From Chitinophaga cymbidii (GTDB taxonomy: Bacteria; Bacteroidota; Bacteroidia; Chitinophagales; Chitinophagaceae): 64,000 nt of DNA. Of this stretch, positions 1-64,000 are shown piece after piece. Every line of letters begins with the position of its first letter. Position 1 is the stretch's first letter. The stretch spans positions 62,001-126,000 of the forward strand of contig NZ_BKAU01000009.1 in the NCBI RefSeq assembly GCF_007992715.1. Direction: 5' to 3'. The notes below the pieces were generated by a model. It worked only from the letters and a program-made list of their open reading frames with translations, was not told the DNA's origin and did no database searches. The position numbers and the translations under genes are program-made.

Positions 1-1
1 G

Positions 2-343
2 CAGGAGAAAGCTGCGGGCAGCAGCAACGCAACGCCAGATTATATCTTCGTCAAAAGCGGTTACGAGCAGCACAAGGTGAAGCTGGAAGAAGTGCTGTAC
101 CTGGAAAGCGCGGGCAATTACGTGAATTTTATGCTGGAAGACAGAAAAGTGCTCTCCCGGCTCTCCATGCAGGAAGCGCTGGCATTGCTGCCGGATGCCC
201 GCTTCACCCGCGTGCACCGTTCCTACATCGTTGCCAATGATAAAGTAGACCGCATAGACCGGACCTGCCTGTATATCCGCCAGGCCATCATCCCTGTAGG
301 CGCCGCGTTCGGAGAAGCCGTTACCCGCATCGGGGGAAAATAA
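2..343 (+). CDS. LytTR-family response regulator, C-terminal part (5' end outside window)
   Basis: The reading frame is open from the first bases and ends at TAA 341-343, so 113 residues are visible and the start lies upstream. They form a LytTR DNA-binding domain: a strand reading YIFVKSG, then LYLESAGNYV, a SMQEAL helix, and the typical end RVHRSYIVA followed by a short strand and GEAV. In this family an N-terminal CheY-like receiver phosphorylated by a LytS/YpdA-type membrane kinase controls the LytTR domain, which binds direct repeats in promoters. The receiver and any kinase would lie to the left, so the target is unknown. The family call is strong; whether a receiver domain is present is inferred. 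Confidence 0.88.
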   Translation, partial: QEKAAGSSNATPDYIFVKSGYEQHKVKLEEVLYLESAGNYVNFMLEDRKVLSRLSMQEALALLPDARFTRVHRSYIVANDKVDRIDRTCLYIRQAIIPVGAAFGEAVTRIGGK

Positions 344-502
344 CAGGTGCCGCAAAGATGCAGCACCCGCTTCCTGTATGTGTATTCGGTTACACTATGT
401 ATCACAAAAGTATATTAAAATAAACAACAAATTAAAAATATATTAATGTGTTTAGCGTAATTCCCTGAATGGCCTATCTTTACATCCATCTAAACCAGAC
501 GT

Positions 503-979
503 ATGAAGAAGATATATTCCCTGTTGCTGGCCGGTTTATGTGTGGCAACGGCAGCTACGGCGCAAACTGCGATCGCCCCCGCCAAACCCGGCGTAACCTA
601 CGGCAAAGCCATCACGCCGGAGGAAGCCATCCCCATGAACGAACTCCATCAGAAACTGACAAACACCACGGCATATACCGGCAAGATCGAAGGAAAAGTA
701 GTGGAAGTCTGCAAGAAGAAAGGCTGCTTCATGAAGCTGGAAAGGGCTTCCGGCGAGCCGGTGATGGTGAAGTTCACAGACTATGCGTTCTTTATGCCGC
801 AGGACATTGTAGGTAAAACAGTGGTGGTGGAAGGTAATGCGAAAGTAAATGAAACCTCCGTGGAGCGTCTGCGCCACTATGCGGAAGACGCCGGCAAAAG
901 CAAGGAAGAAATTGCGAAGATCACCGCTCCGAAAAAGGATATCGTGATCGTGGCGGATGGTGTGGTAGTAGTACGGTAA
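503..979 (+). CDS. DUF4920 domain-containing secreted protein
   Basis: This 158-residue protein starts with a classical signal peptide (MKKIYSLLLAGLCVATAATAQ, about 21 residues), so it is exported. The mature part has the features I associate with DUF4920: YGKAITPEEAIPM near the start, VVEVCKKKGCFMKLE in the middle with two cysteines separated by KKG, then VKFTDYAFFMP and GKTVVVEG. The predicted fold is a small OB-like beta barrel, and the conserved CxxxGC pair could bind a metal or form a disulfide. The function of the family is not established. The ATG at 503 is preceded by TATCTTTA at 475-482, a near match to the phylum -7 box. It is a single gene. Confidence 0.85.
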   Translation: MKKIYSLLLAGLCVATAATAQTAIAPAKPGVTYGKAITPEEAIPMNELHQKLTNTTAYTGKIEGKVVEVCKKKGCFMKLERASGEPVMVKFTDYAFFMPQDIVGKTVVVEGNAKVNETSVERLRHYAEDAGKSKEEIAKITAPKKDIVIVADGVVVVR

Positions 980-1026
980 CAGCTGTAGATATAAAAAAAA
1001 GATAACACTAATTGGTTATTTTGCCC

Positions 1027-1164
1027 TATATTTAGGACATCTTAGCGATGCCTGCAGCAACGCCTATCTCCCTGGATACACGCCTATCAAATTATTCCGA
1101 TATAAACGCATTGTCCTCGAAAACCCTCAGGAGTAGCAGGAAAGTGAGTTAAAAAGGATAATAT
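1027..1164 (+). other. Possible small transcript between DUF4920 gene and terminator
   Basis: The 185 bases between the DUF4920 stop and the terminator at 1165 hold TATATTTA (1027-1034, a -7-like box without a convincing -33 box) and then a 34-codon ORF (ATG 1048, TAA 1150-1152). Within it a 9-base direct repeat, ACGCCTATC, recurs 20 bases apart (about 1060 and 1080). The ends CCTGC (1051-1055) and GCAGG (1136-1140) can pair. It could be a small RNA, a very small protein gene, or only the 3' untranslated region of the upstream gene. I do not recognise it. Confidence 0.25.
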
Positions 1165-1192
1165 CCGCAGCGTGTTACGCTGCGGTTTTTTT
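1165..1192 (+). terminator. Rho-independent terminator
   Basis: A perfect 9-bp stem (CCGCAGCGT with ACGCTGCGG) closes a 3-base loop and is followed by seven T residues. It ends the + strand transcript of the DUF4920 gene and/or the small unit before it. There is no T run on the opposite strand. Confidence 0.85.
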
Positions 1193-1193
1193 A

Positions 1194-1577
1194 TCAGGCA
1201 GATATCTGTTCTCCAAACTGAAGAAGATACCCGTTGTTATCGTAGATGCCGAATTCGCGCATCCCGTAATCAAAATTCTGGATCGGAAAACATACTTCCG
1301 CCTTGTCCTTTACTTTTTCCCACAGCTCGTCGATGCCGTCCATATGAATATAGATGGCGCCGGTGAATACAGGTTCATCAAACGGACCGGGGCTGTTGAA
1401 AGGAAATTTCGATTGTGGATGTACCAGTTGCATGTTCACGCTGTCTTTATTGATGGATGCGAACTTCCAGTCCTCGTCCATTGTTTTGCAGGTAAAGTCC
1501 AGCACGGACACATAAAAATCTACGGTTTCCTGTAATGAAGGTGTTGTTAACGTGGGGATGGGTGCCAGCAGTTTCAT
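1194..1577 (-). CDS. VOC (glyoxalase/bleomycin resistance-like) family protein
   Basis: This 127-residue protein has the vicinal-oxygen-chelate layout: PIPTLTTPSLQETVDFYVSVLDF at the start, where the strand leads into the first helix, a middle segment with MQLVHP, and a closing strand FGIYDNNGYLLQFGE whose glutamate is the usual metal-ligand position. Only one beta-alpha-beta-beta-beta pair is present, as in small dimeric members. Members isomerise, open or sequester small molecules; the substrate cannot be read here. ATG 1577 is preferred to the in-frame TTG two codons upstream. It is a single gene reading towards the terminator at 1165-1192. Confidence 0.8.
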   Translation of the reverse strand: MKLLAPIPTLTTPSLQETVDFYVSVLDFTCKTMDEDWKFASINKDSVNMQLVHPQSKFPFNSPGPFDEPVFTGAIYIHMDGIDELWEKVKDKAEVCFPIQNFDYGMREFGIYDNNGYLLQFGEQISA

Positions 1578-1702
1578 ACGCAATCATGTTGGGTTCGGTG
1601 AATAACAGTTGTATTTAGACTCTCGTATCTAAATATACCGAAATAATTTTCTTCCTCAAGGTTGTTCCCGTATTAAATTTTCTCCTTCCCTTATATTTGC
1701 GC

Positions 1703-3859
1703 ATGGACAAGTCATTGTTAACTCTTTTAAAACATCATTTCGGATACACGCAATTCCGGCATAACCAGCAGGCGATCATTGAAAACGTGCTGCAGGGAAA
1801 GGATACCATGGTTTTAATGCCCACCGGCGGCGGTAAATCCATTTGCTACCAGCTGCCCGCCCTGGTATTTGAAGGGGTAACGGTGGTGGTGTCGCCGCTT
1901 ATTGCGCTGATGAAAGACCAGGTGGACGCGCTTCGCCAGAACGGCATTCCCGCCGCCTACCTGAATTCCACTTTATCCATGGCTGAGCAGCAGTCCGTTT
2001 TGCAAATGCTCCGCAACGGGGAGCTGAAGCTGCTCTATATGGCGCCGGAGAGGCTGATCGGCGAGGGGAATTTCATGCCTTTCCTGTCGGCACTCAACGT
2101 TTCGCTGTTCGCGATCGATGAAGCGCACTGTATCAGCCACTGGGGGCACGACTTCCGCCAGGAATACCTGTCACTCGGGCAGCTGAAGGACAAATTTCCG
2201 CATACCCCCGTCATCGCGCTCACCGCCACAGCGGACGGCGTCACGAAGCAGGACATCATCGAAAAGCTGCGGCTGCGCGATTATACGGTCTACGAAAACT
2301 CGTTCAACCGTCCCAATATCTATTACGGCATCCGCCCCAAGCGGAACCACTACGATCAGCTGATCTCCTACCTAGAAGAACACCGGGAAGACAGTGGCAT
2401 TATCTATTGCCTTTCCCGCGCATCCACGGAATCCCTCGCGGAAGACCTGAAGGCGGAAGGTTTTTCCGCGGAAGCGTACCATGCGGGGCTGGAACGGAAC
2501 ATCCGCGAAGAGCGGCAGGAAAAGTTCCTGCGCGACGAAGTGCGGGTGATGGTGGCGACCATCGCTTTCGGCATGGGCATCAACAAAAGCAATGTGCGGT
2601 TTGTGGTGCATGTGGACCTGCCCAAGAACATCGAAGGATATTACCAGGAAACCGGCCGTGCCGGCCGGGACGGCCTTCCAAGTGAAGCCATCCTGTTTTA
2701 CAGCGTGGGCGACGTGTTCAAGATGAAACGTTTCGCCAGCGTGGAAGGCAATGAAGCGCAAAGCGCCATCATGCTGAAAAAGCTGGAGCAGATGGCGGGC
2801 CTCTGCGAGGCGCCGCAATGCCGCCGCCAGTACCTCCTGCAATATTTCGGGGAAACGTCGCCGGACCATTGCGGCAACTGCGACGTGTGCCTGGGCAAAT
2901 ACGAGCGCAGCGACGGCACCATTGTGGCGCAGAAGCTGCTGAGCGCGGTATACCGCGTGGAAGAACGCTTCGGGCTGAATTACGTGGTAGACCTGCTGCG
3001 GGGCAGCAGCACCGTGCGGGAATCCCACAAGCAACTGAAAACGTTCGGCGTGGGAAAAGACATCAGCAAGGAGCAATGGAAACAATACGGCCGCGAGCTG
3101 ATCCAGCTGGGCTACCTGAAGCAGTCTGACGGCGAATACCCCGTGCTGCGGCTGACGGATACCAGCTGGGGCGTACTGAAAGGGGAAGAGACGGTAATGC
3201 TCACCGCGCCGTCGAAAGAGCAGCCGGCAGCAGCGCCCACGAAACAGTCGGTGGAGATCGCGCATCCCGCGCTGTTCCAGGAGCTGAAGCAGCTTCGCCG
3301 CCAGCTGGCGGACCGGGAAAATGTGCCGCCGTACATCGTGTTCTCCGACGCCACCCTGGTGGAGCTGGTAGCTTACCTGCCGCTGACCACCAGCGACCTG
3401 TCCCGCATCTCCGGTTTCGGGGATGTGAAGCTCGCCAAATACGGCGATGCGTTCCTGGACGCGGTGCAATCTTACTGCATCCGCCAGCGCATCGGCACGC
3501 AGATGCACCTGAAAAGCCCGCGGCAGAAGCCGCGCCGCGCCAAGTCCGAAGCTGGCGGCAGCCAGCGGCAGAGCCTGCAGCTTTTCCTGAACGGGCATGC
3601 CGTGGAAGAGATCGCCGCGCAGCGCAACCTTGCCGTAAGCACGGTGGAAAGCCACCTCACGGAGTTCGTGCGGAAAGGGGAGCTGGACGTGCGCGACCTG
3701 GTGCCGGACGAAAACAAGTTCCGCAACATCCTCCGCGCCGTGGAAGAGGGCGGCGCCTACGCCACCGGCGCCGTGAAAGAAAAGCTCGGGGACCAGTATA
3801 CCTACGGGGAAGTGCGCGCGGTGATGAACTATTACTTCTGGCTGCAGGAGCAATCGTAA
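1703..3859 (+). CDS. recQ: ATP-dependent DNA helicase RecQ
   Basis: This is a 718-residue 3'-to-5' DNA helicase used in recombination and fork repair. Visible in order are motif 0 (FGYTQFRHNQQ), Walker A TGGGKS at 41-46, Walker B DEAH at 139-142, and motif VI QETGRAGRDG. A four-cysteine zinc module follows (CRRQYLLQYFGE, then CGNCDVC). The winged-helix RQC domain is next, then an HRDC domain (PPYIVFSDATLVEL) and a C-terminal helix-turn-helix (AVEEIAAQRNLAVSTVESHL). The HRDC plus extra HTH is the long RecQ form common in Bacteroidota. ATG 1703 sits only 3 bases after TATATTTG (1692-1699), a -7-like box, so the mRNA leader may be very short or another promoter may be used. Confidence 0.97.
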   Translation: MDKSLLTLLKHHFGYTQFRHNQQAIIENVLQGKDTMVLMPTGGGKSICYQLPALVFEGVTVVVSPLIALMKDQVDALRQNGIPAAYLNSTLSMAEQQSVLQMLRNGELKLLYMAPERLIGEGNFMPFLSALNVSLFAIDEAHCISHWGHDFRQEYLSLGQLKDKFPHTPVIALTATADGVTKQDIIEKLRLRDYTVYENSFNRPNIYYGIRPKRNHYDQLISYLEEHREDSGIIYCLSRASTESLAEDLKAEGFSAEAYHAGLERNIREERQEKFLRDEVRVMVATIAFGMGINKSNVRFVVHVDLPKNIEGYYQETGRAGRDGLPSEAILFYSVGDVFKMKRFASVEGNEAQSAIMLKKLEQMAGLCEAPQCRRQYLLQYFGETSPDHCGNCDVCLGKYERSDGTIVAQKLLSAVYRVEERFGLNYVVDLLRGSSTVRESHKQLKTFGVGKDISKEQWKQYGRELIQLGYLKQSDGEYPVLRLTDTSWGVLKGEETVMLTAPSKEQPAAAPTKQSVEIAHPALFQELKQLRRQLADRENVPPYIVFSDATLVELVAYLPLTTSDLSRISGFGDVKLAKYGDAFLDAVQSYCIRQRIGTQMHLKSPRQKPRRAKSEAGGSQRQSLQLFLNGHAVEEIAAQRNLAVSTVESHLTEFVRKGELDVRDLVPDENKFRNILRAVEEGGAYATGAVKEKLGDQYTYGEVRAVMNYYFWLQEQS

Positions 3860-3879
3860 TACCACTTCGTGAAAAAAAA

Positions 3880-3908
3880 GCGCCGCCTCCGACGCGGCAG
3901 TCTTTTTT
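3880..3908 (+). terminator. Weak terminator after recQ
   Basis: A short GC stem (GCCGC 3882-3886 with GCGGC 3894-3898) and a 7-base loop are followed by AG and a T-rich run (TCTTTTTTATTTT). The stem is only 5 bp, so it may be inefficient. Confidence 0.45.
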
Positions 3909-4021
3909 ATTTTCATCTTGTTTCTTTTTTTCCTTAATTTGTTATGTACTTTCCACGTTATTTAAATTAAATCGTGTACGCATTTCTGTTAGAATTCATT
4001 ACCCAATTCAAATTTTAAACA

Positions 4022-5050
4022 ATGTCATCATCCACGAACCGCAGGAACTTTTTACGCCAGATCGGCCTCTTTACCGCCGGCGTAAGCCTGGGCCCTGCTT
4101 TCTTAACAGCCTGTAACAACGCAGGCACCACTTCCGGCGCAGATTCTGCCAACGCAGATTCAACAGGCATTGCCGATGTGCCGAAGGAATTGTTCTTCAA
4201 GATCTCGCTCGCGGAATGGTCTTTTCACGCCGCATTGTTCGCGGGGAAAATGACCAACCTGGACTTCCCGGCCAAAGCAAAGAACGATTTCGGCATTACA
4301 GGCGTGGAATACGTGAACCAGTTCTTTATGGACAAGGCGAAAGACAAAGCATATCTTGCCGACCTGAAGAAACGTGCGGACGACCTCGGCGTTACCAATG
4401 TACTCATCATGTGCGACGGCGAAGGCGAACTCGGCGACCTGGACCCGAAGCTGCGCACCAAAGCGGTAGAGAACCACTACAAATGGGTGGAAGCCGCGCA
4501 GTTCCTGGGCTGCCACTCTATCCGCGTGAACGCGGCCGGTCACGGCAAGGCGGAAGAAGTGGCGAAAGCCGCGGCGGACGGCCTAGGCAGGCTGACGGAC
4601 TTTGCGAAGGACTTCAACATCGGCGTGATCGTAGAGAACCACGGCGGATTTTCCTCCAATGGCGAATGGCTGAGCGGTGTGATGAAAAGCGTGAACAAAC
4701 CGGGCTGCGGCACGCTGCCGGACTTCGGGAACTTCTGCATCAACCGCAGCAAGCCGGAGAACGACACCCCCGAAGCATGGGCCAAGACCACCTGCCTGGA
4801 GGAATACGACCGGTACAAAGGCGTGGAGCTGCTGATGCCTTTTGCCAAAGGCGTAAGCGCCAAAACGCATAACTTTGACGAGCAGGGCAACGAAACCGAA
4901 ACGGACTACCTGAAGATGATGCAGATCGTGAAGAATGCCGGCTACAAAGGATATGTAGGCATCGAGTACGAAGGCTCCAAATTGTCTGAAGACGAAGGCG
5001 TACGCAAAACGCTGGAACTGCTTAAAAGAGTAGGCGCGCAAATCAGCTAA
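4022..5050 (+). CDS. Tat-exported lipoprotein of the sugar phosphate isomerase/epimerase (TIM barrel) family
   Basis: The N-terminus of this 342-residue protein has a twin-arginine motif (RRNFLRQ, residues 7-13), a hydrophobic stretch and a lipobox ending at Cys31 (LTAC). It should therefore be folded in the cytoplasm, exported by Tat and lipidated. The rest matches xylose-isomerase-like TIM barrels (AP endonuclease 2 / hydroxypyruvate isomerase-like): [12 protein letters not shown], then [21 protein letters not shown] and PDFGNFC. It ends with GYVGIEYEG, with acidic and histidine metal ligands in the usual strands. Secreted members are common in Bacteroidota and act on sugars or inositols; the substrate is unknown. 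A small gene follows after 11 bases, probably in one operon. Confidence 0.88.
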
Positions 5051-5061
5051 CACAACATCAT

Positions 5062-5397
5062 ATGGAAAACACTCCCGATGGAATGACCACACTGTCCGGC
5101 GTGCTGGACGTGCTGAAACAAAGAGGCTACGACCATGAATTCCGGCTGACCGAAGATGGCAAGCTGCAATATCTGGGCGACGACCGCATCTTTGAACCGA
5201 AAGATTTCAGGATCATCCGCACCTACCGCTTTGAAGGTGAATCCAATCCTTCAGATGCCGCCGTGCTGTATCTCCTGGAAAACCAGGACGGTTTTATCGG
5301 TCATATCATCAACGCATATGGCGCGTACGATGATTATGAGGGAGATGTTTTCGAGGAGTTCATAAGACAGCTGCCCGTTGAAGAACGGGACATCTGA
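5062..5397 (+). CDS. Small conserved protein (type often mislabelled phosphoribosylpyrophosphate synthetase)
   Basis: This 111-residue acidic protein has no signal peptide. It resembles a Bacteroidota family of roughly 100 residues whose members carry a basic/acidic first half (LKQRGYDHEFRLTEDG), a RTYRFEGESNPSD segment and GHIINAYGAYDDYE near the end. Databases often call such proteins phosphoribosylpyrophosphate synthetase, but it is far too short for that enzyme and shows no PRPP-binding loop. The function is unknown. It lies 11 bases after the TIM-barrel lipoprotein gene and before a strong terminator, so it probably shares that transcript. Confidence 0.75.
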   Translation: MENTPDGMTTLSGVLDVLKQRGYDHEFRLTEDGKLQYLGDDRIFEPKDFRIIRTYRFEGESNPSDAAVLYLLENQDGFIGHIINAYGAYDDYEGDVFEEFIRQLPVEERDI

Positions 5398-5401
5398 CAA
5401 C

Positions 5402-5439
5402 AAAAAAAGCCGGCTACGCTCTACGCAGCCGGCTTTTTT
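5402..5439. terminator. Bidirectional terminator
   Basis: The self-complementary arms AGCCGGCT at 5408-5415 and 5427-5434 are flanked by an A run on the left and a T run on the right, so the hairpin can terminate in both directions. It separates the + strand gene ending at 5397 from the - strand FecR-like gene ending at 5455. Confidence 0.9.
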
Positions 5440-5454
5440 AATCAGTTATAAGGA

Positions 5455-6291
5455 TCAGAACCGGATCACTACCTTATCCCGCTTGATGCGGTAGGAAAAC
5501 CCCACGCTGTCTCCCAGCACCGCCAGCAAGCCCTGCAGGGAACCGTTACGGAACTCGCCGGAGATACCTTCCGGCAGTTTGCCGCTGCTGCCGCGGAACT
5601 CCATTTCCACCCCGAACCAGTCTTCTATCTGCCGGAAGGCAGCCTGCACCGGGGTATTGTGGAACACCAGCTTTCCGTCCAGGCAATCCTGCTGCTCCGC
5701 CAGCGTAAAGGTTTCTTTTTCCATCAGGTCGATGTCTTTATTGGCCAGGATCATTTCGCCGGAGGCGAGATGTTCGGTGGCGTTATCCGTGGAGGAGTAA
5801 TAGGATTTGGAAACGTCGGCTTTGCCGCTGAGCACATACAGGGTGGCGCCGGACTGGCATTCCAGGGAGCGGATGCGGAACATGCTGCCGGAAGTATGTG
5901 TCTTTAATTTGTCAGTTTTTACCACGAACTCGCGGGGCTCCTGCCTATGTACATTAAAGAACGCTTCCCCGTCCAGGATCACCTCCCGGCTGCTGTGCGG
6001 GAAGCCCGTGGGGATGTAAAGGGTGGAGCGGGAGTTCAGTAAGGCCAGCGTGCTGTCCGGCAGCGTTACCAGCTTGCGTTCGCCATAGGCGCACTGGTAG
6101 GTGGTGTAACGATGGCCGGAAGCCAGGATGGACGAGCGGGTATGGTGACGCCCGGCCACGTAATAAGAAATGCCGGAAGCGATCAGTATCAGCACAATGA
6201 TCGTCAGCGCCACCGGTTGCCAGTTGCGTCGTTTTTTCATATACAGTGGAAAGCGCCGGCGGCGGCTGAATTGCGGTTGTCTTGCACTCAT
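5455..6291 (-). CDS. FecR-like membrane protein lacking an anti-sigma domain
   Basis: This 278-residue protein has a basic N-terminus (RRRRFPLYMKKRR), one membrane helix (about 26-45), and a periplasmic FecR domain with TLPDSTLALLNSRSTLYIP, VILDGEAFFNV and EFVVKTDKLKTHTSGSMFRI. A C-terminal DUF4974-type domain begins near residue 205 (LVFHNTPVQAAFRQIEDWFGVEM). In classical FecR proteins about 80-90 cytoplasmic residues before the membrane bind an ECF sigma factor. Here only about 25 residues are present, so sigma binding looks impossible. No sigma factor or TonB receptor gene is adjacent. Met18 is an alternative start and would shorten the cytoplasmic part further. The role is unknown. Confidence 0.82.
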   Translation of the reverse strand: MSARQPQFSRRRRFPLYMKKRRNWQPVALTIIVLILIASGISYYVAGRHHTRSSILASGHRYTTYQCAYGERKLVTLPDSTLALLNSRSTLYIPTGFPHSSREVILDGEAFFNVHRQEPREFVVKTDKLKTHTSGSMFRIRSLECQSGATLYVLSGKADVSKSYYSSTDNATEHLASGEMILANKDIDLMEKETFTLAEQQDCLDGKLVFHNTPVQAAFRQIEDWFGVEMEFRGSSGKLPEGISGEFRNGSLQGLLAVLGDSVGFSYRIKRDKVVIRF

Positions 6292-6403
6292 TGTTTGGAG
6301 TAAAGAGATTTGTGTAACACTGTCTGGCGATAAATATAATAAAAATTATTCCGCAATGCATGCTAATTGCATGTCAGAAAACTATCATGAGTGAACAGGC
6401 ATT

Positions 6404-6435
6404 TTTGTTAAACCAGTTCCGTCCCCTTAACTTTG
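6404..6435 (+). promoter_or_regulatory. Bacteroidota-type promoter of proline dehydrogenase
   Basis: TTTG (6404-6407), then 20 bases, then TAACTTTG (6428-6435) matches the phylum consensus TTTG-N19-21-TAnnTTTG exactly. The ATG at 6442 begins only 7 bases after the last G, where transcription is expected to start, so the mRNA may be leaderless. Confidence 0.7.
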
Positions 6436-6441
6436 CCGGGC

Positions 6442-7620
6442 ATGAAACAGCAGTTATCATTGTCGTTCGAGGATACAGCTATCGCTTTCGAGCACAAGTC
6501 CACCAAAGCATTAAAAAAAGCCAATTTTCTTTTCAGCAATATCGGTAAGCCCTGGCTGGTGAAGCTCGGCGCTTTTGTTACGCCGCTCGCCTTTAAACTG
6601 CATCTGCCCATCAAAGGACTGATCCGGTCTACCATTTTTGACCAGTTCTGCGGCGGGGAAACGCTGGAGGAAGCGGTGCATGCCGCGGAAGAGCTTGGCA
6701 AATTCGGGGTGGGCGTGGCGCTGGACTATGGCGTGGAAGCGGTGGAAGGGGAGGAGAATTACGACAATGCTGTACCGGAGTTTCTGCGCGCCATCCGCTT
6801 TGCAAGCGGCAAGCGGCACATTCCTTTCATCGCCGTTAAAGTAACCGGCTTTGCGCGCTTTGGCCTGCTGGAAAAGATCCATGCGGGAGAAACGCTGGAA
6901 CAGGAAGCGCAAAAAGAATTTGAAAGGGTAAAGGAACGCATCCGCACCATTTGTTCCGCCGCCGCGGAGGGAAAAGTGGGCGTGCTGATAGATGCGGAGG
7001 AATCCTGGGTGCAGCAGCCGGTGGACGATCTGGCTGATGAAATGATGGCGCTGTTTAATAAAGAAGAAGTGATCGTGTACAATACGTTCCAGCTATACCG
7101 CCACGACCGGCTGGCATACCTGCAAACGTCCTTCCGGAAAGCACAGCAAAAGGGCTACCTGTTAGGGGCAAAGCTGGTACGGGGCGCTTATATGGAAAAG
7201 GAGCGGAAACGCGCCGAAGAAGAATCCTATCCTTCCCCCATCCAACCCAATAAAGAGGCTACAGACAAGGATTACGACGAAGCGATCCGCTTCTGCATGG
7301 AGCGGCTGGACCACCTGGCGGTTTTCATCGGCACCCACAACGAGGACAGCTGCATGCTGGCGGCGGAGCTGCTGCATGAAAAGGGACTGCCGCACGATCA
7401 TCCCCGTGTGAGCTTCTCACAGCTCTACGGCATGAGCGATAACATCACGTTCAACCTGGCGCATGCCGGTTACCGTGTTTCCAAATATTTACCTTATGGT
7501 CCCGTGAAAGACGTGATGCCTTACCTGATCCGCCGCGCGCAGGAGAATACTTCCATTGCCGGCCAGATGGGGCGGGAGCTGGGCCTGATCCGTGAAGAAA
7601 TGAAGCGGAGGAAAGCCTGA
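6442..7620 (+). CDS. Proline dehydrogenase
   Basis: This 392-residue flavoenzyme oxidises L-proline to 1-pyrroline-5-carboxylate, passing electrons from FAD to the quinone pool. Diagnostic segments are FIAVKVTGFARFGLL, GVLIDAEESW, VYNTFQLYRHDRLAYL, and AKLVRGAYMEKER, where the Lys-Arg pair binds FAD and substrate. FIGTHNEDS and the C-terminal YGPVKDVMPYLIRRAQEN, with the RRxxEN substrate-binding signature, complete the set. It is the short monofunctional type without the P5C dehydrogenase half, which must be encoded elsewhere. I chose ATG 6442 because the upstream in-frame TTG (6433) lies inside the -7 box. It is a single gene closed by a terminator. Confidence 0.94.
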   Translation: MKQQLSLSFEDTAIAFEHKSTKALKKANFLFSNIGKPWLVKLGAFVTPLAFKLHLPIKGLIRSTIFDQFCGGETLEEAVHAAEELGKFGVGVALDYGVEAVEGEENYDNAVPEFLRAIRFASGKRHIPFIAVKVTGFARFGLLEKIHAGETLEQEAQKEFERVKERIRTICSAAAEGKVGVLIDAEESWVQQPVDDLADEMMALFNKEEVIVYNTFQLYRHDRLAYLQTSFRKAQQKGYLLGAKLVRGAYMEKERKRAEEESYPSPIQPNKEATDKDYDEAIRFCMERLDHLAVFIGTHNEDSCMLAAELLHEKGLPHDHPRVSFSQLYGMSDNITFNLAHAGYRVSKYLPYGPVKDVMPYLIRRAQENTSIAGQMGRELGLIREEMKRRKA

Positions 7621-7710
7621 CCTGTAACTTTTTCCCGAAAACGCCGTTTTACGGGAGAAGAATACAAGTCATTATATCCGGAACCATGTTAATCATTTGC
7701 AATGTCAAAA

Positions 7711-7740
7711 AGCCGTCTCAGGTATTGAGGCGGCTTTTTT
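7711..7740 (+). terminator. Terminator after proline dehydrogenase
   Basis: AGCCGTCTCA pairs with TGAGGCGGCT (10 bp with one G-T pair, 5-base loop) and is followed by TTTTTT. Confidence 0.88.
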
Positions 7741-7806
7741 CACCCGATATCCACATTCCTCCTTCCCCTCCGCGCTTTCCGCTTTTATTTGTTAATTTGC
7801 GGGGTC

Positions 7807-8601
7807 ATGCAACAATATCTTCAGTTACTACAACATATTCTCGATAACGGTAACGACAAAACGGACCGCACCGGCACCGGTACGCGCAGCTGTTTTGGTT
7901 ACCAGATGCGTTTTGACCTGCAGGAAGGTTTTCCGCTCGTCACCACCAAAAAGCTGCACGTAAAATCGATCATCTACGAACTGCTCTGGTTCCTCAACGG
8001 CGATACCAATGTAAAATACCTGCAGGAGCATGGCGTGAAAATATGGGATGAATGGGCCAGTGCGGAAGGCGACCTCGGCCCGGTGTACGGCAAGCAATGG
8101 CGCAGCTGGGAAGGCGCCAGTGGCAAGACTTTCGACCAGATCACCGATGTGGTGAACCAAATCAGAAAGAACCCCGATTCCCGCCGCCTGATCGTCAGCG
8201 CCTGGAACGTGGCGGACCTGGCGGACATGGCGCTGAGCCCCTGCCACTGCCTCTTCCAGTTTTATGTGGCGGACGGCAAATTAAGCTGCCAGCTTTACCA
8301 GCGCAGCGCGGACGTTTTTCTCGGCGTACCGTTCAACATCGCTTCCTATGCTTTGCTGACGCTGATGATCGCACAGGTATGCGATTTGCAGCCGGGCGAG
8401 TTCGTGCACAGCTTTGGCGACGTGCATTTGTATAACAACCACTTCGAGCAGGCGAAGCTGCAGCTGACAAGGACACCTTATCCCTTGCCGGTGATGAAGC
8501 TGAACCCCGCTGTGAAAGATATCTTCAGCTTCCGTTATGAGGACTTCACGCTGGAGCATTACGAATTTCATCCGCACATCAAAGCCCCCGTAGCTGTATG
8601 A
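7807..8601 (+). CDS. thyA: Thymidylate synthase
   Basis: At 264 residues this is the same length as E. coli ThyA. It methylates dUMP to dTMP using 5,10-methylenetetrahydrofolate and releases dihydrofolate. Visible are DRTGTGTRS (phosphate-binding loop), [10 protein letters not shown], the catalytic cysteine Cys146 in [30 protein letters not shown] (dUMP binding) and [12 protein letters not shown] 7807 matches the family start ([12 protein letters not shown]); the longer in-frame start at 7789 adds six residues with no family support. It overlaps folA by 4 bases (ATGA), so the dihydrofolate it makes is recycled by the translationally coupled neighbour. Confidence 0.97.
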
Positions 8602-9089
8602 TCTCCATTATCGTCGCCGCTTCAGAGAATAATGTGATTGGTATTGAGAACCGTCTGCCCTGGCATCTGCCCGGCGATCTGCAGTTCTTCAAGAACACCA
8701 CCTGGGGCTTCCCGGTGATCATGGGCCGCAAGACCTTTGAATCGATGGGCAAACCCCTGAAAGGCCGGCAGAACATCGTGATCACCCGTCAAGCCGGTTA
8801 CAGCCACCCCGGCATCACCGTTGTGTCTTCCATCTCCGAAGCCGTCCAGGCCGCGGAGGAGCAGGATGCGAAGGAGATCTTCATTACCGGCGGCACGGAA
8901 ATATTCCTGCAATCTTTCCCGCTGGTGGACCGCATTTACCGGACGCGCGTGCATACCACGGTGGAAGGCGATGCTTTTTTCCCGGAGATCAGTGAAAAAG
9001 AATGGGCGCTGACGTTCAGCGAGGCGCATGCCGCGGATGAGAAAAATCCTTTTGCCTATACGTTTGAAACCTGGGAGCGGAAGCAGTAA
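8598..9089 (+). CDS. folA: Dihydrofolate reductase
   Basis: This 163-residue NADPH-dependent enzyme reduces the dihydrofolate left by ThyA. It begins with the standard strand [15 protein letters not shown] and has the Met20-loop motif [13 protein letters not shown] with active-site Asp27. [12 protein letters not shown] binds the cofactor, and [10 protein letters not shown] carries the GG dipeptide. It ends with [12 protein letters not shown]. The ATG sits inside the thyA stop (ATGA overlap), the usual thyA-folA arrangement. The gene then converges on dnaG with no obvious terminator between. Confidence 0.97.
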
Positions 9090-9115
9090 GGCAACCGTGA
9101 GTGTTACGAAACATA

Positions 9116-11092
9116 TCATTTAAAGATGACCGTTCCGATCTCCTGCGTCAGCGCAACTTCCAGCTGCTTGAGGTGCTGATGCATTTCCACACATTTTAAT
9201 TGTGCGTCGAGGTCTTCCGCTTTTTCCATTTCCTGCTGGTTTTCCACGATCAGTTTTTTGATCTTGCGCAGCATGAGGTAGTTGGTGGTGGAGATGGTGT
9301 CTTTGAGGTAGGCGTTATCGCCGTAAACGGTGCTGATCTCGAACCGTTCCTTCCAGTTGGCGCTCAGGTCCGCTTCCTTGTCTTCCAGTATCTGCGCTAC
9401 GTTGCGGGCGATGTCGTCATCCTGGTGGTAGAGGAACCATTTTTTGTCCAGCAGCTGGCCTTCATCATATTTGACTTTGTATTCGCGCAATATTTTCTTG
9501 ACGATCTCGCTGTCCGCCAGTGATTCGAAGTCGTAGGGGAGGTGGAAGATGTAATCCGCCACGGTGTTGTTCTCTTCTTCGCTGAAAGGCTTGTCGCCAA
9601 AGCGCAGCAGTATTTTCACCAGTTCCCTTTCCTGCTTTTCATCGCGGTTGAAAAGGTTGTCGCCGCTGTCTATAGGGCTGCCGTCCTCGAAATATTCGGG
9701 GTACATTTCCTCCGGGGAAGGGCCTTCTTCGGAGGATTGTTCCTGCTGCTTTTTGTTTTGCTGCTGCTGTTGCTTGATGAGCCGGTCGCGGATGTATTTG
9801 TTCACCAGCGTCACCATGCCCTGCTCGTCTATCTTCAGCAGCTGGCTGCACTGGCGGATATAATCCTGCTGTTTGGTGAAGTCCTCTACTTTATCTATCC
9901 GGGAGATCGTTTCCGCGATCTCGTTCACCAGCTGTGATTTTTTGGTAGGGTCGTTGCCGGCTTCGCGCAGGGACACCTGCAGCTTGAAGAGGATAAAGTC
10001 CTGTTTGTTCTCCGCAATAAAATTCCGGAAAGCTTCCGCGCCGATCTTCCGCACATAGCTGTCCGGGTCCTCCTTATCCGGGATGAGGGCCAGCTTTACG
10101 TTGAGCCCTTCTTCGATGGCCATGTCCAGCCCCCGGAGCGCGGCTTTCACGCCCGCGTTATCGCCATCATAGAGGATGGTGAGGTTGTTCGTATATTTTT
10201 TGATGAGCCGGAGCTGGTCGGTGGTCAGCGACGTGCCGCTGGAAGCCACCACGTTCTCAATGCCCGCCTGGTGCAGGGAGATCACATCGGTATAACCCTC
10301 CACCAGCAAACATTCATCCAGCCGGTCTATCGAATGCCTTGCAAAGTAGGTGCCGTACAGCACTTTACTTTTGACGTAGATGTCGTTTTCCGGGGAGTTG
10401 ATGTATTTGGGCGCACGGTCTGATTTCACGAGGATGCGCGCGCCGAAGCCGAGCACTTTGCCGCTCTGGTTGTGGATGGGGAAGATCACGCGCCCGCGGT
10501 AGTTGTCCTGCGGCAGCTCATTGCGGATGGCGATGAGGCCCGTCTTCAACAGGTATTCCTGGTTGTATCCCTTAGCCTGCGCGGCTTTGACGAATGCGTC
10601 CCTTTTGTCGAGCGAATAGCCGAGCTGGAACTTGCGGACGATCTCTTCGGAGAAACCTCTTTCCTCGAAGTAGCTCAGGCCCACGTTCTGCCCTTCCTCC
10701 GTATCGAACATCGTTTGCACGAAATAGTCGCGCGCGAAGTTGTTGATGATGAAAAGGCTGTCCGCCAGCTGCTGCTGGGCTTTTACTTCGGGGCTGACCT
10801 CTCTTTCCTCTATTTCCACGCCATATTTCTGGGCGAGCCATCGCAGGGCTTCCACATAGGAGTATTTTTCATGCTCCATGAGGAAGTTGATGGTATTGCC
10901 GCTTTTACCGCAACCGAAACATTTGTAGATCTCCTTGCTGCCGGAAACGGTGAAGGAGGGGGATTTCTCGTTGTGGAACGGGCAAAGGCCGAGGTAGTTG
11001 GCGCCGCGTTTTTTCAGTTTCACGAAGGAGCCGACGATCTCGACGATATCTATCCGGTTGAGGATCTGCTGTATGGTATTTTGAGAGATCAA
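9116..11092 (-). CDS. dnaG: DNA primase DnaG
   Basis: This 658-residue replication primase synthesises RNA primers at the fork and contacts DnaB through its C-terminus. The N-terminal zinc module is CPFHNEKSPSF with KCFGCG (C-x2-H ... C-x2-C). The catalytic core follows (DFILFKLQVSL region), with a Toprim domain marked by LLVEGYTDVI and ILYDGDNAG. A Gln-rich linker at about 505-515 leads into the acidic C-terminal helicase-binding region. The open frame runs on to 11239, but the homologous start is SQNTIQQIL, so I use TTG 11092. A minus-strand TAGATTTG box lies about 30 bases upstream of it. The added N-terminal 49 residues of the longer frame are Arg/Phe-rich and look non-coding. Confidence 0.95.
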   Translation of the reverse strand: MISQNTIQQILNRIDIVEIVGSFVKLKKRGANYLGLCPFHNEKSPSFTVSGSKEIYKCFGCGKSGNTINFLMEHEKYSYVEALRWLAQKYGVEIEEREVSPEVKAQQQLADSLFIINNFARDYFVQTMFDTEEGQNVGLSYFEERGFSEEIVRKFQLGYSLDKRDAFVKAAQAKGYNQEYLLKTGLIAIRNELPQDNYRGRVIFPIHNQSGKVLGFGARILVKSDRAPKYINSPENDIYVKSKVLYGTYFARHSIDRLDECLLVEGYTDVISLHQAGIENVVASSGTSLTTDQLRLIKKYTNNLTILYDGDNAGVKAALRGLDMAIEEGLNVKLALIPDKEDPDSYVRKIGAEAFRNFIAENKQDFILFKLQVSLREAGNDPTKKSQLVNEIAETISRIDKVEDFTKQQDYIRQCSQLLKIDEQGMVTLVNKYIRDRLIKQQQQQNKKQQEQSSEEGPSPEEMYPEYFEDGSPIDSGDNLFNRDEKQERELVKILLRFGDKPFSEEENNTVADYIFHLPYDFESLADSEIVKKILREYKVKYDEGQLLDKKWFLYHQDDDIARNVAQILEDKEADLSANWKERFEISTVYGDNAYLKDTISTTNYLMLRKIKKLIVENQQEMEKAEDLDAQLKCVEMHQHLKQLEVALTQEIGTVIFK

Positions 11093-11197
11093 GAGATTGG
11101 GAATGGTTAGGCAAACCACAAATCTACAAAAAAAACGCATGCCGGAGAACCGGCGGGCAGGCATAAAAAAACACCAGCGGGGGAACCGGCGGCCCGC

Positions 11198-11235
11198 AAA
11201 AAAAAGAGTGCTCCGCGGGTTTACGGAGCACTCTT
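11198..11235 (-). terminator. Terminator closing the SusCD-TlpA operon
   Basis: A 12-bp perfect stem (AAGAGTGCTCCG 11204-11215 with CGGAGCACTCTT 11224-11235) is followed on the minus strand by a run of T (plus-strand A 11198-11205). It lies just after the TlpA stop codon at 11258. Confidence 0.92.
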
Positions 11236-11257
11236 TCAATCTTTTATGTAATTGCGC

Positions 11258-12322
11258 TTACTGCAATATTTCCTCCAGCTTTTCGCCCAGAGCGTTGCCA
11301 CGGAGCGCAACGCCGATGATCTTGCCCTGGGGATCTATCAGGTAGTTCATCGGGATGCTTCGCACCTCGTAGGCCCTTGCGGCGGCATTGTCCCATCCCT
11401 TCAGATCGGAGAGGTGCGTCCACGTGAGGTCGTCCATATGGATAGCATTGATCCATTTTTGTTTGTCTGATTCTTTGTCCAGCGAAACGCCGATCACGGT
11501 GAAGTTCCTGTCTTTATATTTTTGCCAGGCTTTCACCACATTGGGATTTTCGCCCCGGCAGGGAACGCACCAGGATGCCCAGAAGTCCAGCAGCACGTAC
11601 TTCCCACGGAAGTCTGCCAGGCGTACCGGCTTGCCAAGCGTATCGTTCATGGTAAAATCGATGGCGGGCATGCCTACGCCGAGCTTTTTCGCGGTTTCCA
11701 GCAATCCGGCGATCTTTTTGCCGTTTTTGGATGCACGCCATTCGCTGTCCATCTTTTCATAAACCGGCGCCACTTTTTCGCGGTTTTCACCAATGAAGCT
11801 GGCCGTTGCCAGGTCTTCCATCAACCAGAACGACACCGGGGAGCTGGGATAGGATTTCAAAAAGGCGAGGCTTACGCTGTCTTTTTTCATTTTTACGCTT
11901 TTGCTTTTTTCCGAAGTGCTGAGTGGTTCCCAGCCGACATTTTTCCACTGGTCCAGCAAAAGATTGTATTCGCTTTGCGCTTTTCCGCCCTCTATTTCAG
12001 AGCTGCCCACGCGCTTGCCCTTAACGGAAGTGGTGCCGCCGGTAAGAAAGAAGTACTGGGCTTCGTCCTGCTTTGTGATGTGTTCAATGTACAGCATCGA
12101 TCTTCCGGGCTGTAAAATTTTGCCGGTGAGGGAAAAAGAATGATTCCTCACCCGGGTGGTATCATAGCGAAACCGGGTACCGTCATTATAGCTGAGCATC
12201 ACCATTCCGTTCTCTTTGGCCTCTGTGACAGTGCCTTTTAATTCGAAAGATTCCTGCGCTGTGGCAGCGATGGAAAACGTCAACATTGAAAAAACGCCAA
12301 TCGTTCTGATTTTTGTCATCAT
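11258..12322 (-). CDS. TlpA/AhpC-TSA family thioredoxin-like protein with N-terminal DUF4369
   Basis: This 354-residue exported protein has a signal peptide ending near AATAQ. An N-terminal DUF4369-like beta domain (FELKGTVTEAKENG ... FSLTGKI) is followed by a helical linker and a TlpA-type thioredoxin fold from about residue 225. The redox motif is WCVPC (251-255), preceded by GKYVLLDFWAS and followed by the cis-proline segment RSIPMNYLIDPQGKI. Such proteins reduce periplasmic disulfides. It is the last gene of the sigma-FecR-SusC-SusD locus, 22 bases after the PKD-like lipoprotein gene. That suggests the operon handles a thiol- or metal-containing ligand or peptide, but the substrate is not readable. 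Confidence 0.9.
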   Translation of the reverse strand: MMTKIRTIGVFSMLTFSIAATAQESFELKGTVTEAKENGMVMLSYNDGTRFRYDTTRVRNHSFSLTGKILQPGRSMLYIEHITKQDEAQYFFLTGGTTSVKGKRVGSSEIEGGKAQSEYNLLLDQWKNVGWEPLSTSEKSKSVKMKKDSVSLAFLKSYPSSPVSFWLMEDLATASFIGENREKVAPVYEKMDSEWRASKNGKKIAGLLETAKKLGVGMPAIDFTMNDTLGKPVRLADFRGKYVLLDFWASWCVPCRGENPNVVKAWQKYKDRNFTVIGVSLDKESDKQKWINAIHMDDLTWTHLSDLKGWDNAAARAYEVRSIPMNYLIDPQGKIIGVALRGNALGEKLEEILQ

Positions 12323-12344
12323 TATTCAGTTTTTAATAGTTTGA

Positions 12345-13898
12345 TTAATTAACTGCGCGCCAGTTCATATTCTTCACTTTGATCAGGTTGTCCCAGCGGC
12401 CATGCTCCACCTGCGTTATTTCCACCACGTTGGGATTGCTGCCTACCGCGAAGCGGCGCAGGGTGCCTTTTGTGGTGGCGTTATAGGTAGCGATGTAGAG
12501 TGAATTGCTGAGGTAGTCCATTTGTGTATCGAACTTCAGCATCGTGATCGGATCATTGCCGATGGCGGGATATTCGTAGAATTTCTCGTTGCCGGGATTG
12601 TAATCATACGCATACAGTTTGGCGCCAACGGAATAGAACACTACGGTGCGGTTCGATGAAAATGCATAGAAATCCGCTTTGTCGAAATTCACCGCCATGG
12701 GCAGTACGGTATATGCGGCCCGTTTGGGCGGCGTGGAGCCGTATGCGTAGAACTTGTACAGGTAGCAGGTATTGCCGGCGTCCTTCATCACGGCAAAGGA
12801 GTTGCCGTGTGTGGAGCTGCCGTCCGTGTTGCGGGTGTTTTCCGCGTACACCAGCGTTCTGCCGGTGCCCGCCTGGTTCCAGGGAAAGGGATCTCCATCT
12901 TTGTCCGTCAATACATTGGAAGCCGTGCTCAGCCCGATATTGGTGATGTTCAGGAAGCGCTGGTTTTCCGTATCGTACCAGACGATAGCATTCATGTTAT
13001 TGATGGAGTACAGCAGGTATGGCGCGGCTTTCAGCAGCTTCTGGGGATCGGCGGCTATGCGGTTCATGGGATTGGTATAGAAATCGCCCCCGTTCAGCAG
13101 CAGGTAAGAAACAAAGATGCTGCCGTCGTTGCAGAGCATGGCGCGGAGATAATCGGTGCCTGTTGCGCCGGCAGCGGTCTTTACCTGCGGCGCCAGCGCC
13201 ACCGGTATGAGTGTTTTCGTGTCGATGGGATCGGAGGTGTAGACCTGTTTGCCGAAAGTATTATCCTCCGAGCCTTCCATGGACAGGCGGTCCAGGTGGT
13301 AAGAGCCGGATTTGCTGAATACCCAGATCTTTTTATAGGCTTCCCATCCGCTGGTATGGAGGAAGCTCACGGGGTCTTTCAGCACGGGCAGGCCGCTGTT
13401 GGAAAGGATGTTGCGCACCAGCACCGTGTCCGCGATCATGGACAGCATTTCCGCTTCCGCATTGCCCTGCTCGTTTTCTCCTATCAGCAGGATGCCGCGC
13501 GTGTATACGGTGCCTACCACCAGCTCGAATTTTTTCCACCAGGATACGCCGGTTACTTCGTCTACCGTGCGGAACTCCATGTTGTAGGTTTCCGGTGCGA
13601 GCAGTACCGGGTATTCGAGTGTTTCTTCGAATCCAAGGGTGTCCAGAAACTTGTTGCTGCCCCTGATGATCCAGTAGTACTTATAGCGGTCTTTTCCGCT
13701 GCCGGCCTCGGTGGCGGTCACTTCCGGCGAAATGCGGAGCGTATCCACCGCGGTGGTCACCGAGTATTTGTCGGCCACGCCTTTGATGGCCAGCTCATTG
13801 ATATCGTCATAGGAATAGTTTCCCAGATCCTTGCTGCAGGCTGCCGCCAGTGCGCCCAGCACGATGAATATTGCAGTATGAACAGAATATCTTCTCAT
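12345..13898 (-). CDS. PKD-like family lipoprotein of a SusC/SusD locus
   Basis: This 517-residue protein has a lipoprotein signal peptide with lipobox LAAAC (Cys21), so it is anchored in a membrane, probably at the cell surface. Residues of about 45-150 look like an Ig/PKD-type beta domain (TLRISPEVTATEAGSGKDRYKYYWIIRG in pieces). The rest contains repeated short beta segments such as ILLIGENEQGN, WVFSKSGSYHLDRL and TVVFYSVGAKLYAYDYNP, suggesting a beta-propeller-like ligand-binding part. Proteins of this type usually sit downstream of SusD and DUF4843 genes in Bacteroidota, as here. The ligand is unknown. Spacing is 34 bases to the DUF4843 gene and 22 bases to the TlpA gene, so it is operonic. 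Confidence 0.82.
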   Translation of the reverse strand: MRRYSVHTAIFIVLGALAAACSKDLGNYSYDDINELAIKGVADKYSVTTAVDTLRISPEVTATEAGSGKDRYKYYWIIRGSNKFLDTLGFEETLEYPVLLAPETYNMEFRTVDEVTGVSWWKKFELVVGTVYTRGILLIGENEQGNAEAEMLSMIADTVLVRNILSNSGLPVLKDPVSFLHTSGWEAYKKIWVFSKSGSYHLDRLSMEGSEDNTFGKQVYTSDPIDTKTLIPVALAPQVKTAAGATGTDYLRAMLCNDGSIFVSYLLLNGGDFYTNPMNRIAADPQKLLKAAPYLLYSINNMNAIVWYDTENQRFLNITNIGLSTASNVLTDKDGDPFPWNQAGTGRTLVYAENTRNTDGSSTHGNSFAVMKDAGNTCYLYKFYAYGSTPPKRAAYTVLPMAVNFDKADFYAFSSNRTVVFYSVGAKLYAYDYNPGNEKFYEYPAIGNDPITMLKFDTQMDYLSNSLYIATYNATTKGTLRRFAVGSNPNVVEITQVEHGRWDNLIKVKNMNWRAVN

Positions 13899-13932
13899 AA
13901 TAGATAACGTAATGGTTGATTAGATAGATGAA

Positions 13933-14784
13933 TTAGCCGCCGGGCACATAGGGAACGCCGATGTAGGAAGTCCAGGGCACGGAGCCGACCCACATCAGGC
14001 GGCCGTCGTCTTCCAGCACCGGATCTTTTGCATTGTACCGTTCTATCAGGTATTCCTGCACTATGTTGGTCAGGAGCATGGACTTCACGAGGGGCATGGT
14101 TTCCTCACTGGCGAAGTCGGCATAGGTGACGCCCATCAGCTCGGCCATCAGTTCCAGCTTTTTGCGGGTGAAGGCGCCCCAGAGGCCGGATTCCCTGTTG
14201 CCATTCTGGATGGAACCGCGCCATACCACGGGCTGCACCATGAAATCGCTGACGTACAGGGTATGCATGCTGGCGTCGAATTCCTTCACAAGGGGGCCGC
14301 TTTCATAGCCGGGGATGGCATCCCATTCCGGGAAAGAAAGGCCGAAGTATTCATTCGCCACGAGCCGCAGCCCGAGCTTTACTTCTTTTTCCTGGAGGTC
14401 CGCCGTCCGTTTCAGTTTTACGGGCACGTAGGCAACGAGTGAATTGGCGGGCATGATCACTTCTTCCGGCAGCGCTTCATAATGTACGCCCAATGTAGCC
14501 GTGGTGGAGTCCGGGTTTACTTCAACCCTGAAAGGCCGGTCGAAGTCTTTCAGCGGGCCGGTGATCATCACTTTTACGGGGTAGGTGATCTCGTCGCTGC
14601 CATAGCTGACGAACGACACCGGGGTGGTGGGCTGGTAGGGCCAGTAGTTTTCGCTCAGCGACGCCTGGCCGTATTGTACGGCGAAGTACACCCCTTCGGT
14701 TCCCTCATAGCCGGGCATCTCCTTTTTACATCCGGCGGAAAGGAGCAGGGCGGCCGGCAGGAAAAGCTGCATTATTCTTTTCAT
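13933..14784 (-). CDS. DUF4843 domain-containing lipoprotein
   Basis: This 283-residue lipoprotein has lipobox LSAGC at Cys19. After the anchor come YEGTEGVYFAVQYG and then a beta-rich domain with YPVKVMITGPLKDFDRPFRVEV and KLGLRLVANEYF, typical of DUF4843, the accessory surface lipoprotein that accompanies SusC/SusD pairs and PKD-like lipoproteins. The biochemical function of the family is not established; a role in ligand capture at the SusCD complex is the usual inference. It sits 24 bases after susD and is co-transcribed. Confidence 0.85.
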   Translation of the reverse strand: MKRIMQLFLPAALLLSAGCKKEMPGYEGTEGVYFAVQYGQASLSENYWPYQPTTPVSFVSYGSDEITYPVKVMITGPLKDFDRPFRVEVNPDSTTATLGVHYEALPEEVIMPANSLVAYVPVKLKRTADLQEKEVKLGLRLVANEYFGLSFPEWDAIPGYESGPLVKEFDASMHTLYVSDFMVQPVVWRGSIQNGNRESGLWGAFTRKKLELMAELMGVTYADFASEETMPLVKSMLLTNIVQEYLIERYNAKDPVLEDDGRLMWVGSVPWTSYIGVPYVPGG

Positions 14785-14808
14785 CTGTAAGATTTTAAGT
14801 GTTCATGT

Positions 14809-16275
14809 TTAATCGTTCCGCTGCGATGTTTCACTGTCCGGCAGGGGGATCACGTAGTTGTTCAGCTCCATGGTCTGTGTGCCCGTGAGGGCGCCGCTGT
14901 TGGGCACTACCTGCATCGCGTTGCGTTTGAAATAAAAGAATGCCTGGCCTTCGCCGATCGTTTCTTTTCTGAACTCGCGGGTGATGGCCGCTTTCAGCGC
15001 TGTTTCATCTGCCGGGTAAAGGCTGACGGCGGCGCGGCTTGTGCGTACCTCGTTGAGGTACCGGGTGCCTTCGTTCAGGTCCGGGCTGCATTCCGCCGCA
15101 ATGAGCAGTACTTCGCTCAGGCGTATCAGCGGGATCATATAGCGGCCGGGCGCATTGGTGATGTCCTGGTATTTCAGGTTGGTGAGCAGGGTGGTGGTGC
15201 CGGAAGTTACCTCCTGCCAGATGCGCAGGCGGTAGTCGTTTGCTTCGTCGTAAAGCTCGTCTACCCTTGCTTTTCCAACATCAACGCTGTTGAAGGAGAG
15301 CCTGCCGTCAGGCTTTAATGCGGCGGAAAAGAGGGCGTTGAACATATTTACCCGGTTGATATTGTACACGGCAAACATCACCTCCGGCGAGAACACGCGG
15401 TCGGGCGTTTCCGCATGTGTGGCGCTGAGCGGGGCTACATAAGGGAACGTATTCCGGGCCGGGTCCTGCACTTCCTGCAGCAGCTCGCTGGCGGTGCTGA
15501 AGGCGGCCTGTTTGTCGTTTTTCCAGAGGTAGGTGCGGGCCATCAGGGCTTTTACCGCGTAGTAGTTAAGGCGGTACTGCCGGTAATAAAGATCATTGGA
15601 CCCTGTGGGATTGTCGGCATTGCGGACGCCTTCGGTACGCACCGGGTCCGTATTTTCGAGCAGCGCGAGCGCGGCTTCCAGGTCGCTGATCACATGCTCC
15701 ACCGCTTCGCTGTTCGGCAGGATGGGAGATACTTCAAAACCGCTTTTGGAGACATACGGAATGCTGGGGAGGGACTTGTTCTCATCCGTCCACAGGGGGC
15801 CGAACAAACGCAGCATATCCAGGTGCAGCATGGCACGCAGGGCCAGCGCTTCGCCTTTCACAATACTGAAGTACGGCTCCGGCAACAGCCCGGCAGACGC
15901 CTTGTCGCACTCCTCAATGAGCACGTTGCAGTTGGCGATCAGCTGGTAGGCTTTCTTCCAGGTATCGTCGAACGTGGTCTTGACATCCTCCTGTGTGTAG
16001 ACAAAATTCGTATAATAGTAAAACCTGTGCAGGGACGAGGGCAGGTAGTAATAATGCGCCAGCACGTCCAGCACGCCGGCAGTCATATCCTGCCCGTACA
16101 GCGAAGCGTTCGCCATTTCCACATATACCCCGTTCAACGCTTTCAGGTATCCCTCCCGGTCCTGGAAAAGCATCTCTTCGGAAAGCCTGTCCGCCGGCTT
16201 TACATCGATCCATTTACTGCAAGACGCCAGCATGCAGCAAACGATCAGGGGAAAAAATATTTTCATTGCGTTCAT
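14809..16275 (-). CDS. SusD/RagB-family nutrient-binding outer-membrane lipoprotein
   Basis: This 488-residue protein has lipobox MLASC (Cys19) followed by SKWIDVKPADRLSEEMLF, the typical SusD start. Tetratricopeptide-like helices follow (GYLKALNGVYVEMANASLYG, YQLIANCNVLIEECDKA, GEALALRAMLHLDMLRLFG). The C-terminal RagB region contains ALMARTYLWKND, IRLSEVLLIAAE and LNEVRTSRAA, ending with IPLPDSE. It is the extracellular lid that captures a ligand and passes it to the SusC barrel encoded immediately upstream, 55 bases away. Sequence alone does not give the ligand, and no carbohydrate-active enzyme lies nearby. Confidence 0.95.
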   Translation of the reverse strand: MNAMKIFFPLIVCCMLASCSKWIDVKPADRLSEEMLFQDREGYLKALNGVYVEMANASLYGQDMTAGVLDVLAHYYYLPSSLHRFYYYTNFVYTQEDVKTTFDDTWKKAYQLIANCNVLIEECDKASAGLLPEPYFSIVKGEALALRAMLHLDMLRLFGPLWTDENKSLPSIPYVSKSGFEVSPILPNSEAVEHVISDLEAALALLENTDPVRTEGVRNADNPTGSNDLYYRQYRLNYYAVKALMARTYLWKNDKQAAFSTASELLQEVQDPARNTFPYVAPLSATHAETPDRVFSPEVMFAVYNINRVNMFNALFSAALKPDGRLSFNSVDVGKARVDELYDEANDYRLRIWQEVTSGTTTLLTNLKYQDITNAPGRYMIPLIRLSEVLLIAAECSPDLNEGTRYLNEVRTSRAAVSLYPADETALKAAITREFRKETIGEGQAFFYFKRNAMQVVPNSGALTGTQTMELNNYVIPLPDSETSQRND

Positions 16276-16330
16276 CCTTCAATAATTTTTATGATAATTT
16301 TCATTTGATCATTCCGCGTTGTCATGCTCC

Positions 16331-19300
16331 TTAAAAACGAATGGAGGCAGATAAGGAAACCGAACGCGCGAATGGATAGTCTATCCCTCTTTCGTTGGTG
16401 ACGCTGGCTATATAGAATATGTCATTCATATAGGCGCGCACGGTGAAGGAAGATGCGCCGACCGTACGCAGGAACGATGCGGTGGTGGTTTCATAACCTA
16501 CGGAGAAGGATTCTCCTGACAGCACATTGTTGTCCGCTACGAAGCGCGACGACATCGGCGTGTAGCTGGTATTGTTGATGGATTTGAATTTGGCGGCGTC
16601 TCCCGGTTTCTGCCAGCGTTCGTACAGCGCACGTTTGTCCTGGTTCAGCGTTACGTTGGTGATGGAGATGTTTTCCACTTTGTCGTAAAGCGTTTGCATG
16701 AAGATCTGCCCGCCCAGGCGGTAGCGGAGGTTCACGGAAGCGGAGAAGCCTTTGTAGTAAAAGTTGGTGCCGATGATGCCTTCCATGCTGGGCTCGCTGT
16801 TGCCCACCACCACTTCGTCCTGATAGTCATGCACGAAGGTCTGGTTCCCGTTTTTATTCAGGAATACTTCGCGCCCGGTTGCCGGATCGATGCCCACGGA
16901 GCGCACGGCCCAGAGGTCTGAGGGGCTTCCGCCGTCGTAATAGCGTACCAGGTTGCGGCTTTGATTGGCATCATTGAAATTCTTCAGCTTGTCGCCCATG
17001 CCCTGGTACTGTGATTTCAGCTGGCGCATGTTCAGGTTAACGCGCCAGTTGAAGCTCCGCTGGCGGACCAGCGTATAATCCACCATGGCGGTGAAGCCGC
17101 GGGTCAGCTGTTCGCCGATGTTCTGCGCCGCTTTATCCAGCCCTGCGGAAGAGGGCAGCGTTACGAACACCAGCAGGGGATTGGTGTTTTTATAGAAGTA
17201 ATCCAGGTTCACGCGCAACCGCTCGTTCAGCACAAGCGCGTCCAGGCCGATATTGCGGTCCAGCGTTTTCTGCCATTGCAGGCCGCTGTTGCCGAAGTTC
17301 GTAATGATCACACTGGTGCCGAAAGGGTTACGGTTTTCGTTATTGTAACCGTATATGCGCATGGAAATGTAGTCGTCGAAGTTCTGGTTGCCCGGGTTGC
17401 CGATGGAGCCGCGCAGGCGGAGCTGGTTTAGCCAGGACTGGCCGCTGTTCCTGAAGAACGCTTCTTTATGGATGTTCCAGCCCAGGCCAACAGACCAGAT
17501 GGTGGTGAACTGGCGCTGAGCGCCGTAGATAGAAGATCCGTCTGAGCGCACGGTGGCGTCCAGCAGGTACCGCTGATCGAAGGAATAGCCGGTGTTCAGA
17601 TAGAAACCGGCGCCGCGGCGGATGGATTCCTGGTAGCTTGCCCGGCTGCCTTCAGGATAGCCAAAGGCAAAGTTCGGATTCGCGAAATCATCATCCACAA
17701 ACCCCTCTACCTGGTAACTGCTCATTTTCGACGCGGACTGTTCCAGCCGCATACCGGCAACGGCATTCACCTGGTGTTTGCCGCCGAACAGTTTGCCGTA
17801 AGTAAGGCTCACATCTCCGTCATAATTCAGTGTTTGCCCGTTGCTTTCCGTATAGTTCCCTTTCCGGAGCGTTTCTATGCCTTCGAATTCAGAATTAAAG
17901 GGCGACCTGAAAATCTGGCTACCGGTATTGAGCTTGCGGAGGCCGGCCCGCGCGCGGAAGCGCATGGCATTTGTCAGGAACCAGTTCAGTTCAAAATTGT
18001 TGGTAAATCCCTGCGACTGATCACGGTTCATATTATTGTTGCTCATGTCGTACAGCGGGTTGTATACGTTCACGGTCCTGGGAACCAGCCCGTCGTCCAT
18101 ATACCTGTAGGATTCCAGCAATTTATCGATGGTGCCGTCTGCATTGTACTTGCGGTAATAGGGATTGGCGCGGGAGAATCGTGAGAACGCGACGGTTTCA
18201 TGGTTGGCCTTCACGTAGTCTATGCTTAACGAGTTGCTGACGGAGAGGCGGCCTTTGCGGTAGGTGAGGTAAACGTTGCCCCCGGTGGTTTGCCGGTTGG
18301 AGCCTTTCATCACGCCTTCGTTGTTGCCGTAGTTGAGCGATGCACGGTAACGCAAATTGGCGTCACCGCCTTCCGCCGCGATGGTATGGCGCTGGAAAAC
18401 GCCTGTGCGCAGGGGCTCGTTTGCCCAGTAGGTATTTACGCCGCGGCGCACTTCCTTCAGGCGGTCGAAGTAAGTTGCTTCTTTTTCATTGCCGTTGATG
18501 ATGTTGTTGTTCTCGTCAATTAAGCCATAAAAGTGGGAAAGCAGCTCGAATTGCAGCTTTTCTTCCGAGTTCATCAGGTTGTAATCCGTGAGGTCAGCGA
18601 AGTTGACCGCGGTGTTGAGGTTGTAGCTCACCCGTAACTGGCCCGGCAGCGGTTTTTTGGTTTCTATTACTACGATGCCGTTGGCGGCTTTGGAACCGTA
18701 AATAGCGGTGGCGGCGGCGTCTTTCAACAGCGTGATGCTGGCAACGCGGTCCATGCTCAGGTCACTGATAATGGCCAGCGTGCTTTCAAAGCCGTCCAGG
18801 ATGAACAGCGGCTGGTTGGGATTGGAGCCGTACTCGTCCGTCAGCCCGATGATGCTGCTCTTGCCCCTGATCTCGATATCCGGCAGGCGGTTGGGATCGG
18901 AGCCGAACTGGTTGTTGGTTACGATGGCGAACGAAGGGTCGAGGGTTTTCAGGCTTTGCAGCACGTTCTGGTTGCTCACCATGCTGAGTTCCCTGGCGGT
19001 GAAAGTGGAAGACGAACCGGTGAAGCTGTTCCTGTCACGCTGATAAATGCCGGTAGAAACCACCTGCACACCCTCGAGGTTGTTTTCATCCGGTTTCAAT
19101 ACAACAGTCAGCGTGGCGCGGGCCAGCATTTCCTTCGTAACCGGGACGGTGCGGGATTGCATGCCCAGGTAGGAAAATACCAGCACATCTCCGTCCGACA
19201 CATTCAGGTGAAGGATGCCGCTTGCGTCCGTAGAGCCGCCGCGTGTGGTGCCTTTGATCAGTACGGTAACACCCGGGATGGCGGTGCCGGTAGAGTCTGT

Positions 19301-19753
19301 TACCGCGATGCGGAGCGCCTGTGCGGGAACGGGCGTGGAGGCGGCCGGAGCGCGTTTTTCAACTGTTTTCTCCTTCAGGATGATGGTATTGTCCACCACC
19401 TCATAGGTAAAAGGCTGGCTGCGGAAACACGCTGCCAGCGCCTGTTCCAGCGGAACATTTTTAAGATCGATCGTTACCGGAAGCGCATCTTTCAGTATCC
19501 CTTCATTGTAAAAGAAAACGTAGCTGGACTGCCTTTCAATTGCTGTAAAGACCTTTTCCAGCGGTAATTCTTTCGCGGATAGTGTGATCGCCTGGGAAAA
19601 ACCCTTTGCGCTGACCTGGAGAAGGGCAGCCAATAGCAATACAACTGTAAGTCTCATAGTACGAATGAATGTACGCCTGTGAATAAACCAAATGGCGGTA
19701 AGCCTGTCCTTTCTTTTGCAGGAGGATTGGATGCAAAAGTCATAGATTTGCAT
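16331..19753 (-). CDS. SusC/RagA TonB-linked outer-membrane transporter with N-terminal STN signalling domain
   Basis: This is a protein of up to 1140 residues. A signal peptide begins at MRLTVVLLLAALLQVSAKGFSQ (in pieces); ATG 19657 is therefore a plausible shorter start and 19753 the longest. An STN domain follows (ELPLEKVFTAIERQSSYVF, IDLKNVPLEQAL), then a carboxypeptidase-regulatory-like beta domain (GVTVLIKGTTRGGSTDASG). A SusC plug (ILDGFESTLAIISDLSMDRV, LKDAAATAIYGSKAANGIV) leads into the 22-strand barrel, ending SLSASIRF. The STN domain is what lets such transporters signal through FecR to an ECF sigma factor, and both of those are encoded directly upstream. It therefore imports a ligand and probably also reports on it. 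Confidence 0.96.
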   Translation of the reverse strand: MQIYDFCIQSSCKRKDRLTAIWFIHRRTFIRTMRLTVVLLLAALLQVSAKGFSQAITLSAKELPLEKVFTAIERQSSYVFFYNEGILKDALPVTIDLKNVPLEQALAACFRSQPFTYEVVDNTIILKEKTVEKRAPAASTPVPAQALRIAVTDSTGTAIPGVTVLIKGTTRGGSTDASGILHLNVSDGDVLVFSYLGMQSRTVPVTKEMLARATLTVVLKPDENNLEGVQVVSTGIYQRDRNSFTGSSSTFTARELSMVSNQNVLQSLKTLDPSFAIVTNNQFGSDPNRLPDIEIRGKSSIIGLTDEYGSNPNQPLFILDGFESTLAIISDLSMDRVASITLLKDAAATAIYGSKAANGIVVIETKKPLPGQLRVSYNLNTAVNFADLTDYNLMNSEEKLQFELLSHFYGLIDENNNIINGNEKEATYFDRLKEVRRGVNTYWANEPLRTGVFQRHTIAAEGGDANLRYRASLNYGNNEGVMKGSNRQTTGGNVYLTYRKGRLSVSNSLSIDYVKANHETVAFSRFSRANPYYRKYNADGTIDKLLESYRYMDDGLVPRTVNVYNPLYDMSNNNMNRDQSQGFTNNFELNWFLTNAMRFRARAGLRKLNTGSQIFRSPFNSEFEGIETLRKGNYTESNGQTLNYDGDVSLTYGKLFGGKHQVNAVAGMRLEQSASKMSSYQVEGFVDDDFANPNFAFGYPEGSRASYQESIRRGAGFYLNTGYSFDQRYLLDATVRSDGSSIYGAQRQFTTIWSVGLGWNIHKEAFFRNSGQSWLNQLRLRGSIGNPGNQNFDDYISMRIYGYNNENRNPFGTSVIITNFGNSGLQWQKTLDRNIGLDALVLNERLRVNLDYFYKNTNPLLVFVTLPSSAGLDKAAQNIGEQLTRGFTAMVDYTLVRQRSFNWRVNLNMRQLKSQYQGMGDKLKNFNDANQSRNLVRYYDGGSPSDLWAVRSVGIDPATGREVFLNKNGNQTFVHDYQDEVVVGNSEPSMEGIIGTNFYYKGFSASVNLRYRLGGQIFMQTLYDKVENISITNVTLNQDKRALYERWQKPGDAAKFKSINNTSYTPMSSRFVADNNVLSGESFSVGYETTTASFLRTVGASSFTVRAYMNDIFYIASVTNERGIDYPFARSVSLSASIRF

Positions 19754-19895
19754 AGTTTTGCTAATGTTTGGGTTGGTTAATGGAAAGTGCCGTAAACGTT
19801 TTTCTGGCCTCCCGAATTTGCGCCGCTCCGGATCCGACCCCGGGGCGGTTTTCTGGCCTTCTGTCAGGAAATTCTTTCTACATAATGCTGATTTT

Positions 19896-21083
19896 TTATT
19901 CTGTTATCAATTCTGGTTGTTTTGTTACGATGATCTTTCTGTCCTGTATCTTAAAGAAGATGCCGCTCTTTTGCAGGATGGTCAACACCACCGAAGCCTT
20001 CGTGTTCCGGCTGATCTTTCCCCCAAAGAACATTTCAGGCATGTCACCCGCATATACCACTTCCACATCATACCACCGGGAAAGCTGTTTCATCACCTCT
20101 TCGAGGGGAGTATGACGGAAGCTGAACAATCCGTTTTTCCAGGCCAGCACCTGGCTGGTGTCTACTCCTGATACTTTCAGTTTTCCATTGGCGGCGATGG
20201 CCTGCTGGCCGGGTTTTAATATGGTTCCGCCGATCTTCACGGCGCCTTCCGTGAGGGTGGTTTTTACGGCATGATCGTCCGGATAGGCATTTACATTGAA
20301 TGCGGTGCCCATGTCCTCAATTATTTGTCCACCCGCCTTTACGATAAAAGGCTGCTTGTCATTGTGTGTTACTTCAAAATACACTTCCCCGCTCACCTCC
20401 ACCAGGCGCTGATCGCCGGTGAACGCTACGGGGTATTTGATGGCCGTGGCGGCGTTGAGCCATGCTTTTGTGCCGTCCGGCAGCACCAGGCGGTACTGAT
20501 TGCCTTTGGCCGTGGTCAGTGTGTTGTACACCAGCATGCCGGACGGTTGCTGCGTTTGATAGCTAAGCTGTCCGCCCGAATTGATCACCGCGGTGTTGCC
20601 TTGCGTGCTCAACACGCCGCTGGCGTTACTGTCCAGCGGGATCTGTTCGCCGCTGGATAAAGTAAGCACGGCGGCATTCCGGCCCGGCTGCAGGTCCGTT
20701 TGTTCCTGCACCAGCTCCGGGCCTGCGGCTCCGGGCCGGCTTTGGTTAAAATACCAGTACCCGGCGCCCAGCATGACCACCGCGGCGGCCCACCAGCCCC
20801 ACTGGCGGGACTTCCTGGCCGGATGCTCTATAACCACCGGCTCGCTGGCGTCAATGGTGGCGAGGATATTGTCCAGCCGGGCTTGCAGGCGGTTTTGCAG
20901 CTGGGGATCGCTGCTGCCGGTCTGGTCAGGTACAGGGATATTGAACTGCTCGTGGACGAGCTTGCGGGCGAGCTCCTGGCGGCCGGGCTCGGCAAGCGCG
21001 TCCAGCAGTGTGCGCAGTTCATCAGGACTACAACGGTTTTGCAGGTATTTTTGAAACAGGGATGTGAATTGTTCTTTCTCCAA
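19896..21083 (-). CDS. FecR-family anti-sigma factor / sensor
   Basis: This 395-residue single-pass membrane protein keeps the full layout. A cytoplasmic N-terminal helical domain of about 90 residues (FTSLFQKYLQNRCSPDEL) can hold a sigma factor. It is followed by a membrane helix at about 95-112 (WGWWAAAVVMLGAGYWYF) and a FecR domain (GNQYRLVLPDGTKAWLNAAT, LVEVSGEVYFEV, EDMGTAFNVNAY). A C-terminal DUF4974 part (LFSFRHTPLEEVMKQLSRWYDVEV) ends in IQDRKIIVTK and should contact the STN domain of SusC. Its place between the ECF sigma gene (83 bases upstream) and susC fits a surface-signalling cascade specific to this locus. Confidence 0.94.
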   Translation of the reverse strand: MEKEQFTSLFQKYLQNRCSPDELRTLLDALAEPGRQELARKLVHEQFNIPVPDQTGSSDPQLQNRLQARLDNILATIDASEPVVIEHPARKSRQWGWWAAAVVMLGAGYWYFNQSRPGAAGPELVQEQTDLQPGRNAAVLTLSSGEQIPLDSNASGVLSTQGNTAVINSGGQLSYQTQQPSGMLVYNTLTTAKGNQYRLVLPDGTKAWLNAATAIKYPVAFTGDQRLVEVSGEVYFEVTHNDKQPFIVKAGGQIIEDMGTAFNVNAYPDDHAVKTTLTEGAVKIGGTILKPGQQAIAANGKLKVSGVDTSQVLAWKNGLFSFRHTPLEEVMKQLSRWYDVEVVYAGDMPEMFFGGKISRNTKASVVLTILQKSGIFFKIQDRKIIVTKQPELITE

Positions 21084-21166
21084 AAGATGGCGTTTTGATG
21101 ATAGACGCAGGAACCTGCGTTTTCATCTGCTCTGTTTGGAAATTTTTTTGAGGGGGGAAGGAAAAA

Positions 21167-21754
21167 TCAGCGGATACCGGTTAACAGCATGCAGACCGCT
21201 ATGCTTACGATGCGGCCGGAGATATTTTTCTGCAGGGTTTTCGTGGCCTTTACAATATGGTCGTTCACGGTGGATACGGAAATGCCCAGCAGCAGGCTCA
21301 CCTGCTGGTAGCTTTGCCCTTCGAGCTTGCAAAGACGGAACACCTGCCGGCGTTGCGGGGGAAGCTCCTCTATGGCTTTATTCAACAGGTCTTCACCACC
21401 ATCCACGGGAGCGGCGGCCGGCTCGGTGACCCGTTCCATATAATTTTCCAGCTGGGCATACAGTGACCTGTCCCGCGCGGCCTTGCGGAAAAAATCATAT
21501 ACAATGTTCTCGCCGATCTTGTTCAGGTATGCCCCCAGGCTGCTTTGTACGTTGATGGTTGCCCGCTTTTCCCAAATCCTGATGAATACATCCTGTAATA
21601 ATTCTTCCGCAATATCCGGTGATTTCACCATTCTGAGCAGAATGTGATAAAGCCGTTCGCTATAGGTAGCGTATAATTGTGTAAAAGCCTCCTTGCTACC
21701 GTTTCGAAGTAATTCCAGTAATTCACTATCAGAGTATGCGGTGACAGTGCGCAT
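21167..21754 (-). CDS. ECF-type RNA polymerase sigma-70 factor
   Basis: This 195-residue sigma factor has region 2 (KEAFTQLYATYSERLYHILLRM, with DIAEELLQDVFIRIWEKR) and region 4 (ELPPQRRQVFRLCKLEGQSYQQVSLLLGIS, with STVNDHIVKATKTL). No regions 1 or 3 are present, which is the ECF group; this version is the FecI-like type common in Bacteroidota. It should be held by the FecR encoded next and should direct transcription of the SusC locus when the STN domain senses ligand. ATG 21754 is preferred to the in-frame TTG two codons before it. The last residues (about 175-195) look like a short hydrophobic tail (VSIAVCMLLTGI). Confidence 0.94.
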   Translation of the reverse strand: MRTVTAYSDSELLELLRNGSKEAFTQLYATYSERLYHILLRMVKSPDIAEELLQDVFIRIWEKRATINVQSSLGAYLNKIGENIVYDFFRKAARDRSLYAQLENYMERVTEPAAAPVDGGEDLLNKAIEELPPQRRQVFRLCKLEGQSYQQVSLLLGISVSTVNDHIVKATKTLQKNISGRIVSIAVCMLLTGIR

Positions 21755-21833
21755 TAGCAATTTTGGTTGAATATGGCGTAAAGTTAACAGGAATTTGCAG
21801 AAGGCGTTAAAATAATTTGCGCTGCGGCCGGTT

Positions 21834-21865
21834 TTTGGCGCGCGCCCGTCAATTCCCTAAATTTG
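21834..21865 (+). promoter_or_regulatory. Promoter of the thiolase gene
   Basis: TTTG (21834-21837), 20 bases, then TAAATTTG (21858-21865) is an exact match to the Bacteroidota housekeeping promoter pattern. It gives a leader of about 20 bases before ATG 21894. Confidence 0.7.
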
Positions 21866-21893
21866 GGTCCACCAAAACAAAAACCACGCAGCG

Positions 21894-23066
21894 ATGAAAG
21901 AAGTATTTATCATATCAGTAGCCAGAACGCCGATCGGCAGTTTCAACGGCGCTTTGTCCGCCGTTCCCGCCACGCAGTTGGGCGCTACGGTTATAAAAGC
22001 GGCACTGGAAAGGGCAAAGGTATCGCCGGACCAGGTGCAGGAAGTGTACATGGGAAATGTGATCAGCGCCAACATCGGGCAGGCGCCCGCCAACCAGGCG
22101 AGCCTGTATGCCGGTTTGCCCAACACGGTGCCCTGCACAACGGTGAACAAAGTCTGCGCTTCCGGCATGAAAGCGATTATGCTGGGCGCGCAAAGCATCC
22201 TGCTGGGCGATAATGACATTGTGGTGGCCGGCGGCATGGAAAGCATGAGCAACATCCCGTATTATCTCGATAAAGCCCGGAACGGCTACCGCCTGGGGCA
22301 TGGCGCTGTGATCGACGGCATTCTGCGCGACGGGCTGTGGGACCCTTACAAGGATTTTCACATGGGCAACGCGGCGGAGATTTGCGCCGCGGAGTACAAG
22401 ATCAGCCGTGAAGACCAGGACGCCTATGCCGCGCAAAGCTACCGCAGAACAGCGGCGGCATATGAAAAAGGATATTTCAAAGACGAGATCGTACCGGTGG
22501 AAGTGCCCGGCAAGCAGCCTGTCACCGTGAGCGAGGACGAAGAATATAAAAAAGTGAACTTTGAAAAGATGGCTGCCCTGAAGCCCGCGTTCCAGAAGGA
22601 AGGCACGGTAACAGCGGCCAACGCTTCCAAGATCAACGACGGCGCGGCGGCGGTAGTGCTGGCGAGCGGAGAAAAAGTAAAGGAACTCGGCCTGCGGCCG
22701 CTGGCGAAGATCATCAGCTTTGCCGATGCTTCGCAGGCGCCGGAATGGTTCACCACCACGCCGGTAAAAGCCATTAACAGGGCGCTGGCGAAAGCCGGGC
22801 TGACGGTGAAGGACATGGACTTTACGGAGATCAACGAGGCGTTCTCCTGCGTGGCGCTGGCCAATGAGCGGGACCTGGACCTCCGGCCGGAAACGCTGAA
22901 TGTGTGGGGAGGGGCCGTGGCACTGGGGCATCCGATCGGTTGCAGCGGCGCGCGTATTGTGATCACGCTGAATTCCATCCTGCATAAAGAGAACGGCCGT
23001 TACGGTGTGGCCGGCATCTGCAACGGCGGCGGCGGTGCGAGTGCGATGGTGATCGAAAAAATGTAA
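21894..23066 (+). CDS. Acetyl-CoA C-acyltransferase (thiolase)
   Basis: This 390-residue thiolase interconverts two acyl/acetyl-CoA molecules with a 3-ketoacyl-CoA plus CoA. The nucleophilic Cys88 is in VNKVCASGMKA, the catalytic His346 in GHPIGCSGAR, and the second cysteine, Cys376, in GICNGGGGAS. The MGNVISANIGQAPANQA and ALGHPIG segments are typical of the degradative/biosynthetic acetyl-CoA acetyltransferase family. Whether it serves beta-oxidation, ketogenesis or isoprenoid precursor supply is not decided by the neighbours. It has its own promoter, and the E1 beta gene follows 90 bases later. Both genes act on acetyl-CoA, which may explain the pairing. Confidence 0.94.
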   Translation: MKEVFIISVARTPIGSFNGALSAVPATQLGATVIKAALERAKVSPDQVQEVYMGNVISANIGQAPANQASLYAGLPNTVPCTTVNKVCASGMKAIMLGAQSILLGDNDIVVAGGMESMSNIPYYLDKARNGYRLGHGAVIDGILRDGLWDPYKDFHMGNAAEICAAEYKISREDQDAYAAQSYRRTAAAYEKGYFKDEIVPVEVPGKQPVTVSEDEEYKKVNFEKMAALKPAFQKEGTVTAANASKINDGAAAVVLASGEKVKELGLRPLAKIISFADASQAPEWFTTTPVKAINRALAKAGLTVKDMDFTEINEAFSCVALANERDLDLRPETLNVWGGAVALGHPIGCSGARIVITLNSILHKENGRYGVAGICNGGGGASAMVIEKM

Positions 23067-23156
23067 ATGCTTTGCTTTTTGGCAAACAAACGATATTTTT
23101 GCCCTGCCTTTTTTTAAAAGAGGTGTGTATAATATTCAAATAATATTCAAGAATCA

Positions 23157-24140
23157 ATGCGTCAGATAGCCTTCAGACAAGCCTTACGAGAAGCCCTCCA
23201 GGAAGAAATGCGCGCCGATGAGCGGGTGTTCCTGATGGGAGAGGAAGTGGCAGAGTACAACGGAGCTTACAAAGTTAGCCAGGGGATGCTCGATGAGTTC
23301 GGCCCCCGCCGGGTAATTGATACACCCATTGCCGAGCTTGGCTTTGCAGCGATCGGGGTGGGAGCGGCACAGAACGGCCTTCGCCCGGTGGTGGAGTTCA
23401 TGACCTGGAACTTTGCCGTGCTGGCGCTGGACCAGATACTCAACACCGCTTCCAAAATGCTCGCCATGAGCGGCGGACAGGTAGGTTGTCCCATTGTATT
23501 CCGCGGCCCGGGTGGCTCGGCGGGACAGCTGGGTGCGCAGCACTCCACCGCTTTTGAAAGCTATTACGCCAATATCCCCGGCCTGAAAGTAGTATCCGTT
23601 TCCAATCCATATGATGCAAAAGGGCTGCTGAAAGCCGCTATCCGCGATAACGACCCGGTTGTTTTCATGGAAAGCGAACAGATGTACGGCGATATGGGAG
23701 AAGTTCCGGAAGAAGAATATATCATCCCCCTCGGTAAAGCTGATATCAAACGCGCCGGCAAGGACGTGACCATCGTTTCTTTCAACAAAATGATGAAAGT
23801 AGCGCTGGGCGCCGCCGAAGAACTGGCAAAAGAAGGTATCGAGGCGGAAGTGATCGACCTGCGTACGATCCGGCCGCTGGACTGGTTCACCATCCTGGAG
23901 TCTGTTAAAAAGACCAACCGCCTGGTGATCGTGGAAGAGCAATGGCCCTTCTCCAGCGTTTCCTCCGAGATCTCTTACCGTATCCAGAAAGAAGGTTTCG
24001 ACTACCTGGATGCGCCGATCCGCCGCATCACCGCTGTAGATGCCCCCATGCACTACGCGCCGAACCTGGTGAAGCTGTACCTCCCCGACGTGGAAAGGAC
24101 GGTGAAGCTGGTGAAGGAGGTGATGTACCTGAAGAAATAG
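23157..24140 (+). CDS. pdhB: Pyruvate dehydrogenase E1 component, beta subunit
   Basis: This 327-residue protein is the beta half of a heterotetrameric thiamine-diphosphate 2-oxoacid dehydrogenase, most like pyruvate dehydrogenase. Typical segments are MGEEVAEYNGAYKVSQGM, RVIDTPIAELGFAAIGVGAA, FRGPGGSAGQLGAQHS, and the C-terminal transketolase domain VIDLRTIRPLD with VEEQWPFSSVSSEI and PMHYAPNLV. It needs an alpha subunit with the TPP GDG motif, which is absent from the flanking genes, so the complex is encoded in scattered loci. It starts with MRQIAFRQALREAL and ends at a strong terminator. Confidence 0.93.
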   Translation: MRQIAFRQALREALQEEMRADERVFLMGEEVAEYNGAYKVSQGMLDEFGPRRVIDTPIAELGFAAIGVGAAQNGLRPVVEFMTWNFAVLALDQILNTASKMLAMSGGQVGCPIVFRGPGGSAGQLGAQHSTAFESYYANIPGLKVVSVSNPYDAKGLLKAAIRDNDPVVFMESEQMYGDMGEVPEEEYIIPLGKADIKRAGKDVTIVSFNKMMKVALGAAEELAKEGIEAEVIDLRTIRPLDWFTILESVKKTNRLVIVEEQWPFSSVSSEISYRIQKEGFDYLDAPIRRITAVDAPMHYAPNLVKLYLPDVERTVKLVKEVMYLKK

Positions 24141-24160
24141 TATTCCGTCAATAGATATTG

Positions 24161-24206
24161 AGGGCGATCAAAAAAATAGAATTACTTTGTTGATCGCTCT
24201 TTTTTT
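24161..24206 (+). terminator. Terminator of pdhB
   Basis: Arms AGGGCGATCAA (24161-24171) and TTGATCGCTCT (24190-24200) pair over 11 positions with one G-T pair, and six T residues follow. Confidence 0.9.
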
Positions 24207-24210
24207 GTGC

Positions 24211-24248
24211 AAAAGAAAACGGGGCTGGCTGTGTGGCCGGCCCCGTTT
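24211..24248 (-). terminator. Terminator downstream of the sulfatase gene (minus strand)
   Basis: A 13-bp stem (24217-24229 with 24236-24248, one G-T pair) is followed on the minus strand by a T-rich run (complement of AAAAGAAAA at 24211-24219). It lies about 57 bases beyond the sulfatase stop and back to back with the pdhB terminator. Confidence 0.8.
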
Positions 24249-24304
24249 CCATGAAACTGGAAAGGTTACTTTCATAAAGTATTTAAAGATATTCTCTCAT
24301 TTTT

Positions 24305-25840
24305 TTATCTGCTACGCTCGTCCGTCTTCACTTTTTCAAGTAGCGCAGCCAGTTCCTTCACCTTGTCCGGATGTTCCTCCGCGAGGTTCGTCCGCTCGTT
24401 GATATCGTTTTTCAGATTGTACAGCTGTGGCGCTTGATCCCTGCCGGTTTCTATGCCCACTCTTGGCATCATCTTCGGGCCGTTGGCGGGTGTAATGTAT
24501 TTCCAGCCGCCGGCAATAATGGATAGCGGGCCGCCTTGTTCTACGAGATATTGCCGGTCCTTCTGGCTGTTGCCCAGCAATTGCGCCAGCATATCAAAGC
24601 TGTCCGGCGCCTCGTCTGGTTGCAGCTTTTGTCCGGTGAGCTTTGCGAGGGAAGCAAAGAGGTCCACCTGGCTGAAAAGCACATCGGTCTGCCTGCCGCC
24701 TTTAACACCTGCGGGCCATTGTACAATGAAAGGCACCCTGGTACCCGCTTCAAAAGCGCTGTATTTACCGCCGCGGAGCGGCCCCGCCGGTTTGTGATCG
24801 CCTACCAGTTCCACCGCTTTATCGAGGTAGCCGTCGTTCAGTACAGGGCCGTTGTCGCTGCTGAAGATGATCATGGTATTTTTTGTCAGCCCCAGGCTGT
24901 CCAGCGCGCGCATGATCTGCCCCACCGTCCAGTCCAGCTGCAGGATCGCGTCGCCTCTCAGGCCCATGCCGCTTTTGCCTCTGAACATGCTGTGCGGGTA
25001 GCGCGGCACGTGGATGTCGCCGGTGGCGAAATAGATAAAGAACGGTTGTTTCGCGCTGCGGCCGATGAAATCGATGGTTTTGCGGGTGATGTCGCCGGCG
25101 ATGTCCGCATCTTTCCAGTGTGCCTGGTGGCCGCCGCTCATCCAGCCGATGCGGCTGATGCTGTCTACAATAGTCTGGTTATGCCCGTGGCCGGGGTCGG
25201 GGTGGAGCTTCAGCTTTTCAGGATTTTCCTCGCCGGTGGGCTCGTTGCCCACCTTTTGCTGGTAGCTTATCTGGATGGGATCGCCGGCATCGAGGTTCAC
25301 CACGTGGCGGTCTTCCATATACACGCAGGGAACGCGGTCCAGTGTGGCGGGCATGATAAAGGAATAGGTGAATCCGACCTCGAGGGGGCCGGGTTTGATC
25401 TCTTTGTTCCAGTTGATGGCGCTGTCGCCATTGCCCAGGCCAAGGTGCCATTTACCGATGACGGCCGTCTGGTACCCCGCGTCCTGTAGCATTCCCGGGA
25501 GCGTACGTTTATCCGTTGGAATGATCAGTGAGGCGTCGCCGGGGGCGATGCCGGTGTTCTTTTGTTTCCAGGGATATTTTCCGGTGAGGATGCCGAACCG
25601 TGAAGGGGTGCAGGTGGCGGAAGTAGTATGGGCGTTGGTGAAGCGGAGGCCGTTTTTCGCCAGCTGGTCGATGTGCGGCGTTTGAATCCGGTTCATGCCG
25701 TAGCAGCTTACGTCGCCATAACCCAGGTCATCCGCATAGATGACGATAATGTTCGGTTGTTGTTGTGCCTGTGAGGGGAGGCTGAGCATGCAGGTAAGGG
25801 TTCCTGCCAGCAGATGGTGGAATTTTAATTTGCTTATCAT
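24305..25840 (-). CDS. Secreted type I sulfatase (arylsulfatase family)
   Basis: This 511-residue protein has a signal peptide of about 25 residues (ends SLPSQAQ). The sulfatase core begins NIIVIYADDLGYGD, where the aspartates bind calcium. The formylglycine site is Cys77 in CTPSRFGILTGKYPW, so the enzyme needs maturation of that cysteine. Further signs are AVIGKWHLG, FIYFATGDIHVPR and IIFSSDNGP. It hydrolyses sulfate esters in the periplasm or outside; the substrate is undefined. It starts 31 bases after the cysM stop on the same strand, so it probably belongs to a cysE-cysM-sulfatase operon linking sulfate release to cysteine synthesis. Confidence 0.93.
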   Translation of the reverse strand: MISKLKFHHLLAGTLTCMLSLPSQAQQQPNIIVIYADDLGYGDVSCYGMNRIQTPHIDQLAKNGLRFTNAHTTSATCTPSRFGILTGKYPWKQKNTGIAPGDASLIIPTDKRTLPGMLQDAGYQTAVIGKWHLGLGNGDSAINWNKEIKPGPLEVGFTYSFIMPATLDRVPCVYMEDRHVVNLDAGDPIQISYQQKVGNEPTGEENPEKLKLHPDPGHGHNQTIVDSISRIGWMSGGHQAHWKDADIAGDITRKTIDFIGRSAKQPFFIYFATGDIHVPRYPHSMFRGKSGMGLRGDAILQLDWTVGQIMRALDSLGLTKNTMIIFSSDNGPVLNDGYLDKAVELVGDHKPAGPLRGGKYSAFEAGTRVPFIVQWPAGVKGGRQTDVLFSQVDLFASLAKLTGQKLQPDEAPDSFDMLAQLLGNSQKDRQYLVEQGGPLSIIAGGWKYITPANGPKMMPRVGIETGRDQAPQLYNLKNDINERTNLAEEHPDKVKELAALLEKVKTDERSR

Positions 25841-25871
25841 GCAATAAATCTATGAAGTTTTGGATGAATTT

Positions 25872-26753
25872 TTATCCAAAAAGATCACTGCTCAGGTACC
25901 GGTCTCCGCGGTCGCAAATAATACAAACGATCACGCCGCTTTCCAGCTCGCGGGAGAGCCGTACCGCCGCCGCCACCGCGCCGCCGCTGCTCATGCCGCA
26001 GAAGATCGCTTCTTCGCGGGCAAGCCTTTTCGTCATCCTGCGGGCTTCGTCTTCAGAAATATCCATGATGCGGTCTACCCGTTCTTTTTCAAATATTTTC
26101 GGGAGATAGGCTTCCTGCCATTTGCGGATGCCGGGTATCCTCGATCCGTCCGTCGGCTGGCAGCCAACGATCTGTACATCGGGGTTGACTTCTTTCAGGA
26201 AGCGGGATACGCCCATGATAGTGCCGGTAGTGCCCATGGCGGACACAAAATGGGTCACACGGTGTTCCGTATCGCGCCATATTTCCGGGCCGGTGGTGCG
26301 GTAGTGCATGCCGTAATTATCCGGGTTGGCGAACTGGTTGAGCATGTAGTAGCCGCCTTTGGCAACCTGGGCATGGGCATAGTCGATCGCGCCTTCCATG
26401 CTTTGTTCTTTCGGGGTGAGCACCACTTTGGCGCCGAAGGCTTCCATCGTTAATACCCGCTCGCGCGTAGCGTCTTCCGGCATTACGATCTCTATTTCCA
26501 CGTTAAAAAGATTGGCGATCATGGCCAGCGCAATGCCGGTGTTGCCGCTGGTGGCTTCAATGAGCCTGATGCCGGGCTTGATCTCGCCGCGGTCCACCGC
26601 GCCTTTGATCATGCCGTATGCGGCCCTGTCTTTTACGCTGCCGCCGGGATTGCTGCCTTCCAGCTTGGCATAGATCGTTACGTTCGGGTTTTCGGGAATG
26701 CGTTGCAAGGCCACCATCGGGGTGTTGCCTACTAAATCCAGTACTGATCTCAT
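25872..26753 (-). CDS. cysM: Cysteine synthase (O-acetylserine sulfhydrylase, CysM type)
   Basis: This 293-residue PLP enzyme forms cysteine from O-acetylserine and sulfide (or thiosulfate in CysM enzymes). The start MRSVLDLVGNTPMV and the PLP lysine Lys41 in GGSVKDRAAYGM are canonical, as are the phosphate-binding loop EATSGNTGIALA and MGTTGTIMGVSRFL. The C-terminal GMSSGGAVAAA segment completes the fold. The length and the RSVLDLVGNTP start fit CysM better than CysK. It follows cysE by 3 bases, so substrate supply and use are translationally linked, and a sulfatase gene follows. Confidence 0.93.
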   Translation of the reverse strand: MRSVLDLVGNTPMVALQRIPENPNVTIYAKLEGSNPGGSVKDRAAYGMIKGAVDRGEIKPGIRLIEATSGNTGIALAMIANLFNVEIEIVMPEDATRERVLTMEAFGAKVVLTPKEQSMEGAIDYAHAQVAKGGYYMLNQFANPDNYGMHYRTTGPEIWRDTEHRVTHFVSAMGTTGTIMGVSRFLKEVNPDVQIVGCQPTDGSRIPGIRKWQEAYLPKIFEKERVDRIMDISEDEARRMTKRLAREEAIFCGMSSGGAVAAAVRLSRELESGVIVCIICDRGDRYLSSDLFG

Positions 26754-26756
26754 AAA

Positions 26757-27557
26757 TTAAACTACTTTAATGCTGCCGTCGGCTTTATAATAGATGCGTG
26801 AATAAGGGTCTGTGGATTTGATCAGCCATACGTTCCCGCCGATGATGCTGTGGTGGCCGATGATCGTGTCGCCGCCGAGAATGGTGGCGCCGGCATAGAT
26901 CACCACATGTTCTTCTATGGTAGGGTGGCGTTTGTTCATCGCCATGGATTTGTCGATGCTTAACGCGCCGAGTGTCACGCCCTGGTACAGCTTCACATGC
27001 GGGCCTATCACCGTGGTTTCGCCGATCACGATGCCGGTGCCATGGTCGATACAGAAGTAAGGCGATATCTGCGCGGCGGGGTGAATGTCGATGCCCGTGC
27101 GGGCGTGCGCGAACTCCGTGATCACGCGCGGCAGCAGCGGCACTTCGAGGCTGTGCAGGCCGTGGGCAATGCGGTAGGCGGCAATGGCGTAAAACCCGGG
27201 ATAGGCGCGGATCACTTCGTAGAGGCAGGTAGCAGCAGGGTCCCCCTGCAGGATCGCCTCCGCATCCTTCGTCAGATCTTCATAAATACCCGGTATCAGT
27301 TCCATGAACAACCGGCTGGTAGCGGCGGCGTTACGCGGCAGCCGCCCTTCCATCGATCCCAGCAACTCCGTCAGCTGCAGTTCCAGCTTCGCCGCATATG
27401 CTTCCAGTTGTTCCGAATCCATCACCCTGCCGTTATGCTCGGGGAACAGCCAGTTCACCACGTTGCTGTAGAAAGCGCACACTTTATCCGAAGAAGGATA
27501 GGCGTTTGCTGCCGCAGCGGCATGCCGCAATTTGAGTTGCTCCAATAATTTCTTCAT
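26757..27557 (-). CDS. cysE: Serine O-acetyltransferase
   Basis: This 266-residue enzyme makes O-acetylserine from serine and acetyl-CoA, the committed step of cysteine synthesis. The C-terminal half has the left-handed beta-helix hexapeptide repeats: TGIDIHPAAQISPYFCIDHG, GIVIGETTVIG, KLYQGVTLGAL, VVIYAGATILGG. The catalytic His-Asp pair is in the IDHGTGIVIG stretch. The N-terminal 110 residues form the helical domain of the EpsC-like, longer type. A minus-strand TAACTTTA (27605-27612) lies about 50 bases upstream. It is the first gene of the cysE-cysM-sulfatase operon. Confidence 0.93.
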   Translation of the reverse strand: MKKLLEQLKLRHAAAAANAYPSSDKVCAFYSNVVNWLFPEHNGRVMDSEQLEAYAAKLELQLTELLGSMEGRLPRNAAATSRLFMELIPGIYEDLTKDAEAILQGDPAATCLYEVIRAYPGFYAIAAYRIAHGLHSLEVPLLPRVITEFAHARTGIDIHPAAQISPYFCIDHGTGIVIGETTVIGPHVKLYQGVTLGALSIDKSMAMNKRHPTIEEHVVIYAGATILGGDTIIGHHSIIGGNVWLIKSTDPYSRIYYKADGSIKVV

Positions 27558-27752
27558 AAATGTGAATAGTTACCTGCTTGCCGGTAAAATTACTGATAAA
27601 CCTGTAAAGTTAGTAGACTTTATGCGCTAAAACCCTTTACTGTGCAAGAATTATTTTTCAGACTGCGACAGGATGAGAGTATTTTGTTGTATCCTGAACA
27701 TCCGTTGCATCTTTTTCTTAATTTTGGCACTGTTTAAAATAATAGACAACCA

Positions 27753-28937
27753 ATGGCCAACATCCTGATTATTGACGACGAAAAGAGTATCCGTAAAACG
27801 CTTTCGGAGATCCTGACTTACGAAGGGTATAAGATCGACGAAGCGGCCGATGGGGCCGAGGGTTTTAAAATGTACCAGGCGAAAGCTTACGATGCCGTGC
27901 TGTGCGACATCAAAATGCCGAAAATGGACGGCCTGGAATTTCTCGAAAAAGCAAAAGAGACCAACCCGGATGTGCCCATCATCATGGTATCCGGTCACGG
28001 TAATATAGACACGGCGGTGGAAGCAGTGAAGAAAGGCGCATACGATTACATCTCCAAACCGCCGGACCTGAACCGCCTGCTGATCACGCTGCGCAATGCG
28101 CTGGACAAGACCACCCTCGTGGCCGAAACCAAAACGCTCCGCAAGAAGGTGAACAAAACGCCGGAGATGATCGGTGAATCCGCTCCCATCCTCAAGATCA
28201 AGGATACCATCAGCAAAGTAGCGCCCACGGACGCGCGCGTGCTGGTAACGGGTGATAACGGCGCCGGCAAGGAGCTGGTCGCCCGCTGGATTCACGAATA
28301 CAGCAACCGCGCCAGCGGCCCCCTCGTGGAAGTGAACTGCGCAGCCATCCCCAGCGAACTGATCGAAAGCGAGCTGTTCGGCCATGAAAAAGGCTCCTTC
28401 ACCTCCGCGGTGAAACAGCGCATCGGCAAGTTCGAGCAGGCTAACGGCGGCACCCTCTTCCTGGATGAGATCGGCGACATGAGCCTCAGCGCACAGGCAA
28501 AAGTGCTGCGCGCCCTGCAGGAAGGCAAGATCACCCGCGTGGGCGGCGACAAAGAGATCAGCGTGGACGTGCGCGTGGTGGCGGCAACGAATAAAGACCT
28601 CCTCAAGGAAGTGGAAGACAAGAACTTCCGCCTCGACCTATACCATCGCCTCAGCGTGATCCTCATTCACGTTCCTTCCCTGAATGACCGCAAGGATGAT
28701 ATTCCTTTACTGGTAGATCATTTCCTGGACGGCGTTTGCGCCGAATACGGCATTGCCCGGAAAGCAGCTGACAAAGACGCGATGAAAGCCCTGCAGCAGC
28801 ATCAGTGGACCGGCAACATCCGCGAGCTGCGCAACGTGGTGGAAAGACTGGTGATCCTCTCCGGCAAAACCATCACCGCTGACGACGTGGAGAATTATGT
28901 TGTGCCCAACCACGACAAAAAAAAAGCCACTACCTGA
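27753..28937 (+). CDS. NtrC-type response regulator (receiver + AAA+), DNA-binding tail in another frame
   Basis: As read, the frame gives 394 residues. Residues 1-120 are a receiver with Asp8/Asp9, phospho-acceptor Asp52 (LCDIKMP) and Lys102. Residues 140-375 are an AAA+ sigma-54 activator domain with Walker A GDNGAGKE (167-174), Walker B LFLDEIG (235-241) and WTGNIRELRN. The loop usually reading GAFTGA is GSFTSA (214-219). The frame stops at 28935-28937 right after a run of nine A (28917-28925). The family's C-terminal Fis-like helix-turn-helix follows in the -1 frame up to 29128. Either the gene is frameshifted (loss of DNA binding), the sequence lacks one A, or slippage at the A run makes a 458-residue protein. 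Confidence 0.85.
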   Translation: MANILIIDDEKSIRKTLSEILTYEGYKIDEAADGAEGFKMYQAKAYDAVLCDIKMPKMDGLEFLEKAKETNPDVPIIMVSGHGNIDTAVEAVKKGAYDYISKPPDLNRLLITLRNALDKTTLVAETKTLRKKVNKTPEMIGESAPILKIKDTISKVAPTDARVLVTGDNGAGKELVARWIHEYSNRASGPLVEVNCAAIPSELIESELFGHEKGSFTSAVKQRIGKFEQANGGTLFLDEIGDMSLSAQAKVLRALQEGKITRVGGDKEISVDVRVVAATNKDLLKEVEDKNFRLDLYHRLSVILIHVPSLNDRKDDIPLLVDHFLDGVCAEYGIARKAADKDAMKALQQHQWTGNIRELRNVVERLVILSGKTITADDVENYVVPNHDKKKATT

Positions 28938-29128
28938 ATGATGAGCTGCTCGTGCTGACGCGCCTGCACTCATTCCGCGATGAGGTCGAAAAGATCTTCA
29001 TCGAATTCATGCTGAACAAGAACGGCTGGAATGTTTCCAGAACGGCGCAGGAGCTGGACATCCAGCGCAGCCACCTCTATAATAAAATGGAACGGTACGG
29101 CATTCGCAAAAACGGGGAAGATGAGTAA
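28926..29128 (+). pseudogene. Out-of-frame Fis/HTH_8 DNA-binding tail of the response regulator
   Basis: Adding one A to the nine-A run opens 67 further codons ending TAA 29126-29128. They contain FRDEVEKIFIEFMLNK, then NGWNVSRTAQELDIQRSHLY and NKMERYGIRK, the conserved HTH_8 (Fis) tail of Bacteroidota sigma-54 regulators. No start codon or ribosome site suggests separate translation. The sequence is intact and well conserved, so decay, if it is decay, is very recent. Its end overlaps the next gene's start by 8 bases (ATGAGTAA), a coupling that makes sense only if the tail is translated. Confidence 0.85.
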
Positions 29129-29774
29129 AAAGCACATTTACCTGATCAGCGGACTGGGAGCGGACGAAAGGGTGTTCCGGAACCTCGTGTTCCCGGAAGG
29201 CTATGAAGCGCACTATCTTTCCTGGATCAGACCGCTTAGTCCGGATGAGCCCATCAGCGAGTACGCCTCGCGGATGGCGCGGCGCATCGTGCATCCCGAT
29301 CCTGTGCTGCTCGGCCTGTCTTTCGGCGGCATGATGTGCATCGAGATCGCGCGGCAGATGCCCGTGGAAAAAGTGATCCTGCTGTCTTCCGTTAAACATA
29401 AAGGAGAATTGCCGCCCTGGTACAACGGGCTGGCGCGGCTGGTGCTGCGCAGGCTGCCGGACCGGCTGCTGTTCCACCGCAGGCGCTTTGTGGTAAAGCT
29501 TTTTATGCAGGCCAGCGCGGAAGATGAAAAGCAGTTGCTGAACGATTATCTTTCCCGCAACGATTACAGTTACACCCGTTGGGCGCTCAATGCCGTGCTG
29601 CACTGGCAGAACGAGTGGATACCCCCCGGCTGCGTGCACATCCACGGCAGCAGCGACCGTCCTTTCCCGCGGCGGTACGTCCATCCCACCCATACCATCC
29701 TCAAAGGCGGACACTTTATGGTGATGAACCGCGCGGCGGAGATCAACCGCATCCTGGAAAGAGAGTTGTTATGA
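29121..29774 (+). CDS. Alpha/beta hydrolase family protein
   Basis: This 217-residue cytoplasmic protein has an alpha/beta hydrolase layout. It starts with strand HIYLISGLGADERVF, has nucleophile Ser67 in the elbow GLSFGGMM, an acidic residue in HGSSDRPFP, and a C-terminal His in LKGGHFMVMN. It is short and lacks a large cap domain; the substrate is unknown. I use ATG 29121 because the frame upstream of it (from 29031) lies over the HTH tail of the response regulator. The start overlaps that tail by 8 bases, suggesting coupled expression. Its stop overlaps the stop of the convergent MerR gene. Confidence 0.82.
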   Translation: MSKKHIYLISGLGADERVFRNLVFPEGYEAHYLSWIRPLSPDEPISEYASRMARRIVHPDPVLLGLSFGGMMCIEIARQMPVEKVILLSSVKHKGELPPWYNGLARLVLRRLPDRLLFHRRRFVVKLFMQASAEDEKQLLNDYLSRNDYSYTRWALNAVLHWQNEWIPPGCVHIHGSSDRPFPRRYVHPTHTILKGGHFMVMNRAAEINRILERELL

Positions 29775-30677
29775 CGGCTGTTCCACGGCCGCTCTGTTCC
29801 CGCGGGCGAACGCCAGCATTTCCTCCTGCGAAAGGATTGTATGCACGTTCGGCGGCAAAGGAGTCGTGAAACGGGCCACCTGCGGGCCTGAAATGGTCAC
29901 CGGGATGTCCGGGAACAGCGTCCCCAGATTGCCCGCCAGCCTGTCCAGCGCCCTTTGCGGGAAATTGGTGATGAGATGTGTGTAGATGTGGTCCACCGGT
30001 TTGCGGTCGGTATAAAAACGGATATCTTCCAGCGGGATGTTGCAGCCGAAATTCACCACGGTGCAGCCGTGTTTTTTCAGCAGGTAGTGCACGAACAATA
30101 CCGGTATTTCATGAAATTCTCCCTGCGGGAGGAAGACGAGGAAACGTTCATGGCCTTCGGTGGGGAAGTCCAGCCCGTCAATCGCCACCATCAGTTTTTT
30201 ACGGATGATGCTGGCGGCGAAATGCTCCTGTGCGGGAATCACGCAATCCACCAGCCAGAGCAGCCCCACACGTTCCAGGTAGGGGTAGATCACTTTCAGC
30301 ATGCATTGCTCGAAGCCCATGCGCAGGAGAACGTTGTGGAATATCTTTTCGAAGCGGTGCTGGTCAAAATCGATCATAGCTTCCACCAGCTGGTTGATAT
30401 AAGCCTGGTGCAGCTGTGATCCCTTCTTGCCGCTTTCTTCCAGGGAAAGCTGTTTTACCTCCTCGTCCGTCATCCCCGCGATCCTCGATATCTTGTAGCC
30501 GTGATGGTACAGATAAGCGATGCGCATGATATGCTTGAGATCGCCATTATCGTAAATGCGGTGGTTCGTATCTTTCCTTTTGGGCCGCAGCAGGTTGTAC
30601 CGCTGTTCCCAGATGCGGATCGTATGCGCTTTGATGCCGGTGAGGCTTTCTATATCTTTTATGGTAAAACTGTTCAA
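29769..30677 (-). CDS. MerR-family regulator with cobalamin-binding-like C-terminus (CarH/LitR-like)
   Basis: The 302-residue protein begins with a MerR winged helix (FTIKDIESLTGIKAHTIRIW, then YNLLRPKRKDTNHRIYD). Residues 90-165 form the helical cap of methionine-synthase-type B12 domains and contain Trp141-x9-Glu151-His152, the Wx9EH signature of CarH/LitR light sensors. A Rossmann-like domain follows with E-F-H-E-I-P at 187-192 in place of the ExHxxG cobalamin motif; the axial histidine (His189) is kept and the glycine is replaced by proline. It may be a B12-dependent light or cobalamin sensor, or a B12-independent CarA-like repressor. I use TTG 30677 (start MNSFTIKDIE); an in-frame ATG at 30713 would add 12 residues. 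Confidence 0.85.
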   Translation of the reverse strand: MNSFTIKDIESLTGIKAHTIRIWEQRYNLLRPKRKDTNHRIYDNGDLKHIMRIAYLYHHGYKISRIAGMTDEEVKQLSLEESGKKGSQLHQAYINQLVEAMIDFDQHRFEKIFHNVLLRMGFEQCMLKVIYPYLERVGLLWLVDCVIPAQEHFAASIIRKKLMVAIDGLDFPTEGHERFLVFLPQGEFHEIPVLFVHYLLKKHGCTVVNFGCNIPLEDIRFYTDRKPVDHIYTHLITNFPQRALDRLAGNLGTLFPDIPVTISGPQVARFTTPLPPNVHTILSQEEMLAFARGNRAAVEQPS

Positions 30678-30795
30678 GGCTAGGTATATGTCTATTAAAC
30701 AAAATTGGATCAAAGAAGTTTACCAAGGTAGCCAATATAGCCGTATTTTATGAAAACTTTTGCGAATGAAAACTAGCTTACAATTGGCAGAATAT

Positions 30796-30803
30796 TATAT
30801 TTG
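30796..30803 (+). promoter_or_regulatory. -7 box of the lepB promoter
   Basis: TATATTTG matches TAnnTTTG and lies 27 bases before ATG 30831. No good TTTG box lies at the expected distance upstream, so this is a half-supported promoter. Confidence 0.45.
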
Positions 30804-30830
30804 TTCTTTAAACTACCTAAACAAAAGAGC

Positions 30831-32006
30831 ATGAACCTTGCATTCTGGCGTAAGAAGGGGGACCAGCCGAAGAAAAAGAAATCCGCTGTACGGGAGTGGC
30901 TGGATGCAGCCATCTTCGCCGTAATAGCGGCTACGCTGATCCGTACCTTCATTTTTGAAGCATACACCATCCCTACACCTTCCATGGAAAAAACCTTGCT
31001 GGTAAATGACTTCCTGTTTGTCAGCAAAGTGAGCTACGGCCCCCGCGTACCCATGACGCCGCTGGCCGTACCCTTTACGCATCATACCTTACCGCTTACA
31101 AAATATACCAAAGCCTATTCAGAAGCCGTGCAATGGAAATACCGCCGCATTCCGGGCTTCGGGGACATTCACCGTAACGACGTGGTGGTGTTCAACTTCC
31201 CGGAAGGAGACACCGTGGCGCTGGAACGGCAGGATGAAAGCTATTACGATCTCGTGCGCCGCAACGGCAGGGACCGCGTGTGGAGCGAATATCATGTGAT
31301 ATCCCGTCCCGTGGACAAACGGGAGAACTATATCAAACGCTGCGTGGGCATCGCGGGCGACACCCTGTCCGTCGTGAACGGCATCGTGGTGGTGAACGGC
31401 CAGCCGGAAAATCCGCCACCGCATAGCGAGCGCCTGTATCATGTGCAGACAACGAACGGGGACCATCTGAATCCCGTGCGCCTGGAAGAAATGGGCATCG
31501 CCGGTAATTACGAGATCATGGAACAGGGTAAGACCAGCTATAACCTGACGCCCGAAGAATCCAAAGCCATCGGCGCCTTCCCGATCGTGAACGGCAACAT
31601 CCAGCCGTTTATCAGTCCGTATGAAGACGGCGTATGGCCGCAGGATACCGCGCATTTCAAATTCACTGTTGATAATTTCGGACCGATTTATATTCCGAAG
31701 AAAGGCGCGACCGTGAAGCTGGACAGCAGCAATATAGAGCTGTACAGGAGGATCATTGAAGTGTATGAGGACAATACGCTGGAAAATAAGAACGGACAAT
31801 GGGTGATCAACGGAACGCCTACTGACCTGTATACGTTCAAAATGAATTATTACTGGATGATGGGGGATAACCGTCATCATTCGCTGGACTCGCGGTATTG
31901 GGGTTTTGTGCCGGAAGACCATGTGGTAGGAAAAGCCTGGCTGATCTGGATGAGTTACGGTAAAGGAGGCATCCGCTGGAGCCGGTTGTTCAGAACGATT
32001 AAATAA
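30831..32006 (+). CDS. lepB: Signal peptidase I
   Basis: This 391-residue inner-membrane protease removes signal peptides from exported proteins. An N-terminal basic region is followed by one membrane helix (about 22-42, WLDAAIFAVIAATLIRTF). The catalytic Ser51 is in IPTPSMEKTLLVND, the general-base Lys in NYIKRCVGIAGDTLSV, and the C-terminal signature is MMGDNRHHSLDSRYWGFVPEDHVVGKA. The region between the lysine block and the last signature is long (about 140 residues), an insertion typical of Bacteroidota enzymes. ATG 30831 is chosen over the upstream TTG, which lies in the -7 box. Cytidine deaminase follows 31 bases later. Confidence 0.95.
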   Translation: MNLAFWRKKGDQPKKKKSAVREWLDAAIFAVIAATLIRTFIFEAYTIPTPSMEKTLLVNDFLFVSKVSYGPRVPMTPLAVPFTHHTLPLTKYTKAYSEAVQWKYRRIPGFGDIHRNDVVVFNFPEGDTVALERQDESYYDLVRRNGRDRVWSEYHVISRPVDKRENYIKRCVGIAGDTLSVVNGIVVVNGQPENPPPHSERLYHVQTTNGDHLNPVRLEEMGIAGNYEIMEQGKTSYNLTPEESKAIGAFPIVNGNIQPFISPYEDGVWPQDTAHFKFTVDNFGPIYIPKKGATVKLDSSNIELYRRIIEVYEDNTLENKNGQWVINGTPTDLYTFKMNYYWMMGDNRHHSLDSRYWGFVPEDHVVGKAWLIWMSYGKGGIRWSRLFRTIK

Positions 32007-32037
32007 ACGCATTTTTATAGGTTGACAGGGGAACTTT

Positions 32038-32523
32038 ATGGCGAAGAAGACCGCACAGATCACCTACGAAGAGCATGATGATGAAACCACCCTGCGCCCG
32101 GAAGACGCATCGCTACTGCGCGCCGCGCGGGAGGCCGTGCGGGATGCCTATGCGCCGTACTCCCGCTTCCGGGTGGGCGCCATGCTGCTGATGGAAAATG
32201 GCGAAATGGTGAGCGGCACCAACCAGGAAAATGCTTCCTATCCCGTGGGTATCTGCGCGGAAAGGGTGGGGCTGTCCGCCGCATCGTCCCGCTACCCCGG
32301 CATGCCGGTCAAAGCCATTGCCGTCAGCTATGATAATGAACTCGGCGCCAGCGACCGCCCAATCACGCCCTGCGGCATCTGCCGGCAAACGCTGGCGGAG
32401 TACCAGCAGCGGTTTTCCGCACCCATCCGGCTCATCCTGGCCGGGCGCACCGGCAAGATCTGGGTGATCCCTGACAGTGTGGGCCTGCTGCCGCTGTCTT
32501 TTTCGGCGGAGGATATGCGATAA
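32038..32523 (+). CDS. cdd: Cytidine deaminase
   Basis: This 161-residue zinc enzyme deaminates cytidine and deoxycytidine for pyrimidine salvage. The zinc ligands and proton shuttle are visible as Cys73 and Glu75 in CAERVGL, with Cys112 and Cys115 in TPCGICRQ. The substrate-binding motif SRFRVGAMLLMENGEMVSGTN lies before them. It is the small homodimer/tetramer type with a 20-residue N-terminal extension rich in Glu and Asp. It follows lepB by 31 bases and may share its transcript; the two have no obvious functional link. Confidence 0.94.
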   Translation: MAKKTAQITYEEHDDETTLRPEDASLLRAAREAVRDAYAPYSRFRVGAMLLMENGEMVSGTNQENASYPVGICAERVGLSAASSRYPGMPVKAIAVSYDNELGASDRPITPCGICRQTLAEYQQRFSAPIRLILAGRTGKIWVIPDSVGLLPLSFSAEDMR

Positions 32524-32846
32524 GGGAGATATAAACCTGTAGCTGGACAGACCATTTCTGATAGGATATTCGCAAAATTAACGGCAGATCAAGTCCACAT
32601 CATGTCCACCTCACCTCCACCTGACCCGGCCTGTTCCTTCGGTTACCACAGGCGTTTCCCGGCTGTATTCGGTATCATTCCGACTGCGAAGGCAGAATAC
32701 TATCAGTGTCGGTCGCTCAGCCCTTTAAAGCCTAGGCCTTCTTCATGCCGATGCATGTTTCTCCACCCGCGAGGCTTTTCCGTTCGCATGGTGAGCAATG
32801 AAATACCCCCATCGAAATAAATTTCTTTTATAAATTATTATTTAAT
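32524..32846. other. Unexplained non-coding stretch with nested inverted repeats
   Basis: The gap of about 350 bases before the TPR gene has no convincing gene; a 72-codon ORF (32602-32820) has no recognisable start context or family likeness. The middle holds several short inverted repeats in series. GCCTGT pairs with ACAGGC around a 12-base loop (about 32628-32652). GTATTC pairs with GAATAC (about 32665-32700) and encloses CTGC-GAAG-GCAG. The near-palindromes AAGCCTAGGCCTT and CATGCCGATGCATG come next. The last 30 bases are AT-rich promoter sequence. It could be a structured RNA, a cis-regulatory leader or a decayed repeat. I do not match it to a known riboswitch. Confidence 0.4.
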
Positions 32847-32854
32847 TATATTTG
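32847..32854 (+). promoter_or_regulatory. -7 box upstream of the TPR gene
   Basis: TATATTTG lies in an AT-rich segment 22 bases before ATG 32877. The -33 position holds TTTC rather than TTTG. Confidence 0.45.
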
Positions 32855-32876
32855 ACAAGGCGATTTGCCTTTGTAT

Positions 32877-33845
32877 ATGATCCTGTACCGTATCCTGTTC
32901 CTATGCCTTCTTTCTGCGGGCGCGCCAACCGGCGACCGCGCAAAGCAACTTTATAAAGAGGGACTGCACATGAAGCGGGATGGCCGCCTCGAAGAAGCAC
33001 AGCAGTGCTTTACCGCCGCTATCCGCGCAGATGGCGGGTATGTTGACGCATACCTGGAGCTGGCCGCCATATTCCGCCTGCAACAGCAGCCGGAGCCCGC
33101 GAAACAGCAGCTGCTGGCTTTGCTCGCCAACGCGCCGGAACACCCGGGGGCGTTGCGGTCACTGGCGGAGATATTCTTTGAACAGGCGGCGTATGAAGAT
33201 GCGCTGGCGTATGCTTTCAGGGCGCAGGAGCAGGGCTGCCGCGGCATGAACCGGATCATCGGCGGCAGCTATGCGAAGCTGGACCACGCCGCGGAAGCGA
33301 TTGCGGCGCTCGAAAAGGCACGAAAGGAAGGGGATGATGTGCTTTGCCAGCTCGCCCGGCTGTATGCGCAGCAGGAGGATTATCCGCAAAGCATCCGGTG
33401 TTATGAAGAAGCGTTGAAAACGGACAGCACGTCCGCCACACTATACTATGAACTCGGAATGATGCATTTTAATATGGAAAACTATCAGAAAGCCACCGTT
33501 GCATTTGAACAGGCTGGTCAGTCAGGCAAGTCCGTTGATGCAGATCTTTATTTGAACCTGGGGATGGCATACCTTAAACAGGCCAATTATTTCGATGCTA
33601 TCCGCCATCTGAAAACCGCGCAGGCCCTGCGCCCGAAAGACATCCAGGTGATGCTCAACCTCGCCAACGCCTGCTACAAGCAGCAGGATTTCGCGCAGGC
33701 CATTACGCAATGGAACAACATTCTCATGCTGCAGCCACTGAACGCATTTGCCATGTTCATGCTTGGAAAATCGTATATCTGTTCAGGTGAGGTCGCCAAA
33801 GGCCAGGCCATCTGCGACCAGGCCATGGCATTGGGCGCAAAATGA
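32877..33845 (+). CDS. Secreted tetratricopeptide-repeat protein
   Basis: This 322-residue protein has a short signal peptide (MILYRILFLCLLSAGAP). It is followed by seven or so degenerate 34-residue TPR units, for example AKQLYKEGLHMKRDGRLEEA, AYLELAAIFRLQQQPEPAK, YYELGMMHFNMENYQKATVA and LYLNLGMAYLKQANYFDAI. The pattern W/L-G-Y-A-F-A-P at TPR positions is clear. It probably acts as a periplasmic scaffold; partners are unknown. ATG 32877 is preferred because the in-frame TTG at 32865 lies next to the -7 box and spoils the signal peptide. The stop abuts the argS stop from the other strand. Confidence 0.82.
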   Translation: MILYRILFLCLLSAGAPTGDRAKQLYKEGLHMKRDGRLEEAQQCFTAAIRADGGYVDAYLELAAIFRLQQQPEPAKQQLLALLANAPEHPGALRSLAEIFFEQAAYEDALAYAFRAQEQGCRGMNRIIGGSYAKLDHAAEAIAALEKARKEGDDVLCQLARLYAQQEDYPQSIRCYEEALKTDSTSATLYYELGMMHFNMENYQKATVAFEQAGQSGKSVDADLYLNLGMAYLKQANYFDAIRHLKTAQALRPKDIQVMLNLANACYKQQDFAQAITQWNNILMLQPLNAFAMFMLGKSYICSGEVAKGQAICDQAMALGAK

Positions 33846-35777
33846 TCACATCCTTTCCGGAACATTGATCCCTAACAGCTTCATGCCCTGCCGGATGGTA
33901 TTGGCGGTCAGCGAGGCGATCTGCAGGCGCAGCTTCTTCCTGTCCGCCGTTTCCGCATCTCTTACGGAATAAATATACTTGCCCTGTTCTTTCTTCGCAT
34001 AGAAGGAGTTGAACGTCTGGGCCAGCAGGAATGCGTAGTTGGCGATCACCGAAGGGCTCATTTCTTTTTGCGCATCTTCCAGGATGCCGTCGAATTGCTC
34101 GCAGAGCATGATCAGCTCCTTTTCCATCGGCAACAGCTCGCCGGCGTAAGTGTAGCTTTCCAGGTCAGCCAGCTCTTCTTCGGAAAATTCACGCATGATG
34201 GACCGGATACGGGCATGGCTATACTGGATAAAGGGACCGGTAAAGCCGTGCAGGTCGATGGATTCTTCGGGGTTGAAGATCATTTTCTTTTTAGGGTCCA
34301 CTTTCAGCAGGAAGAACTTCATCGCGCCGAGGCCGATGGTATTGTGCAGTTCGCGCAGCTCTTCATCGGAGAAGCCTTTCACTTTGCCCAGCTCTTCCGT
34401 ATGCGTGGCGGCGGTATTCACCATTTCATCCACCATATCGTCCGCATCCACTACCGTGCCTTCGCGGCTTTTCATCCGGCCATGCGGCAGTTCCACCATG
34501 CCGTAGGAGAGATGGTAGATGCCCTCCGCACAAGGCTCCCCAAGCTTTTCAAGGATCAGCTTCAGCACCTTGAAGTGGTAGTTCTGCTCATCCGCCACCA
34601 CATAAATGCTTTGCTCCATCTGGTAGTCGTCATACTTCAGCCGCGCCGTGCCCAGGTCCTGCGTCATATACACGGAAGTGCCGTCGCCGCGCAGCAGGAG
34701 CTTTTCATCCAGCCCGTCCGCGGTGAGGTCTATCCACACGGAGTTATCTTCTTTACGGAACAGCACGCCCTTGCGCAGCCCTTCTTCCACGAGGTCTTTC
34801 CCTAGCAGGTACGTGTTGCTTTCATAATACATTTTATCGAAATCGATGCCCAGGCGTTTGTAGGTGGCGTCAAAGCCTTCGTACACCCAGCCGTTCATCG
34901 TTTGCCAGAGCGCCCTTACTTCCGGGTTGCCCGCTTCCCACTGCTGCAGCATGATCTTCGCCTGCTGCATGATCTCCGTTTTGTTACGGCTCAGCTCCTT
35001 GATCTCGTCGGTGATCTTGGCGGACTTTTCCTTGTCGTTATGCACTTCCGGTTTTTGCAGGGCGGCGAAGAGCTTTTGCACCCGTTCTTTTTCAGCATCT
35101 TCAAAATCATGAAAATCACCTTCCAGCACGCGGGAGATGATCGGCTCCGCCTGCTCGCGCAGGATGGTCTCGAATTTCACGTAGTAGTCGCCAACGAGGT
35201 GATCGCCTTTGATGCCGGTGCTTTCAGGCGTATCGCCATGCGCGAAGAGCTGCCATGCCAGCATGGATTTGCAGATATGGATGCCGCGGTCGTTCACCAG
35301 GTTCGCCTTGATCACTTCAAAGCCGTTGGCCTTGTAGATCTCCGCCACCGAGTACCCGAGGAAGTTGTTCCGGAGATGCCCGAGGTGAAGCGGTTTGTTG
35401 GTGTTGGGGGATGAATATTCGATCATCACCTTGCGGCCGTTGGCGGGCTTTTGCCCCGGCGTTTTGTTGGCGAATGCCGTATGCAGGTATTGCGTCCAGT
35501 ATTGATGATGTATTTGCAGGTTGAGGAAGCCCTTCACCACGTTGAACCCCGCGATCAGCTCCGGGTGATTTTCGAGGAGGTATTGCCCGAGCGTTTGCCC
35601 CGTAGCTTCCGCGCTCTGACGGCTGAACTTCGTAAATGGAAATACAACGATGGTATATTCTCCCTCAAATTCGGGCTTGGTTGTGTTAACGGCAATGTCC
35701 GCAGCAGTGAAAGCTTGCTGGTACAGGGCCTGTACAGCCGCTGCCGCGGCATTTTTAATAGCAGGAACTACACTCAT
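33846..35777 (-). CDS. argS: Arginyl-tRNA synthetase
   Basis: At 643 residues this class I synthetase charges tRNA-Arg. The N-terminal Add-1 domain (about 1-120) recognises the tRNA D-loop. The HIGH motif appears as LHLGHLRNNFLG after the signature EYSSPNTNKP. The catalytic domain continues to GMVELPHGRMKSREGTVVDADDMVDEM, the ArgRS version of the KMSKS loop. The C-terminal anticodon-binding domain ends with LRLQIASLTANTIRQGMKLLGI and VPERM. It is about 40-50 residues longer than many bacterial ArgRS. The gene is transcribed alone, tail to tail with the TPR gene. Confidence 0.96.
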   Translation of the reverse strand: MSVVPAIKNAAAAAVQALYQQAFTAADIAVNTTKPEFEGEYTIVVFPFTKFSRQSAEATGQTLGQYLLENHPELIAGFNVVKGFLNLQIHHQYWTQYLHTAFANKTPGQKPANGRKVMIEYSSPNTNKPLHLGHLRNNFLGYSVAEIYKANGFEVIKANLVNDRGIHICKSMLAWQLFAHGDTPESTGIKGDHLVGDYYVKFETILREQAEPIISRVLEGDFHDFEDAEKERVQKLFAALQKPEVHNDKEKSAKITDEIKELSRNKTEIMQQAKIMLQQWEAGNPEVRALWQTMNGWVYEGFDATYKRLGIDFDKMYYESNTYLLGKDLVEEGLRKGVLFRKEDNSVWIDLTADGLDEKLLLRGDGTSVYMTQDLGTARLKYDDYQMEQSIYVVADEQNYHFKVLKLILEKLGEPCAEGIYHLSYGMVELPHGRMKSREGTVVDADDMVDEMVNTAATHTEELGKVKGFSDEELRELHNTIGLGAMKFFLLKVDPKKKMIFNPEESIDLHGFTGPFIQYSHARIRSIMREFSEEELADLESYTYAGELLPMEKELIMLCEQFDGILEDAQKEMSPSVIANYAFLLAQTFNSFYAKKEQGKYIYSVRDAETADRKKLRLQIASLTANTIRQGMKLLGINVPERM

Positions 35778-35830
35778 TCTATAATTTGTTAAAGCAAAAA
35801 CCGGGCGGTAAAGGTAACCCCGATTTTCTT

Positions 35831-35865
35831 AAAAAGAAAACGACGGAGCAAACACCCCGTCGTTT
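35831..35865 (-). terminator. Terminator of the OmpA-family gene (minus strand)
   Basis: AAACGACGG (35838-35846) pairs with CCGTCGTTT (35857-35865), followed on the minus strand by TTTTCTTTTT. It lies about 60 bases beyond the stop codon. Confidence 0.82.
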
Positions 35866-35927
35866 CCCTTTATCAGCGTAAGAATGCTACAATCTGTAGA
35901 ATCCCCGCTTTGTCATGTTGTCAGCTA

Positions 35928-37292
35928 TCAGTAGATCGTGAATTCCACGCGGCGGTTCTGCTGCCGTCCCGCGGCCGTTTTGTTGGTCGCGATCGGCTGC
36001 GTTTCACCGTAACCGGTAGCTTCTATCCGGCTCGGGTTCACGCCTTTACCCGTCAGGTAGGATTTCACGGATTCCGCTCTTTGTTTGGACAGGATCATGT
36101 TGTTGTTATTGGAGCCCACATTGTCCGTATGACCGGCCAGCTTCAGGCTCAGGTTCTTCCGTTTCAGGAGGTCCGCTACTTTATCCAGTGAAGGATAGGA
36201 GCTTGGCTTGATGTCTGACTTGCCCGTTGCAAATTCCAGGTTGGCGATCGCATCGCGCACCAGCCGGCGATCTTCGTCGGTGATGATCACCTGCACGGGT
36301 TTCACGGTATCCGGTTTGGGCAGCGGGCAGCCGGAGCCGTCCACTTTATCGCCTTTGGCCGTACCGGGACATTTATCGAAGAGGTCGGATACGCCGTCAT
36401 CATCGCTGTCAGCCTGCAGCTTCGCCACGCTGGCCGCCAGCTTCGCGTTGTTTTCCTTCTCCGCGTCCAGCTCCAGCCTCAGCTGATCGCGCTGCGCCAC
36501 CAGGTCGTCATACATGACCGCGGGCGGGTTGTGCCAGGCCAGCTGCGGCTTCGCTTTACTGCCAAGCGGAAATTCCAGCCCGGCATAACCGTAGGCGTAT
36601 TTGTCCTTCGACGGCGCTTTGTTGTAGCCGTCGAGGTTATCGCCGTCCAGATAGTGCATGGTATAACCGAGGTCCAGGTTCAGGCTTTCTGACAGCTTGA
36701 ACTTCACGCCCGCGCCGATGGGCACATAAAATTCCTTGATCACGCCGGAAGGCTTGTATTCTGTGGTGATGCCGCCCGCCGTTGTTATTTCCGGGCTATA
36801 TCCCGCCAGGCCGCCGCCGAGGGACACATACAGCTGCGCCATGCTCTTTTTGTGCAGCCAGTTGATGGTGGCAAGATTGAACACGGCGTTCAGGCTGCCG
36901 GACCATTTGAGGCTGGTCTCGAATGAAGAATAAGGGCTGTTGGGCGCTTCTCCGTTGCCCAGCTCACGGCTGTTGTCCGCCTTGAGCTTGCCGCCCACAT
37001 AATCCGCGCGGAGGCTCATGAAATGTAATAACTGCCATTTTACATAAGCGCCGTAACCGTAGTTGAGCTGCCATTTGGAGAAATCGTTGCTGCCGCCGGC
37101 AAAGACCGAAGGCACCAGCACCCCGCCGTTCACGCCGATAGACCAGGTGCGGAAGTTCTTGCTGCCGCCGAAGAGGCCGCCTGATGATGTGGAAGGGGCT
37201 GCGGTTTCCGTGTCTGGCTGGGTCTGCGCCAGGGCTGCGATGGGGAGTGTGGTCAACATGCAAATGACCCATCTGATCGTGGTTCTTTTCAT
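35928..37292 (-). CDS. OmpA-family outer-membrane protein with thrombospondin type-3 repeat
   Basis: This 454-residue protein has a signal peptide of about 22 residues (ends ALAQ). A beta-barrel domain at about 30-235 (FRTWSIGVNGGVLVPSVF, YGYAGLEFPLG) is followed by a short coiled coil (RLELDAEKENNAKLAASVAKL). A calcium-binding type-3 repeat comes next (DSDDDGVSDLFDKCPGTAKG), then the OmpA C-terminal peptidoglycan-binding domain (LEFATGKSDIKPSSY, LAGHTDNVGSNNNN, LSKQRAESVKSYL, NRRVEFTIY). It ties the outer membrane to the wall. The gene reads away from dnaK and ends at its own terminator. Confidence 0.94.
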   Translation of the reverse strand: MKRTTIRWVICMLTTLPIAALAQTQPDTETAAPSTSSGGLFGGSKNFRTWSIGVNGGVLVPSVFAGGSNDFSKWQLNYGYGAYVKWQLLHFMSLRADYVGGKLKADNSRELGNGEAPNSPYSSFETSLKWSGSLNAVFNLATINWLHKKSMAQLYVSLGGGLAGYSPEITTAGGITTEYKPSGVIKEFYVPIGAGVKFKLSESLNLDLGYTMHYLDGDNLDGYNKAPSKDKYAYGYAGLEFPLGSKAKPQLAWHNPPAVMYDDLVAQRDQLRLELDAEKENNAKLAASVAKLQADSDDDGVSDLFDKCPGTAKGDKVDGSGCPLPKPDTVKPVQVIITDEDRRLVRDAIANLEFATGKSDIKPSSYPSLDKVADLLKRKNLSLKLAGHTDNVGSNNNNMILSKQRAESVKSYLTGKGVNPSRIEATGYGETQPIATNKTAAGRQQNRRVEFTIY

Positions 37293-37395
37293 ATGAAAGG
37301 TTGTTAGGTGTACACTTGTTGAAACAAATTATACGCCATTGTGTTGGCTGATCAGACATCTTTTTTATTCATATACAAGCATATGCGTATTAAAA

Positions 37396-37419
37396 CTGAC
37401 ATATTTTCATACATGTCAG
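37396..37419. promoter_or_regulatory. Inverted repeat upstream of dnaK
   Basis: CTGACAT and ATGTCAG flank a 10-base spacer in the region shared by ompA-like and dnaK promoters. It could be an operator, but a 7-bp repeat this size can occur by chance. No CIRCE element (TTAGCACTC ... GAGTGCTAA) is present. Confidence 0.2.
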
Positions 37420-37497
37420 CCTTGGCATAATCATTGACAATCCATGGGCATACCGCTTTCGGGCGGACACTGTTTCAAAAAGGAGAACATTTTAATT

Positions 37498-39414
37498 ATG
37501 GGAAAAATCATAGGTATTGACTTAGGAACTACCAACTCTTGCGTTGCCGTCATGGAAGGTAACGAACCGGTAGTGATCGCCAACGATGAAGGCCGCCGCA
37601 CTACGCCTTCCGTTGTGGCTTTTTTAAAGAACGGCGAAAGGAAGGTAGGTGACCCCGCCAAGCGTCAGGCTATCACCAACCCCCAGAACACCATTATGTC
37701 GGTAAAACGTTTCATGGGCCGCCATTATGATGAATTATCCAACGAAATCCCTCACTGGAGCTACAAAGTAGCCAAGGGTGACAATAATACGACCCGCATC
37801 GACATAGATGGCAGATTATATACTCCGCAGGAAATCTCTGCCATGGTCCTGCAGAAAATGAAAAAAACGGCGGAAGACTACCTGGGCCAGGAAGTAACCG
37901 AAGCGGTGATCACCGTTCCGGCCTACTTCAATGACGCACAGCGCCAGGCTACCAAGGAAGCCGGCGAGATCGCCGGTCTCACCGTTCGCCGTATCATCAA
38001 CGAGCCTACCGCCGCGGCGCTGGCTTACGGGATGGACAAAAAGCATCACGACAGCATGATCGCCGTGTTTGACCTCGGCGGTGGTACTTTCGATATCTCC
38101 ATCCTCGAACTGGGCGATGGCGTATTTGAAGTGAAAGCGACCAATGGTGACACGCACCTCGGTGGCGATGACTTCGACAAAGTGATCATGGACTGGCTGG
38201 CGGAAGAATTCAAGAAAGACGAAGCGGTAGACCTGCATAAAGATCCGATGGCATGGCAGCGCCTGAAAGAAGCATCCGAGAAAGCAAAGATCGAGCTGTC
38301 TTCCTCCCAGGAAACCGAGATCAACCTGCCTTACATCACTGCGGTAGACGGCGTGCCCAAGCACCTCGTGAAGAAGCTCACCCGCGCGAAATTCGAGCAG
38401 CTGAGCGACCGCCTCGTGGAAAGAACGCTGGAACCCTGCCGCAAAGCGCTCGCAGATTCCGGCCTGGACGTATCAAAGATCGATGAAGTGATCCTCGTAG
38501 GTGGTTCTACCCGTATCCCCCGCATCCAGGAAGTAGTGGAAAAATTCTTCGGCAAGAAACCCAACAAGGGCGTAAACCCGGATGAAGTAGTAGCGATCGG
38601 CGCAGCCATCCAGGGCGGCGTACTCACCGGTGAGGTGAAAGACGTACTGCTGCTGGACGTAACACCGCTCTCCCTCGGTATCGAAACCATGGGCGGCGTG
38701 TTCACCAAGCTCATCGAATCCAACACCACCATCCCCACCAAGAAAAGCGAAGTATTCTCTACCGCAGCAGATAACCAGCCAAGTGTGGAAATTCACGTAC
38801 TGCAGGGCGAAAGACCCATGGCAGCACAGAACAGAACGCTCGGCCGCTTTATCCTCAACGATCTGCCGCCCGCACAGCGTGGCGTGCCCAAGATCGAAGT
38901 GGTATTCGATATAGACGCCAACGGCATCCTGCACGTAACCGCAAAAGACCAGGGCACCGGCAAGTCGCAGAACATCCGCATCGAAGCGGGCAGCGGCCTG
39001 AATAAGGACGAGATCGAAAAGATGAAGGCAGAAGCCAAGGCGAATGAAGCGGAAGACAAGGCAGCACGCGAGAAAGTGGAAAAGATCAACCAGGCAGACA
39101 GCCTCGTGTTCCAGACAGAAAAACAACTGAAAGAATACGGCGACAAGATCCCGGCTGATAAAAAAGCCCCGATCGAAGCAGCGCTGGAAAAACTGAAAAC
39201 CGCGCAGCAGTCACAAGACCTCGCACAGATCGAAGCAGCCACCACAGAACTGAACACTGCATGGACCGCCGCATCTGAAGAGATCTACAAAGCGTCACAG
39301 GCACAGGGCCAACCCGGTCCCGATGCAGGCGCGCAAGCCGGCGGCCAGCAGCAACAAGGCGGGCAGCAGGGCAGCGACCAGGTGACAGACGCCGAGTTTG
39401 AAGAAGTGAAGTAA
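37498..39414 (+). CDS. dnaK: Molecular chaperone DnaK (Hsp70)
   Basis: This 638-residue Hsp70 folds and disaggregates proteins with DnaJ and GrpE. The start [21 protein letters not shown] is canonical (the phosphate-1 loop is DLGTTNS), so ATG 37498 is used although the frame stays open to 37444. Other signatures are [30 protein letters not shown] and [11 protein letters not shown]. The substrate-binding domain begins with [17 protein letters not shown], and the flexible tail is Gln/Gly-rich, ending in [15 protein letters not shown] lies about 10 bases before the ATG. There is no grpE or dnaJ nearby; it is a stand-alone gene with a strong terminator. Confidence 0.98.
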
Positions 39415-39437
39415 TTATTTTTCGAGTAATAGCTACA

Positions 39438-39472
39438 GAGGGTGTATCAAATAAGATACACCCTCTTTTTTT
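39438..39472 (+). terminator. Terminator of dnaK
   Basis: An 11-bp perfect stem (GAGGGTGTATC 39438-39448 with GATACACCCTC 39455-39465) with a 6-base loop is followed by seven T residues. Confidence 0.95.
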
Positions 39473-39517
39473 GGGTACCGGGTGGCGCCCGGTCAGTCGT
39501 TTAAGCGATTTCCCTTT

Positions 39518-40801
39518 TTATTTCCTGCCGTAGTCAAATACAAGATGGCAGAAAGCCTTCACGCCCACGTCCAGCATGCTGTCGTCAATAAAGAAAGACG
39601 GCGTGTGATGGCTCGGCGCTTTATCCGGATCATCGCCCTTTGGCATGCCGCCGAGATAAAAGAACAGTGCCGGTGCCTTGGTGCCGTAGTAAGAAAAATC
39701 TTCCGCGCCCGTTACCCATGACATGATGCCCGTTTTATCCGCCCCCGCGGCCTTTTGCAGGGACGGCAGCATGCGCGCCGTCAACGCCGAATCGTTGAAC
39801 GTAACGAGCGTTTTCGTATCGATATCCACTTTCACCTCCGCGCCCATAGACTCCGCGATCTTCTGCGCCGTGAGCCGTATCCGCCGGTGCACATCTTTTT
39901 GCATATCGCTGTCCAGCGTGCGGATGGTGCCTTCCAGCAAAGCCTCCTCGGGAATGATGTTATTGCGCACGCCGCTGTGGAACTTGGCTACCGTGATCAC
40001 CACGGGTGCGGTTACGATGTCCGACTGCCGGCTGACGATCGTTTGCAGCCCGTTCATGATCTGCGTGCCCACCACGATCGGGTCAATGCTTTTCCAGGGC
40101 GTAGAACCGTGTGCCGGCTTGCCTTTGATGGCGATCGAGAACCAGTCCGCCGAAGCCATCATAGCGCCCGGCCGGTACCGGATATTCCCCACTTCAATGG
40201 AAGAGCTGATATGCAACCCGAATATCGCATCCACGCCATCCATCACCCCTTCTTTGACCATCAGTGAAGCGCCGCCTTCCTCATCACCCGGAGGGCCTTC
40301 TTCCGCCGGCTGAAAGATGAACTTCACCGTACCGCGTATATCTTTTTTCATCGATGCCAATACCTCCGCCGTACCCATCAGGATCGCCACATGGCTGTCG
40401 TGCCCGCAGGCATGCATCACAGGAACGGTCTGGCCTAAATACTCCGCTGTGACGGAGGATTTGAACGGAACGTCCACTTTTTCCAGCACCGGCAGTGCGT
40501 CCATGTCCGCCCGCAATGCCACTACGGGCCCGGGTTTCCCGCCTTTCAGGATGGCGGTCACACCGGTTTTGGCGATGCCGGTCTGCACGTCCAGCCCCAG
40601 CGCGCGCAGGTGCGCGGCGATGTACTCCGCTGTTTTGAACTCACGGTTGGATAATTCAGGATGCTGATGGATGTATCTTCTCCATTCGATGACCTTTGGC
40701 AGGATGCCCGCGGCTTTCTGTCCGATCTGCTGCCGGAAGTCCTGCGCCTGTGATACAATGGCCGGTATTACGGCCAGCAGGAAGAAGGGGAGTTTTTTCA
40801 T
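39518..40801 (-). CDS. Secreted M20-family amidohydrolase/peptidase
   Basis: This 427-residue protein has a signal peptide (MKKLPFFLLAVIPAIVSQAQ) and belongs to the M20D amidohydrolases (hippurate / N-acyl-amino-acid hydrolase type). Metal-site motifs are VVALRADMDALPV, MHACGHDSHVAILMGTAE, FQPAEEGPPGDEEGGA (the PAEE glutamate), GLHISSS and the final APALFFYLGG. The cysteine in HACGHD is the usual M20D metal ligand. It removes acyl groups from amino acids or cleaves small amide bonds; the exact substrate is unknown. ATG 40801 is chosen because it begins the signal peptide; the open frame to 40918 adds 39 residues without support. Confidence 0.9.
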   Translation of the reverse strand: MKKLPFFLLAVIPAIVSQAQDFRQQIGQKAAGILPKVIEWRRYIHQHPELSNREFKTAEYIAAHLRALGLDVQTGIAKTGVTAILKGGKPGPVVALRADMDALPVLEKVDVPFKSSVTAEYLGQTVPVMHACGHDSHVAILMGTAEVLASMKKDIRGTVKFIFQPAEEGPPGDEEGGASLMVKEGVMDGVDAIFGLHISSSIEVGNIRYRPGAMMASADWFSIAIKGKPAHGSTPWKSIDPIVVGTQIMNGLQTIVSRQSDIVTAPVVITVAKFHSGVRNNIIPEEALLEGTIRTLDSDMQKDVHRRIRLTAQKIAESMGAEVKVDIDTKTLVTFNDSALTARMLPSLQKAAGADKTGIMSWVTGAEDFSYYGTKAPALFFYLGGMPKGDDPDKAPSHHTPSFFIDDSMLDVGVKAFCHLVFDYGRK

Positions 40802-40916
40802 AAGATTTTGATTGATCCCATAATTTAAGGATTCTTCCGTTATTTTCAACACGCCGCCGGAGGCCGCTGTGCAGCCGGGCATAGCGGACAAGGTAATTAA
40901 TTTGTAATTTCCCGTC

Positions 40917-43118
40917 ATGAGGGTTCAGTTTTACGTCCGGTTTTCGTCCGTGTGGGGCCAGCAGCTTTATCTTTCTACCGGCAAAGGAGATCTTCTGCCG
41001 ATGCAGTACCATAATGAACAGTACTGGCAGCTGGCCGCAGACATCGAAGCTGGTACATTTACCTACCGTTACGTGCTGAACGGGCTGCCCGAAAAGGAAA
41101 GCCGCACCATCACGATCGAACCTGATCTAACGGTGATGGACATATGGATATCACCTTCCGCACCGGAAACGGTCTGGTTAACGGCGCCCTTTACACAAGT
41201 GTTCTTCAGGCAGGAAACAACCGTGGCGGATGCTTCCGGCTCCTGTACATTCAAGGTGCGGGCGCCTTTGCTGCCGGCCGGAGAAAGTGTATATCTCACA
41301 GGAAATGTTCCAGCGCTGGGTGGTTGGGATACGCAGAAGGCTATACGAATGTCGTTCGGAGCGGATGGATATTTTACCGCCTACGTTGATATTCCACCCT
41401 TCACCGCGCTGGAATACAAGTATCTTCATCAACAGCATTACGAAGCAGGCGGCAACCGCCGCATGGATGTTCCTGCCGGCAAAACGGTCATCCACGACGA
41501 TTTTACCCGCTTTCTCCGTACGCCCTGGAAAGGCGCGGGCGTTGCCGTACCCGTATTCTCCCTGCGCTCGGAACGGGGATTCGGAACGGGAGAGTTTGCG
41601 GATATTCCGTTGCTGGCGGACTGGGCGGCATCCACCGGGCAATGCCTCGTGCAATTGCTGCCGGTGAACGATACCATCATTGACTACAGCTGGAAAGATT
41701 CCTATCCGTATGCCGCTATCTCCGCGTACGCGCTGCATCCGCTGTACATGCACCTGCCGGCCGTGGGCGCATTGCCGGATGCTTATGAGGCACAGCGGGT
41801 GGAACTGAACAAGGCCCCGCAGCTGGATTATGAAACCGTGATCCGCTGGAAGATGCATTACCTGCGGCTGTTGTTTGAAGATTTCAAACCGGATGCGGCA
41901 TTCCAGGCATGGGCGCAGGAACAGGCGCACTGGCTGGAACCCTACGCGGCCTTCTGTGCGGAACGGGATAAAGCCGGCCAGCCGCTTTTCTATGCATTCA
42001 CCCAATACCATCTTCATCTGCAACTATCAGCCGCCGTGAAATATGCGCATGCCAAAGGCGTTGCTATCAAGGGTGATCTGCCGATCGGCGTATATCGTCA
42101 TGGTGTGGATGCGCTCACCTCGCCGGAGCTTTTTAACATGAGCGCGCAGGCCGGCGCGCCGCCGGATGATTTTGCGGAGAAAGGCCAGAACTGGAGCTTC
42201 CCCACTTACAACTGGCAGCAAATGGAAGCCTCCGGGTACACCTGGTGGACGCACCGGCTGCGGCATATGGCGCAATATTTCTCCGCTTACCGCATCGATC
42301 ATATCCTGGGCCTGTTCCGCATCTGGCAGATACCTTTACAGCAGCAGGAGGGCATTTTCGGATATTTTGAGCCCGCTATTCCCTTCAGTGAAGAAGAGCT
42401 GCGGCAATGGGGAATTCCCTTTTCCCGGCAACGCTACTGCCAGCCTTATACCGCGGATGATCCGGCCGATGTGCTGTTCTTTGAACCGGCGCCCGATACC
42501 TTCCACCCGCGTTTCGGCATGCAGCACACCCGCTCGTTCAAAGCGCTGGAACCCGCTGTGCAGGAACGGCTGCTGATGCTCTGCGATCATTTTTTCTATC
42601 ACCGCCATAACAACCTCTGGGAGCAGGAAGCGCTGCGCAAGCTGCCGGCCCTGCTGCAGGCGACGGACATGCTGGTATGCGGCGAAGACCTCGGCATGGT
42701 GCCCCATTGCGTGCCCGGGGTGATGCAGCAGCTGGGGATACTCAGCCTGGAAATAGCGAGGATGCCCAAGCAAGCCGGGCAAACGCTGGCGGACATTCCT
42801 TACCTCTCCGTCACCAGCGCTTCCACGCACGATATGAGCACCTTGCGCGAATGGTTTAAAGGCGATGCGGCCATCGTGCTCCGGCAGCATTTGTTATCGC
42901 CGGCGATGCTTTGCATTTTCCAGCTGCAGGACTGGCTGGCGCTGGACAGCGGCCTCCCGCACCTGCGCCCGGAAGACGAGCGCATCAACGATCCCGCCGT
43001 TACGCCCTGGTACTGGCGCTACCGTATGCCGCTCACGCTGGAAGCGCTGAACAGCCGGGAGGGGCTGAGGAAGAAGATCCGGTCGTTGATTGACGAAAGT
43101 GGGAGGTTAGTGAACTAA
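40917..43118 (+). CDS. malQ: 4-alpha-glucanotransferase (GH77) with N-terminal starch-binding domains
   Basis: At 733 residues this is longer than E. coli MalQ because of about 200 extra N-terminal residues. That region looks like two CBM20-type starch-binding domains: VQFYVRFSSVWGQQLYLSTG, then CTFKVRAPLLPAGESVYLTG with VPALGGWD. The GH77 core follows, with YPYAAISAYALHPLYM, IKGDLPIGVYRHGVDAL, RIDHILGLFRIWQIP (catalytic region) and VCGEDLGMVPHCVP. It transfers maltodextrin segments between alpha-1,4-glucans in the cytoplasm; there is no signal peptide. Tandem CBM20 plus GH77 is the architecture of plant DPE2, which acts on maltose and glycogen-like glucan. It starts divergently from the M20 gene. 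Confidence 0.92.
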   Translation: MRVQFYVRFSSVWGQQLYLSTGKGDLLPMQYHNEQYWQLAADIEAGTFTYRYVLNGLPEKESRTITIEPDLTVMDIWISPSAPETVWLTAPFTQVFFRQETTVADASGSCTFKVRAPLLPAGESVYLTGNVPALGGWDTQKAIRMSFGADGYFTAYVDIPPFTALEYKYLHQQHYEAGGNRRMDVPAGKTVIHDDFTRFLRTPWKGAGVAVPVFSLRSERGFGTGEFADIPLLADWAASTGQCLVQLLPVNDTIIDYSWKDSYPYAAISAYALHPLYMHLPAVGALPDAYEAQRVELNKAPQLDYETVIRWKMHYLRLLFEDFKPDAAFQAWAQEQAHWLEPYAAFCAERDKAGQPLFYAFTQYHLHLQLSAAVKYAHAKGVAIKGDLPIGVYRHGVDALTSPELFNMSAQAGAPPDDFAEKGQNWSFPTYNWQQMEASGYTWWTHRLRHMAQYFSAYRIDHILGLFRIWQIPLQQQEGIFGYFEPAIPFSEEELRQWGIPFSRQRYCQPYTADDPADVLFFEPAPDTFHPRFGMQHTRSFKALEPAVQERLLMLCDHFFYHRHNNLWEQEALRKLPALLQATDMLVCGEDLGMVPHCVPGVMQQLGILSLEIARMPKQAGQTLADIPYLSVTSASTHDMSTLREWFKGDAAIVLRQHLLSPAMLCIFQLQDWLALDSGLPHLRPEDERINDPAVTPWYWRYRMPLTLEALNSREGLRKKIRSLIDESGRLVN

Positions 43119-43223
43119 CCGCAATCGGGAAACCTGCTTCTTGCAAACGCCGCTTGCCCCGCCGGGCCAGCCGCATGAATGCACCATTGACAGAAATCCA
43201 ATTTCCCGCAGTATATTTATTTT

Positions 43224-44243
43224 ATGGAGCTGACACTATATCCATTCGCCTTAAAATTCCGTCACACATTTACGATATCGAGAAAAAGCAAGGACGTGCA
43301 GCCTTTACTGGTAGCGGAACTGCGGCAGGACGGCCTGAGCGGGCTGGGAGAAACGGCGGACAACGCCTATTACAACATCACCGTGCCCATGCTGATGCAG
43401 GCGATCAATGCGCACCGCGGCTTCATCGAGGCTTACCGCCTGGATACGCCGGAAGCCTTCTGGGAAGAGATGTACCCGCGGCTGAAAGATAACCTGTTCG
43501 CCCTCTGCGCGCTGGACCTTGCGGCGCATGACCTCTACGCAAAGCGCCTCGGCAAAAAGCTCTACGAGGTCTGGGACCTCGACCCTTCGCATAACCCGAT
43601 GACGGACTACACCATCGGCATAGATACCGTGGAGAACATGGTGAAAAAGCTGCGGGAATTTCCCTGGCCCATCTACAAGATCAAGCTCGGCACGAAAGAT
43701 GATATCGCCATCATCACCGAACTGCGAAAGCATACCAGCGCCGTATTCCGCGTAGACGCGAACTGTGCCTGGGGGGTGGATGAAACGCTCCGCAATGCGG
43801 CCGCTTTCCAATCCCTCGGCGTGGAGTTCATTGAACAGCCGATGCCCGCGGCGGATTGGGAAGGGATGAAAAAAGTATATGAGCAATCCCCGCTGCCGTT
43901 GTTCGCGGATGAAAGCTGCATTGTGGAAAGCGACGTACAGCAATGCCACGGTTACTTCCACGGCATCAATATAAAACTCACCAAATGCGGCGGCATCACG
44001 CCTGCCCGCAGGATGATCCTCGAAGCCAAACGCCTGGGCATGCAGGTCATGACCGGCAGCATGAACGAAAGCACCGTAGGCACTTCCGCCGTAGCGCATT
44101 TGCTCCCTTACCTCGATCATGTGGACATGGACGGCCCGCTCCTCCTGGCGGAGGATATTGCGGACGGTGTTCAGATCAAAGATGGTGTGATCATCTATGC
44201 GGACAGGAATGGTACCGGCGCGGAACTGCACCGCGCTTTCTGA
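43224..44243 (+). CDS. Enolase-superfamily dipeptide epimerase (L-Ala-D/L-Glu type)
   Basis: This 339-residue protein has the muconate-lactonising/enolase superfamily layout: a capping domain (FRHTFTISRKSKD, GLGETADNAYYN) and a barrel. The catalytic Lys-x-Lys is in YKIKLG and the metal ligands in FRVDANCAWG, FIEQPMP and LFADESC. The second base lysine is in INIKLTKCGGI, with MTGSMNESTVG near the end. The pattern fits dipeptide epimerases such as YcjG/YkfB, which convert L-Ala-D-Glu from murein into L-Ala-L-Glu for reuse; other dipeptides are possible. TATATTTA (43212-43219) lies just before the ATG. Confidence 0.87.
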   Translation: MELTLYPFALKFRHTFTISRKSKDVQPLLVAELRQDGLSGLGETADNAYYNITVPMLMQAINAHRGFIEAYRLDTPEAFWEEMYPRLKDNLFALCALDLAAHDLYAKRLGKKLYEVWDLDPSHNPMTDYTIGIDTVENMVKKLREFPWPIYKIKLGTKDDIAIITELRKHTSAVFRVDANCAWGVDETLRNAAAFQSLGVEFIEQPMPAADWEGMKKVYEQSPLPLFADESCIVESDVQQCHGYFHGINIKLTKCGGITPARRMILEAKRLGMQVMTGSMNESTVGTSAVAHLLPYLDHVDMDGPLLLAEDIADGVQIKDGVIIYADRNGTGAELHRAF

Positions 44244-44249
44244 CGCTGC

Positions 44250-44819
44250 TTATTCCATCGGGCCGAACTTCCGGCCCGCGATGGGACGGTCTCCGGCGAG
44301 GCTGTCCGCCGCAATATCCGGCGGCAGCTCATGCTTCATGCCGGAAAACTTGTAGGGCGGCGAAGCGGAATCGTTCTGCACGATCATGTAACCGCTGATG
44401 ATGTTCTCTTCCTTGAAGGAAAAATACACCTTGTTGTTCAGCAGCCACTCATGCGGCAGGCACGGCAGCGTGTAAGGATGGTCGCGGTCCATCCACGGCT
44501 TCATCACAAAGTCATACTTGCCGCGCTCGGCCAGAATGCCTTTGATGTAACAACGGTCATCCCGTTTGGGATGATAATGCTTGTCGTTTTCCAGCCTGCC
44601 GTAAAAGAACATGCCCTGCACACTGTCAATATGCAGGATGTAACGGAGGATGCCGTTGGTGGACCGGAAAGAAACCTTGTAATCTCCGAGGAGCGCAGCG
44701 GTTTTTTGCTGCATGATGCGGGAGTGTTGCTGACTGGATGCCTGCAGGGGTATACTGCACAGATAAAATGCTGCAAGTACAATCACAGTCAGCCGCATGA
44801 TAGAATGGCGGATTATCAT
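44250..44819 (-). CDS. Secreted hypothetical protein
   Basis: This 189-residue protein has a signal peptide (IMRLTVIVLAAFYLCSIPLQASS); the ATG at 44798 (MRLTVIV) is an alternative start. I do not recognise the family. The mature part has alternating beta-like segments (KVSFRSTNGILRYILHIDSV, GMFFYGRLEND, CYIKGILAERG, KYDFVMKPW), suggesting a lipocalin-like or calycin barrel. It ends in a polar tail with several prolines. It lies on the same strand as, and 86 bases downstream of, the small gene at 44906, and faces the epimerase tail to tail. Confidence 0.65.
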   Translation of the reverse strand: MIIRHSIMRLTVIVLAAFYLCSIPLQASSQQHSRIMQQKTAALLGDYKVSFRSTNGILRYILHIDSVQGMFFYGRLENDKHYHPKRDDRCYIKGILAERGKYDFVMKPWMDRDHPYTLPCLPHEWLLNNKVYFSFKEENIISGYMIVQNDSASPPYKFSGMKHELPPDIAADSLAGDRPIAGRKFGPME

Positions 44820-44905
44820 TTGGCAGACGTTTTTGTGTACTTAAATTTACGTGGAATCCGGTGGTATTCCGGCGGATAAGTATGGGCGGGCGGGACTTGA
44901 TTAGT

Positions 44906-45178
44906 TTACCGGGCCTCGTCTTCCGGTATTTCCTTCCAGCTGTCGGCAAAGAAAACGTAGTCGCTTTTCCTGCCGGTGGCTTCAATGAACTTGCCGGCGA
45001 GCGCCGCCAGAGGGTTGTCCATAAAGGGATTGCCCGCCGCGGGGCGGATGAGGAAACTTTCTTCCGCTGTTTGCAGGTATACTCCCAGGCTCTCGCTTTT
45101 TGTGGTGCGCGCGAAAGTCTTCAGCACCAGCTGGCCTTTTACGGTACGTTTGGTTTTCTTCTTTTTATCGCCTGACAT
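44906..45178 (-). CDS. Small conserved protein overlapping the C25-like protease gene
   Basis: This 90-residue cytoplasmic protein has a basic start (MSGDKKKKTKR) and then a compact beta-rich domain: VKGQLVLKTFARTTKSES, VYLQTAEESFLIRP, GNPFMDNPLAALAGKFIEAT, and YVFFADSWKEI. The succession of strands with a central GNPF...L-A-G-K-x-I helix resembles a small OB-like barrel. I cannot name the family. ATG 45178 lies inside the end of the protease gene (14-base overlap, different frame), which implies coupled translation. It may be a partner, inhibitor or substrate adaptor of the protease. A longer start at 45205 would overlap further. Confidence 0.7.
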   Translation of the reverse strand: MSGDKKKKTKRTVKGQLVLKTFARTTKSESLGVYLQTAEESFLIRPAAGNPFMDNPLAALAGKFIEATGRKSDYVFFADSWKEIPEDEAR

Positions 45179-46727
45179 ATTCTCTGTGACCAAGGATGAC
45201 ACCATTCTTTTCTTTTACCACCAGCACTTTGGTTTCTTTAAACCTGCCGGTGAATGATGATTCCGAATATACATGAAATTTTACAGGTGCGGGGAATGAT
45301 TTTGCACTCCTGGTGAGGGGGGATGGAGCGCTGGTGAATGTTTTTTTGTTTGTTTTTCCGTGGAAGGATTTGAGGAGGGATTTCAGCTGGTCAGTCAGTT
45401 GCAGGAGTTCTCCGGTAACCTGAACATCCCCGGCGGCCGTGCGCGTTTTCATTTTTGCGCTCGTTTTTGCTTTTGCGGCTTTTGCCGCTGCGGTGTTTTT
45501 TATCTCCTTCGGCACAGCAATAAACCCTTTCAACGCCAGCCCTTTTGCCATAAGGTTATCCCGCCTGTTTTGCCGCGGATCGATGGAACGGGCCACCGGC
45601 GCGCTGTTCACGATCACCAGCGAGGGATCGCCGAGCAGGTAGAACTGTGCGATGGTCTTTAGCTCATAAGGGTCCAGCGAAGGGCCCGTTTCATCCAGAA
45701 AACGCTGCCTTGCTTCCAGCAGCGCGCGGCCGGTGGAAGCGCCTTTGAGCGTGTTGATAAGAAAGTATTGTGTAAGCAAATCAGCCAGCCCCTGGCCTTT
45801 GGCAGGGCCGTAAGCGATGGTGGAGCTGCCGGTGAAGGCCAGCGCGTGATGCAACAGGTAGCTTTGCGCCATGCTCATCTGCGCTGTTCCCGCAACGGAA
45901 GGATCATAAAGCTGTGCGCCGTAACAGCATTCCGCGGCCACAATGGTGCCCGGACTGATCTTTTCGGCAAGTCCCGCGGATTGCAGTGCTTCAGGGAACT
46001 TTTTGCCTTTCTGCCCGTAGTAGGACGGGTCTTCCAGCGAGCCATGGCAGTTCAGGAAATGTGTTTTTGCTTTCAGCTGCGTTTTCGTCCACTTCGGTCC
46101 CATAGCGGGCGACAGCTGCAACGCGCCGTTGTGACCGAAGATGTTTTGCAGGCTTTCGCGGGTGGACAGGCGCCAGTCGTGCACACTCACCGCGAAGTAT
46201 GACTGGTAATCCTTTACTTTCGCGGGTTTGCTGGATGCCGCGTCTTTCACCAGCGAGCGGAAATACGCCGCATCCCGGCTGCCCGGAATGTCCGGCAGCC
46301 GCCCCACGACGCGCACCGGCGCAATGAACTTACCGGGGTCTGTATGGAAAGGCGCATCACAGGCGTACGGCAGATCGCTGGGGATGATCCGGTCTTCGTC
46401 ATCTTCACTGAAAAGCAGGTTGTTGAGCGGCTGAAAAGGGATCACGTCCTGCGCGCCCGCGATCAGCAGGTAGTCCGGCTCAAAACAGCGGTACAGCGCA
46501 TCGATGGCATTCTTGTTCTGGCGGGCATCGCCGGGATCTTTAACAGCCGCGCCTTTGCAGGCTTTCATCGTTTTAACATCATCTACAAAAACGACCAGCG
46601 TATCAAGGTTGCGTTTTTTATCAGCCTGTTGGAGCGTGTTCAGTGCGGTGAGGAAAGTCTTGTGTTTGCTGCCGTATTTTTTGATCAATGCAGCACGGTT
46701 GGATACGATGAGCTTATCCTTTTTCAT
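45165..46727 (-). CDS. Cytoplasmic peptidase C25 (gingipain/caspase clan)-like protein
   Basis: The 520-residue protein has no signal peptide. Residues 80-375 follow the C25 pattern. A strand and turn PDYLLIAGAQDVIPFQPL leads to acidic DLPYACDAPF and VRVVGRLPDIPG, then the catalytic-type His228 in FLNCHG after a hydrophobic strand. The catalytic-type cysteine is in IVAAECCYGA (Cys267 or Cys268). The typical ending is ELKTIAQFYLLGDPSLVIV. The 39-40 residue His-to-Cys spacing is close to gingipains and caspase-like folds. Residues 395-420 are a Lys/Ala-rich linker and the last 100 residues are a separate basic domain. Known C25 enzymes are secreted; this one appears intracellular. The substrate is unknown. 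Confidence 0.75.
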   Translation of the reverse strand: MKKDKLIVSNRAALIKKYGSKHKTFLTALNTLQQADKKRNLDTLVVFVDDVKTMKACKGAAVKDPGDARQNKNAIDALYRCFEPDYLLIAGAQDVIPFQPLNNLLFSEDDEDRIIPSDLPYACDAPFHTDPGKFIAPVRVVGRLPDIPGSRDAAYFRSLVKDAASSKPAKVKDYQSYFAVSVHDWRLSTRESLQNIFGHNGALQLSPAMGPKWTKTQLKAKTHFLNCHGSLEDPSYYGQKGKKFPEALQSAGLAEKISPGTIVAAECCYGAQLYDPSVAGTAQMSMAQSYLLHHALAFTGSSTIAYGPAKGQGLADLLTQYFLINTLKGASTGRALLEARQRFLDETGPSLDPYELKTIAQFYLLGDPSLVIVNSAPVARSIDPRQNRRDNLMAKGLALKGFIAVPKEIKNTAAAKAAKAKTSAKMKTRTAAGDVQVTGELLQLTDQLKSLLKSFHGKTNKKTFTSAPSPLTRSAKSFPAPVKFHVYSESSFTGRFKETKVLVVKEKNGVILGHREYVRR

Positions 46728-46774
46728 CGGGGTGATTTTTGGGGTGGAATAACGATCCGAATGTAAGCATTAAC

Positions 46775-46804
46775 TTGTAAAAGTTGAGGGGAATCTATAA
46801 TTTG
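46775..46804 (+). promoter_or_regulatory. Probable promoter of the PmoA-family gene
   Basis: TTG (46775-46777), 18 bases, then TATAATTTG (46796-46804) is a slightly irregular version of the phylum promoter. The ATG at 46810 begins 6 bases after it, so transcript and coding start nearly coincide. Confidence 0.4.
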
Positions 46805-46809
46805 TTTGC

Positions 46810-48126
46810 ATGAAGATGCAATATCCGCGTTATGTTATGTTGATAGTCTTGTTGGGCTGGGCCGCCGCTTCACAGGCGCAGCTGATTGCCCGTGTTACTG
46901 TTCAGACCGGTGCGTATGCGCGGCAGCGTACGCCCGTCAGCCTCGATCTTTCCCGCCTGCCGAAAGGCCCGTATGAATTGTTTGCGGTAGATGGCGGCCG
47001 GCGCACGAAGGTACCCTGCCAATATGAGCCCGGTATAGTGCCGCGCCTCTGGTGGCAACTGGGGGAGAAGGTGCCGGCGGGCGTTGTGAGGACTTACGAG
47101 CTGCATGCCGTTCCGCAAAAGGGTGGTGCTGCTGATGCGGTGCAACGGAATAATGCTTCCCCTGTACCATCTGCCGCGGCAGTCAGCGACGGACAGAATA
47201 GCCCTTCCCCGATGCCTGCCGCCGTTACACTGAAAGACGAACAAGGCGCCCTCACCATCCGCAACCACGATCATCCTGTACTGCAATACAACTACGCCAC
47301 CGTTTACCCGCCCGCGGGCGTGGACACGGTTTTCCGCCGCAGCGGTTTCATCCATCCCGCCTGGTCCCCCGCAGGCAAGGTGCTGACCGGCATCCACCCG
47401 AAAGACCACTATCATCATTTCGGTATCTGGAACCCCTGGACCGACACCGAGTTCGAAGGAAAGACCGTTGATTTCTGGAACATCGCGAAGAAAACCGGTA
47501 CGGTAAGATTTGTGCATTTCATCAGCCGCACGCAGGGCGCCGTCTGGGGCGGCTTTAAAACCTTGCAGGCGCATGTGGTGCTTGGCGCCACGGAAAAGGA
47601 CGCGTTGGATGAAGTGTGGGATATCCGGGCGTATAACGGCAAAGGGATGCAGGTATGGGACTTTGTGTCCGTATTAAGCTGTGGTACCACGTCCCCCATT
47701 ACGTTGAAGCATTACCGTTATGGCGGCGGCTTCGGGTTCCGGGGGCACCCGGACTGGAACAATAAGAACAGCGCGGTCCTTACGTCCGCCGGTAAAACCC
47801 GCAGGAACGCGGATTCCACTTACATGCGCTGGTTCAAGGTGGCCGGTACTTCCGGGGAAGGGAAAGCGGGCATGCTGGTGCTGGTGGCGCCGGATAACTT
47901 CAACTTTCCCCAGCCTATAAGGGTATGGCCGGAAAAAGACCTGGGTGGACAGGTGTTCATCAATATATCACCCACCAAAGACCGCCCCTGGACGCTCTCT
48001 TACGGTAATGAATATACGCAGAAGTACCGTGTGGTCACGTTTGACGGAGATATCAGCGCGGAAGAAGCGGAGGCGTTGTGGAATGATTATGCGCATCCGC
48101 CGGAGGTAACGGTGTCAGCTGAATGA
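46810..48126 (+). CDS. Secreted PmoA-family (DUF6807) protein
   Basis: This 438-residue protein has a signal peptide (YVMLIVLLGWAAASQAQ). It belongs to the family named PmoA after a mislabel as methane monooxygenase subunit; it is unrelated to that membrane enzyme. Typical segments are VLQYNYATVYPPAGVD, RRSGFIHPAWSPAGKVLT, DHYHHFGIWNPWTDTEF with its His cluster, VDFWN, and the closing TLSYGNEYTQKYR. Members are common beside carbohydrate-acting genes in Bacteroidota; function is unknown, and the His/Asp cluster suggests metal binding. Residues 100-135 are a low-complexity insert (Ala/Ser/Pro rich). Confidence 0.87.
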   Translation: MKMQYPRYVMLIVLLGWAAASQAQLIARVTVQTGAYARQRTPVSLDLSRLPKGPYELFAVDGGRRTKVPCQYEPGIVPRLWWQLGEKVPAGVVRTYELHAVPQKGGAADAVQRNNASPVPSAAAVSDGQNSPSPMPAAVTLKDEQGALTIRNHDHPVLQYNYATVYPPAGVDTVFRRSGFIHPAWSPAGKVLTGIHPKDHYHHFGIWNPWTDTEFEGKTVDFWNIAKKTGTVRFVHFISRTQGAVWGGFKTLQAHVVLGATEKDALDEVWDIRAYNGKGMQVWDFVSVLSCGTTSPITLKHYRYGGGFGFRGHPDWNNKNSAVLTSAGKTRRNADSTYMRWFKVAGTSGEGKAGMLVLVAPDNFNFPQPIRVWPEKDLGGQVFINISPTKDRPWTLSYGNEYTQKYRVVTFDGDISAEEAEALWNDYAHPPEVTVSAE

Positions 48127-48169
48127 AACTCCGGTGCATCGCATCAGAAACATGCCGGGGTGATGATCG

Positions 48170-49525
48170 CTACTGTACATAAACTGTCTTGATATTCAAA
48201 AACTCATGCACCCCCTCAAGCGACAGCTCCCTGCCGTAACCGGATTGCTTCACACCGCCGAAAGGCAGCCTTGCGTCCGACCGTACCATGGCGTTGATGA
48301 ACACATTCCCGCTGTCGATCAGCGTAGCGAGCCTTGTGGCTTTTTCCAGGTCCCGCGTCCACAATGAAGAGCCGAGGCCGAACGCAGTCTGGTTAGCCAG
48401 CCGGATAGCGGCGCCCTCGTCATCTGCGATAGTTACGGCGGCAAGGGGGCCGAAAGTTTCTTCTTCAAAAGCGGTCATCCCCGGCTTTACACCCGTCAGC
48501 AGCGCAGGCGTGAAATTACATCCGTTCCTTTCACCGCCCGCCAGCAATTGCGCGCCCTGCCCGATGCTTTTTTCCATTTGCTTTTCCAGCTCTTCCGCCA
48601 GGTCCGGCCGCGCCATGGGACCGGTATCCGTGTCGGCGGCGAAAGGATCGCCCTGTTTGAGGGAGGTGATGATGGACTGCACCTGCTGGATGAAATCATC
48701 CGCCACCGCTTTCTCCACGATCCACCGCTTGGCGGCGATGCAGGATTGTCCCGCGTTTTGCATGCGCGCTTTCACCGCCGTTTTAGCCGCTTCAATGAGG
48801 TCGGCGTCCCTTAATACAACGAAGGGATCGCTGCCGCCGAGTTCCAGTACGGACTTCTTGATATATTTCCCCGCGAGCTGCCCCACGCTTTTCCCCGCGG
48901 GTGTGCTGCCCGTTAAAGTAACGCCCTGCACGCGCGCGTCCGCGATCAGCGGCTCCATTTCTTTGGAAGATACCAGCACCGCCTGGAATACGCCCTCCGG
49001 GAAGCCCGCTTCCCGGAACAGCTTTTCAATGGCCAGTCCGCACCCGCTCACATTGCTGGCATGTTTCAGGATAACGGTGTTGCCCGCGAGTATGTTGGGG
49101 ATGGCGAAGCGGAACACCTGCCAGTACGGGAAATTCCAGGGCATGATCGCCAGCACAATGCCTTTGGCTTCGAACGCCGCGTAGCTTTTTCTGCCGTCCG
49201 ATGCTATGAGGCGCGGTTCCAGCATGGGTTGGATATGCTCCGCATAATACTCCGCCGTCGCCGCGCATTTCAGCACTTCCGCTTTCGCTTCTTTAAGCGT
49301 TTTGCCCATCTCGCGGCTGATCAGCGAGCCGTGTTCCGTGGCATTGTTCTTCAGCAGGGCAGCGGCCTGCAGCATCCAGGCGGCGCGTTGCTCCACGGCG
49401 GTCTGCCGCAGCGAGGCAAAGGCTTTCCAGCCGTCCTGCATCTTCTTTTCGATCTCTGCCGCGGTGTGGGCGGGATATTCGGCGATGGTTTCCTGTGTAT
49501 ACGGGTTGATGCTTTTGAATGTCAT
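48170..49525 (-). CDS. NAD(P)-dependent aldehyde dehydrogenase (succinate-semialdehyde type)
   Basis: This 451-residue ALDH oxidises an aldehyde to an acid. The cofactor and active-site motifs are IMPWNFPYWQVFRFA, LELGGSDPFVVLRDAD with the general-base Glu, and the nucleophile Cys in AGQSCIAAKRWIV. EEETFGPLAAVT and the C-terminal LPFGGVKQSGYGRELS are also visible. The length and the short C-terminus fit the GabD/Sad family of succinate-semialdehyde dehydrogenases, but other aldehydes are possible. It faces the PmoA-family gene tail to tail and starts 80 bases from the divergent MFS gene. Confidence 0.9.
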   Translation of the reverse strand: MTFKSINPYTQETIAEYPAHTAAEIEKKMQDGWKAFASLRQTAVEQRAAWMLQAAALLKNNATEHGSLISREMGKTLKEAKAEVLKCAATAEYYAEHIQPMLEPRLIASDGRKSYAAFEAKGIVLAIMPWNFPYWQVFRFAIPNILAGNTVILKHASNVSGCGLAIEKLFREAGFPEGVFQAVLVSSKEMEPLIADARVQGVTLTGSTPAGKSVGQLAGKYIKKSVLELGGSDPFVVLRDADLIEAAKTAVKARMQNAGQSCIAAKRWIVEKAVADDFIQQVQSIITSLKQGDPFAADTDTGPMARPDLAEELEKQMEKSIGQGAQLLAGGERNGCNFTPALLTGVKPGMTAFEEETFGPLAAVTIADDEGAAIRLANQTAFGLGSSLWTRDLEKATRLATLIDSGNVFINAMVRSDARLPFGGVKQSGYGRELSLEGVHEFLNIKTVYVQ

Positions 49526-49574
49526 GTTATAAAGTTAACGATTTTGCATCGCCCGTACACTTGTTCAAAAGCAG

Positions 49575-49582
49575 TAACTTTG
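49575..49582 (+). promoter_or_regulatory. -7 box of the MFS gene
   Basis: TAACTTTG matches TAnnTTTG 22 bases before ATG 49605. No TTTG sits at the usual 20-base distance. Confidence 0.4.
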
Positions 49583-49604
49583 CCCCTCTAATCTGACCGG
49601 AAAC

Positions 49605-50768
49605 ATGTCGTTAAGCAAATGGAACATCGCCATCATGGCCCTTTGTACGGGGCTGATCGTTGCCAATATTTATTACAGCCAGCCTTTGCTGGTACTGATC
49701 AGCAGGGAGTTTGACGTTTCGGAAAGCAATGCCGGGCAGGTCACTTTCTTTACGCAGATCGGGTATGCGTTGGGGTTACTGTTCTGCGTGCCGCTGGGGG
49801 ACAAGCTGGAACGCAGGGGGCAGATCGTGGTCATGACCGGATGTGCGGTAGCAGCGTTGATCGGTGCGGCGTTATCCACGAATATTACCATGCTGAAGAT
49901 CATGGGCCTGATCATCGGCTTTACTTCTATCGTACCGCAGCTGATATTGCCGTTAAGCGCTGCCCTGGCCGCTCCGGAGCGGAGGGGCAAAGTGATCGGC
50001 GCGATCATGAGCGGTCTGCTGATCGGTATCCTGTTGTCGAGAACAGTGAGCGGCGTGGTGGGGGAGCACCTCGGCTGGCGGGCCATGTTCTGGATCGCGG
50101 GCGCGCTGTCTTTTATAATGATGGTGACGATGATCTTTTCCTTTCCGCAAAGCAGGCCGGCATTCAGCGGCAGCTATGGTGCGCTGATGCGTTCGTTGCT
50201 GACGCTGGTAAAGGAGCAGCCTTTGCTGCGGGAGGCGTCGCTGATCAATGCCTGTGGCTTCGCTGTTTTCGGGTTGTTCTGGACCACCTCCGTGTTTTTA
50301 TTATCCAACCCGCCTTACAGCTTCGGCAGCGATGTGATCGGGCTGATGGGGCTTGCCGCGGCCACCGGCGCACTGGGCGCCCCGCTCATCGGGCGTATCG
50401 CGGATAAAAAGAACCCGCGCATCGCCATCGGGTACGGGCTCACCTGCATCCTGGCGGCCTTTATTATTTTCTGGATCTTCCGGAACAGCCTTGTCGGCAT
50501 CGTCGCCGGCATCGTGCTACTGGACCTGGGTTTGCAGGGCGTACACGTTTCCAACCAGACGCGCATCTACGCCTTGCTGCCGGAAGCGCGCAACCGGATG
50601 AACACCGTGTTCATGACGGTGAGCTTTATCGGTACTTCGCTGGGCTCGGGCATCGGGCTGTGGGTGTGGGACCTGGGGAAATGGACAGGGGTTTGCGCGG
50701 CGGGCGTGGGGATCACGCTGCTGGCGATCCTGATCTATAGCGTGACCTACAAGAAAGACAAAGTATAA
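49605..50768 (+). CDS. MFS transporter
   Basis: This 387-residue inner-membrane protein has about 12 hydrophobic segments (first WNIAIMALCTGLIVANIYYSQPLL). The loop-2/3 signature PLGDKLERRGQIVVM matches the major facilitator motif G-x-x-x-D-R/K-x-G-R/K. Motif C-like glycines lie around SAALAAPERRGKVIGAIMSG and LLGILLSR. The start YYSQPLL and the TQIGYALGLLFCVPLGD region are typical of the YnfM/sugar-efflux-like branch, so efflux of small molecules is likely, with unknown substrate. It is transcribed alone between the aldehyde dehydrogenase and pyk. Confidence 0.9.
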   Translation: MSLSKWNIAIMALCTGLIVANIYYSQPLLVLISREFDVSESNAGQVTFFTQIGYALGLLFCVPLGDKLERRGQIVVMTGCAVAALIGAALSTNITMLKIMGLIIGFTSIVPQLILPLSAALAAPERRGKVIGAIMSGLLIGILLSRTVSGVVGEHLGWRAMFWIAGALSFIMMVTMIFSFPQSRPAFSGSYGALMRSLLTLVKEQPLLREASLINACGFAVFGLFWTTSVFLLSNPPYSFGSDVIGLMGLAAATGALGAPLIGRIADKKNPRIAIGYGLTCILAAFIIFWIFRNSLVGIVAGIVLLDLGLQGVHVSNQTRIYALLPEARNRMNTVFMTVSFIGTSLGSGIGLWVWDLGKWTGVCAAGVGITLLAILIYSVTYKKDKV

Positions 50769-50801
50769 AAAAGGCCGTTTCCCTGTAAAAGAAAACGGCC
50801 T
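50767..50801 (-). terminator. Terminator of pyk (minus strand)
   Basis: AGGCCGTTT (50772-50780) pairs with AAACGGCCT (50793-50801), followed on the minus strand by TTTTTT. It overlaps the stop codon of the MFS gene and may stop that transcript too, though without a good T run. Confidence 0.82.
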
Positions 50802-50823
50802 CCATATTTATTCATTGCCTGCT

Positions 50824-52311
50824 TTAAGACACTCTCGTGATCTTCAGCATATTTGTCGGTGCGTGTTCCGCAATCGGCGTACTGCCGGTGTTCACCACCA
50901 CGTCGTTCGCTTTCACAAAACCTCTTTCTTTCAGGATGTTGATCTGGTCCTGGATGATATCGTCCAGGCTTTCTTCTTCGCCATAGTAGAATGCGCGCAC
51001 GCCCCAGCTAAGGCTCAGCTGGTTCACCAGTGTTTTTTCCTTTGTGAAGATGAACAGCGGTGATTTCGGGCGGTAGCTGGAAAGCATGAAGCCGGTGTAA
51101 CCGGATTGGGTCATGCCGATGAGCGCGTCGGATTCCAGGTCTTCCGCGATCTTACAGGCATTGTAGCACAGTGCGTCGCTGAGGAAGGAGGGGGAGTGCC
51201 GGTGCGGGATCAGGTTGCGGTTGTAGATGATGTCTTCTTTTTCTACTTCACCGATGATCTTGCGCATGGTCTGGATAACGAGCGTAGGATGCATGCCGGT
51301 GGCAGTTTCGCCGCTCAGCATCACCGCGTCGGCGCCTTCGAGCACGGCGTTGGCTACGTCCGTGATCTCGCTGCGGTTCGGGCGGCTGCGGTCTATCATG
51401 CTTTCCATCATCTGCGTAGCCACGATCACGGGCTTCGCGCGGTGGATACATTTGCGGATGATATCTTTCTGGATCATCGGGATCTGCTCTACAGGCAGCT
51501 CCACGCCGAGGTCGCCACGCGCGATCATCACGCCGTCGCTTTCCCAGATGATCTCTTTCAGGTTCTGGATGGCTTCGGGTTTCTCGATCTTGGAGATGAT
51601 CTTCATTTTGGAATTGCGTTCTTTCAGACGCTTGCGCAGCAGACCGAGGTCTTTTACGTTGCGTACAAAAGACAGGGCTACCCAGTCGCATTCATGATCG
51701 ATGATGAACTCCAGGTCCACTACGTCCTTTTCCGTCAGCGCGGGCAGCGATACTTTCGTGTCGGGGAGGTTAAAGCCTTTCTTGGAAGAAAGGATACCGC
51801 CGAGCAATACTTCCGCTTTGATCAGCTGATCGGGTGTTACTTCCTTTACGATCGTTTCGATCTTGCCGTCGTCCAGCAGAATCTTCTGACCGGGACGAAC
51901 ATCTTTATGCAGGTCGTGGTAAGACACATAGATCTTCTCCATGGTGCCCACGCATTTTTCCTGGGTAAAGGTGAGGATATCGCCTGCTTTCAGGGGCAGC
52001 GCGTTGTTGGCGATCTCGCCCACACGCAGCTTGGGGCCCTGCAGGTCCGCCAGGATGGCGACGTTGTAAGGTTCTGTTTTGTTGATCTCGCGGATGTAAC
52101 CGATGATCCGCAGTTTGTCCTCATGGCTGCCATGGGAGAAGTTCAGCCGGAATACGTTCACGCCGGCCCTTACGAGCTCCAGTAACTTCTCATAGGTATC
52201 ACAGGCTGGCCCTACTGTTGCCACGATCTTCGTTTTCTGCTTTGCATGCGCCGCGCCGGCTTGATTGTCCATGTCTTTGTAAAAGTATTTGGACAGGTCT
52301 TTTGTACTCAT
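50824..52311 (-). CDS. pyk: Pyruvate kinase
   Basis: This 495-residue glycolytic enzyme transfers phosphate from phosphoenolpyruvate to ADP. It starts with a 25-residue extension and then KTKIVATVGPACDTYEKL, followed by VFRLNFSHGSHED (active-site Arg/Asn), ADLQGPKLRVGEI and ALSFVRNVKD. The key lysine signature is IISKIEKPEAIQNL, with VMIARGDLGVELPVEQIP and GADAVMLSGETATG. The C-terminal allosteric domain has MTQSGYTGFMLSSYRP. It lies 10 bases after pfkA on the same strand, so two of the irreversible glycolytic steps are expressed together. Confidence 0.97.
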   Translation of the reverse strand: MSTKDLSKYFYKDMDNQAGAAHAKQKTKIVATVGPACDTYEKLLELVRAGVNVFRLNFSHGSHEDKLRIIGYIREINKTEPYNVAILADLQGPKLRVGEIANNALPLKAGDILTFTQEKCVGTMEKIYVSYHDLHKDVRPGQKILLDDGKIETIVKEVTPDQLIKAEVLLGGILSSKKGFNLPDTKVSLPALTEKDVVDLEFIIDHECDWVALSFVRNVKDLGLLRKRLKERNSKMKIISKIEKPEAIQNLKEIIWESDGVMIARGDLGVELPVEQIPMIQKDIIRKCIHRAKPVIVATQMMESMIDRSRPNRSEITDVANAVLEGADAVMLSGETATGMHPTLVIQTMRKIIGEVEKEDIIYNRNLIPHRHSPSFLSDALCYNACKIAEDLESDALIGMTQSGYTGFMLSSYRPKSPLFIFTKEKTLVNQLSLSWGVRAFYYGEEESLDDIIQDQINILKERGFVKANDVVVNTGSTPIAEHAPTNMLKITRVS

Positions 52312-52321
52312 AGACGTTTAT

Positions 52322-53302
52322 TTAACTCGCAAGGATTTTGACAATCTTGAACCATTCCGGGTCGATCTTCTGTTTGGCTTTAACGGCCTTATCGAGCGGA
52401 GTATACTGTATTTTGTTATTAACGATGCCGATCATCACGTTGCTGGTGCCGCCGATCAGGGCGTCAACAGCCGCATAGCCCATCCTGCTGGCGATCACGC
52501 GGTCGTTGCAGGTAGGAGCGCCGCCGCGCTGAATGTGGCCGAGGATGCATACGCGGGTGTCCAGGTGAGGCATTCTTTCCTTCACGTGACGCGCTACTTC
52601 GTTGGCGCCGCCGAACTCATCGCCTTCGGCCACCACAATGAGGTTCACCATTTTCTGCCGGCGTTCGTTCGCCATCAGGTCATCGATCACATCATCGATA
52701 TTGGTCTTGCGCTCGGGAATGAGAATGTGTTCCGCTCCGGTGGCGATGCCGCTGTGCAGGCCAATGTAACCGGCATCCCGGCCCATTACTTCAATAATGA
52801 AAAGACGGTCATGCGCATCCGCCGTATCACGAATCTTGTCGATCGCTTCCACCGCGGTATTCACGGCAGTGTCGAACCCGATCGTGGAGTCGGTGCCGGC
52901 AATGTCTTTGTCGATCGTGCCGGGGAGGCCGATGCAGGGAATATCAAATTCCTGGCTGAACTTCTGCGCTCCTTTAAAAGAACCGTCACCACCGATCACC
53001 ACCAGTCCGTCTATCCCGAATTTCTTCAGGTTTTCATAAGCTTTTTTCCTGCCTTCCGGCTCGTAAAATTCTTTGCAACGCGCGGTCTTCAGTACCGTGC
53101 CCCCGCGCTGGATGATGTTGGCAACGGATTTGGATTCCATAGGAAAGATATCGCCTGTGAGCATCCCCCGGTAACCATACATGACGCCGAAAACATTCAG
53201 ATGATGGTAAATGCCCGTTCTTACTACCGCTCTGACAGCTGCGTTCATCCCCGGAGCGTCGCCTCCCGAAGTAAGAACTGCGATGTTATTGACCTTTTTC
53301 AT
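52322..53302 (-). CDS. pfkA: ATP-dependent 6-phosphofructokinase
   Basis: This 326-residue enzyme phosphorylates fructose 6-phosphate. Seen are the N-terminal strand IAVLTSGGDAPGMNAAVRAVVR, YGYRGMLTGDI and the ATP-binding GGDGSFKGA. The glycine here distinguishes ATP-dependent from pyrophosphate-dependent enzymes, which have GGDDS. GLPGTIDKDI, with the catalytic Asp, and EVMGRDAGYIGL follow. HIQRGGAPTCNDRVIASRMG completes the core and effector site. It is the first gene of a pfkA-pyk pair with a 10-base gap. Confidence 0.97.
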   Translation of the reverse strand: MKKVNNIAVLTSGGDAPGMNAAVRAVVRTGIYHHLNVFGVMYGYRGMLTGDIFPMESKSVANIIQRGGTVLKTARCKEFYEPEGRKKAYENLKKFGIDGLVVIGGDGSFKGAQKFSQEFDIPCIGLPGTIDKDIAGTDSTIGFDTAVNTAVEAIDKIRDTADAHDRLFIIEVMGRDAGYIGLHSGIATGAEHILIPERKTNIDDVIDDLMANERRQKMVNLIVVAEGDEFGGANEVARHVKERMPHLDTRVCILGHIQRGGAPTCNDRVIASRMGYAAVDALIGGTSNVMIGIVNNKIQYTPLDKAVKAKQKIDPEWFKIVKILAS

Positions 53303-53444
53303 AGTAAATTGCTAAAAATCCGCCCTTTTAAAGGGCGCACAAAACTAACATTTTTTAACAGTTTCCTATCAGTTATTCGATGAAATAACCTAAATTTTTA
53401 ATTTTAATCAAATAAACCACCATCTTTTTTTAAAAAAATTATGT

Positions 53445-55574
53445 ATGTCTAAATTTAATCATAAGCATATTGTAATGAGCGTAATGATGACTTTTACGGC
53501 AGGAACAATGGTAGCACAGCAAAACGCCTCCCTGACCTATCCCGTAGCAAGAAAAGTGGATACAACGGACAATTATCACGGACAGATCGTGGCAGACCCT
53601 TACCGCTGGCTGGAAGATGACAACAGCGAGGAAACAAAAGCCTGGGTGGAAGCGGAAAACAGGGTGACGCAGGACTACCTGTCCGCCATCCCCTTCCGCA
53701 GCAAGATCAAACAACGCCTGGAAGAGCTGTGGAACTATCCCAAATACGGTTCTCCCTTCCGCGAAGGCAAATATTATTACTTCTACAAGAACGACGGCCT
53801 GCAGAACCAGGCGGTGCTGTACCGGCAGACCGGCCTGAACGGCACGCCGGAAGTGTTTATTGATCCGAATAAATTGTCGGAGAAAGGCACCGCCGCCCTC
53901 GGCAGCATGAGCTTTTCAAAAGACGGTAAATATGTGGCTTACCTCGTGGCCAAAGCGGGCTCCGACTGGCAGGAAGGTTTTGTAATGGACGTGGAAACCA
54001 AACAGCTGTTAAGTGACAAGCTGGACTGGATCAAGTTCTCCGGCCTCTCGTGGAAAGGCGACGGCTTTTATTACAGCCGCTACGATGCGCCGGATGAAGA
54101 CAGCAAGCTGTCCAAAAAGAATGAGTTCCACAAAGTGTATTTCCATAAAGTAGGCACCGCGCAGGCGGACGATCAGCTGGTGTATGTGGACAAAGAACAT
54201 CCGCTGCGCAATGCCGGCGTGGGGCTGACGGAGGACGAGCGTTTTCTCATTCTCGGCACTACCGAGGGCACCAGCGGGCGCGAGGTATGGTATTGGGATA
54301 CGAAAGACGCTGCGCAAAAGGAATTCAGGCTGCTGATCAAAGGCTTTGCCTTTGATCCTTCAGTGATCGAGAACGTGGGAGACCATCTGCTGGTGCGCAC
54401 CAACCACGACGCGCCCAATTATAAAGTAGTGCTCATCGATCCGAAGCATCCCGAAAAGGAAAACTGGAAAACCGTGATCCCCGAACAGCCCGAAGTACTG
54501 CAGGGCGTGGGCACCGCAGGCGGAAAGCTATTCGCCAGCTACCTGAAAGACGCATCCACCCGCATTGTGCAATATGATATGAAAGGTAAGATGGAGCGGA
54601 ACATCGCGCTGCCGGGCATCGGCACGGCCGGCGGTTTCGGCGGCAAGGCGGAAGACCGGGAGTTCTTCTATACCTTCACTTCCTTCGTAGCTCCGCCCAC
54701 CATTTATAAATATGATATCCCCACCGGGCAATCCACTCTCTTCCGGAAAACGGAAGTGAAGTTCAATCCCGCGGACTATGAAACGAAGCAGGTATTCTTC
54801 ACCAGCAAGGACGGCACCAAAGTGCCCATATTCCTGTCCTATAAAAAAGGGCTGCGCCTCAACGGCCAGAACCCCGTGCTGCTGTACGGCTACGGCGGTT
54901 TCAACATCCCCATGACGCCGGGCTTCTCCGTGTCCAACCTCTTCTTCATGGAGCAGGGCGGCATCTACGCGGTGGTGAACCTCCGCGGCGGCAGCGAATA
55001 CGGTGAAGCATGGCACAAGGCGGGTATGCTGGACAAAAAGCAGAACGTGTTCGACGACTTCATCGGCGCGGCGGAGTTCCTCGTTAGGGAAAAATATACC
55101 AGCCCGCAGAAGCTCGCCATCCGCGGCGGTTCCAACGGCGGCTTGCTCGTAGGCGCCTGCATGACGCAGCGCCCGGAACTTTTCAAGGTAGCCCTGCCCG
55201 CTGTTGGCGTAATGGATATGCTTCGTTACCAGAAGTTTACGATCGGATGGGCCTGGGTAGTGGAATATGGTTCCAGCGAAAAGGCGGAGCAGTTCCCTTA
55301 CCTGATCAAATACTCCCCGCTGCATAACCTGAAAAAGGGTACGCATTATCCCGCTACCCTGGTGACCACGGCGGATCACGACGACCGCGTGGTGCCCGCG
55401 CATTCCTTCAAGTTCGCGGCCACCCTGCAGGAAGCCCATCAGGGCAGCAATCCCGTGCTGATCCGCGTGGAAACGCAGGCGGGGCACGGCGCCGGCAAGC
55501 CCACCTCCAAGCTCATAGATGAAGCCACGGACATCTGGGCGTTTACCATGTACAATCTTGGCATGACGATGTAA
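53445..55574 (+). CDS. Secreted prolyl oligopeptidase (S9A)
   Basis: This 709-residue serine peptidase cuts after proline in short peptides. A signal peptide (about 26 residues, ends TMVAQ) points to the periplasm. A seven-bladed propeller covers about residues 90-430 (YRWLEDDNSEETKAWVEAEN start). The catalytic domain carries Ser563 in GGSNGGLLVGA, the catalytic Asp in DHDDRVVP (about 644-647) and His681 in GHGAG. YGYGGFNIPMTPGFS is the oxyanion-side loop. A poly-T/A-rich region before the ATG probably holds the promoter. It ends at a strong terminator. Confidence 0.95.
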   Translation: MSKFNHKHIVMSVMMTFTAGTMVAQQNASLTYPVARKVDTTDNYHGQIVADPYRWLEDDNSEETKAWVEAENRVTQDYLSAIPFRSKIKQRLEELWNYPKYGSPFREGKYYYFYKNDGLQNQAVLYRQTGLNGTPEVFIDPNKLSEKGTAALGSMSFSKDGKYVAYLVAKAGSDWQEGFVMDVETKQLLSDKLDWIKFSGLSWKGDGFYYSRYDAPDEDSKLSKKNEFHKVYFHKVGTAQADDQLVYVDKEHPLRNAGVGLTEDERFLILGTTEGTSGREVWYWDTKDAAQKEFRLLIKGFAFDPSVIENVGDHLLVRTNHDAPNYKVVLIDPKHPEKENWKTVIPEQPEVLQGVGTAGGKLFASYLKDASTRIVQYDMKGKMERNIALPGIGTAGGFGGKAEDREFFYTFTSFVAPPTIYKYDIPTGQSTLFRKTEVKFNPADYETKQVFFTSKDGTKVPIFLSYKKGLRLNGQNPVLLYGYGGFNIPMTPGFSVSNLFFMEQGGIYAVVNLRGGSEYGEAWHKAGMLDKKQNVFDDFIGAAEFLVREKYTSPQKLAIRGGSNGGLLVGACMTQRPELFKVALPAVGVMDMLRYQKFTIGWAWVVEYGSSEKAEQFPYLIKYSPLHNLKKGTHYPATLVTTADHDDRVVPAHSFKFAATLQEAHQGSNPVLIRVETQAGHGAGKPTSKLIDEATDIWAFTMYNLGMTM

Positions 55575-55590
55575 GGGCTTCAACATACAT

Positions 55591-55628
55591 AAAAGGGAGT
55601 GCAATTTATTTTTGACACTCCCTTTTTT
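55591..55628 (+). terminator. Terminator of prolyl oligopeptidase
   Basis: AAAAGGGAGTG (55591-55601) pairs with CACTCCCTTTT (55616-55626), with a 14-base loop and two further T residues, six T in all after the C run. Confidence 0.88.
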
Positions 55629-55639
55629 AGTATATTAAC

Positions 55640-56542
55640 ATGATGAAAGTATTAATCACAGGGAGCAACGGGCTCCTGGGCCAATACCTGGTGCAACGCC
55701 TCTCGGCTTTGCCCGAATATGAAGTAATTGCCACCGGCAGGGGAGCCAACCGGCTTCGCCAGCAGGCGGGTTACAAATATGAATCGGTGAACCTGGCGGA
55801 CGAAGCCGCGGTGAAGGGATTGATAGAAAGAAGCCAGCCCGATGCGATCATCCATGCCGGCGCCATGACGCAGGCGGATGACTGTGAACGCAACAAGGAT
55901 GCCTGCTGGATGGTAAACGTCACGGCTACACGATATCTATTACAGGGCGCTGAAAAAACAGGCGCTTTTTTTCTCTTCCTTTCCACGGACTTTGTATTCG
56001 ACGGGCTGGCCGGGCCTTACCGGGAAGATGATCCCGTCAACCCCGTGAACTACTACGGCGCCAGCAAAGCCGCCGCCGAACGCATCGTAAAGCAGTCGAA
56101 AGCCGCATGGGCCATTGCGCGCACCGTGCTGGTATACGGCGTGGCGGACGATCCGCGCCGCAGCAACATCATCACCTGGGTGAAAAGCAACCTCGAACAA
56201 AAGAAAAAACTGAAAGTGGTGAACGATCAATGGCGCACGCCCACTCTCGCGCAGGACCTCGCCGAAGGCTGCAAGCTCATCATCGACAAACGCGCCGAAG
56301 GCGTTTTTCATCTCTCCGGAAAAGATATGCTCACGCCGTACGACATGGCGGTGCAAGTGGCGGGGTACCTGGACCTGGAAACGAAACTGCTCGAGAAAGT
56401 AGACGGCTCGGGCTTCAAGCAGCCCGCTAAAAGACCCGCCAGAACCGGCTTCGTGATTGAAAAAGCGGAAAAGGAACTGGGTTTCACACCGCACAGCTTT
56501 GAAGAAGGGCTGAAGATCGTAGTGGAGCAGCTGGGTAAATAA
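55640..56542 (+). CDS. SDR-family sugar-nucleotide reductase (dTDP-4-dehydrorhamnose reductase-like)
   Basis: This 300-residue extended short-chain reductase has the nucleotide-binding motif LITGSNGLLGQYL at the N-terminus. IIHAGAMTQADDCE and STDFVFDGLAGPY come next, and the catalytic Tyr-x3-Lys is in NYYGASKAAAE. ARTVLVYG and a C-terminal half typical of RmlD complete it (LIIDKRAEGVFHLSG). RmlD enzymes reduce dTDP-4-keto-rhamnose for cell-surface polysaccharides. No rmlA/B/C genes are adjacent, so the substrate is uncertain. The second ATG at 55643 is an alternative start. It lies 10 bases from the stop of the opposite-strand HU-like gene. Confidence 0.84.
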   Translation: MMKVLITGSNGLLGQYLVQRLSALPEYEVIATGRGANRLRQQAGYKYESVNLADEAAVKGLIERSQPDAIIHAGAMTQADDCERNKDACWMVNVTATRYLLQGAEKTGAFFLFLSTDFVFDGLAGPYREDDPVNPVNYYGASKAAAERIVKQSKAAWAIARTVLVYGVADDPRRSNIITWVKSNLEQKKKLKVVNDQWRTPTLAQDLAEGCKLIIDKRAEGVFHLSGKDMLTPYDMAVQVAGYLDLETKLLEKVDGSGFKQPAKRPARTGFVIEKAEKELGFTPHSFEEGLKIVVEQLGK

Positions 56543-56551
56543 AAATCATTC

Positions 56552-57472
56552 TCATCTCTCAATATGCACCGGCATGTTGAACCTCGTCTTCACCGAATCC
56601 AGCGCCATCAGCGTATCCGCGGGCAATGTGCGGAAAGGAACCGCCAGGCTGTAGCTGGAAGAATCAGTAGAAGTATACAGCACCACTTCCGGATAACCCC
56701 AGGCAATTCTTTTCTGCAGGCTCTTTTCCGCGGTTTCCCGCTGGCGGAAGGTCTGGAATACCACCAGATAATCGATGCTGTCGCTCACCGGCGCGGCGGC
56801 TACTACAGGCGTGTCTACCACGGGTATGGGGGGCACGGCCGCAATGGCGGGCGTGTCTGTTGGGGGAGTGGTTGTCACCACGCTGTAGCCGGATAACTGA
56901 TCTTTCAATAGCCAGGCGCTGACGCCGGCAACGATCACCACGGCCGGCACGGCTACCCACCACCATCTGAAGCGGCCCTGGCTTTCAAATTCTTCCGGCA
57001 CTACGGTGGTATGTTCTACTACTTCGTGATTCACTACTTCGGTATTGCCCTGCAGCACTTTGGGCGCTACGTCCGGGCGGAGCACGGGTTGCAGGGAAAT
57101 GGGCTGCCAGAGGTCGGGGAGTTCCTGCGGGGTGAAGAGGATCTGGCCGAGGGCGTCCAGGCGCAGGGAGCCGATGCCCGGCAGGTCCAGCGGCTGGCCC
57201 GTTTGCAGGCTTTCCCGGAAGTCCTGCAGGTATTTGTCCATTTTAAAGGCCGCTACGCTCTCTATCAGGTTCTCCCGCTGGGAGATCCAGTGCAGGCAGG
57301 AGCCGTCGTCTTCCCACCGGGATTCGAACGTCACCTGCTGGCGGGGCGGGGTCAGCAGCTGGTCCACCACAGAAAAATGGGCCGGGATGTGCTGGATGGT
57401 GAAAGTGCCTACCTGCGGAACGGAGCAGGCCTGCTGTTTGAAAAGTACTTCTGTGATGTATTGCTGTAGCAT
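56552..57472 (-). CDS. Membrane-anchored HU-CCDC81-type protein with SPOR-like periplasmic tail
   Basis: The 306-residue protein begins with a CCDC81-like prokaryotic HU domain (YITEVLFKQQACSVPQVGTF, with PPRQQVTFESRW). A second part at about 60-130 contains QDFRESLQTGQPLDLPGIGSL. One membrane helix follows at 170-189 (WWWVAVPAVVIVAGVSAWLL), then a Pro/Thr/Ala-rich linker. The C-terminus (236-306) is a SPOR-like or RNP-fold domain: YLVVFQTFRQRETAEKSLQK. In the known family the HU-like domains lie in the cytoplasm and the tail binds cell wall. It is the last gene of a TPR-barrel-HU trio (38 bases after the barrel gene), conserved in Bacteroidota as far as I recall. Function is unproven. Confidence 0.85.
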   Translation of the reverse strand: MLQQYITEVLFKQQACSVPQVGTFTIQHIPAHFSVVDQLLTPPRQQVTFESRWEDDGSCLHWISQRENLIESVAAFKMDKYLQDFRESLQTGQPLDLPGIGSLRLDALGQILFTPQELPDLWQPISLQPVLRPDVAPKVLQGNTEVVNHEVVEHTTVVPEEFESQGRFRWWWVAVPAVVIVAGVSAWLLKDQLSGYSVVTTTPPTDTPAIAAVPPIPVVDTPVVAAAPVSDSIDYLVVFQTFRQRETAEKSLQKRIAWGYPEVVLYTSTDSSSYSLAVPFRTLPADTLMALDSVKTRFNMPVHIER

Positions 57473-57510
57473 TATAATGGTCTCGTCAATTTGACTGCAA
57501 GTTTACACAT

Positions 57511-59148
57511 TTAAAACTTAACCGTCACCCCTCCCACCACATTGAAGCCGTAAGAAGGATAGCCGTACCAGCGCTGGTATTTGGAACTGAATATGTTATT
57601 GGCCGTAGCCCAGAGATTAAAATGTTTGCCGATGTTATAGGTAGCGCCGGCATTCAGGTCCTGCACCGACTTCGTTTTACCGAAATCGTTGGTGGCGTGT
57701 ATCCGGTAATAGCTGCCGTTCAGCGTGTACAGGTTGGCGTTCAGGTGGAAGTTCTTCCCGAAAGAATATTGCGCATAGAGGTTCGCCTGGAAAGGCAGCA
57801 TGTGCCAGGGCTTCACTTCCGTGGTCTGCTTCGTGAAGTTGTACCAGTCCACACTCACGCGCGCCTGGAATTTCTCTTCCTGTATATAGCCCACTTCCGC
57901 ATGCACCTGGAAGGCGCGCAGCTCTTCTTCGTTCCGGGTGTAGAAGGTCTTGCCGTCGATCGAATCATTCGCAAAGAGCGGCAGGTTGTACCAGGTCACC
58001 GCGGCGAATTTGGTGTTGTAGGACAGATGGCTGCCCAGGGTGCCTTTGATGCCGGTATATTTCTCTTCCACGCGGGTGTTGAGTATGCCGCTGTTGTAGC
58101 TGCCGATGAACGGATTTTTGTTAGCCAGGTTGCGGTAATTGTTCTTGTCGATGTAAGAGATCCATCCGCTGCTGAGGATCAGCTTTTTGCGGATCAGGTG
58201 AGATTCGTTCACGATGTCCGGCAGCAGGTAGAACTTGCCGTTGGTCCAGGTTGGATTGGCGCCGGCATGCAGCACAAAGCCCGGTTTGGTGATCTCCACC
58301 GCGGGGTGGATGGCCGCCACGTTGTTGTTCACGGATTCGTTGTTGTCTTCCTTGAACGTACTCAGGTCGGCAATCCCTTCCGCCTTGATCCAGATATCTT
58401 CAAACAATTGTTTGCGGATGGGCGCTTTCAGCACAAAAGTGTTTTCCATTCTTTTATACGAATCACCGAAGATGATGAACTCCGCCTGCGGATTGAACTG
58501 GAAAGCCCAGTCGTTCTGCGGCCTGTTCTTCGCGCCCACCTTTGCGATCACTTCATTGAAAGCCTGGTTGATATCGGATTTATCGAACTGGTACAGCGTG
58601 TGGTCGTAACCGTAATAATGCAGCTGGTTGCGGTTGTAGCCGATGCTGCCGTTAAATTCCAGCAGGGGCGAGAAGTAGGTACCGGAGCCCAGTACATTGA
58701 GCGTGGACACGTCCTGGTGCTCGATGTCGCCTTTGGAGGACGTGTAATTAAAGAAAACGCCGAGGTTGTACTTGTCGTTCCGTCCCGTACCGAAGCCGGC
58801 CTGGATCAGCGGCGTCTGGTAATTACCATATCCCACCTTGATATAATTGTTCTGCAGATTCAGCGAAGACGTGTCTTTACCGAGCGCCAGCGGGCGGATG
58901 GGCACCGGCTGGTACATGAAGTAAAGGTTCAGCGCGGGCACCTGGTAGCCGAGCCGCGGACGGGTAGTGTCGATGGCGGGCAGGGAGGCGGTGAGGTTCA
59001 GCTTGGCCGCATCGCGCAGCTTCGGCTGGTATTTTGAAATGATATCGATGGTTTCCTGTTTGAGCGTATCCTTTTGCGCGAATGCCGTTTGCTGCAGCAG
59101 TGCGAAGGAAACAACCAGGGCGGATATATGTTTGATATGTATATTCAT
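57511..59148 (-). CDS. Outer-membrane beta-barrel protein (TonB-dependent receptor-like)
   Basis: This 545-residue protein has a signal peptide (ends LLQQTAFAQ) and no STN or plug domain. The N-terminal 60 residues contain KQETIDIISKYQPKLRDA and PALNLYFMYQPVPIRPLAL. Repeated amphipathic strands follow (GNYQTPLIQAGFGTG, YNLGVFFNYTSSKGD, NLYAQYSFGKNFHLNANLYT), ending NVVGGVTVKF with a terminal phenylalanine as in outer-membrane barrels. The lack of a plug argues against active transport. It lies 9 bases after the TPR gene and before the HU-like gene, so the three are probably co-expressed. Confidence 0.87.
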   Translation of the reverse strand: MNIHIKHISALVVSFALLQQTAFAQKDTLKQETIDIISKYQPKLRDAAKLNLTASLPAIDTTRPRLGYQVPALNLYFMYQPVPIRPLALGKDTSSLNLQNNYIKVGYGNYQTPLIQAGFGTGRNDKYNLGVFFNYTSSKGDIEHQDVSTLNVLGSGTYFSPLLEFNGSIGYNRNQLHYYGYDHTLYQFDKSDINQAFNEVIAKVGAKNRPQNDWAFQFNPQAEFIIFGDSYKRMENTFVLKAPIRKQLFEDIWIKAEGIADLSTFKEDNNESVNNNVAAIHPAVEITKPGFVLHAGANPTWTNGKFYLLPDIVNESHLIRKKLILSSGWISYIDKNNYRNLANKNPFIGSYNSGILNTRVEEKYTGIKGTLGSHLSYNTKFAAVTWYNLPLFANDSIDGKTFYTRNEEELRAFQVHAEVGYIQEEKFQARVSVDWYNFTKQTTEVKPWHMLPFQANLYAQYSFGKNFHLNANLYTLNGSYYRIHATNDFGKTKSVQDLNAGATYNIGKHFNLWATANNIFSSKYQRWYGYPSYGFNVVGGVTVKF

Positions 59149-59157
59149 CGGTTAATA

Positions 59158-62100
59158 TTATTTGATTTTCGATCCTGCTTTTTCCTCTGCTTCCACTTTA
59201 TCCAGTTTTTCCTGCGCTTCGGCTTTCAGCTCCGGTATCGGGCAGTTTTCCGCAATGCTCTGGAAGGTGGCCTTGGCGTTGAAGTAGTCTTTCTGGCGGT
59301 GGTACACATCGCCGAGCAGAATGTACGCTTTGGCCGTCCACACTTCGTAGGACGAGGTGTTCTTGATCACATCAAAGCCGGCTTTCTCCGCTGCCGCGAG
59401 ATCGTTTTTATCGAGATAAGCCTTCGCGATGCCGTACCGCGCTTCCGCGCCGATCTCCGATTTGGTCAGTCCCGTTACGATCTTGTATTCGCTGATGGCT
59501 TCGTCATATTGCTGCTTTTCCTGCTGCGCCTTGCCGAGGTAGAAATGCCCGATGATCTGGTCGTCCGTGCTGATATTGGCGGCGGAGAGCAGCGTTTCGG
59601 CCTGGAAGCGCACGTCTTCCCAGTTCTTCAGCTGGTAGCTGCTGCGGAGCAGGCCGCGGGTGGCGTTCAGCGTGTTTTCTTTGGTAGTGGCGAGGCTTTG
59701 CAGTTGCTGGTAGTAACCTTTGGCTTTCGCGTAATCCTTCACCTGGTAGTAGTTCAGGTAGGCAGCCTGCAAGGCGGCCCTTTCCGCGAAGGGACTGGCG
59801 CCGCGGCTCAGCACCGCTTCGTATGCCTGCAATGCATTGGGATAGTCTTTACTGTTAAAGAGGCATTCTCCTTTGTAGAAATTGGCCTGCAGCGCAAACT
59901 GTCCTTCCGGATAGCGCTGGAGATAATTGGAGAAGGCGGTCACTGCGCCGGCGCAATCGCCGCTGCTGAAGCGGGTTTCTGCGGCGGCGTAGCTGATGGA
60001 ATCTTCCGCGGAGGCTGTCACCGTTTTACCGGCGGCTTTCAGCAGCGCAAGATATTCATCGGTCTTGCCCTGGTCCACATAAATGGCGCGGATGCTTTGC
60101 AGGGCGTCGTTCGCTTCGGAGGAGTTCGGGAATTTCTCTACCACCTGCCGGAAGTACTGCATGGCGGTAGTGCCCTGGTTGGTGTTGAAGTAGGCGAGGC
60201 CGAGCTTCAGCAGCGCCCTCGGCGCGTTCGCGCCTTCGGGCTGCTTCTGCAGCACATTTTTAAGATAGGGGATGGCTTCGTTGAAACGCTCATCGCTGAG
60301 ATAGGTTTCCGCGATCTCCATGTCCGCATCGTTATTGAAATTAGAGTTGGGATACTGTTGTGCGAGCTGCTTGAGCAGGTTCAGTTTGTCCGTATGCTTG
60401 CCCTGGATGCCGTAGATGATGCTTTTCTGGTAGGTGGCATAATCCGCGCCCGGTTCGCCGGAGCCGATGATGCGGTCGTACAGCGCCAGCGCTTTCGGGA
60501 AGTCGCGGAGCATGTAGTAGCAGTCCGCCATTCTCAGCAGCGCGTCGTTGGTGATGCGGCCTGCATTGGGACCGCTGGTCCTTTGCGCGGCTTCAAAGTA
60601 GGGGAGCGCTTCGGTGTACTGTTCTTTTTTCAGCAGGCTGTAGCCCATGTTGTAGCTGGCCGTTTGCACGTTCGCTTCGCCGGATACCGGTGTGGTGCCG
60701 GTGTTGAAGTAAGCGCGCAGGCTGTTGATGGCTTTGTCCGGATTATTCTGCCGCAGTGCGATCTCCGCTTTCCAGAACTGCGCCAGCTGCACGATGCGGG
60801 GATCGTAGGGATTGGCGAGCGAGATGTCCAGCAGGCGGTCCGCTTCGGCCAGCTGCTGGTCGTTCACCAGCTGCGTGGCGCGGCCATACGCTACTTTCTG
60901 ATAAGCCTGCAATACCGCCTGGCTTTTCTCCGGCAGCATGTCCAGCAGGGCTATCGCTTCGCGGTAGTTGTTTGTATTGGCGAAAAGCTGCACGAGAATT
61001 TCGCGCGCTTCCTTGATGTATTCGGAGTTGGGATATTTGTCCAGGAAACCTCTCAGCTCGGAGATGGCCACGTCCTGGTAGCCCAGTTCAAATGACAGTT
61101 TGCCGTAGTTGAAGCGGGAAATTTCCTGCTGCTTCGGGTTGGAGCTGTTGCGCGCGCTGAAGGCGAAGGCGTTCCGCGCGTTTGCTTTCTGTCCCGTCCG
61201 CAGGTAGCAGTCACCCAGCAGGTACATGGAGTTCTGGCCGAGGGAATCCTTTTCACTGCTCAGCTGCTTGAAGCCCGCAATGGCTTTGTCCAGGTTCGCT
61301 GTCTGGTAATAGGTGTAAGACAATTGGTATACATCTTCTTTCCGCACTTCTTCCGCATTCTCATGATATTCTTCGAGATAGGGAAGCGCTTTCTGATACT
61401 CTCTTTTTTCAAAATAAGCCTGTCCCACGAGCTGTTTCAGTTCCGCTTCGTAGTACAGGTTGCCTTTGCGGATCAGCGGTTCCGCGAAAGTGATCAGCTG
61501 ATCGCGTTTGCCCTGGAAGTAGTAGATCTCCGCGATGTAGTAAGGCACCACGGTGCTGTACTTCGGCTCGTTCTGCACGCGCTGGAAGCTGCTGAGGGCC
61601 GCATCGTACTGTTTGTTGTAGTAGGAGATGAAGCCGTAGTAGTAATTCGCGGGGATGTAGTATTTATTTTGAATCTCCTTGATGGAAGCAAAAAGCGGCT
61701 GTGCTTTTTTGAAATCCTTTACATTAAAGTAGCAATAGGCCAGCTCGAATTTCATGTCCGCGATCTCTTCATTGGAAAGATTGTCGATGCTCGCGGCTTC
61801 GTAATAGGGAATGGCTTCCGTGAGCTTGTTGCGGTGGAAATAAAAACGCGCGAGCTGGAAGCTCACCAGCTGTTCCCTTGCACTGTTGTTGAAAGCCTTG
61901 ATAAATTCAAGCGCTTTCTTTTCCGCGTCCGCATTTTGCAGTTTGAGCGCGCACATGGTATAATAGTAGTGTGCGTCCGTATTGACGAGGGAGCGGTTGG
62001 TTTCCTGGAAATACCCGATCTGGTCAATCGTTTGTTTAAACAATTGCATGGATACGGCGTATTTCCCTTCGCGGTATAATTGCTGTGCTTCCTTGAACAG

Positions 62101-62226
62101 CTTGTCGGGCTCCGTGTAAACCCGTGTTTGCTGGGCCTGTGCGGCCGTTGCACCCATTAAGCCGGCAAGCAGAAGGAATACATGCATCGGTGGAAGGGAG
62201 AAGTTCTTTCGAGTGAATAGCTTCAT
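59158..62226 (-). CDS. Large secreted tetratricopeptide-repeat protein
   Basis: This 1022-residue protein has a signal peptide (LLAGLMGATAAQAQ) followed by some 20 TPR units along nearly the whole length. Examples are LFKEAQQLYREGKYAVSM, SFQLARFYFHRNKLTEAIPY, LVGQAYFEKREYQKALPYL, AEIALRQNNPDKAINSLRAY, FYKGECLFNSKDYPNALQAY and YGIAKAYLDKNDLAAAEKAG. It ends in a Lys/Glu-rich helix. It is a periplasmic scaffold for protein complexes, the first gene of a trio with the barrel (9 bases later) and the HU-like protein. Similar TPR/barrel pairs are found in gliding-related and envelope systems, but this role is inferred. Confidence 0.88.
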   Translation of the reverse strand: MKLFTRKNFSLPPMHVFLLLAGLMGATAAQAQQTRVYTEPDKLFKEAQQLYREGKYAVSMQLFKQTIDQIGYFQETNRSLVNTDAHYYYTMCALKLQNADAEKKALEFIKAFNNSAREQLVSFQLARFYFHRNKLTEAIPYYEAASIDNLSNEEIADMKFELAYCYFNVKDFKKAQPLFASIKEIQNKYYIPANYYYGFISYYNKQYDAALSSFQRVQNEPKYSTVVPYYIAEIYYFQGKRDQLITFAEPLIRKGNLYYEAELKQLVGQAYFEKREYQKALPYLEEYHENAEEVRKEDVYQLSYTYYQTANLDKAIAGFKQLSSEKDSLGQNSMYLLGDCYLRTGQKANARNAFAFSARNSSNPKQQEISRFNYGKLSFELGYQDVAISELRGFLDKYPNSEYIKEAREILVQLFANTNNYREAIALLDMLPEKSQAVLQAYQKVAYGRATQLVNDQQLAEADRLLDISLANPYDPRIVQLAQFWKAEIALRQNNPDKAINSLRAYFNTGTTPVSGEANVQTASYNMGYSLLKKEQYTEALPYFEAAQRTSGPNAGRITNDALLRMADCYYMLRDFPKALALYDRIIGSGEPGADYATYQKSIIYGIQGKHTDKLNLLKQLAQQYPNSNFNNDADMEIAETYLSDERFNEAIPYLKNVLQKQPEGANAPRALLKLGLAYFNTNQGTTAMQYFRQVVEKFPNSSEANDALQSIRAIYVDQGKTDEYLALLKAAGKTVTASAEDSISYAAAETRFSSGDCAGAVTAFSNYLQRYPEGQFALQANFYKGECLFNSKDYPNALQAYEAVLSRGASPFAERAALQAAYLNYYQVKDYAKAKGYYQQLQSLATTKENTLNATRGLLRSSYQLKNWEDVRFQAETLLSAANISTDDQIIGHFYLGKAQQEKQQYDEAISEYKIVTGLTKSEIGAEARYGIAKAYLDKNDLAAAEKAGFDVIKNTSSYEVWTAKAYILLGDVYHRQKDYFNAKATFQSIAENCPIPELKAEAQEKLDKVEAEEKAGSKIK

Positions 62227-62538
62227 GCTTTATATGTTATTTCCTGTAATTATTGTTTTAAACGGCGCGAAGCCGAAATTATTACGAAAGCAGGCTGCGC
62301 CGCATTCCGCTAAAATTGGCAAAGATCGGGGGATTTACAAACCGGACAAATATAAAAGTTTAATCAGTTTTCCGGCTGCGCAGGTTATGAACGCGATGTG
62401 GATAAAATATTAGATGTGGATAACTATTCAAATTTTGAAATTTACGCGCATATATATTAAAATCTATCTAAATTTGACGCAGGAACCCGTTTTTCCAAAA
62501 GCAGTGTATTTAACAAGAATCAAACCAATTATCGAACT
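62227..62538. other. Intergenic region between the TPR operon and doxX
   Basis: The 312 bases hold the start regions of two divergent genes. The right half is AT-rich and contains TAAATTTG (62469-62476), a good -7 box for the doxX direction, about 63 bases before its ATG. A TTTG (62434-62437) is 31 bases upstream of it rather than 20. I see no other gene or terminator. Confidence 0.5.
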
Positions 62539-62946
62539 ATGAGCAAACTACTATCAACCCGCTTTTCGAATGGAGCCGTTCATTTGTCACAACTGTTACT
62601 GCGCCTTTGCTTTGGCGGATTTATCATGACCCACGGCTGGCCGAAGCTGATGAACTTCTCGGAATATGTGAAAAAGTTCCCAGATCCCATCGGGCTCGGG
62701 CAGAACGTAGCGCTGGGGCTGACCATCTTCGCGGAATTTTTCTGCGGAGCGTTCCTGGTGCTGGGCCTGCTTACGCGCTGGGCCACTGTTCCATTGATCA
62801 TCCTCATGCTGGTGATCATTTTTGTGATACACAGCGCAGATCCGCTCGGGAAAAAAGAAATGGCGTACATGTACCTTTTTGCTTTCATTGCCATCCTGAT
62901 CACCGGTCCGGGTAAATACTCTGTAGACGGCGCTATCGGCAAGTAA
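62539..62946 (+). CDS. DoxX-family membrane protein
   Basis: This 135-residue protein has four hydrophobic segments: LLLRLCFGGFIMTHGWPKLM, LGLTIFAEFFCGAFLVLGLL, TVPLIILMLVIIFVIHSADP and YLFAFIAILITGPGKYSVDG. The GWPKLMNF and GPGKYSVD motifs are typical of DoxX/YphA-like proteins. The family is linked to quinone or thiosulfate:quinone oxidoreductase systems and to redox stress. No partner (such as DsbD or a rhodanese) lies next to it, so its specific job here is open. It has no terminator and may be read into the thioesterase gene. Confidence 0.86.
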   Translation: MSKLLSTRFSNGAVHLSQLLLRLCFGGFIMTHGWPKLMNFSEYVKKFPDPIGLGQNVALGLTIFAEFFCGAFLVLGLLTRWATVPLIILMLVIIFVIHSADPLGKKEMAYMYLFAFIAILITGPGKYSVDGAIGK

Positions 62947-62967
62947 AGCCATAAAAGAAAAAAGGGA

Positions 62968-63000
62968 TTTGGAGGTGGATGCAGGAATATCCTACATTTA
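62968..63000 (+). promoter_or_regulatory. Probable promoter of the thioesterase-cinA pair
   Basis: TTTG (62968-62971), 21 bases, then TACATTTA (62993-63000), a close match to the phylum promoter with the last G changed to A. It gives a leader of about 20 bases before ATG 63025. Confidence 0.5.
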
Positions 63001-63024
63001 CACCTTCAAATTCCTTTTTGCATT

Positions 63025-63432
63025 ATGTACAGTACAACGATCGATATCAGGGTGCGATACGGCGAAACCGACCAGATGGGCTATCTCTATTACGGGAACT
63101 ATGCATTGTACTATGAAGTGGGGCGTACAGATGCGATCCGCCAGCTGGGCTTCACTTACCGGGAGCTGGAAGAAAGAGGCGTGATCATGCCCGTGGCCGA
63201 GCTGCAGGTCAAATACCTGCGTCCCGCGTATTACGACGACGTTATAACGGTGAAGACTATACTAAAAGAACTCCCTTCCAACCACAAGATCCAGTTCCAT
63301 TCGGAATTGTACAACCACAAAGGAGAGCTGCTGAATGTAGGCGTGACCACGCTCGCCTTCATCGATGCAAAGGACAAAAAGAGAATGAACATGCCGGAAG
63401 CCCTGCGCGAGAAGCTGGCTCCTTATTTTTAA
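63025..63432 (+). CDS. Acyl-CoA thioesterase (4-hydroxybenzoyl-CoA thioesterase/YbgC type)
   Basis: This 135-residue single hotdog-fold protein hydrolyses acyl-CoA thioesters. The signature is IDIRVRYGETDQMGYLYYGNY, which includes the active-site aspartate (D-Q-M-G, equivalent to the D-x-x-G of YbgC/4HBT proteins). It is followed by the long central helix (YYEVGRTDAIRQLGFTYREL) and strands VIMPVAELQVKYLRPAYYDD. Substrate length is not predictable. It precedes cinA by 10 bases, probably in one operon. Confidence 0.9.
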   Translation: MYSTTIDIRVRYGETDQMGYLYYGNYALYYEVGRTDAIRQLGFTYRELEERGVIMPVAELQVKYLRPAYYDDVITVKTILKELPSNHKIQFHSELYNHKGELLNVGVTTLAFIDAKDKKRMNMPEALREKLAPYF

Positions 63433-63442
63433 TGCGATCAAT

Positions 63443-64000
63443 ATGGAAAAGATACTAGTCAGCATCATCACCATCGGAGACGAGTTGCTGATCGGCCAGA
63501 CCGTAGATACCAATTCCGCCTGGATGGCGCAGGAGCTGAACCATGCCGGCTTCTGGGTGCAGCGGCGCATTGCCGTGGGCGACGAGCGGCAGGCGATCAT
63601 CGCCGCGCTGGAAGAAGAAGGGAAACGCTCGCATATCGTGCTGATCACCGGCGGGCTCGGGCCTACGGCAGATGACATCACCAAGCCGGTGCTCTGCGAT
63701 TATTTCGGCGGCAGGCTGGTGCGGGATGAAGATACGTATCAGCGTATTATGCAGATGTTTGAAAGCCGCGGGCTGCCGGTGCTGCAGCGGAATGTGGACC
63801 AGGCGCTGGTGCCGGACGTGTGCACCGTGCTCCGCAACGAACGCGGAACAGCGCCGGGGATGTGGTTTGAGAAAGATGAAAAGATATATGTGTCCATGCC
63901 CGGCGTGCCTTTCGAGATGAAGGGGCTGATGGAAAATGAAGTGGTCCCGCGTTTGCAGGAACGTTTTGAAACGCCGGCCCTGCTGCATCATACGCTGATC
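63443..64000 (+). CDS. cinA: CinA-family protein, N-terminal part (runs past the window)
   Basis: The first 186 residues are visible and the frame is open at the end of the window. ATG 63443 begins MEKILVSIITIGDELLIGQTVDTN, the start of CinA. The molybdopterin-binding-like domain continues with VLITGGLGPTADDITKPVL, GMWFEKDEKIYVSMPGVPFEM, and VVPRLQERF. Full-length CinA adds a C-terminal nicotinamide-nucleotide amidase domain, which should lie to the right. The protein acts in NAD-cycle repair or in competence/DNA damage responses in some species. It lies 10 bases after the thioesterase gene. Confidence 0.9.
   Translation, partial: MEKILVSIITIGDELLIGQTVDTNSAWMAQELNHAGFWVQRRIAVGDERQAIIAALEEEGKRSHIVLITGGLGPTADDITKPVLCDYFGGRLVRDEDTYQRIMQMFESRGLPVLQRNVDQALVPDVCTVLRNERGTAPGMWFEKDEKIYVSMPGVPFEMKGLMENEVVPRLQERFETPALLHHTLI

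Follow-up and report, generated by a model that had tools for sequence, protein, structure and literature searches.

The gingipain family of peptidases is familiar from secreted virulence enzymes and from the type IX sortase. What does such a peptidase do where it carries no visible leader and a second, small gene starts inside its last codons? This question is raised by a locus in the window, the whole 64,000-nt stretch of Chitinophaga cymbidii DNA analyzed here, which comes from a genome of 6.63 Mb. The reading that we prefer, to which we give a little less than an even chance, is that the locus encodes a cytosolic gingipain-fold cysteine endopeptidase together with a dedicated OB-fold partner that restrains it. 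The two genes and their overlap are as follows.

45165..46727, minus strand: leaderless Peptidase_C25/gingipain-fold cysteine peptidase, coding sequence of 520 aa (open reading frame, Pfam, AlphaFold2 model, match to RgpB)
44906..45178, minus strand: small, probably OB-fold partner, coding sequence of 90 aa (open reading frame, AlphaFold2 model, gene pairing)
45165..45178, minus strand: 14-nt overlap of the peptidase end and the start of the small gene (reading frame coordinates; possible in 37/76 intact pairs)

A Gingipain-Like Core With an Added C-Terminal Domain

The landmarks FLNCHG (with H228), AECCYGA (with C267 and C268) and YLLGDPSL were all found at the residues given in the original prediction, which had been made from the sequence alone. 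PF01364 (Peptidase_C25) matched the peptidase with 26.9 bits (3.6e-6) at a Pfam cut-off of 23. This curated cut-off was compared for the window peptidase, and the other aligned members were judged by E <= 0.01, at which Peptidase_C25 was matched in 75/75 aligned peptidases, the window's included. An AlphaFold2 model, computed from the 75-row alignment, reached a pLDDT of 91.0 and a pTM of 0.91. It matched RgpB with a Z of 29.8 (rmsd 2.8, 305 aligned, residues 3..382) and Kgp with a Z of 24.7 (residues 2..383; 305-312 aligned across RgpB and Kgp), the next structural matches being separase (Z 14.4), TPR-CHAT (13.8) and PorU (13.8). The caspase/gingipain core, on which the original prediction had staked its reading, is present in this model. 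By sequence, the peptidase profiles, including the 75-row profile, found no PDB chain below E 0.1. The model divides the protein into two parts.

45579..46721, minus strand: gingipain-like catalytic core, residues 3-383 (ranges aligned to RgpB and Kgp)
45168..45578, minus strand: added basic C-terminal domain, residues 384-520 (AlphaFold2 secondary structure, pLDDT, pI)

The C-terminal domain, with a pI of 10.7, bears out the claim of an added basic domain with a Lys/Ala linker. Helices are predicted at residues 385-402, 413-429, and 439-452, and strands at 460-466, 482-493, 496-507, and 510-519. Ten-residue pLDDT means were 49-66 in the linker (about 411-440) and 69-95 in the rest of the domain. 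PDB structural matches, among those listed, barely reached residues 384-520. The last residue of the peptidase is R or K in 70 of the 75 aligned members.

The peptidase had been described as devoid of signal peptide, propeptide and C-terminal secretion domain, and none of the three was found. By a crude hydropathy test no hydrophobic leader was seen in the first 40 residues, where the best 10-residue Kyte-Doolittle mean was 1.56; this mean exceeded 1.8 in 7/75 aligned peptidases (maximum 2.17), and PorU of the same genome reached 3.23. Since the gingipain-like core of the model begins already at residue 3, no room is left for a propeptide. NCBIfam includes models of type IX sorting domains, and no such domain was recognized in the peptidase, which had no NCBIfam match at E <= 1. 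We considered type IX secretion nevertheless, the C-terminal strands with their final Arg/Lys being slightly similar to a T9SS sorting domain. This route was rejected because of the missing NCBIfam match and because no T9SS is known in some of the phyla that carry the peptidase family; in a scan of one genome per species the family was also present in Burkholderiales, Nitrospira, and others.

The same genome holds one copy of PorU, the type IX C25 sortase (G000:C1:1164083-1165156), which has the C25 domain in common with the window peptidase. However, PorU is a frame of 1146 aa with a hydrophobic N-terminal stretch, while the window peptidase is leaderless by hydropathy, and PorU shows the motifs TGHG and ATCD where the window peptidase has NCHG and AECC (aligned by eye). 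Comparison of the peptidase family with the C25 domain of this PorU by hhalign gave a weak match (probability 2.8, E 0.016).

An Invariant His and Cys With Further Conserved Cysteines Nearby

Four codons or codon pairs mark the active site and its surroundings.

46044..46046, minus strand: His228, presumed catalytic, in NCHG (invariant, 75/75)
45924..45929, minus strand: Cys267, presumed nucleophile, and Cys268 (each invariant, 75/75)
46047..46049, minus strand: Cys227, adjoining the presumed catalytic His (Cys in 74/75)
46359..46361, minus strand: Cys123, five residues past Asp118 (Cys in 71/75)

Asp118 is likewise invariant in the 75 aligned members. In any other column of the alignment a cysteine occurs in at most 31 of 75 members, and in the PorU encoded by the same genome the residues opposite C227, C268, and C123 are Gly, Asp, and Phe (aligned by eye). 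Conserved thiols beside the active site of an intracellular enzyme suggest that C123, C227, and C268 may place the peptidase under thiol/redox or metal control. It could also be asked whether the protein is a non-catalytic pseudo-protease that serves as a scaffold; with His228 and Cys267 invariant in 75/75 members, this is extremely improbable.

The Small Gene Follows the Peptidase Across Phyla

The claim that a 90-residue gene starts inside the last codons of the peptidase with an overlap of 14 bases was confirmed by the coordinates. We scanned one genome per species; with a six-row alignment as query 117 relatives were found, of which the best 80 were kept, and with the single peptidase sequence as query the same scan found no relatives. 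Among these best 80 of 117 relatives, whose named loci belong to several phyla, the small gene follows the peptidase in 78, and a second copy of the small gene was found in none of the 78 paired loci. The spacing in 76 intact pairs was an overlap of 14 nt in 37, of 11 nt in nine, and of 4 nt in two; the remaining 28 pairs do not overlap and have gaps of 0-255 nt. In 43 whole genomes, chosen for holding the peptidase, the peptidase was present in one copy in 43/43 and the partner in one copy in 41. Whether the small gene would be conserved beside the peptidase in other genomes had been named beforehand as decisive for a shared system, and it was conserved in 78/80 loci and 41/43 genomes. The proposal of a dedicated partner is well supported by this conserved adjacency.

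The exceptions are L051 and L062, the two loci among the best 80 of 117 relatives that lack the small gene. Both come from metagenome assemblies, and they account for the two of the 43 genomes in which no partner was found anywhere; their peptidases nevertheless keep intact catalytic motifs.

Smaller samples gave the same picture. Out of 395 sampled genomes of the phylum, peptidase and small gene were found in the same two, one of them the window's own. In 195 genomes of the family the peptidase query matched six, of which five, the window's own included, are true relatives. The small gene was also found behind the peptidase in L002-L005 and L008, four of which (L003, L004, L005, and L008) coincide with L036, L043, L050, and L084. 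L006 (G158) is a weak match to a different protein (1.5e-4) and was left out of the pair counts; the frame at L006:1303-3198, from a genome of the same family, is 631 aa long, with an N-terminal part that by eye is MBL-like and a C-terminal part that is caspase/C25-like. In Rhizobiales the pair is also found on plasmids, and the small gene followed the peptidase in 7/7 plasmid loci fetched from 10 matching records. On these plasmid records public annotation does not go beyond "C25 family cysteine peptidase" or "hypothetical protein" for the genes of the pair, and some of the gene tables, which are incomplete by their own description, do not list the small gene.

The 75-row peptidase alignment omits L019 (partial), L029 and L034 (frameshifts), the duplicates L036, L043, L050, and L084, and the near duplicates L016, L027, L041, and L048. 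The 78-row partner alignment omits L051 and L062 (no gene), L036, L043, L050, L084, L048, and L088 (partial). Neither alignment includes the plasmid loci. In L029 (Chitinophaga sedimenti) the peptidase match is split over two frames, with DnaK and upstream-gene matches fragmented as well, and in L034 (Chitinophaga sp. E66) the peptidase frame is interrupted, as are the matches to the epimerase, DnaK, and others. Both broken frames more probably reflect assembly errors than genuine loss of the gene. L076, labeled as a Klebsiella pneumoniae MAG, has a peptidase that groups with those of environmental bacteria and is probably a mislabeled metagenome bin. A second, degraded-looking small gene (L098:10769-10984, E 1.1e-7) was observed about 1 kb behind an intact pair on a Bradyrhizobium plasmid.

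The Partner Is Probably an OB Fold

The AlphaFold2 model of the partner (pLDDT 73.9, pTM 0.58) has five strands, and its structural matches were mostly OB folds, namely PriB, SSB, RPA, Stn1/Ten1, and OB domains of polymerase delta. With a best Z of 6.6 overall and a best Foldseek E of 0.013 these scores are middling, and the model makes an OB fold likely but not certain. Potempin A, a protease inhibitor, matched at a Z of 5.9, level with many non-inhibitor OB folds; the Z of PriB, SSB, and RPA was equal or slightly higher. The window's partner matched no Pfam, NCBIfam, or PADLOC family at E <= 1, and its profiles found nothing in the PDB by sequence below E 0.1. DUF5818 (PF19135) was weakly matched by 10/78 partners at E <= 0.5 (best 1.9e-4), but not by that of the window. 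Two residues stand out in the 78-row alignment.

45098..45100, minus strand: Lys27 of the partner, in the [ST]KSE motif, candidate reactive-site residue (K in 77/78, R in 1/78)
45044..45046, minus strand: Arg45 of the partner, ahead of the GGNPF stretch (R in 76/78)

Residues 21-30 of the partner have a low mean pLDDT of 55. Lying in a flexible part of the partner, the conserved Lys/Arg would suit a residue that plugs a gingipain-like site of basic specificity, and we infer an inhibitory role for the partner.

The main rival to this inhibitor is a partner that acts as activator, folding partner or substrate adaptor and senses a ligand, delivers substrates or opens the active site. Binding of nucleic acid or ligands is the commoner function of OB folds, the structural matches are mostly to SSB, PriB, RPA, Stn1/Ten1, and polymerase-delta OB domains, and the near-invariance of Lys27 and Arg45 would suit such a role; the strict 1:1 pairing would be expected of an obligate subunit no less than of an inhibitor. 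On the other hand, the pI of the partners varies from 4.7 to 10.6 with a median of 6.7, which is not the steady positive charge of a nucleic-acid binder, and two genomes retain the peptidase without the partner. We consider an activator or adaptor plausible, though less probable than an inhibitor.

Vertical Inheritance in Chitinophaga and No Defense-System Match

Over nine close Chitinophaga pairs, dN/dS was 0.04-0.13 for the peptidase and 0-0.22 for the small gene; both genes are thus under purifying selection in this genus. Because it is under purifying selection and follows the peptidase in nearly all homologous loci, 44906-45178 is a real gene and not a chance reading frame. The window's epimerase gene (43224-44243) has a homologue downstream of the pair in 32/32 Chitinophaga loci, within 2.5 kb in 27 and at 7.8-9.2 kb in five. 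The divergent gene at 46810-48126 has a homologue upstream of the pair in 30/32, and one of the two loci without it is a contig that starts inside the peptidase. Low dN/dS and conserved genomic position show that the pair in Chitinophaga is an old, vertically inherited unit. Behind the small gene, at a distance of 86 nt and on the same minus strand, lies a gene (44250-44819) for a 189-aa protein whose N-terminus is hydrophobic and signal-peptide-like; a homologue occurs in 11/32 Chitinophaga loci, which sets this gene apart from the conserved pair.

Neither protein matched a PADLOC family at E <= 1. No relatives were found among 50,697 phage records, nor in IMG/VR viral contigs by pattern scan. 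A mobile defense island was therefore rejected, given also the conserved position in Chitinophaga, and the original suggestion of a defense effector was not supported by these results and the low dN/dS. The more specific idea of an abortive-infection or toxin–antitoxin type system, in which the peptidase would kill the cell upon loss of the partner or detection of a phage, draws on the resemblance to TPR-CHAT/Csx29 (Z 10-14) and SAVED-CHAT (Z 10.2), on the overlapping two-gene layout and on caspase-superfamily peptidases being common in bacterial conflict systems, according to parts of PMC7159879. The missing PADLOC match, the lack of relatives in phage records and viral contigs, the epimerase neighbor in every Chitinophaga locus and the low dN/dS speak against it and make it very improbable.

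Paired mutual information was calculated for 72 pairs, and 12 of the top 25 inter-protein pairs lay in the C-terminal domain of the peptidase. A co-evolution signal in this domain was rejected, as within-clade shuffling of the partners gave the same share of top pairs there (means of 0.46 and 0.50 versus 0.48 observed). The largest value was higher than any reached in the 60 shuffles, with P384-R11 as the top pair; nothing is built on it here. The trees of peptidase and partner correlate with an r of 0.82 (72 pairs), or 0.71 for the 42 non-Chitinophaga pairs, which shows co-inheritance, not binding.

Hydrolase Genes Beside the Pair Outside Chitinophaga

Just upstream of the peptidase, and on its strand, lies the end of a hydrolase gene in at least 7 of 48 non-Chitinophaga loci, a number that is a lower bound, with codon-use neighbor calling having given no call at many loci. 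The genes encode an S8 subtilase in L043, L044, L067, and L089 (assigned by Pfam for two of the four proteins, which the other two match by tblastn), an Amidase_2 in L057, a GDSL hydrolase in L083, and an SLT protein in L056. Six of the seven genes have their start on the contig, and none of these six shows a hydrophobic leader; the start of the SLT gene lies beyond the end of its contig. In tblastn over the 80 loci the S8 queries matched only those four upstream places, and the hydrolase queries had no match in the 32 Chitinophaga loci. On rhizobial plasmids the neighbors of the pair include a caspase+GDSL protein, GH46 chitosanase, YkuD L,D-transpeptidase, phage-type lysozyme, trypsin, S8, and tyrosinase.

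Such surroundings favor a reading in which the pair belongs to a leaderless lytic arsenal, the peptidase leaving the cell via lysis, vesicles or an injection device to attack competitors and the small protein providing immunity or holding the enzyme. Leaderless-looking hydrolase genes just upstream and the hydrolase-rich plasmid neighborhoods argue for it. Against it stand the 32 Chitinophaga loci without a hydrolase match, a single copy per genome in fixed position, a peptidase dN/dS unlike that of an arms race, and the failure to find a secretion marker. We regard a lytic arsenal as improbable overall; it stays alive for the non-Chitinophaga and rhizobial lineages because of their hydrolase neighbors.

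Several neighborhoods deserve a record of their own. At L094:10947-15665 and L095:2605-7325, on rhizobial plasmids, a leaderless caspase+GDSL protein, a GH46 chitosanase, an L,D-transpeptidase and a DUF3616 protein lie beside the C25 pair. The helical N-termini of this transpeptidase and chitosanase look alike by eye, with no BLAST link. Ferritin-like, radical SAM and weakly LodA-like (below cut-off) proteins lie beside the pair at L093:986-7481, L097:2151-6854, and L098:11118-17086, on plasmids of Rhizobium and Bradyrhizobium, two of these three clusters containing an annotated halogenase. In L078, a groundwater Bacteroidetes, the pair is flanked with gaps of 60 and 47 nt by two proteins without Pfam match (9293-9928 and 11780-12949), which are possible extra components of the pair.

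Comparison With Known Protease Systems

The core fold and the Pfam C25 domain are common to the window peptidase and to the gingipains RgpB and Kgp of Porphyromonas gingivalis. Unlike these, the window peptidase has no visible signal peptide or propeptide, and it has an added C-terminal domain outside the gingipain matches, a dedicated partner gene and extra conserved cysteines beside the active site. Gingipains cleave Arg/Lys-specifically, and from the modeled fold we infer that the window peptidase may prefer Arg/Lys as well.

In staphopain/staphostatin and SpeB/Spi the gene order is protease, then inhibitor, which parallels the order of peptidase and small gene in the window. Passages of PMC3462683 describe staphopain/staphostatin, SpeB/Spi and Bacteroides C10 systems as a cysteine protease co-transcribed with a small inhibitor gene, and staphostatins and Spi as thought to guard the cytoplasm against their proteases; staphostatins are called lipocalin-like in a title of its reference list. 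These systems comprise papain-like proteases with inhibitors of other folds, whereas the window pair combines a gingipain fold with a probable OB fold. For the KLIKK proteases of Tannerella forsythia, parts of PMC7296668 report an adjacent gene for a small potempin inhibitor. In contrast to the window's small gene, which follows the peptidase, potempin genes precede the protease gene and encode lipoproteins, the KLIKK proteases are type IX cargo, and KLIKK/potempin pairs differ among strains (sections of PMC7296668).

Csx29/TPR-CHAT (Craspase), SAVED-CHAT, and separase belong to clan CD and share the core of the window peptidase (Z about 8-14). All of them act inside cells, under the control of CRISPR complexes, nucleotide sensors, and securin. 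Judging from PDB titles, their regulator is not a small OB-fold protein, unlike that of the window pair. The caspase-superfamily conflict systems of multicellular prokaryotes, as described in parts of PMC7159879, also join a peptidase with co-encoded partner genes, but these are ATPase/GTPase, trypsin-co-occurring, or alpha/beta-hydrolase genes; C25 and gingipain are not named in its main text. No paper describing the pair was found in the portion of the open-access literature searched. As far as this literature goes, the fold family is known, and the leaderless branch with its partner, C-terminal domain, and cysteine cluster is an undescribed form of it.

A Possible Mechanism

Returning to the reading that we prefer, a peptidase held in check by its OB-fold partner, the peptidase would reach its fold directly in the cytosol, and unchecked gingipain-like activity there would put the cell at risk. 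Translated from the neighboring and often overlapping gene, the partner would bind the peptidase at once and stoichiometrically. Its [ST]-K-S-E loop, in which Lys27 is only ever replaced by Arg, would occupy the active-site cleft in the way of a substrate whose P1 residue is basic. The enzyme might then be set free by a signal, for which the candidates are oxidation of C123/C227/C267/C268, loss of a metal from these cysteines, disappearance of the partner, or lysis of the cell. By analogy, holding of the peptidase in the manner of staphostatin/Spi and potempins would be the simplest account. A strictly required inhibitor is doubtful, though, because L051 and L062 keep the peptidase without the partner, unless a replacement protein or an incomplete metagenome assembly explains this exception.

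Going further, the pair might represent a widespread intracellular, zymogen-free C25 peptidase that is gated by cysteine oxidation or metal and metered by an obligate OB-fold subunit. We would not bet on this fuller version, for which we see roughly one chance in three at best. If it is true, the pair would be a bacterial analogue of separase–securin or of a caspase with its inhibitor, devoted to the regulated proteolysis of the cell's own proteins. As the pair is small and single-copy, the question of inhibitor, activator, or adaptor is tractable with two purified proteins. A leaderless branch that is found in several phyla with the same small protein would mean that the gingipain fold, besides its secreted roles, serves controlled intracellular proteolysis.
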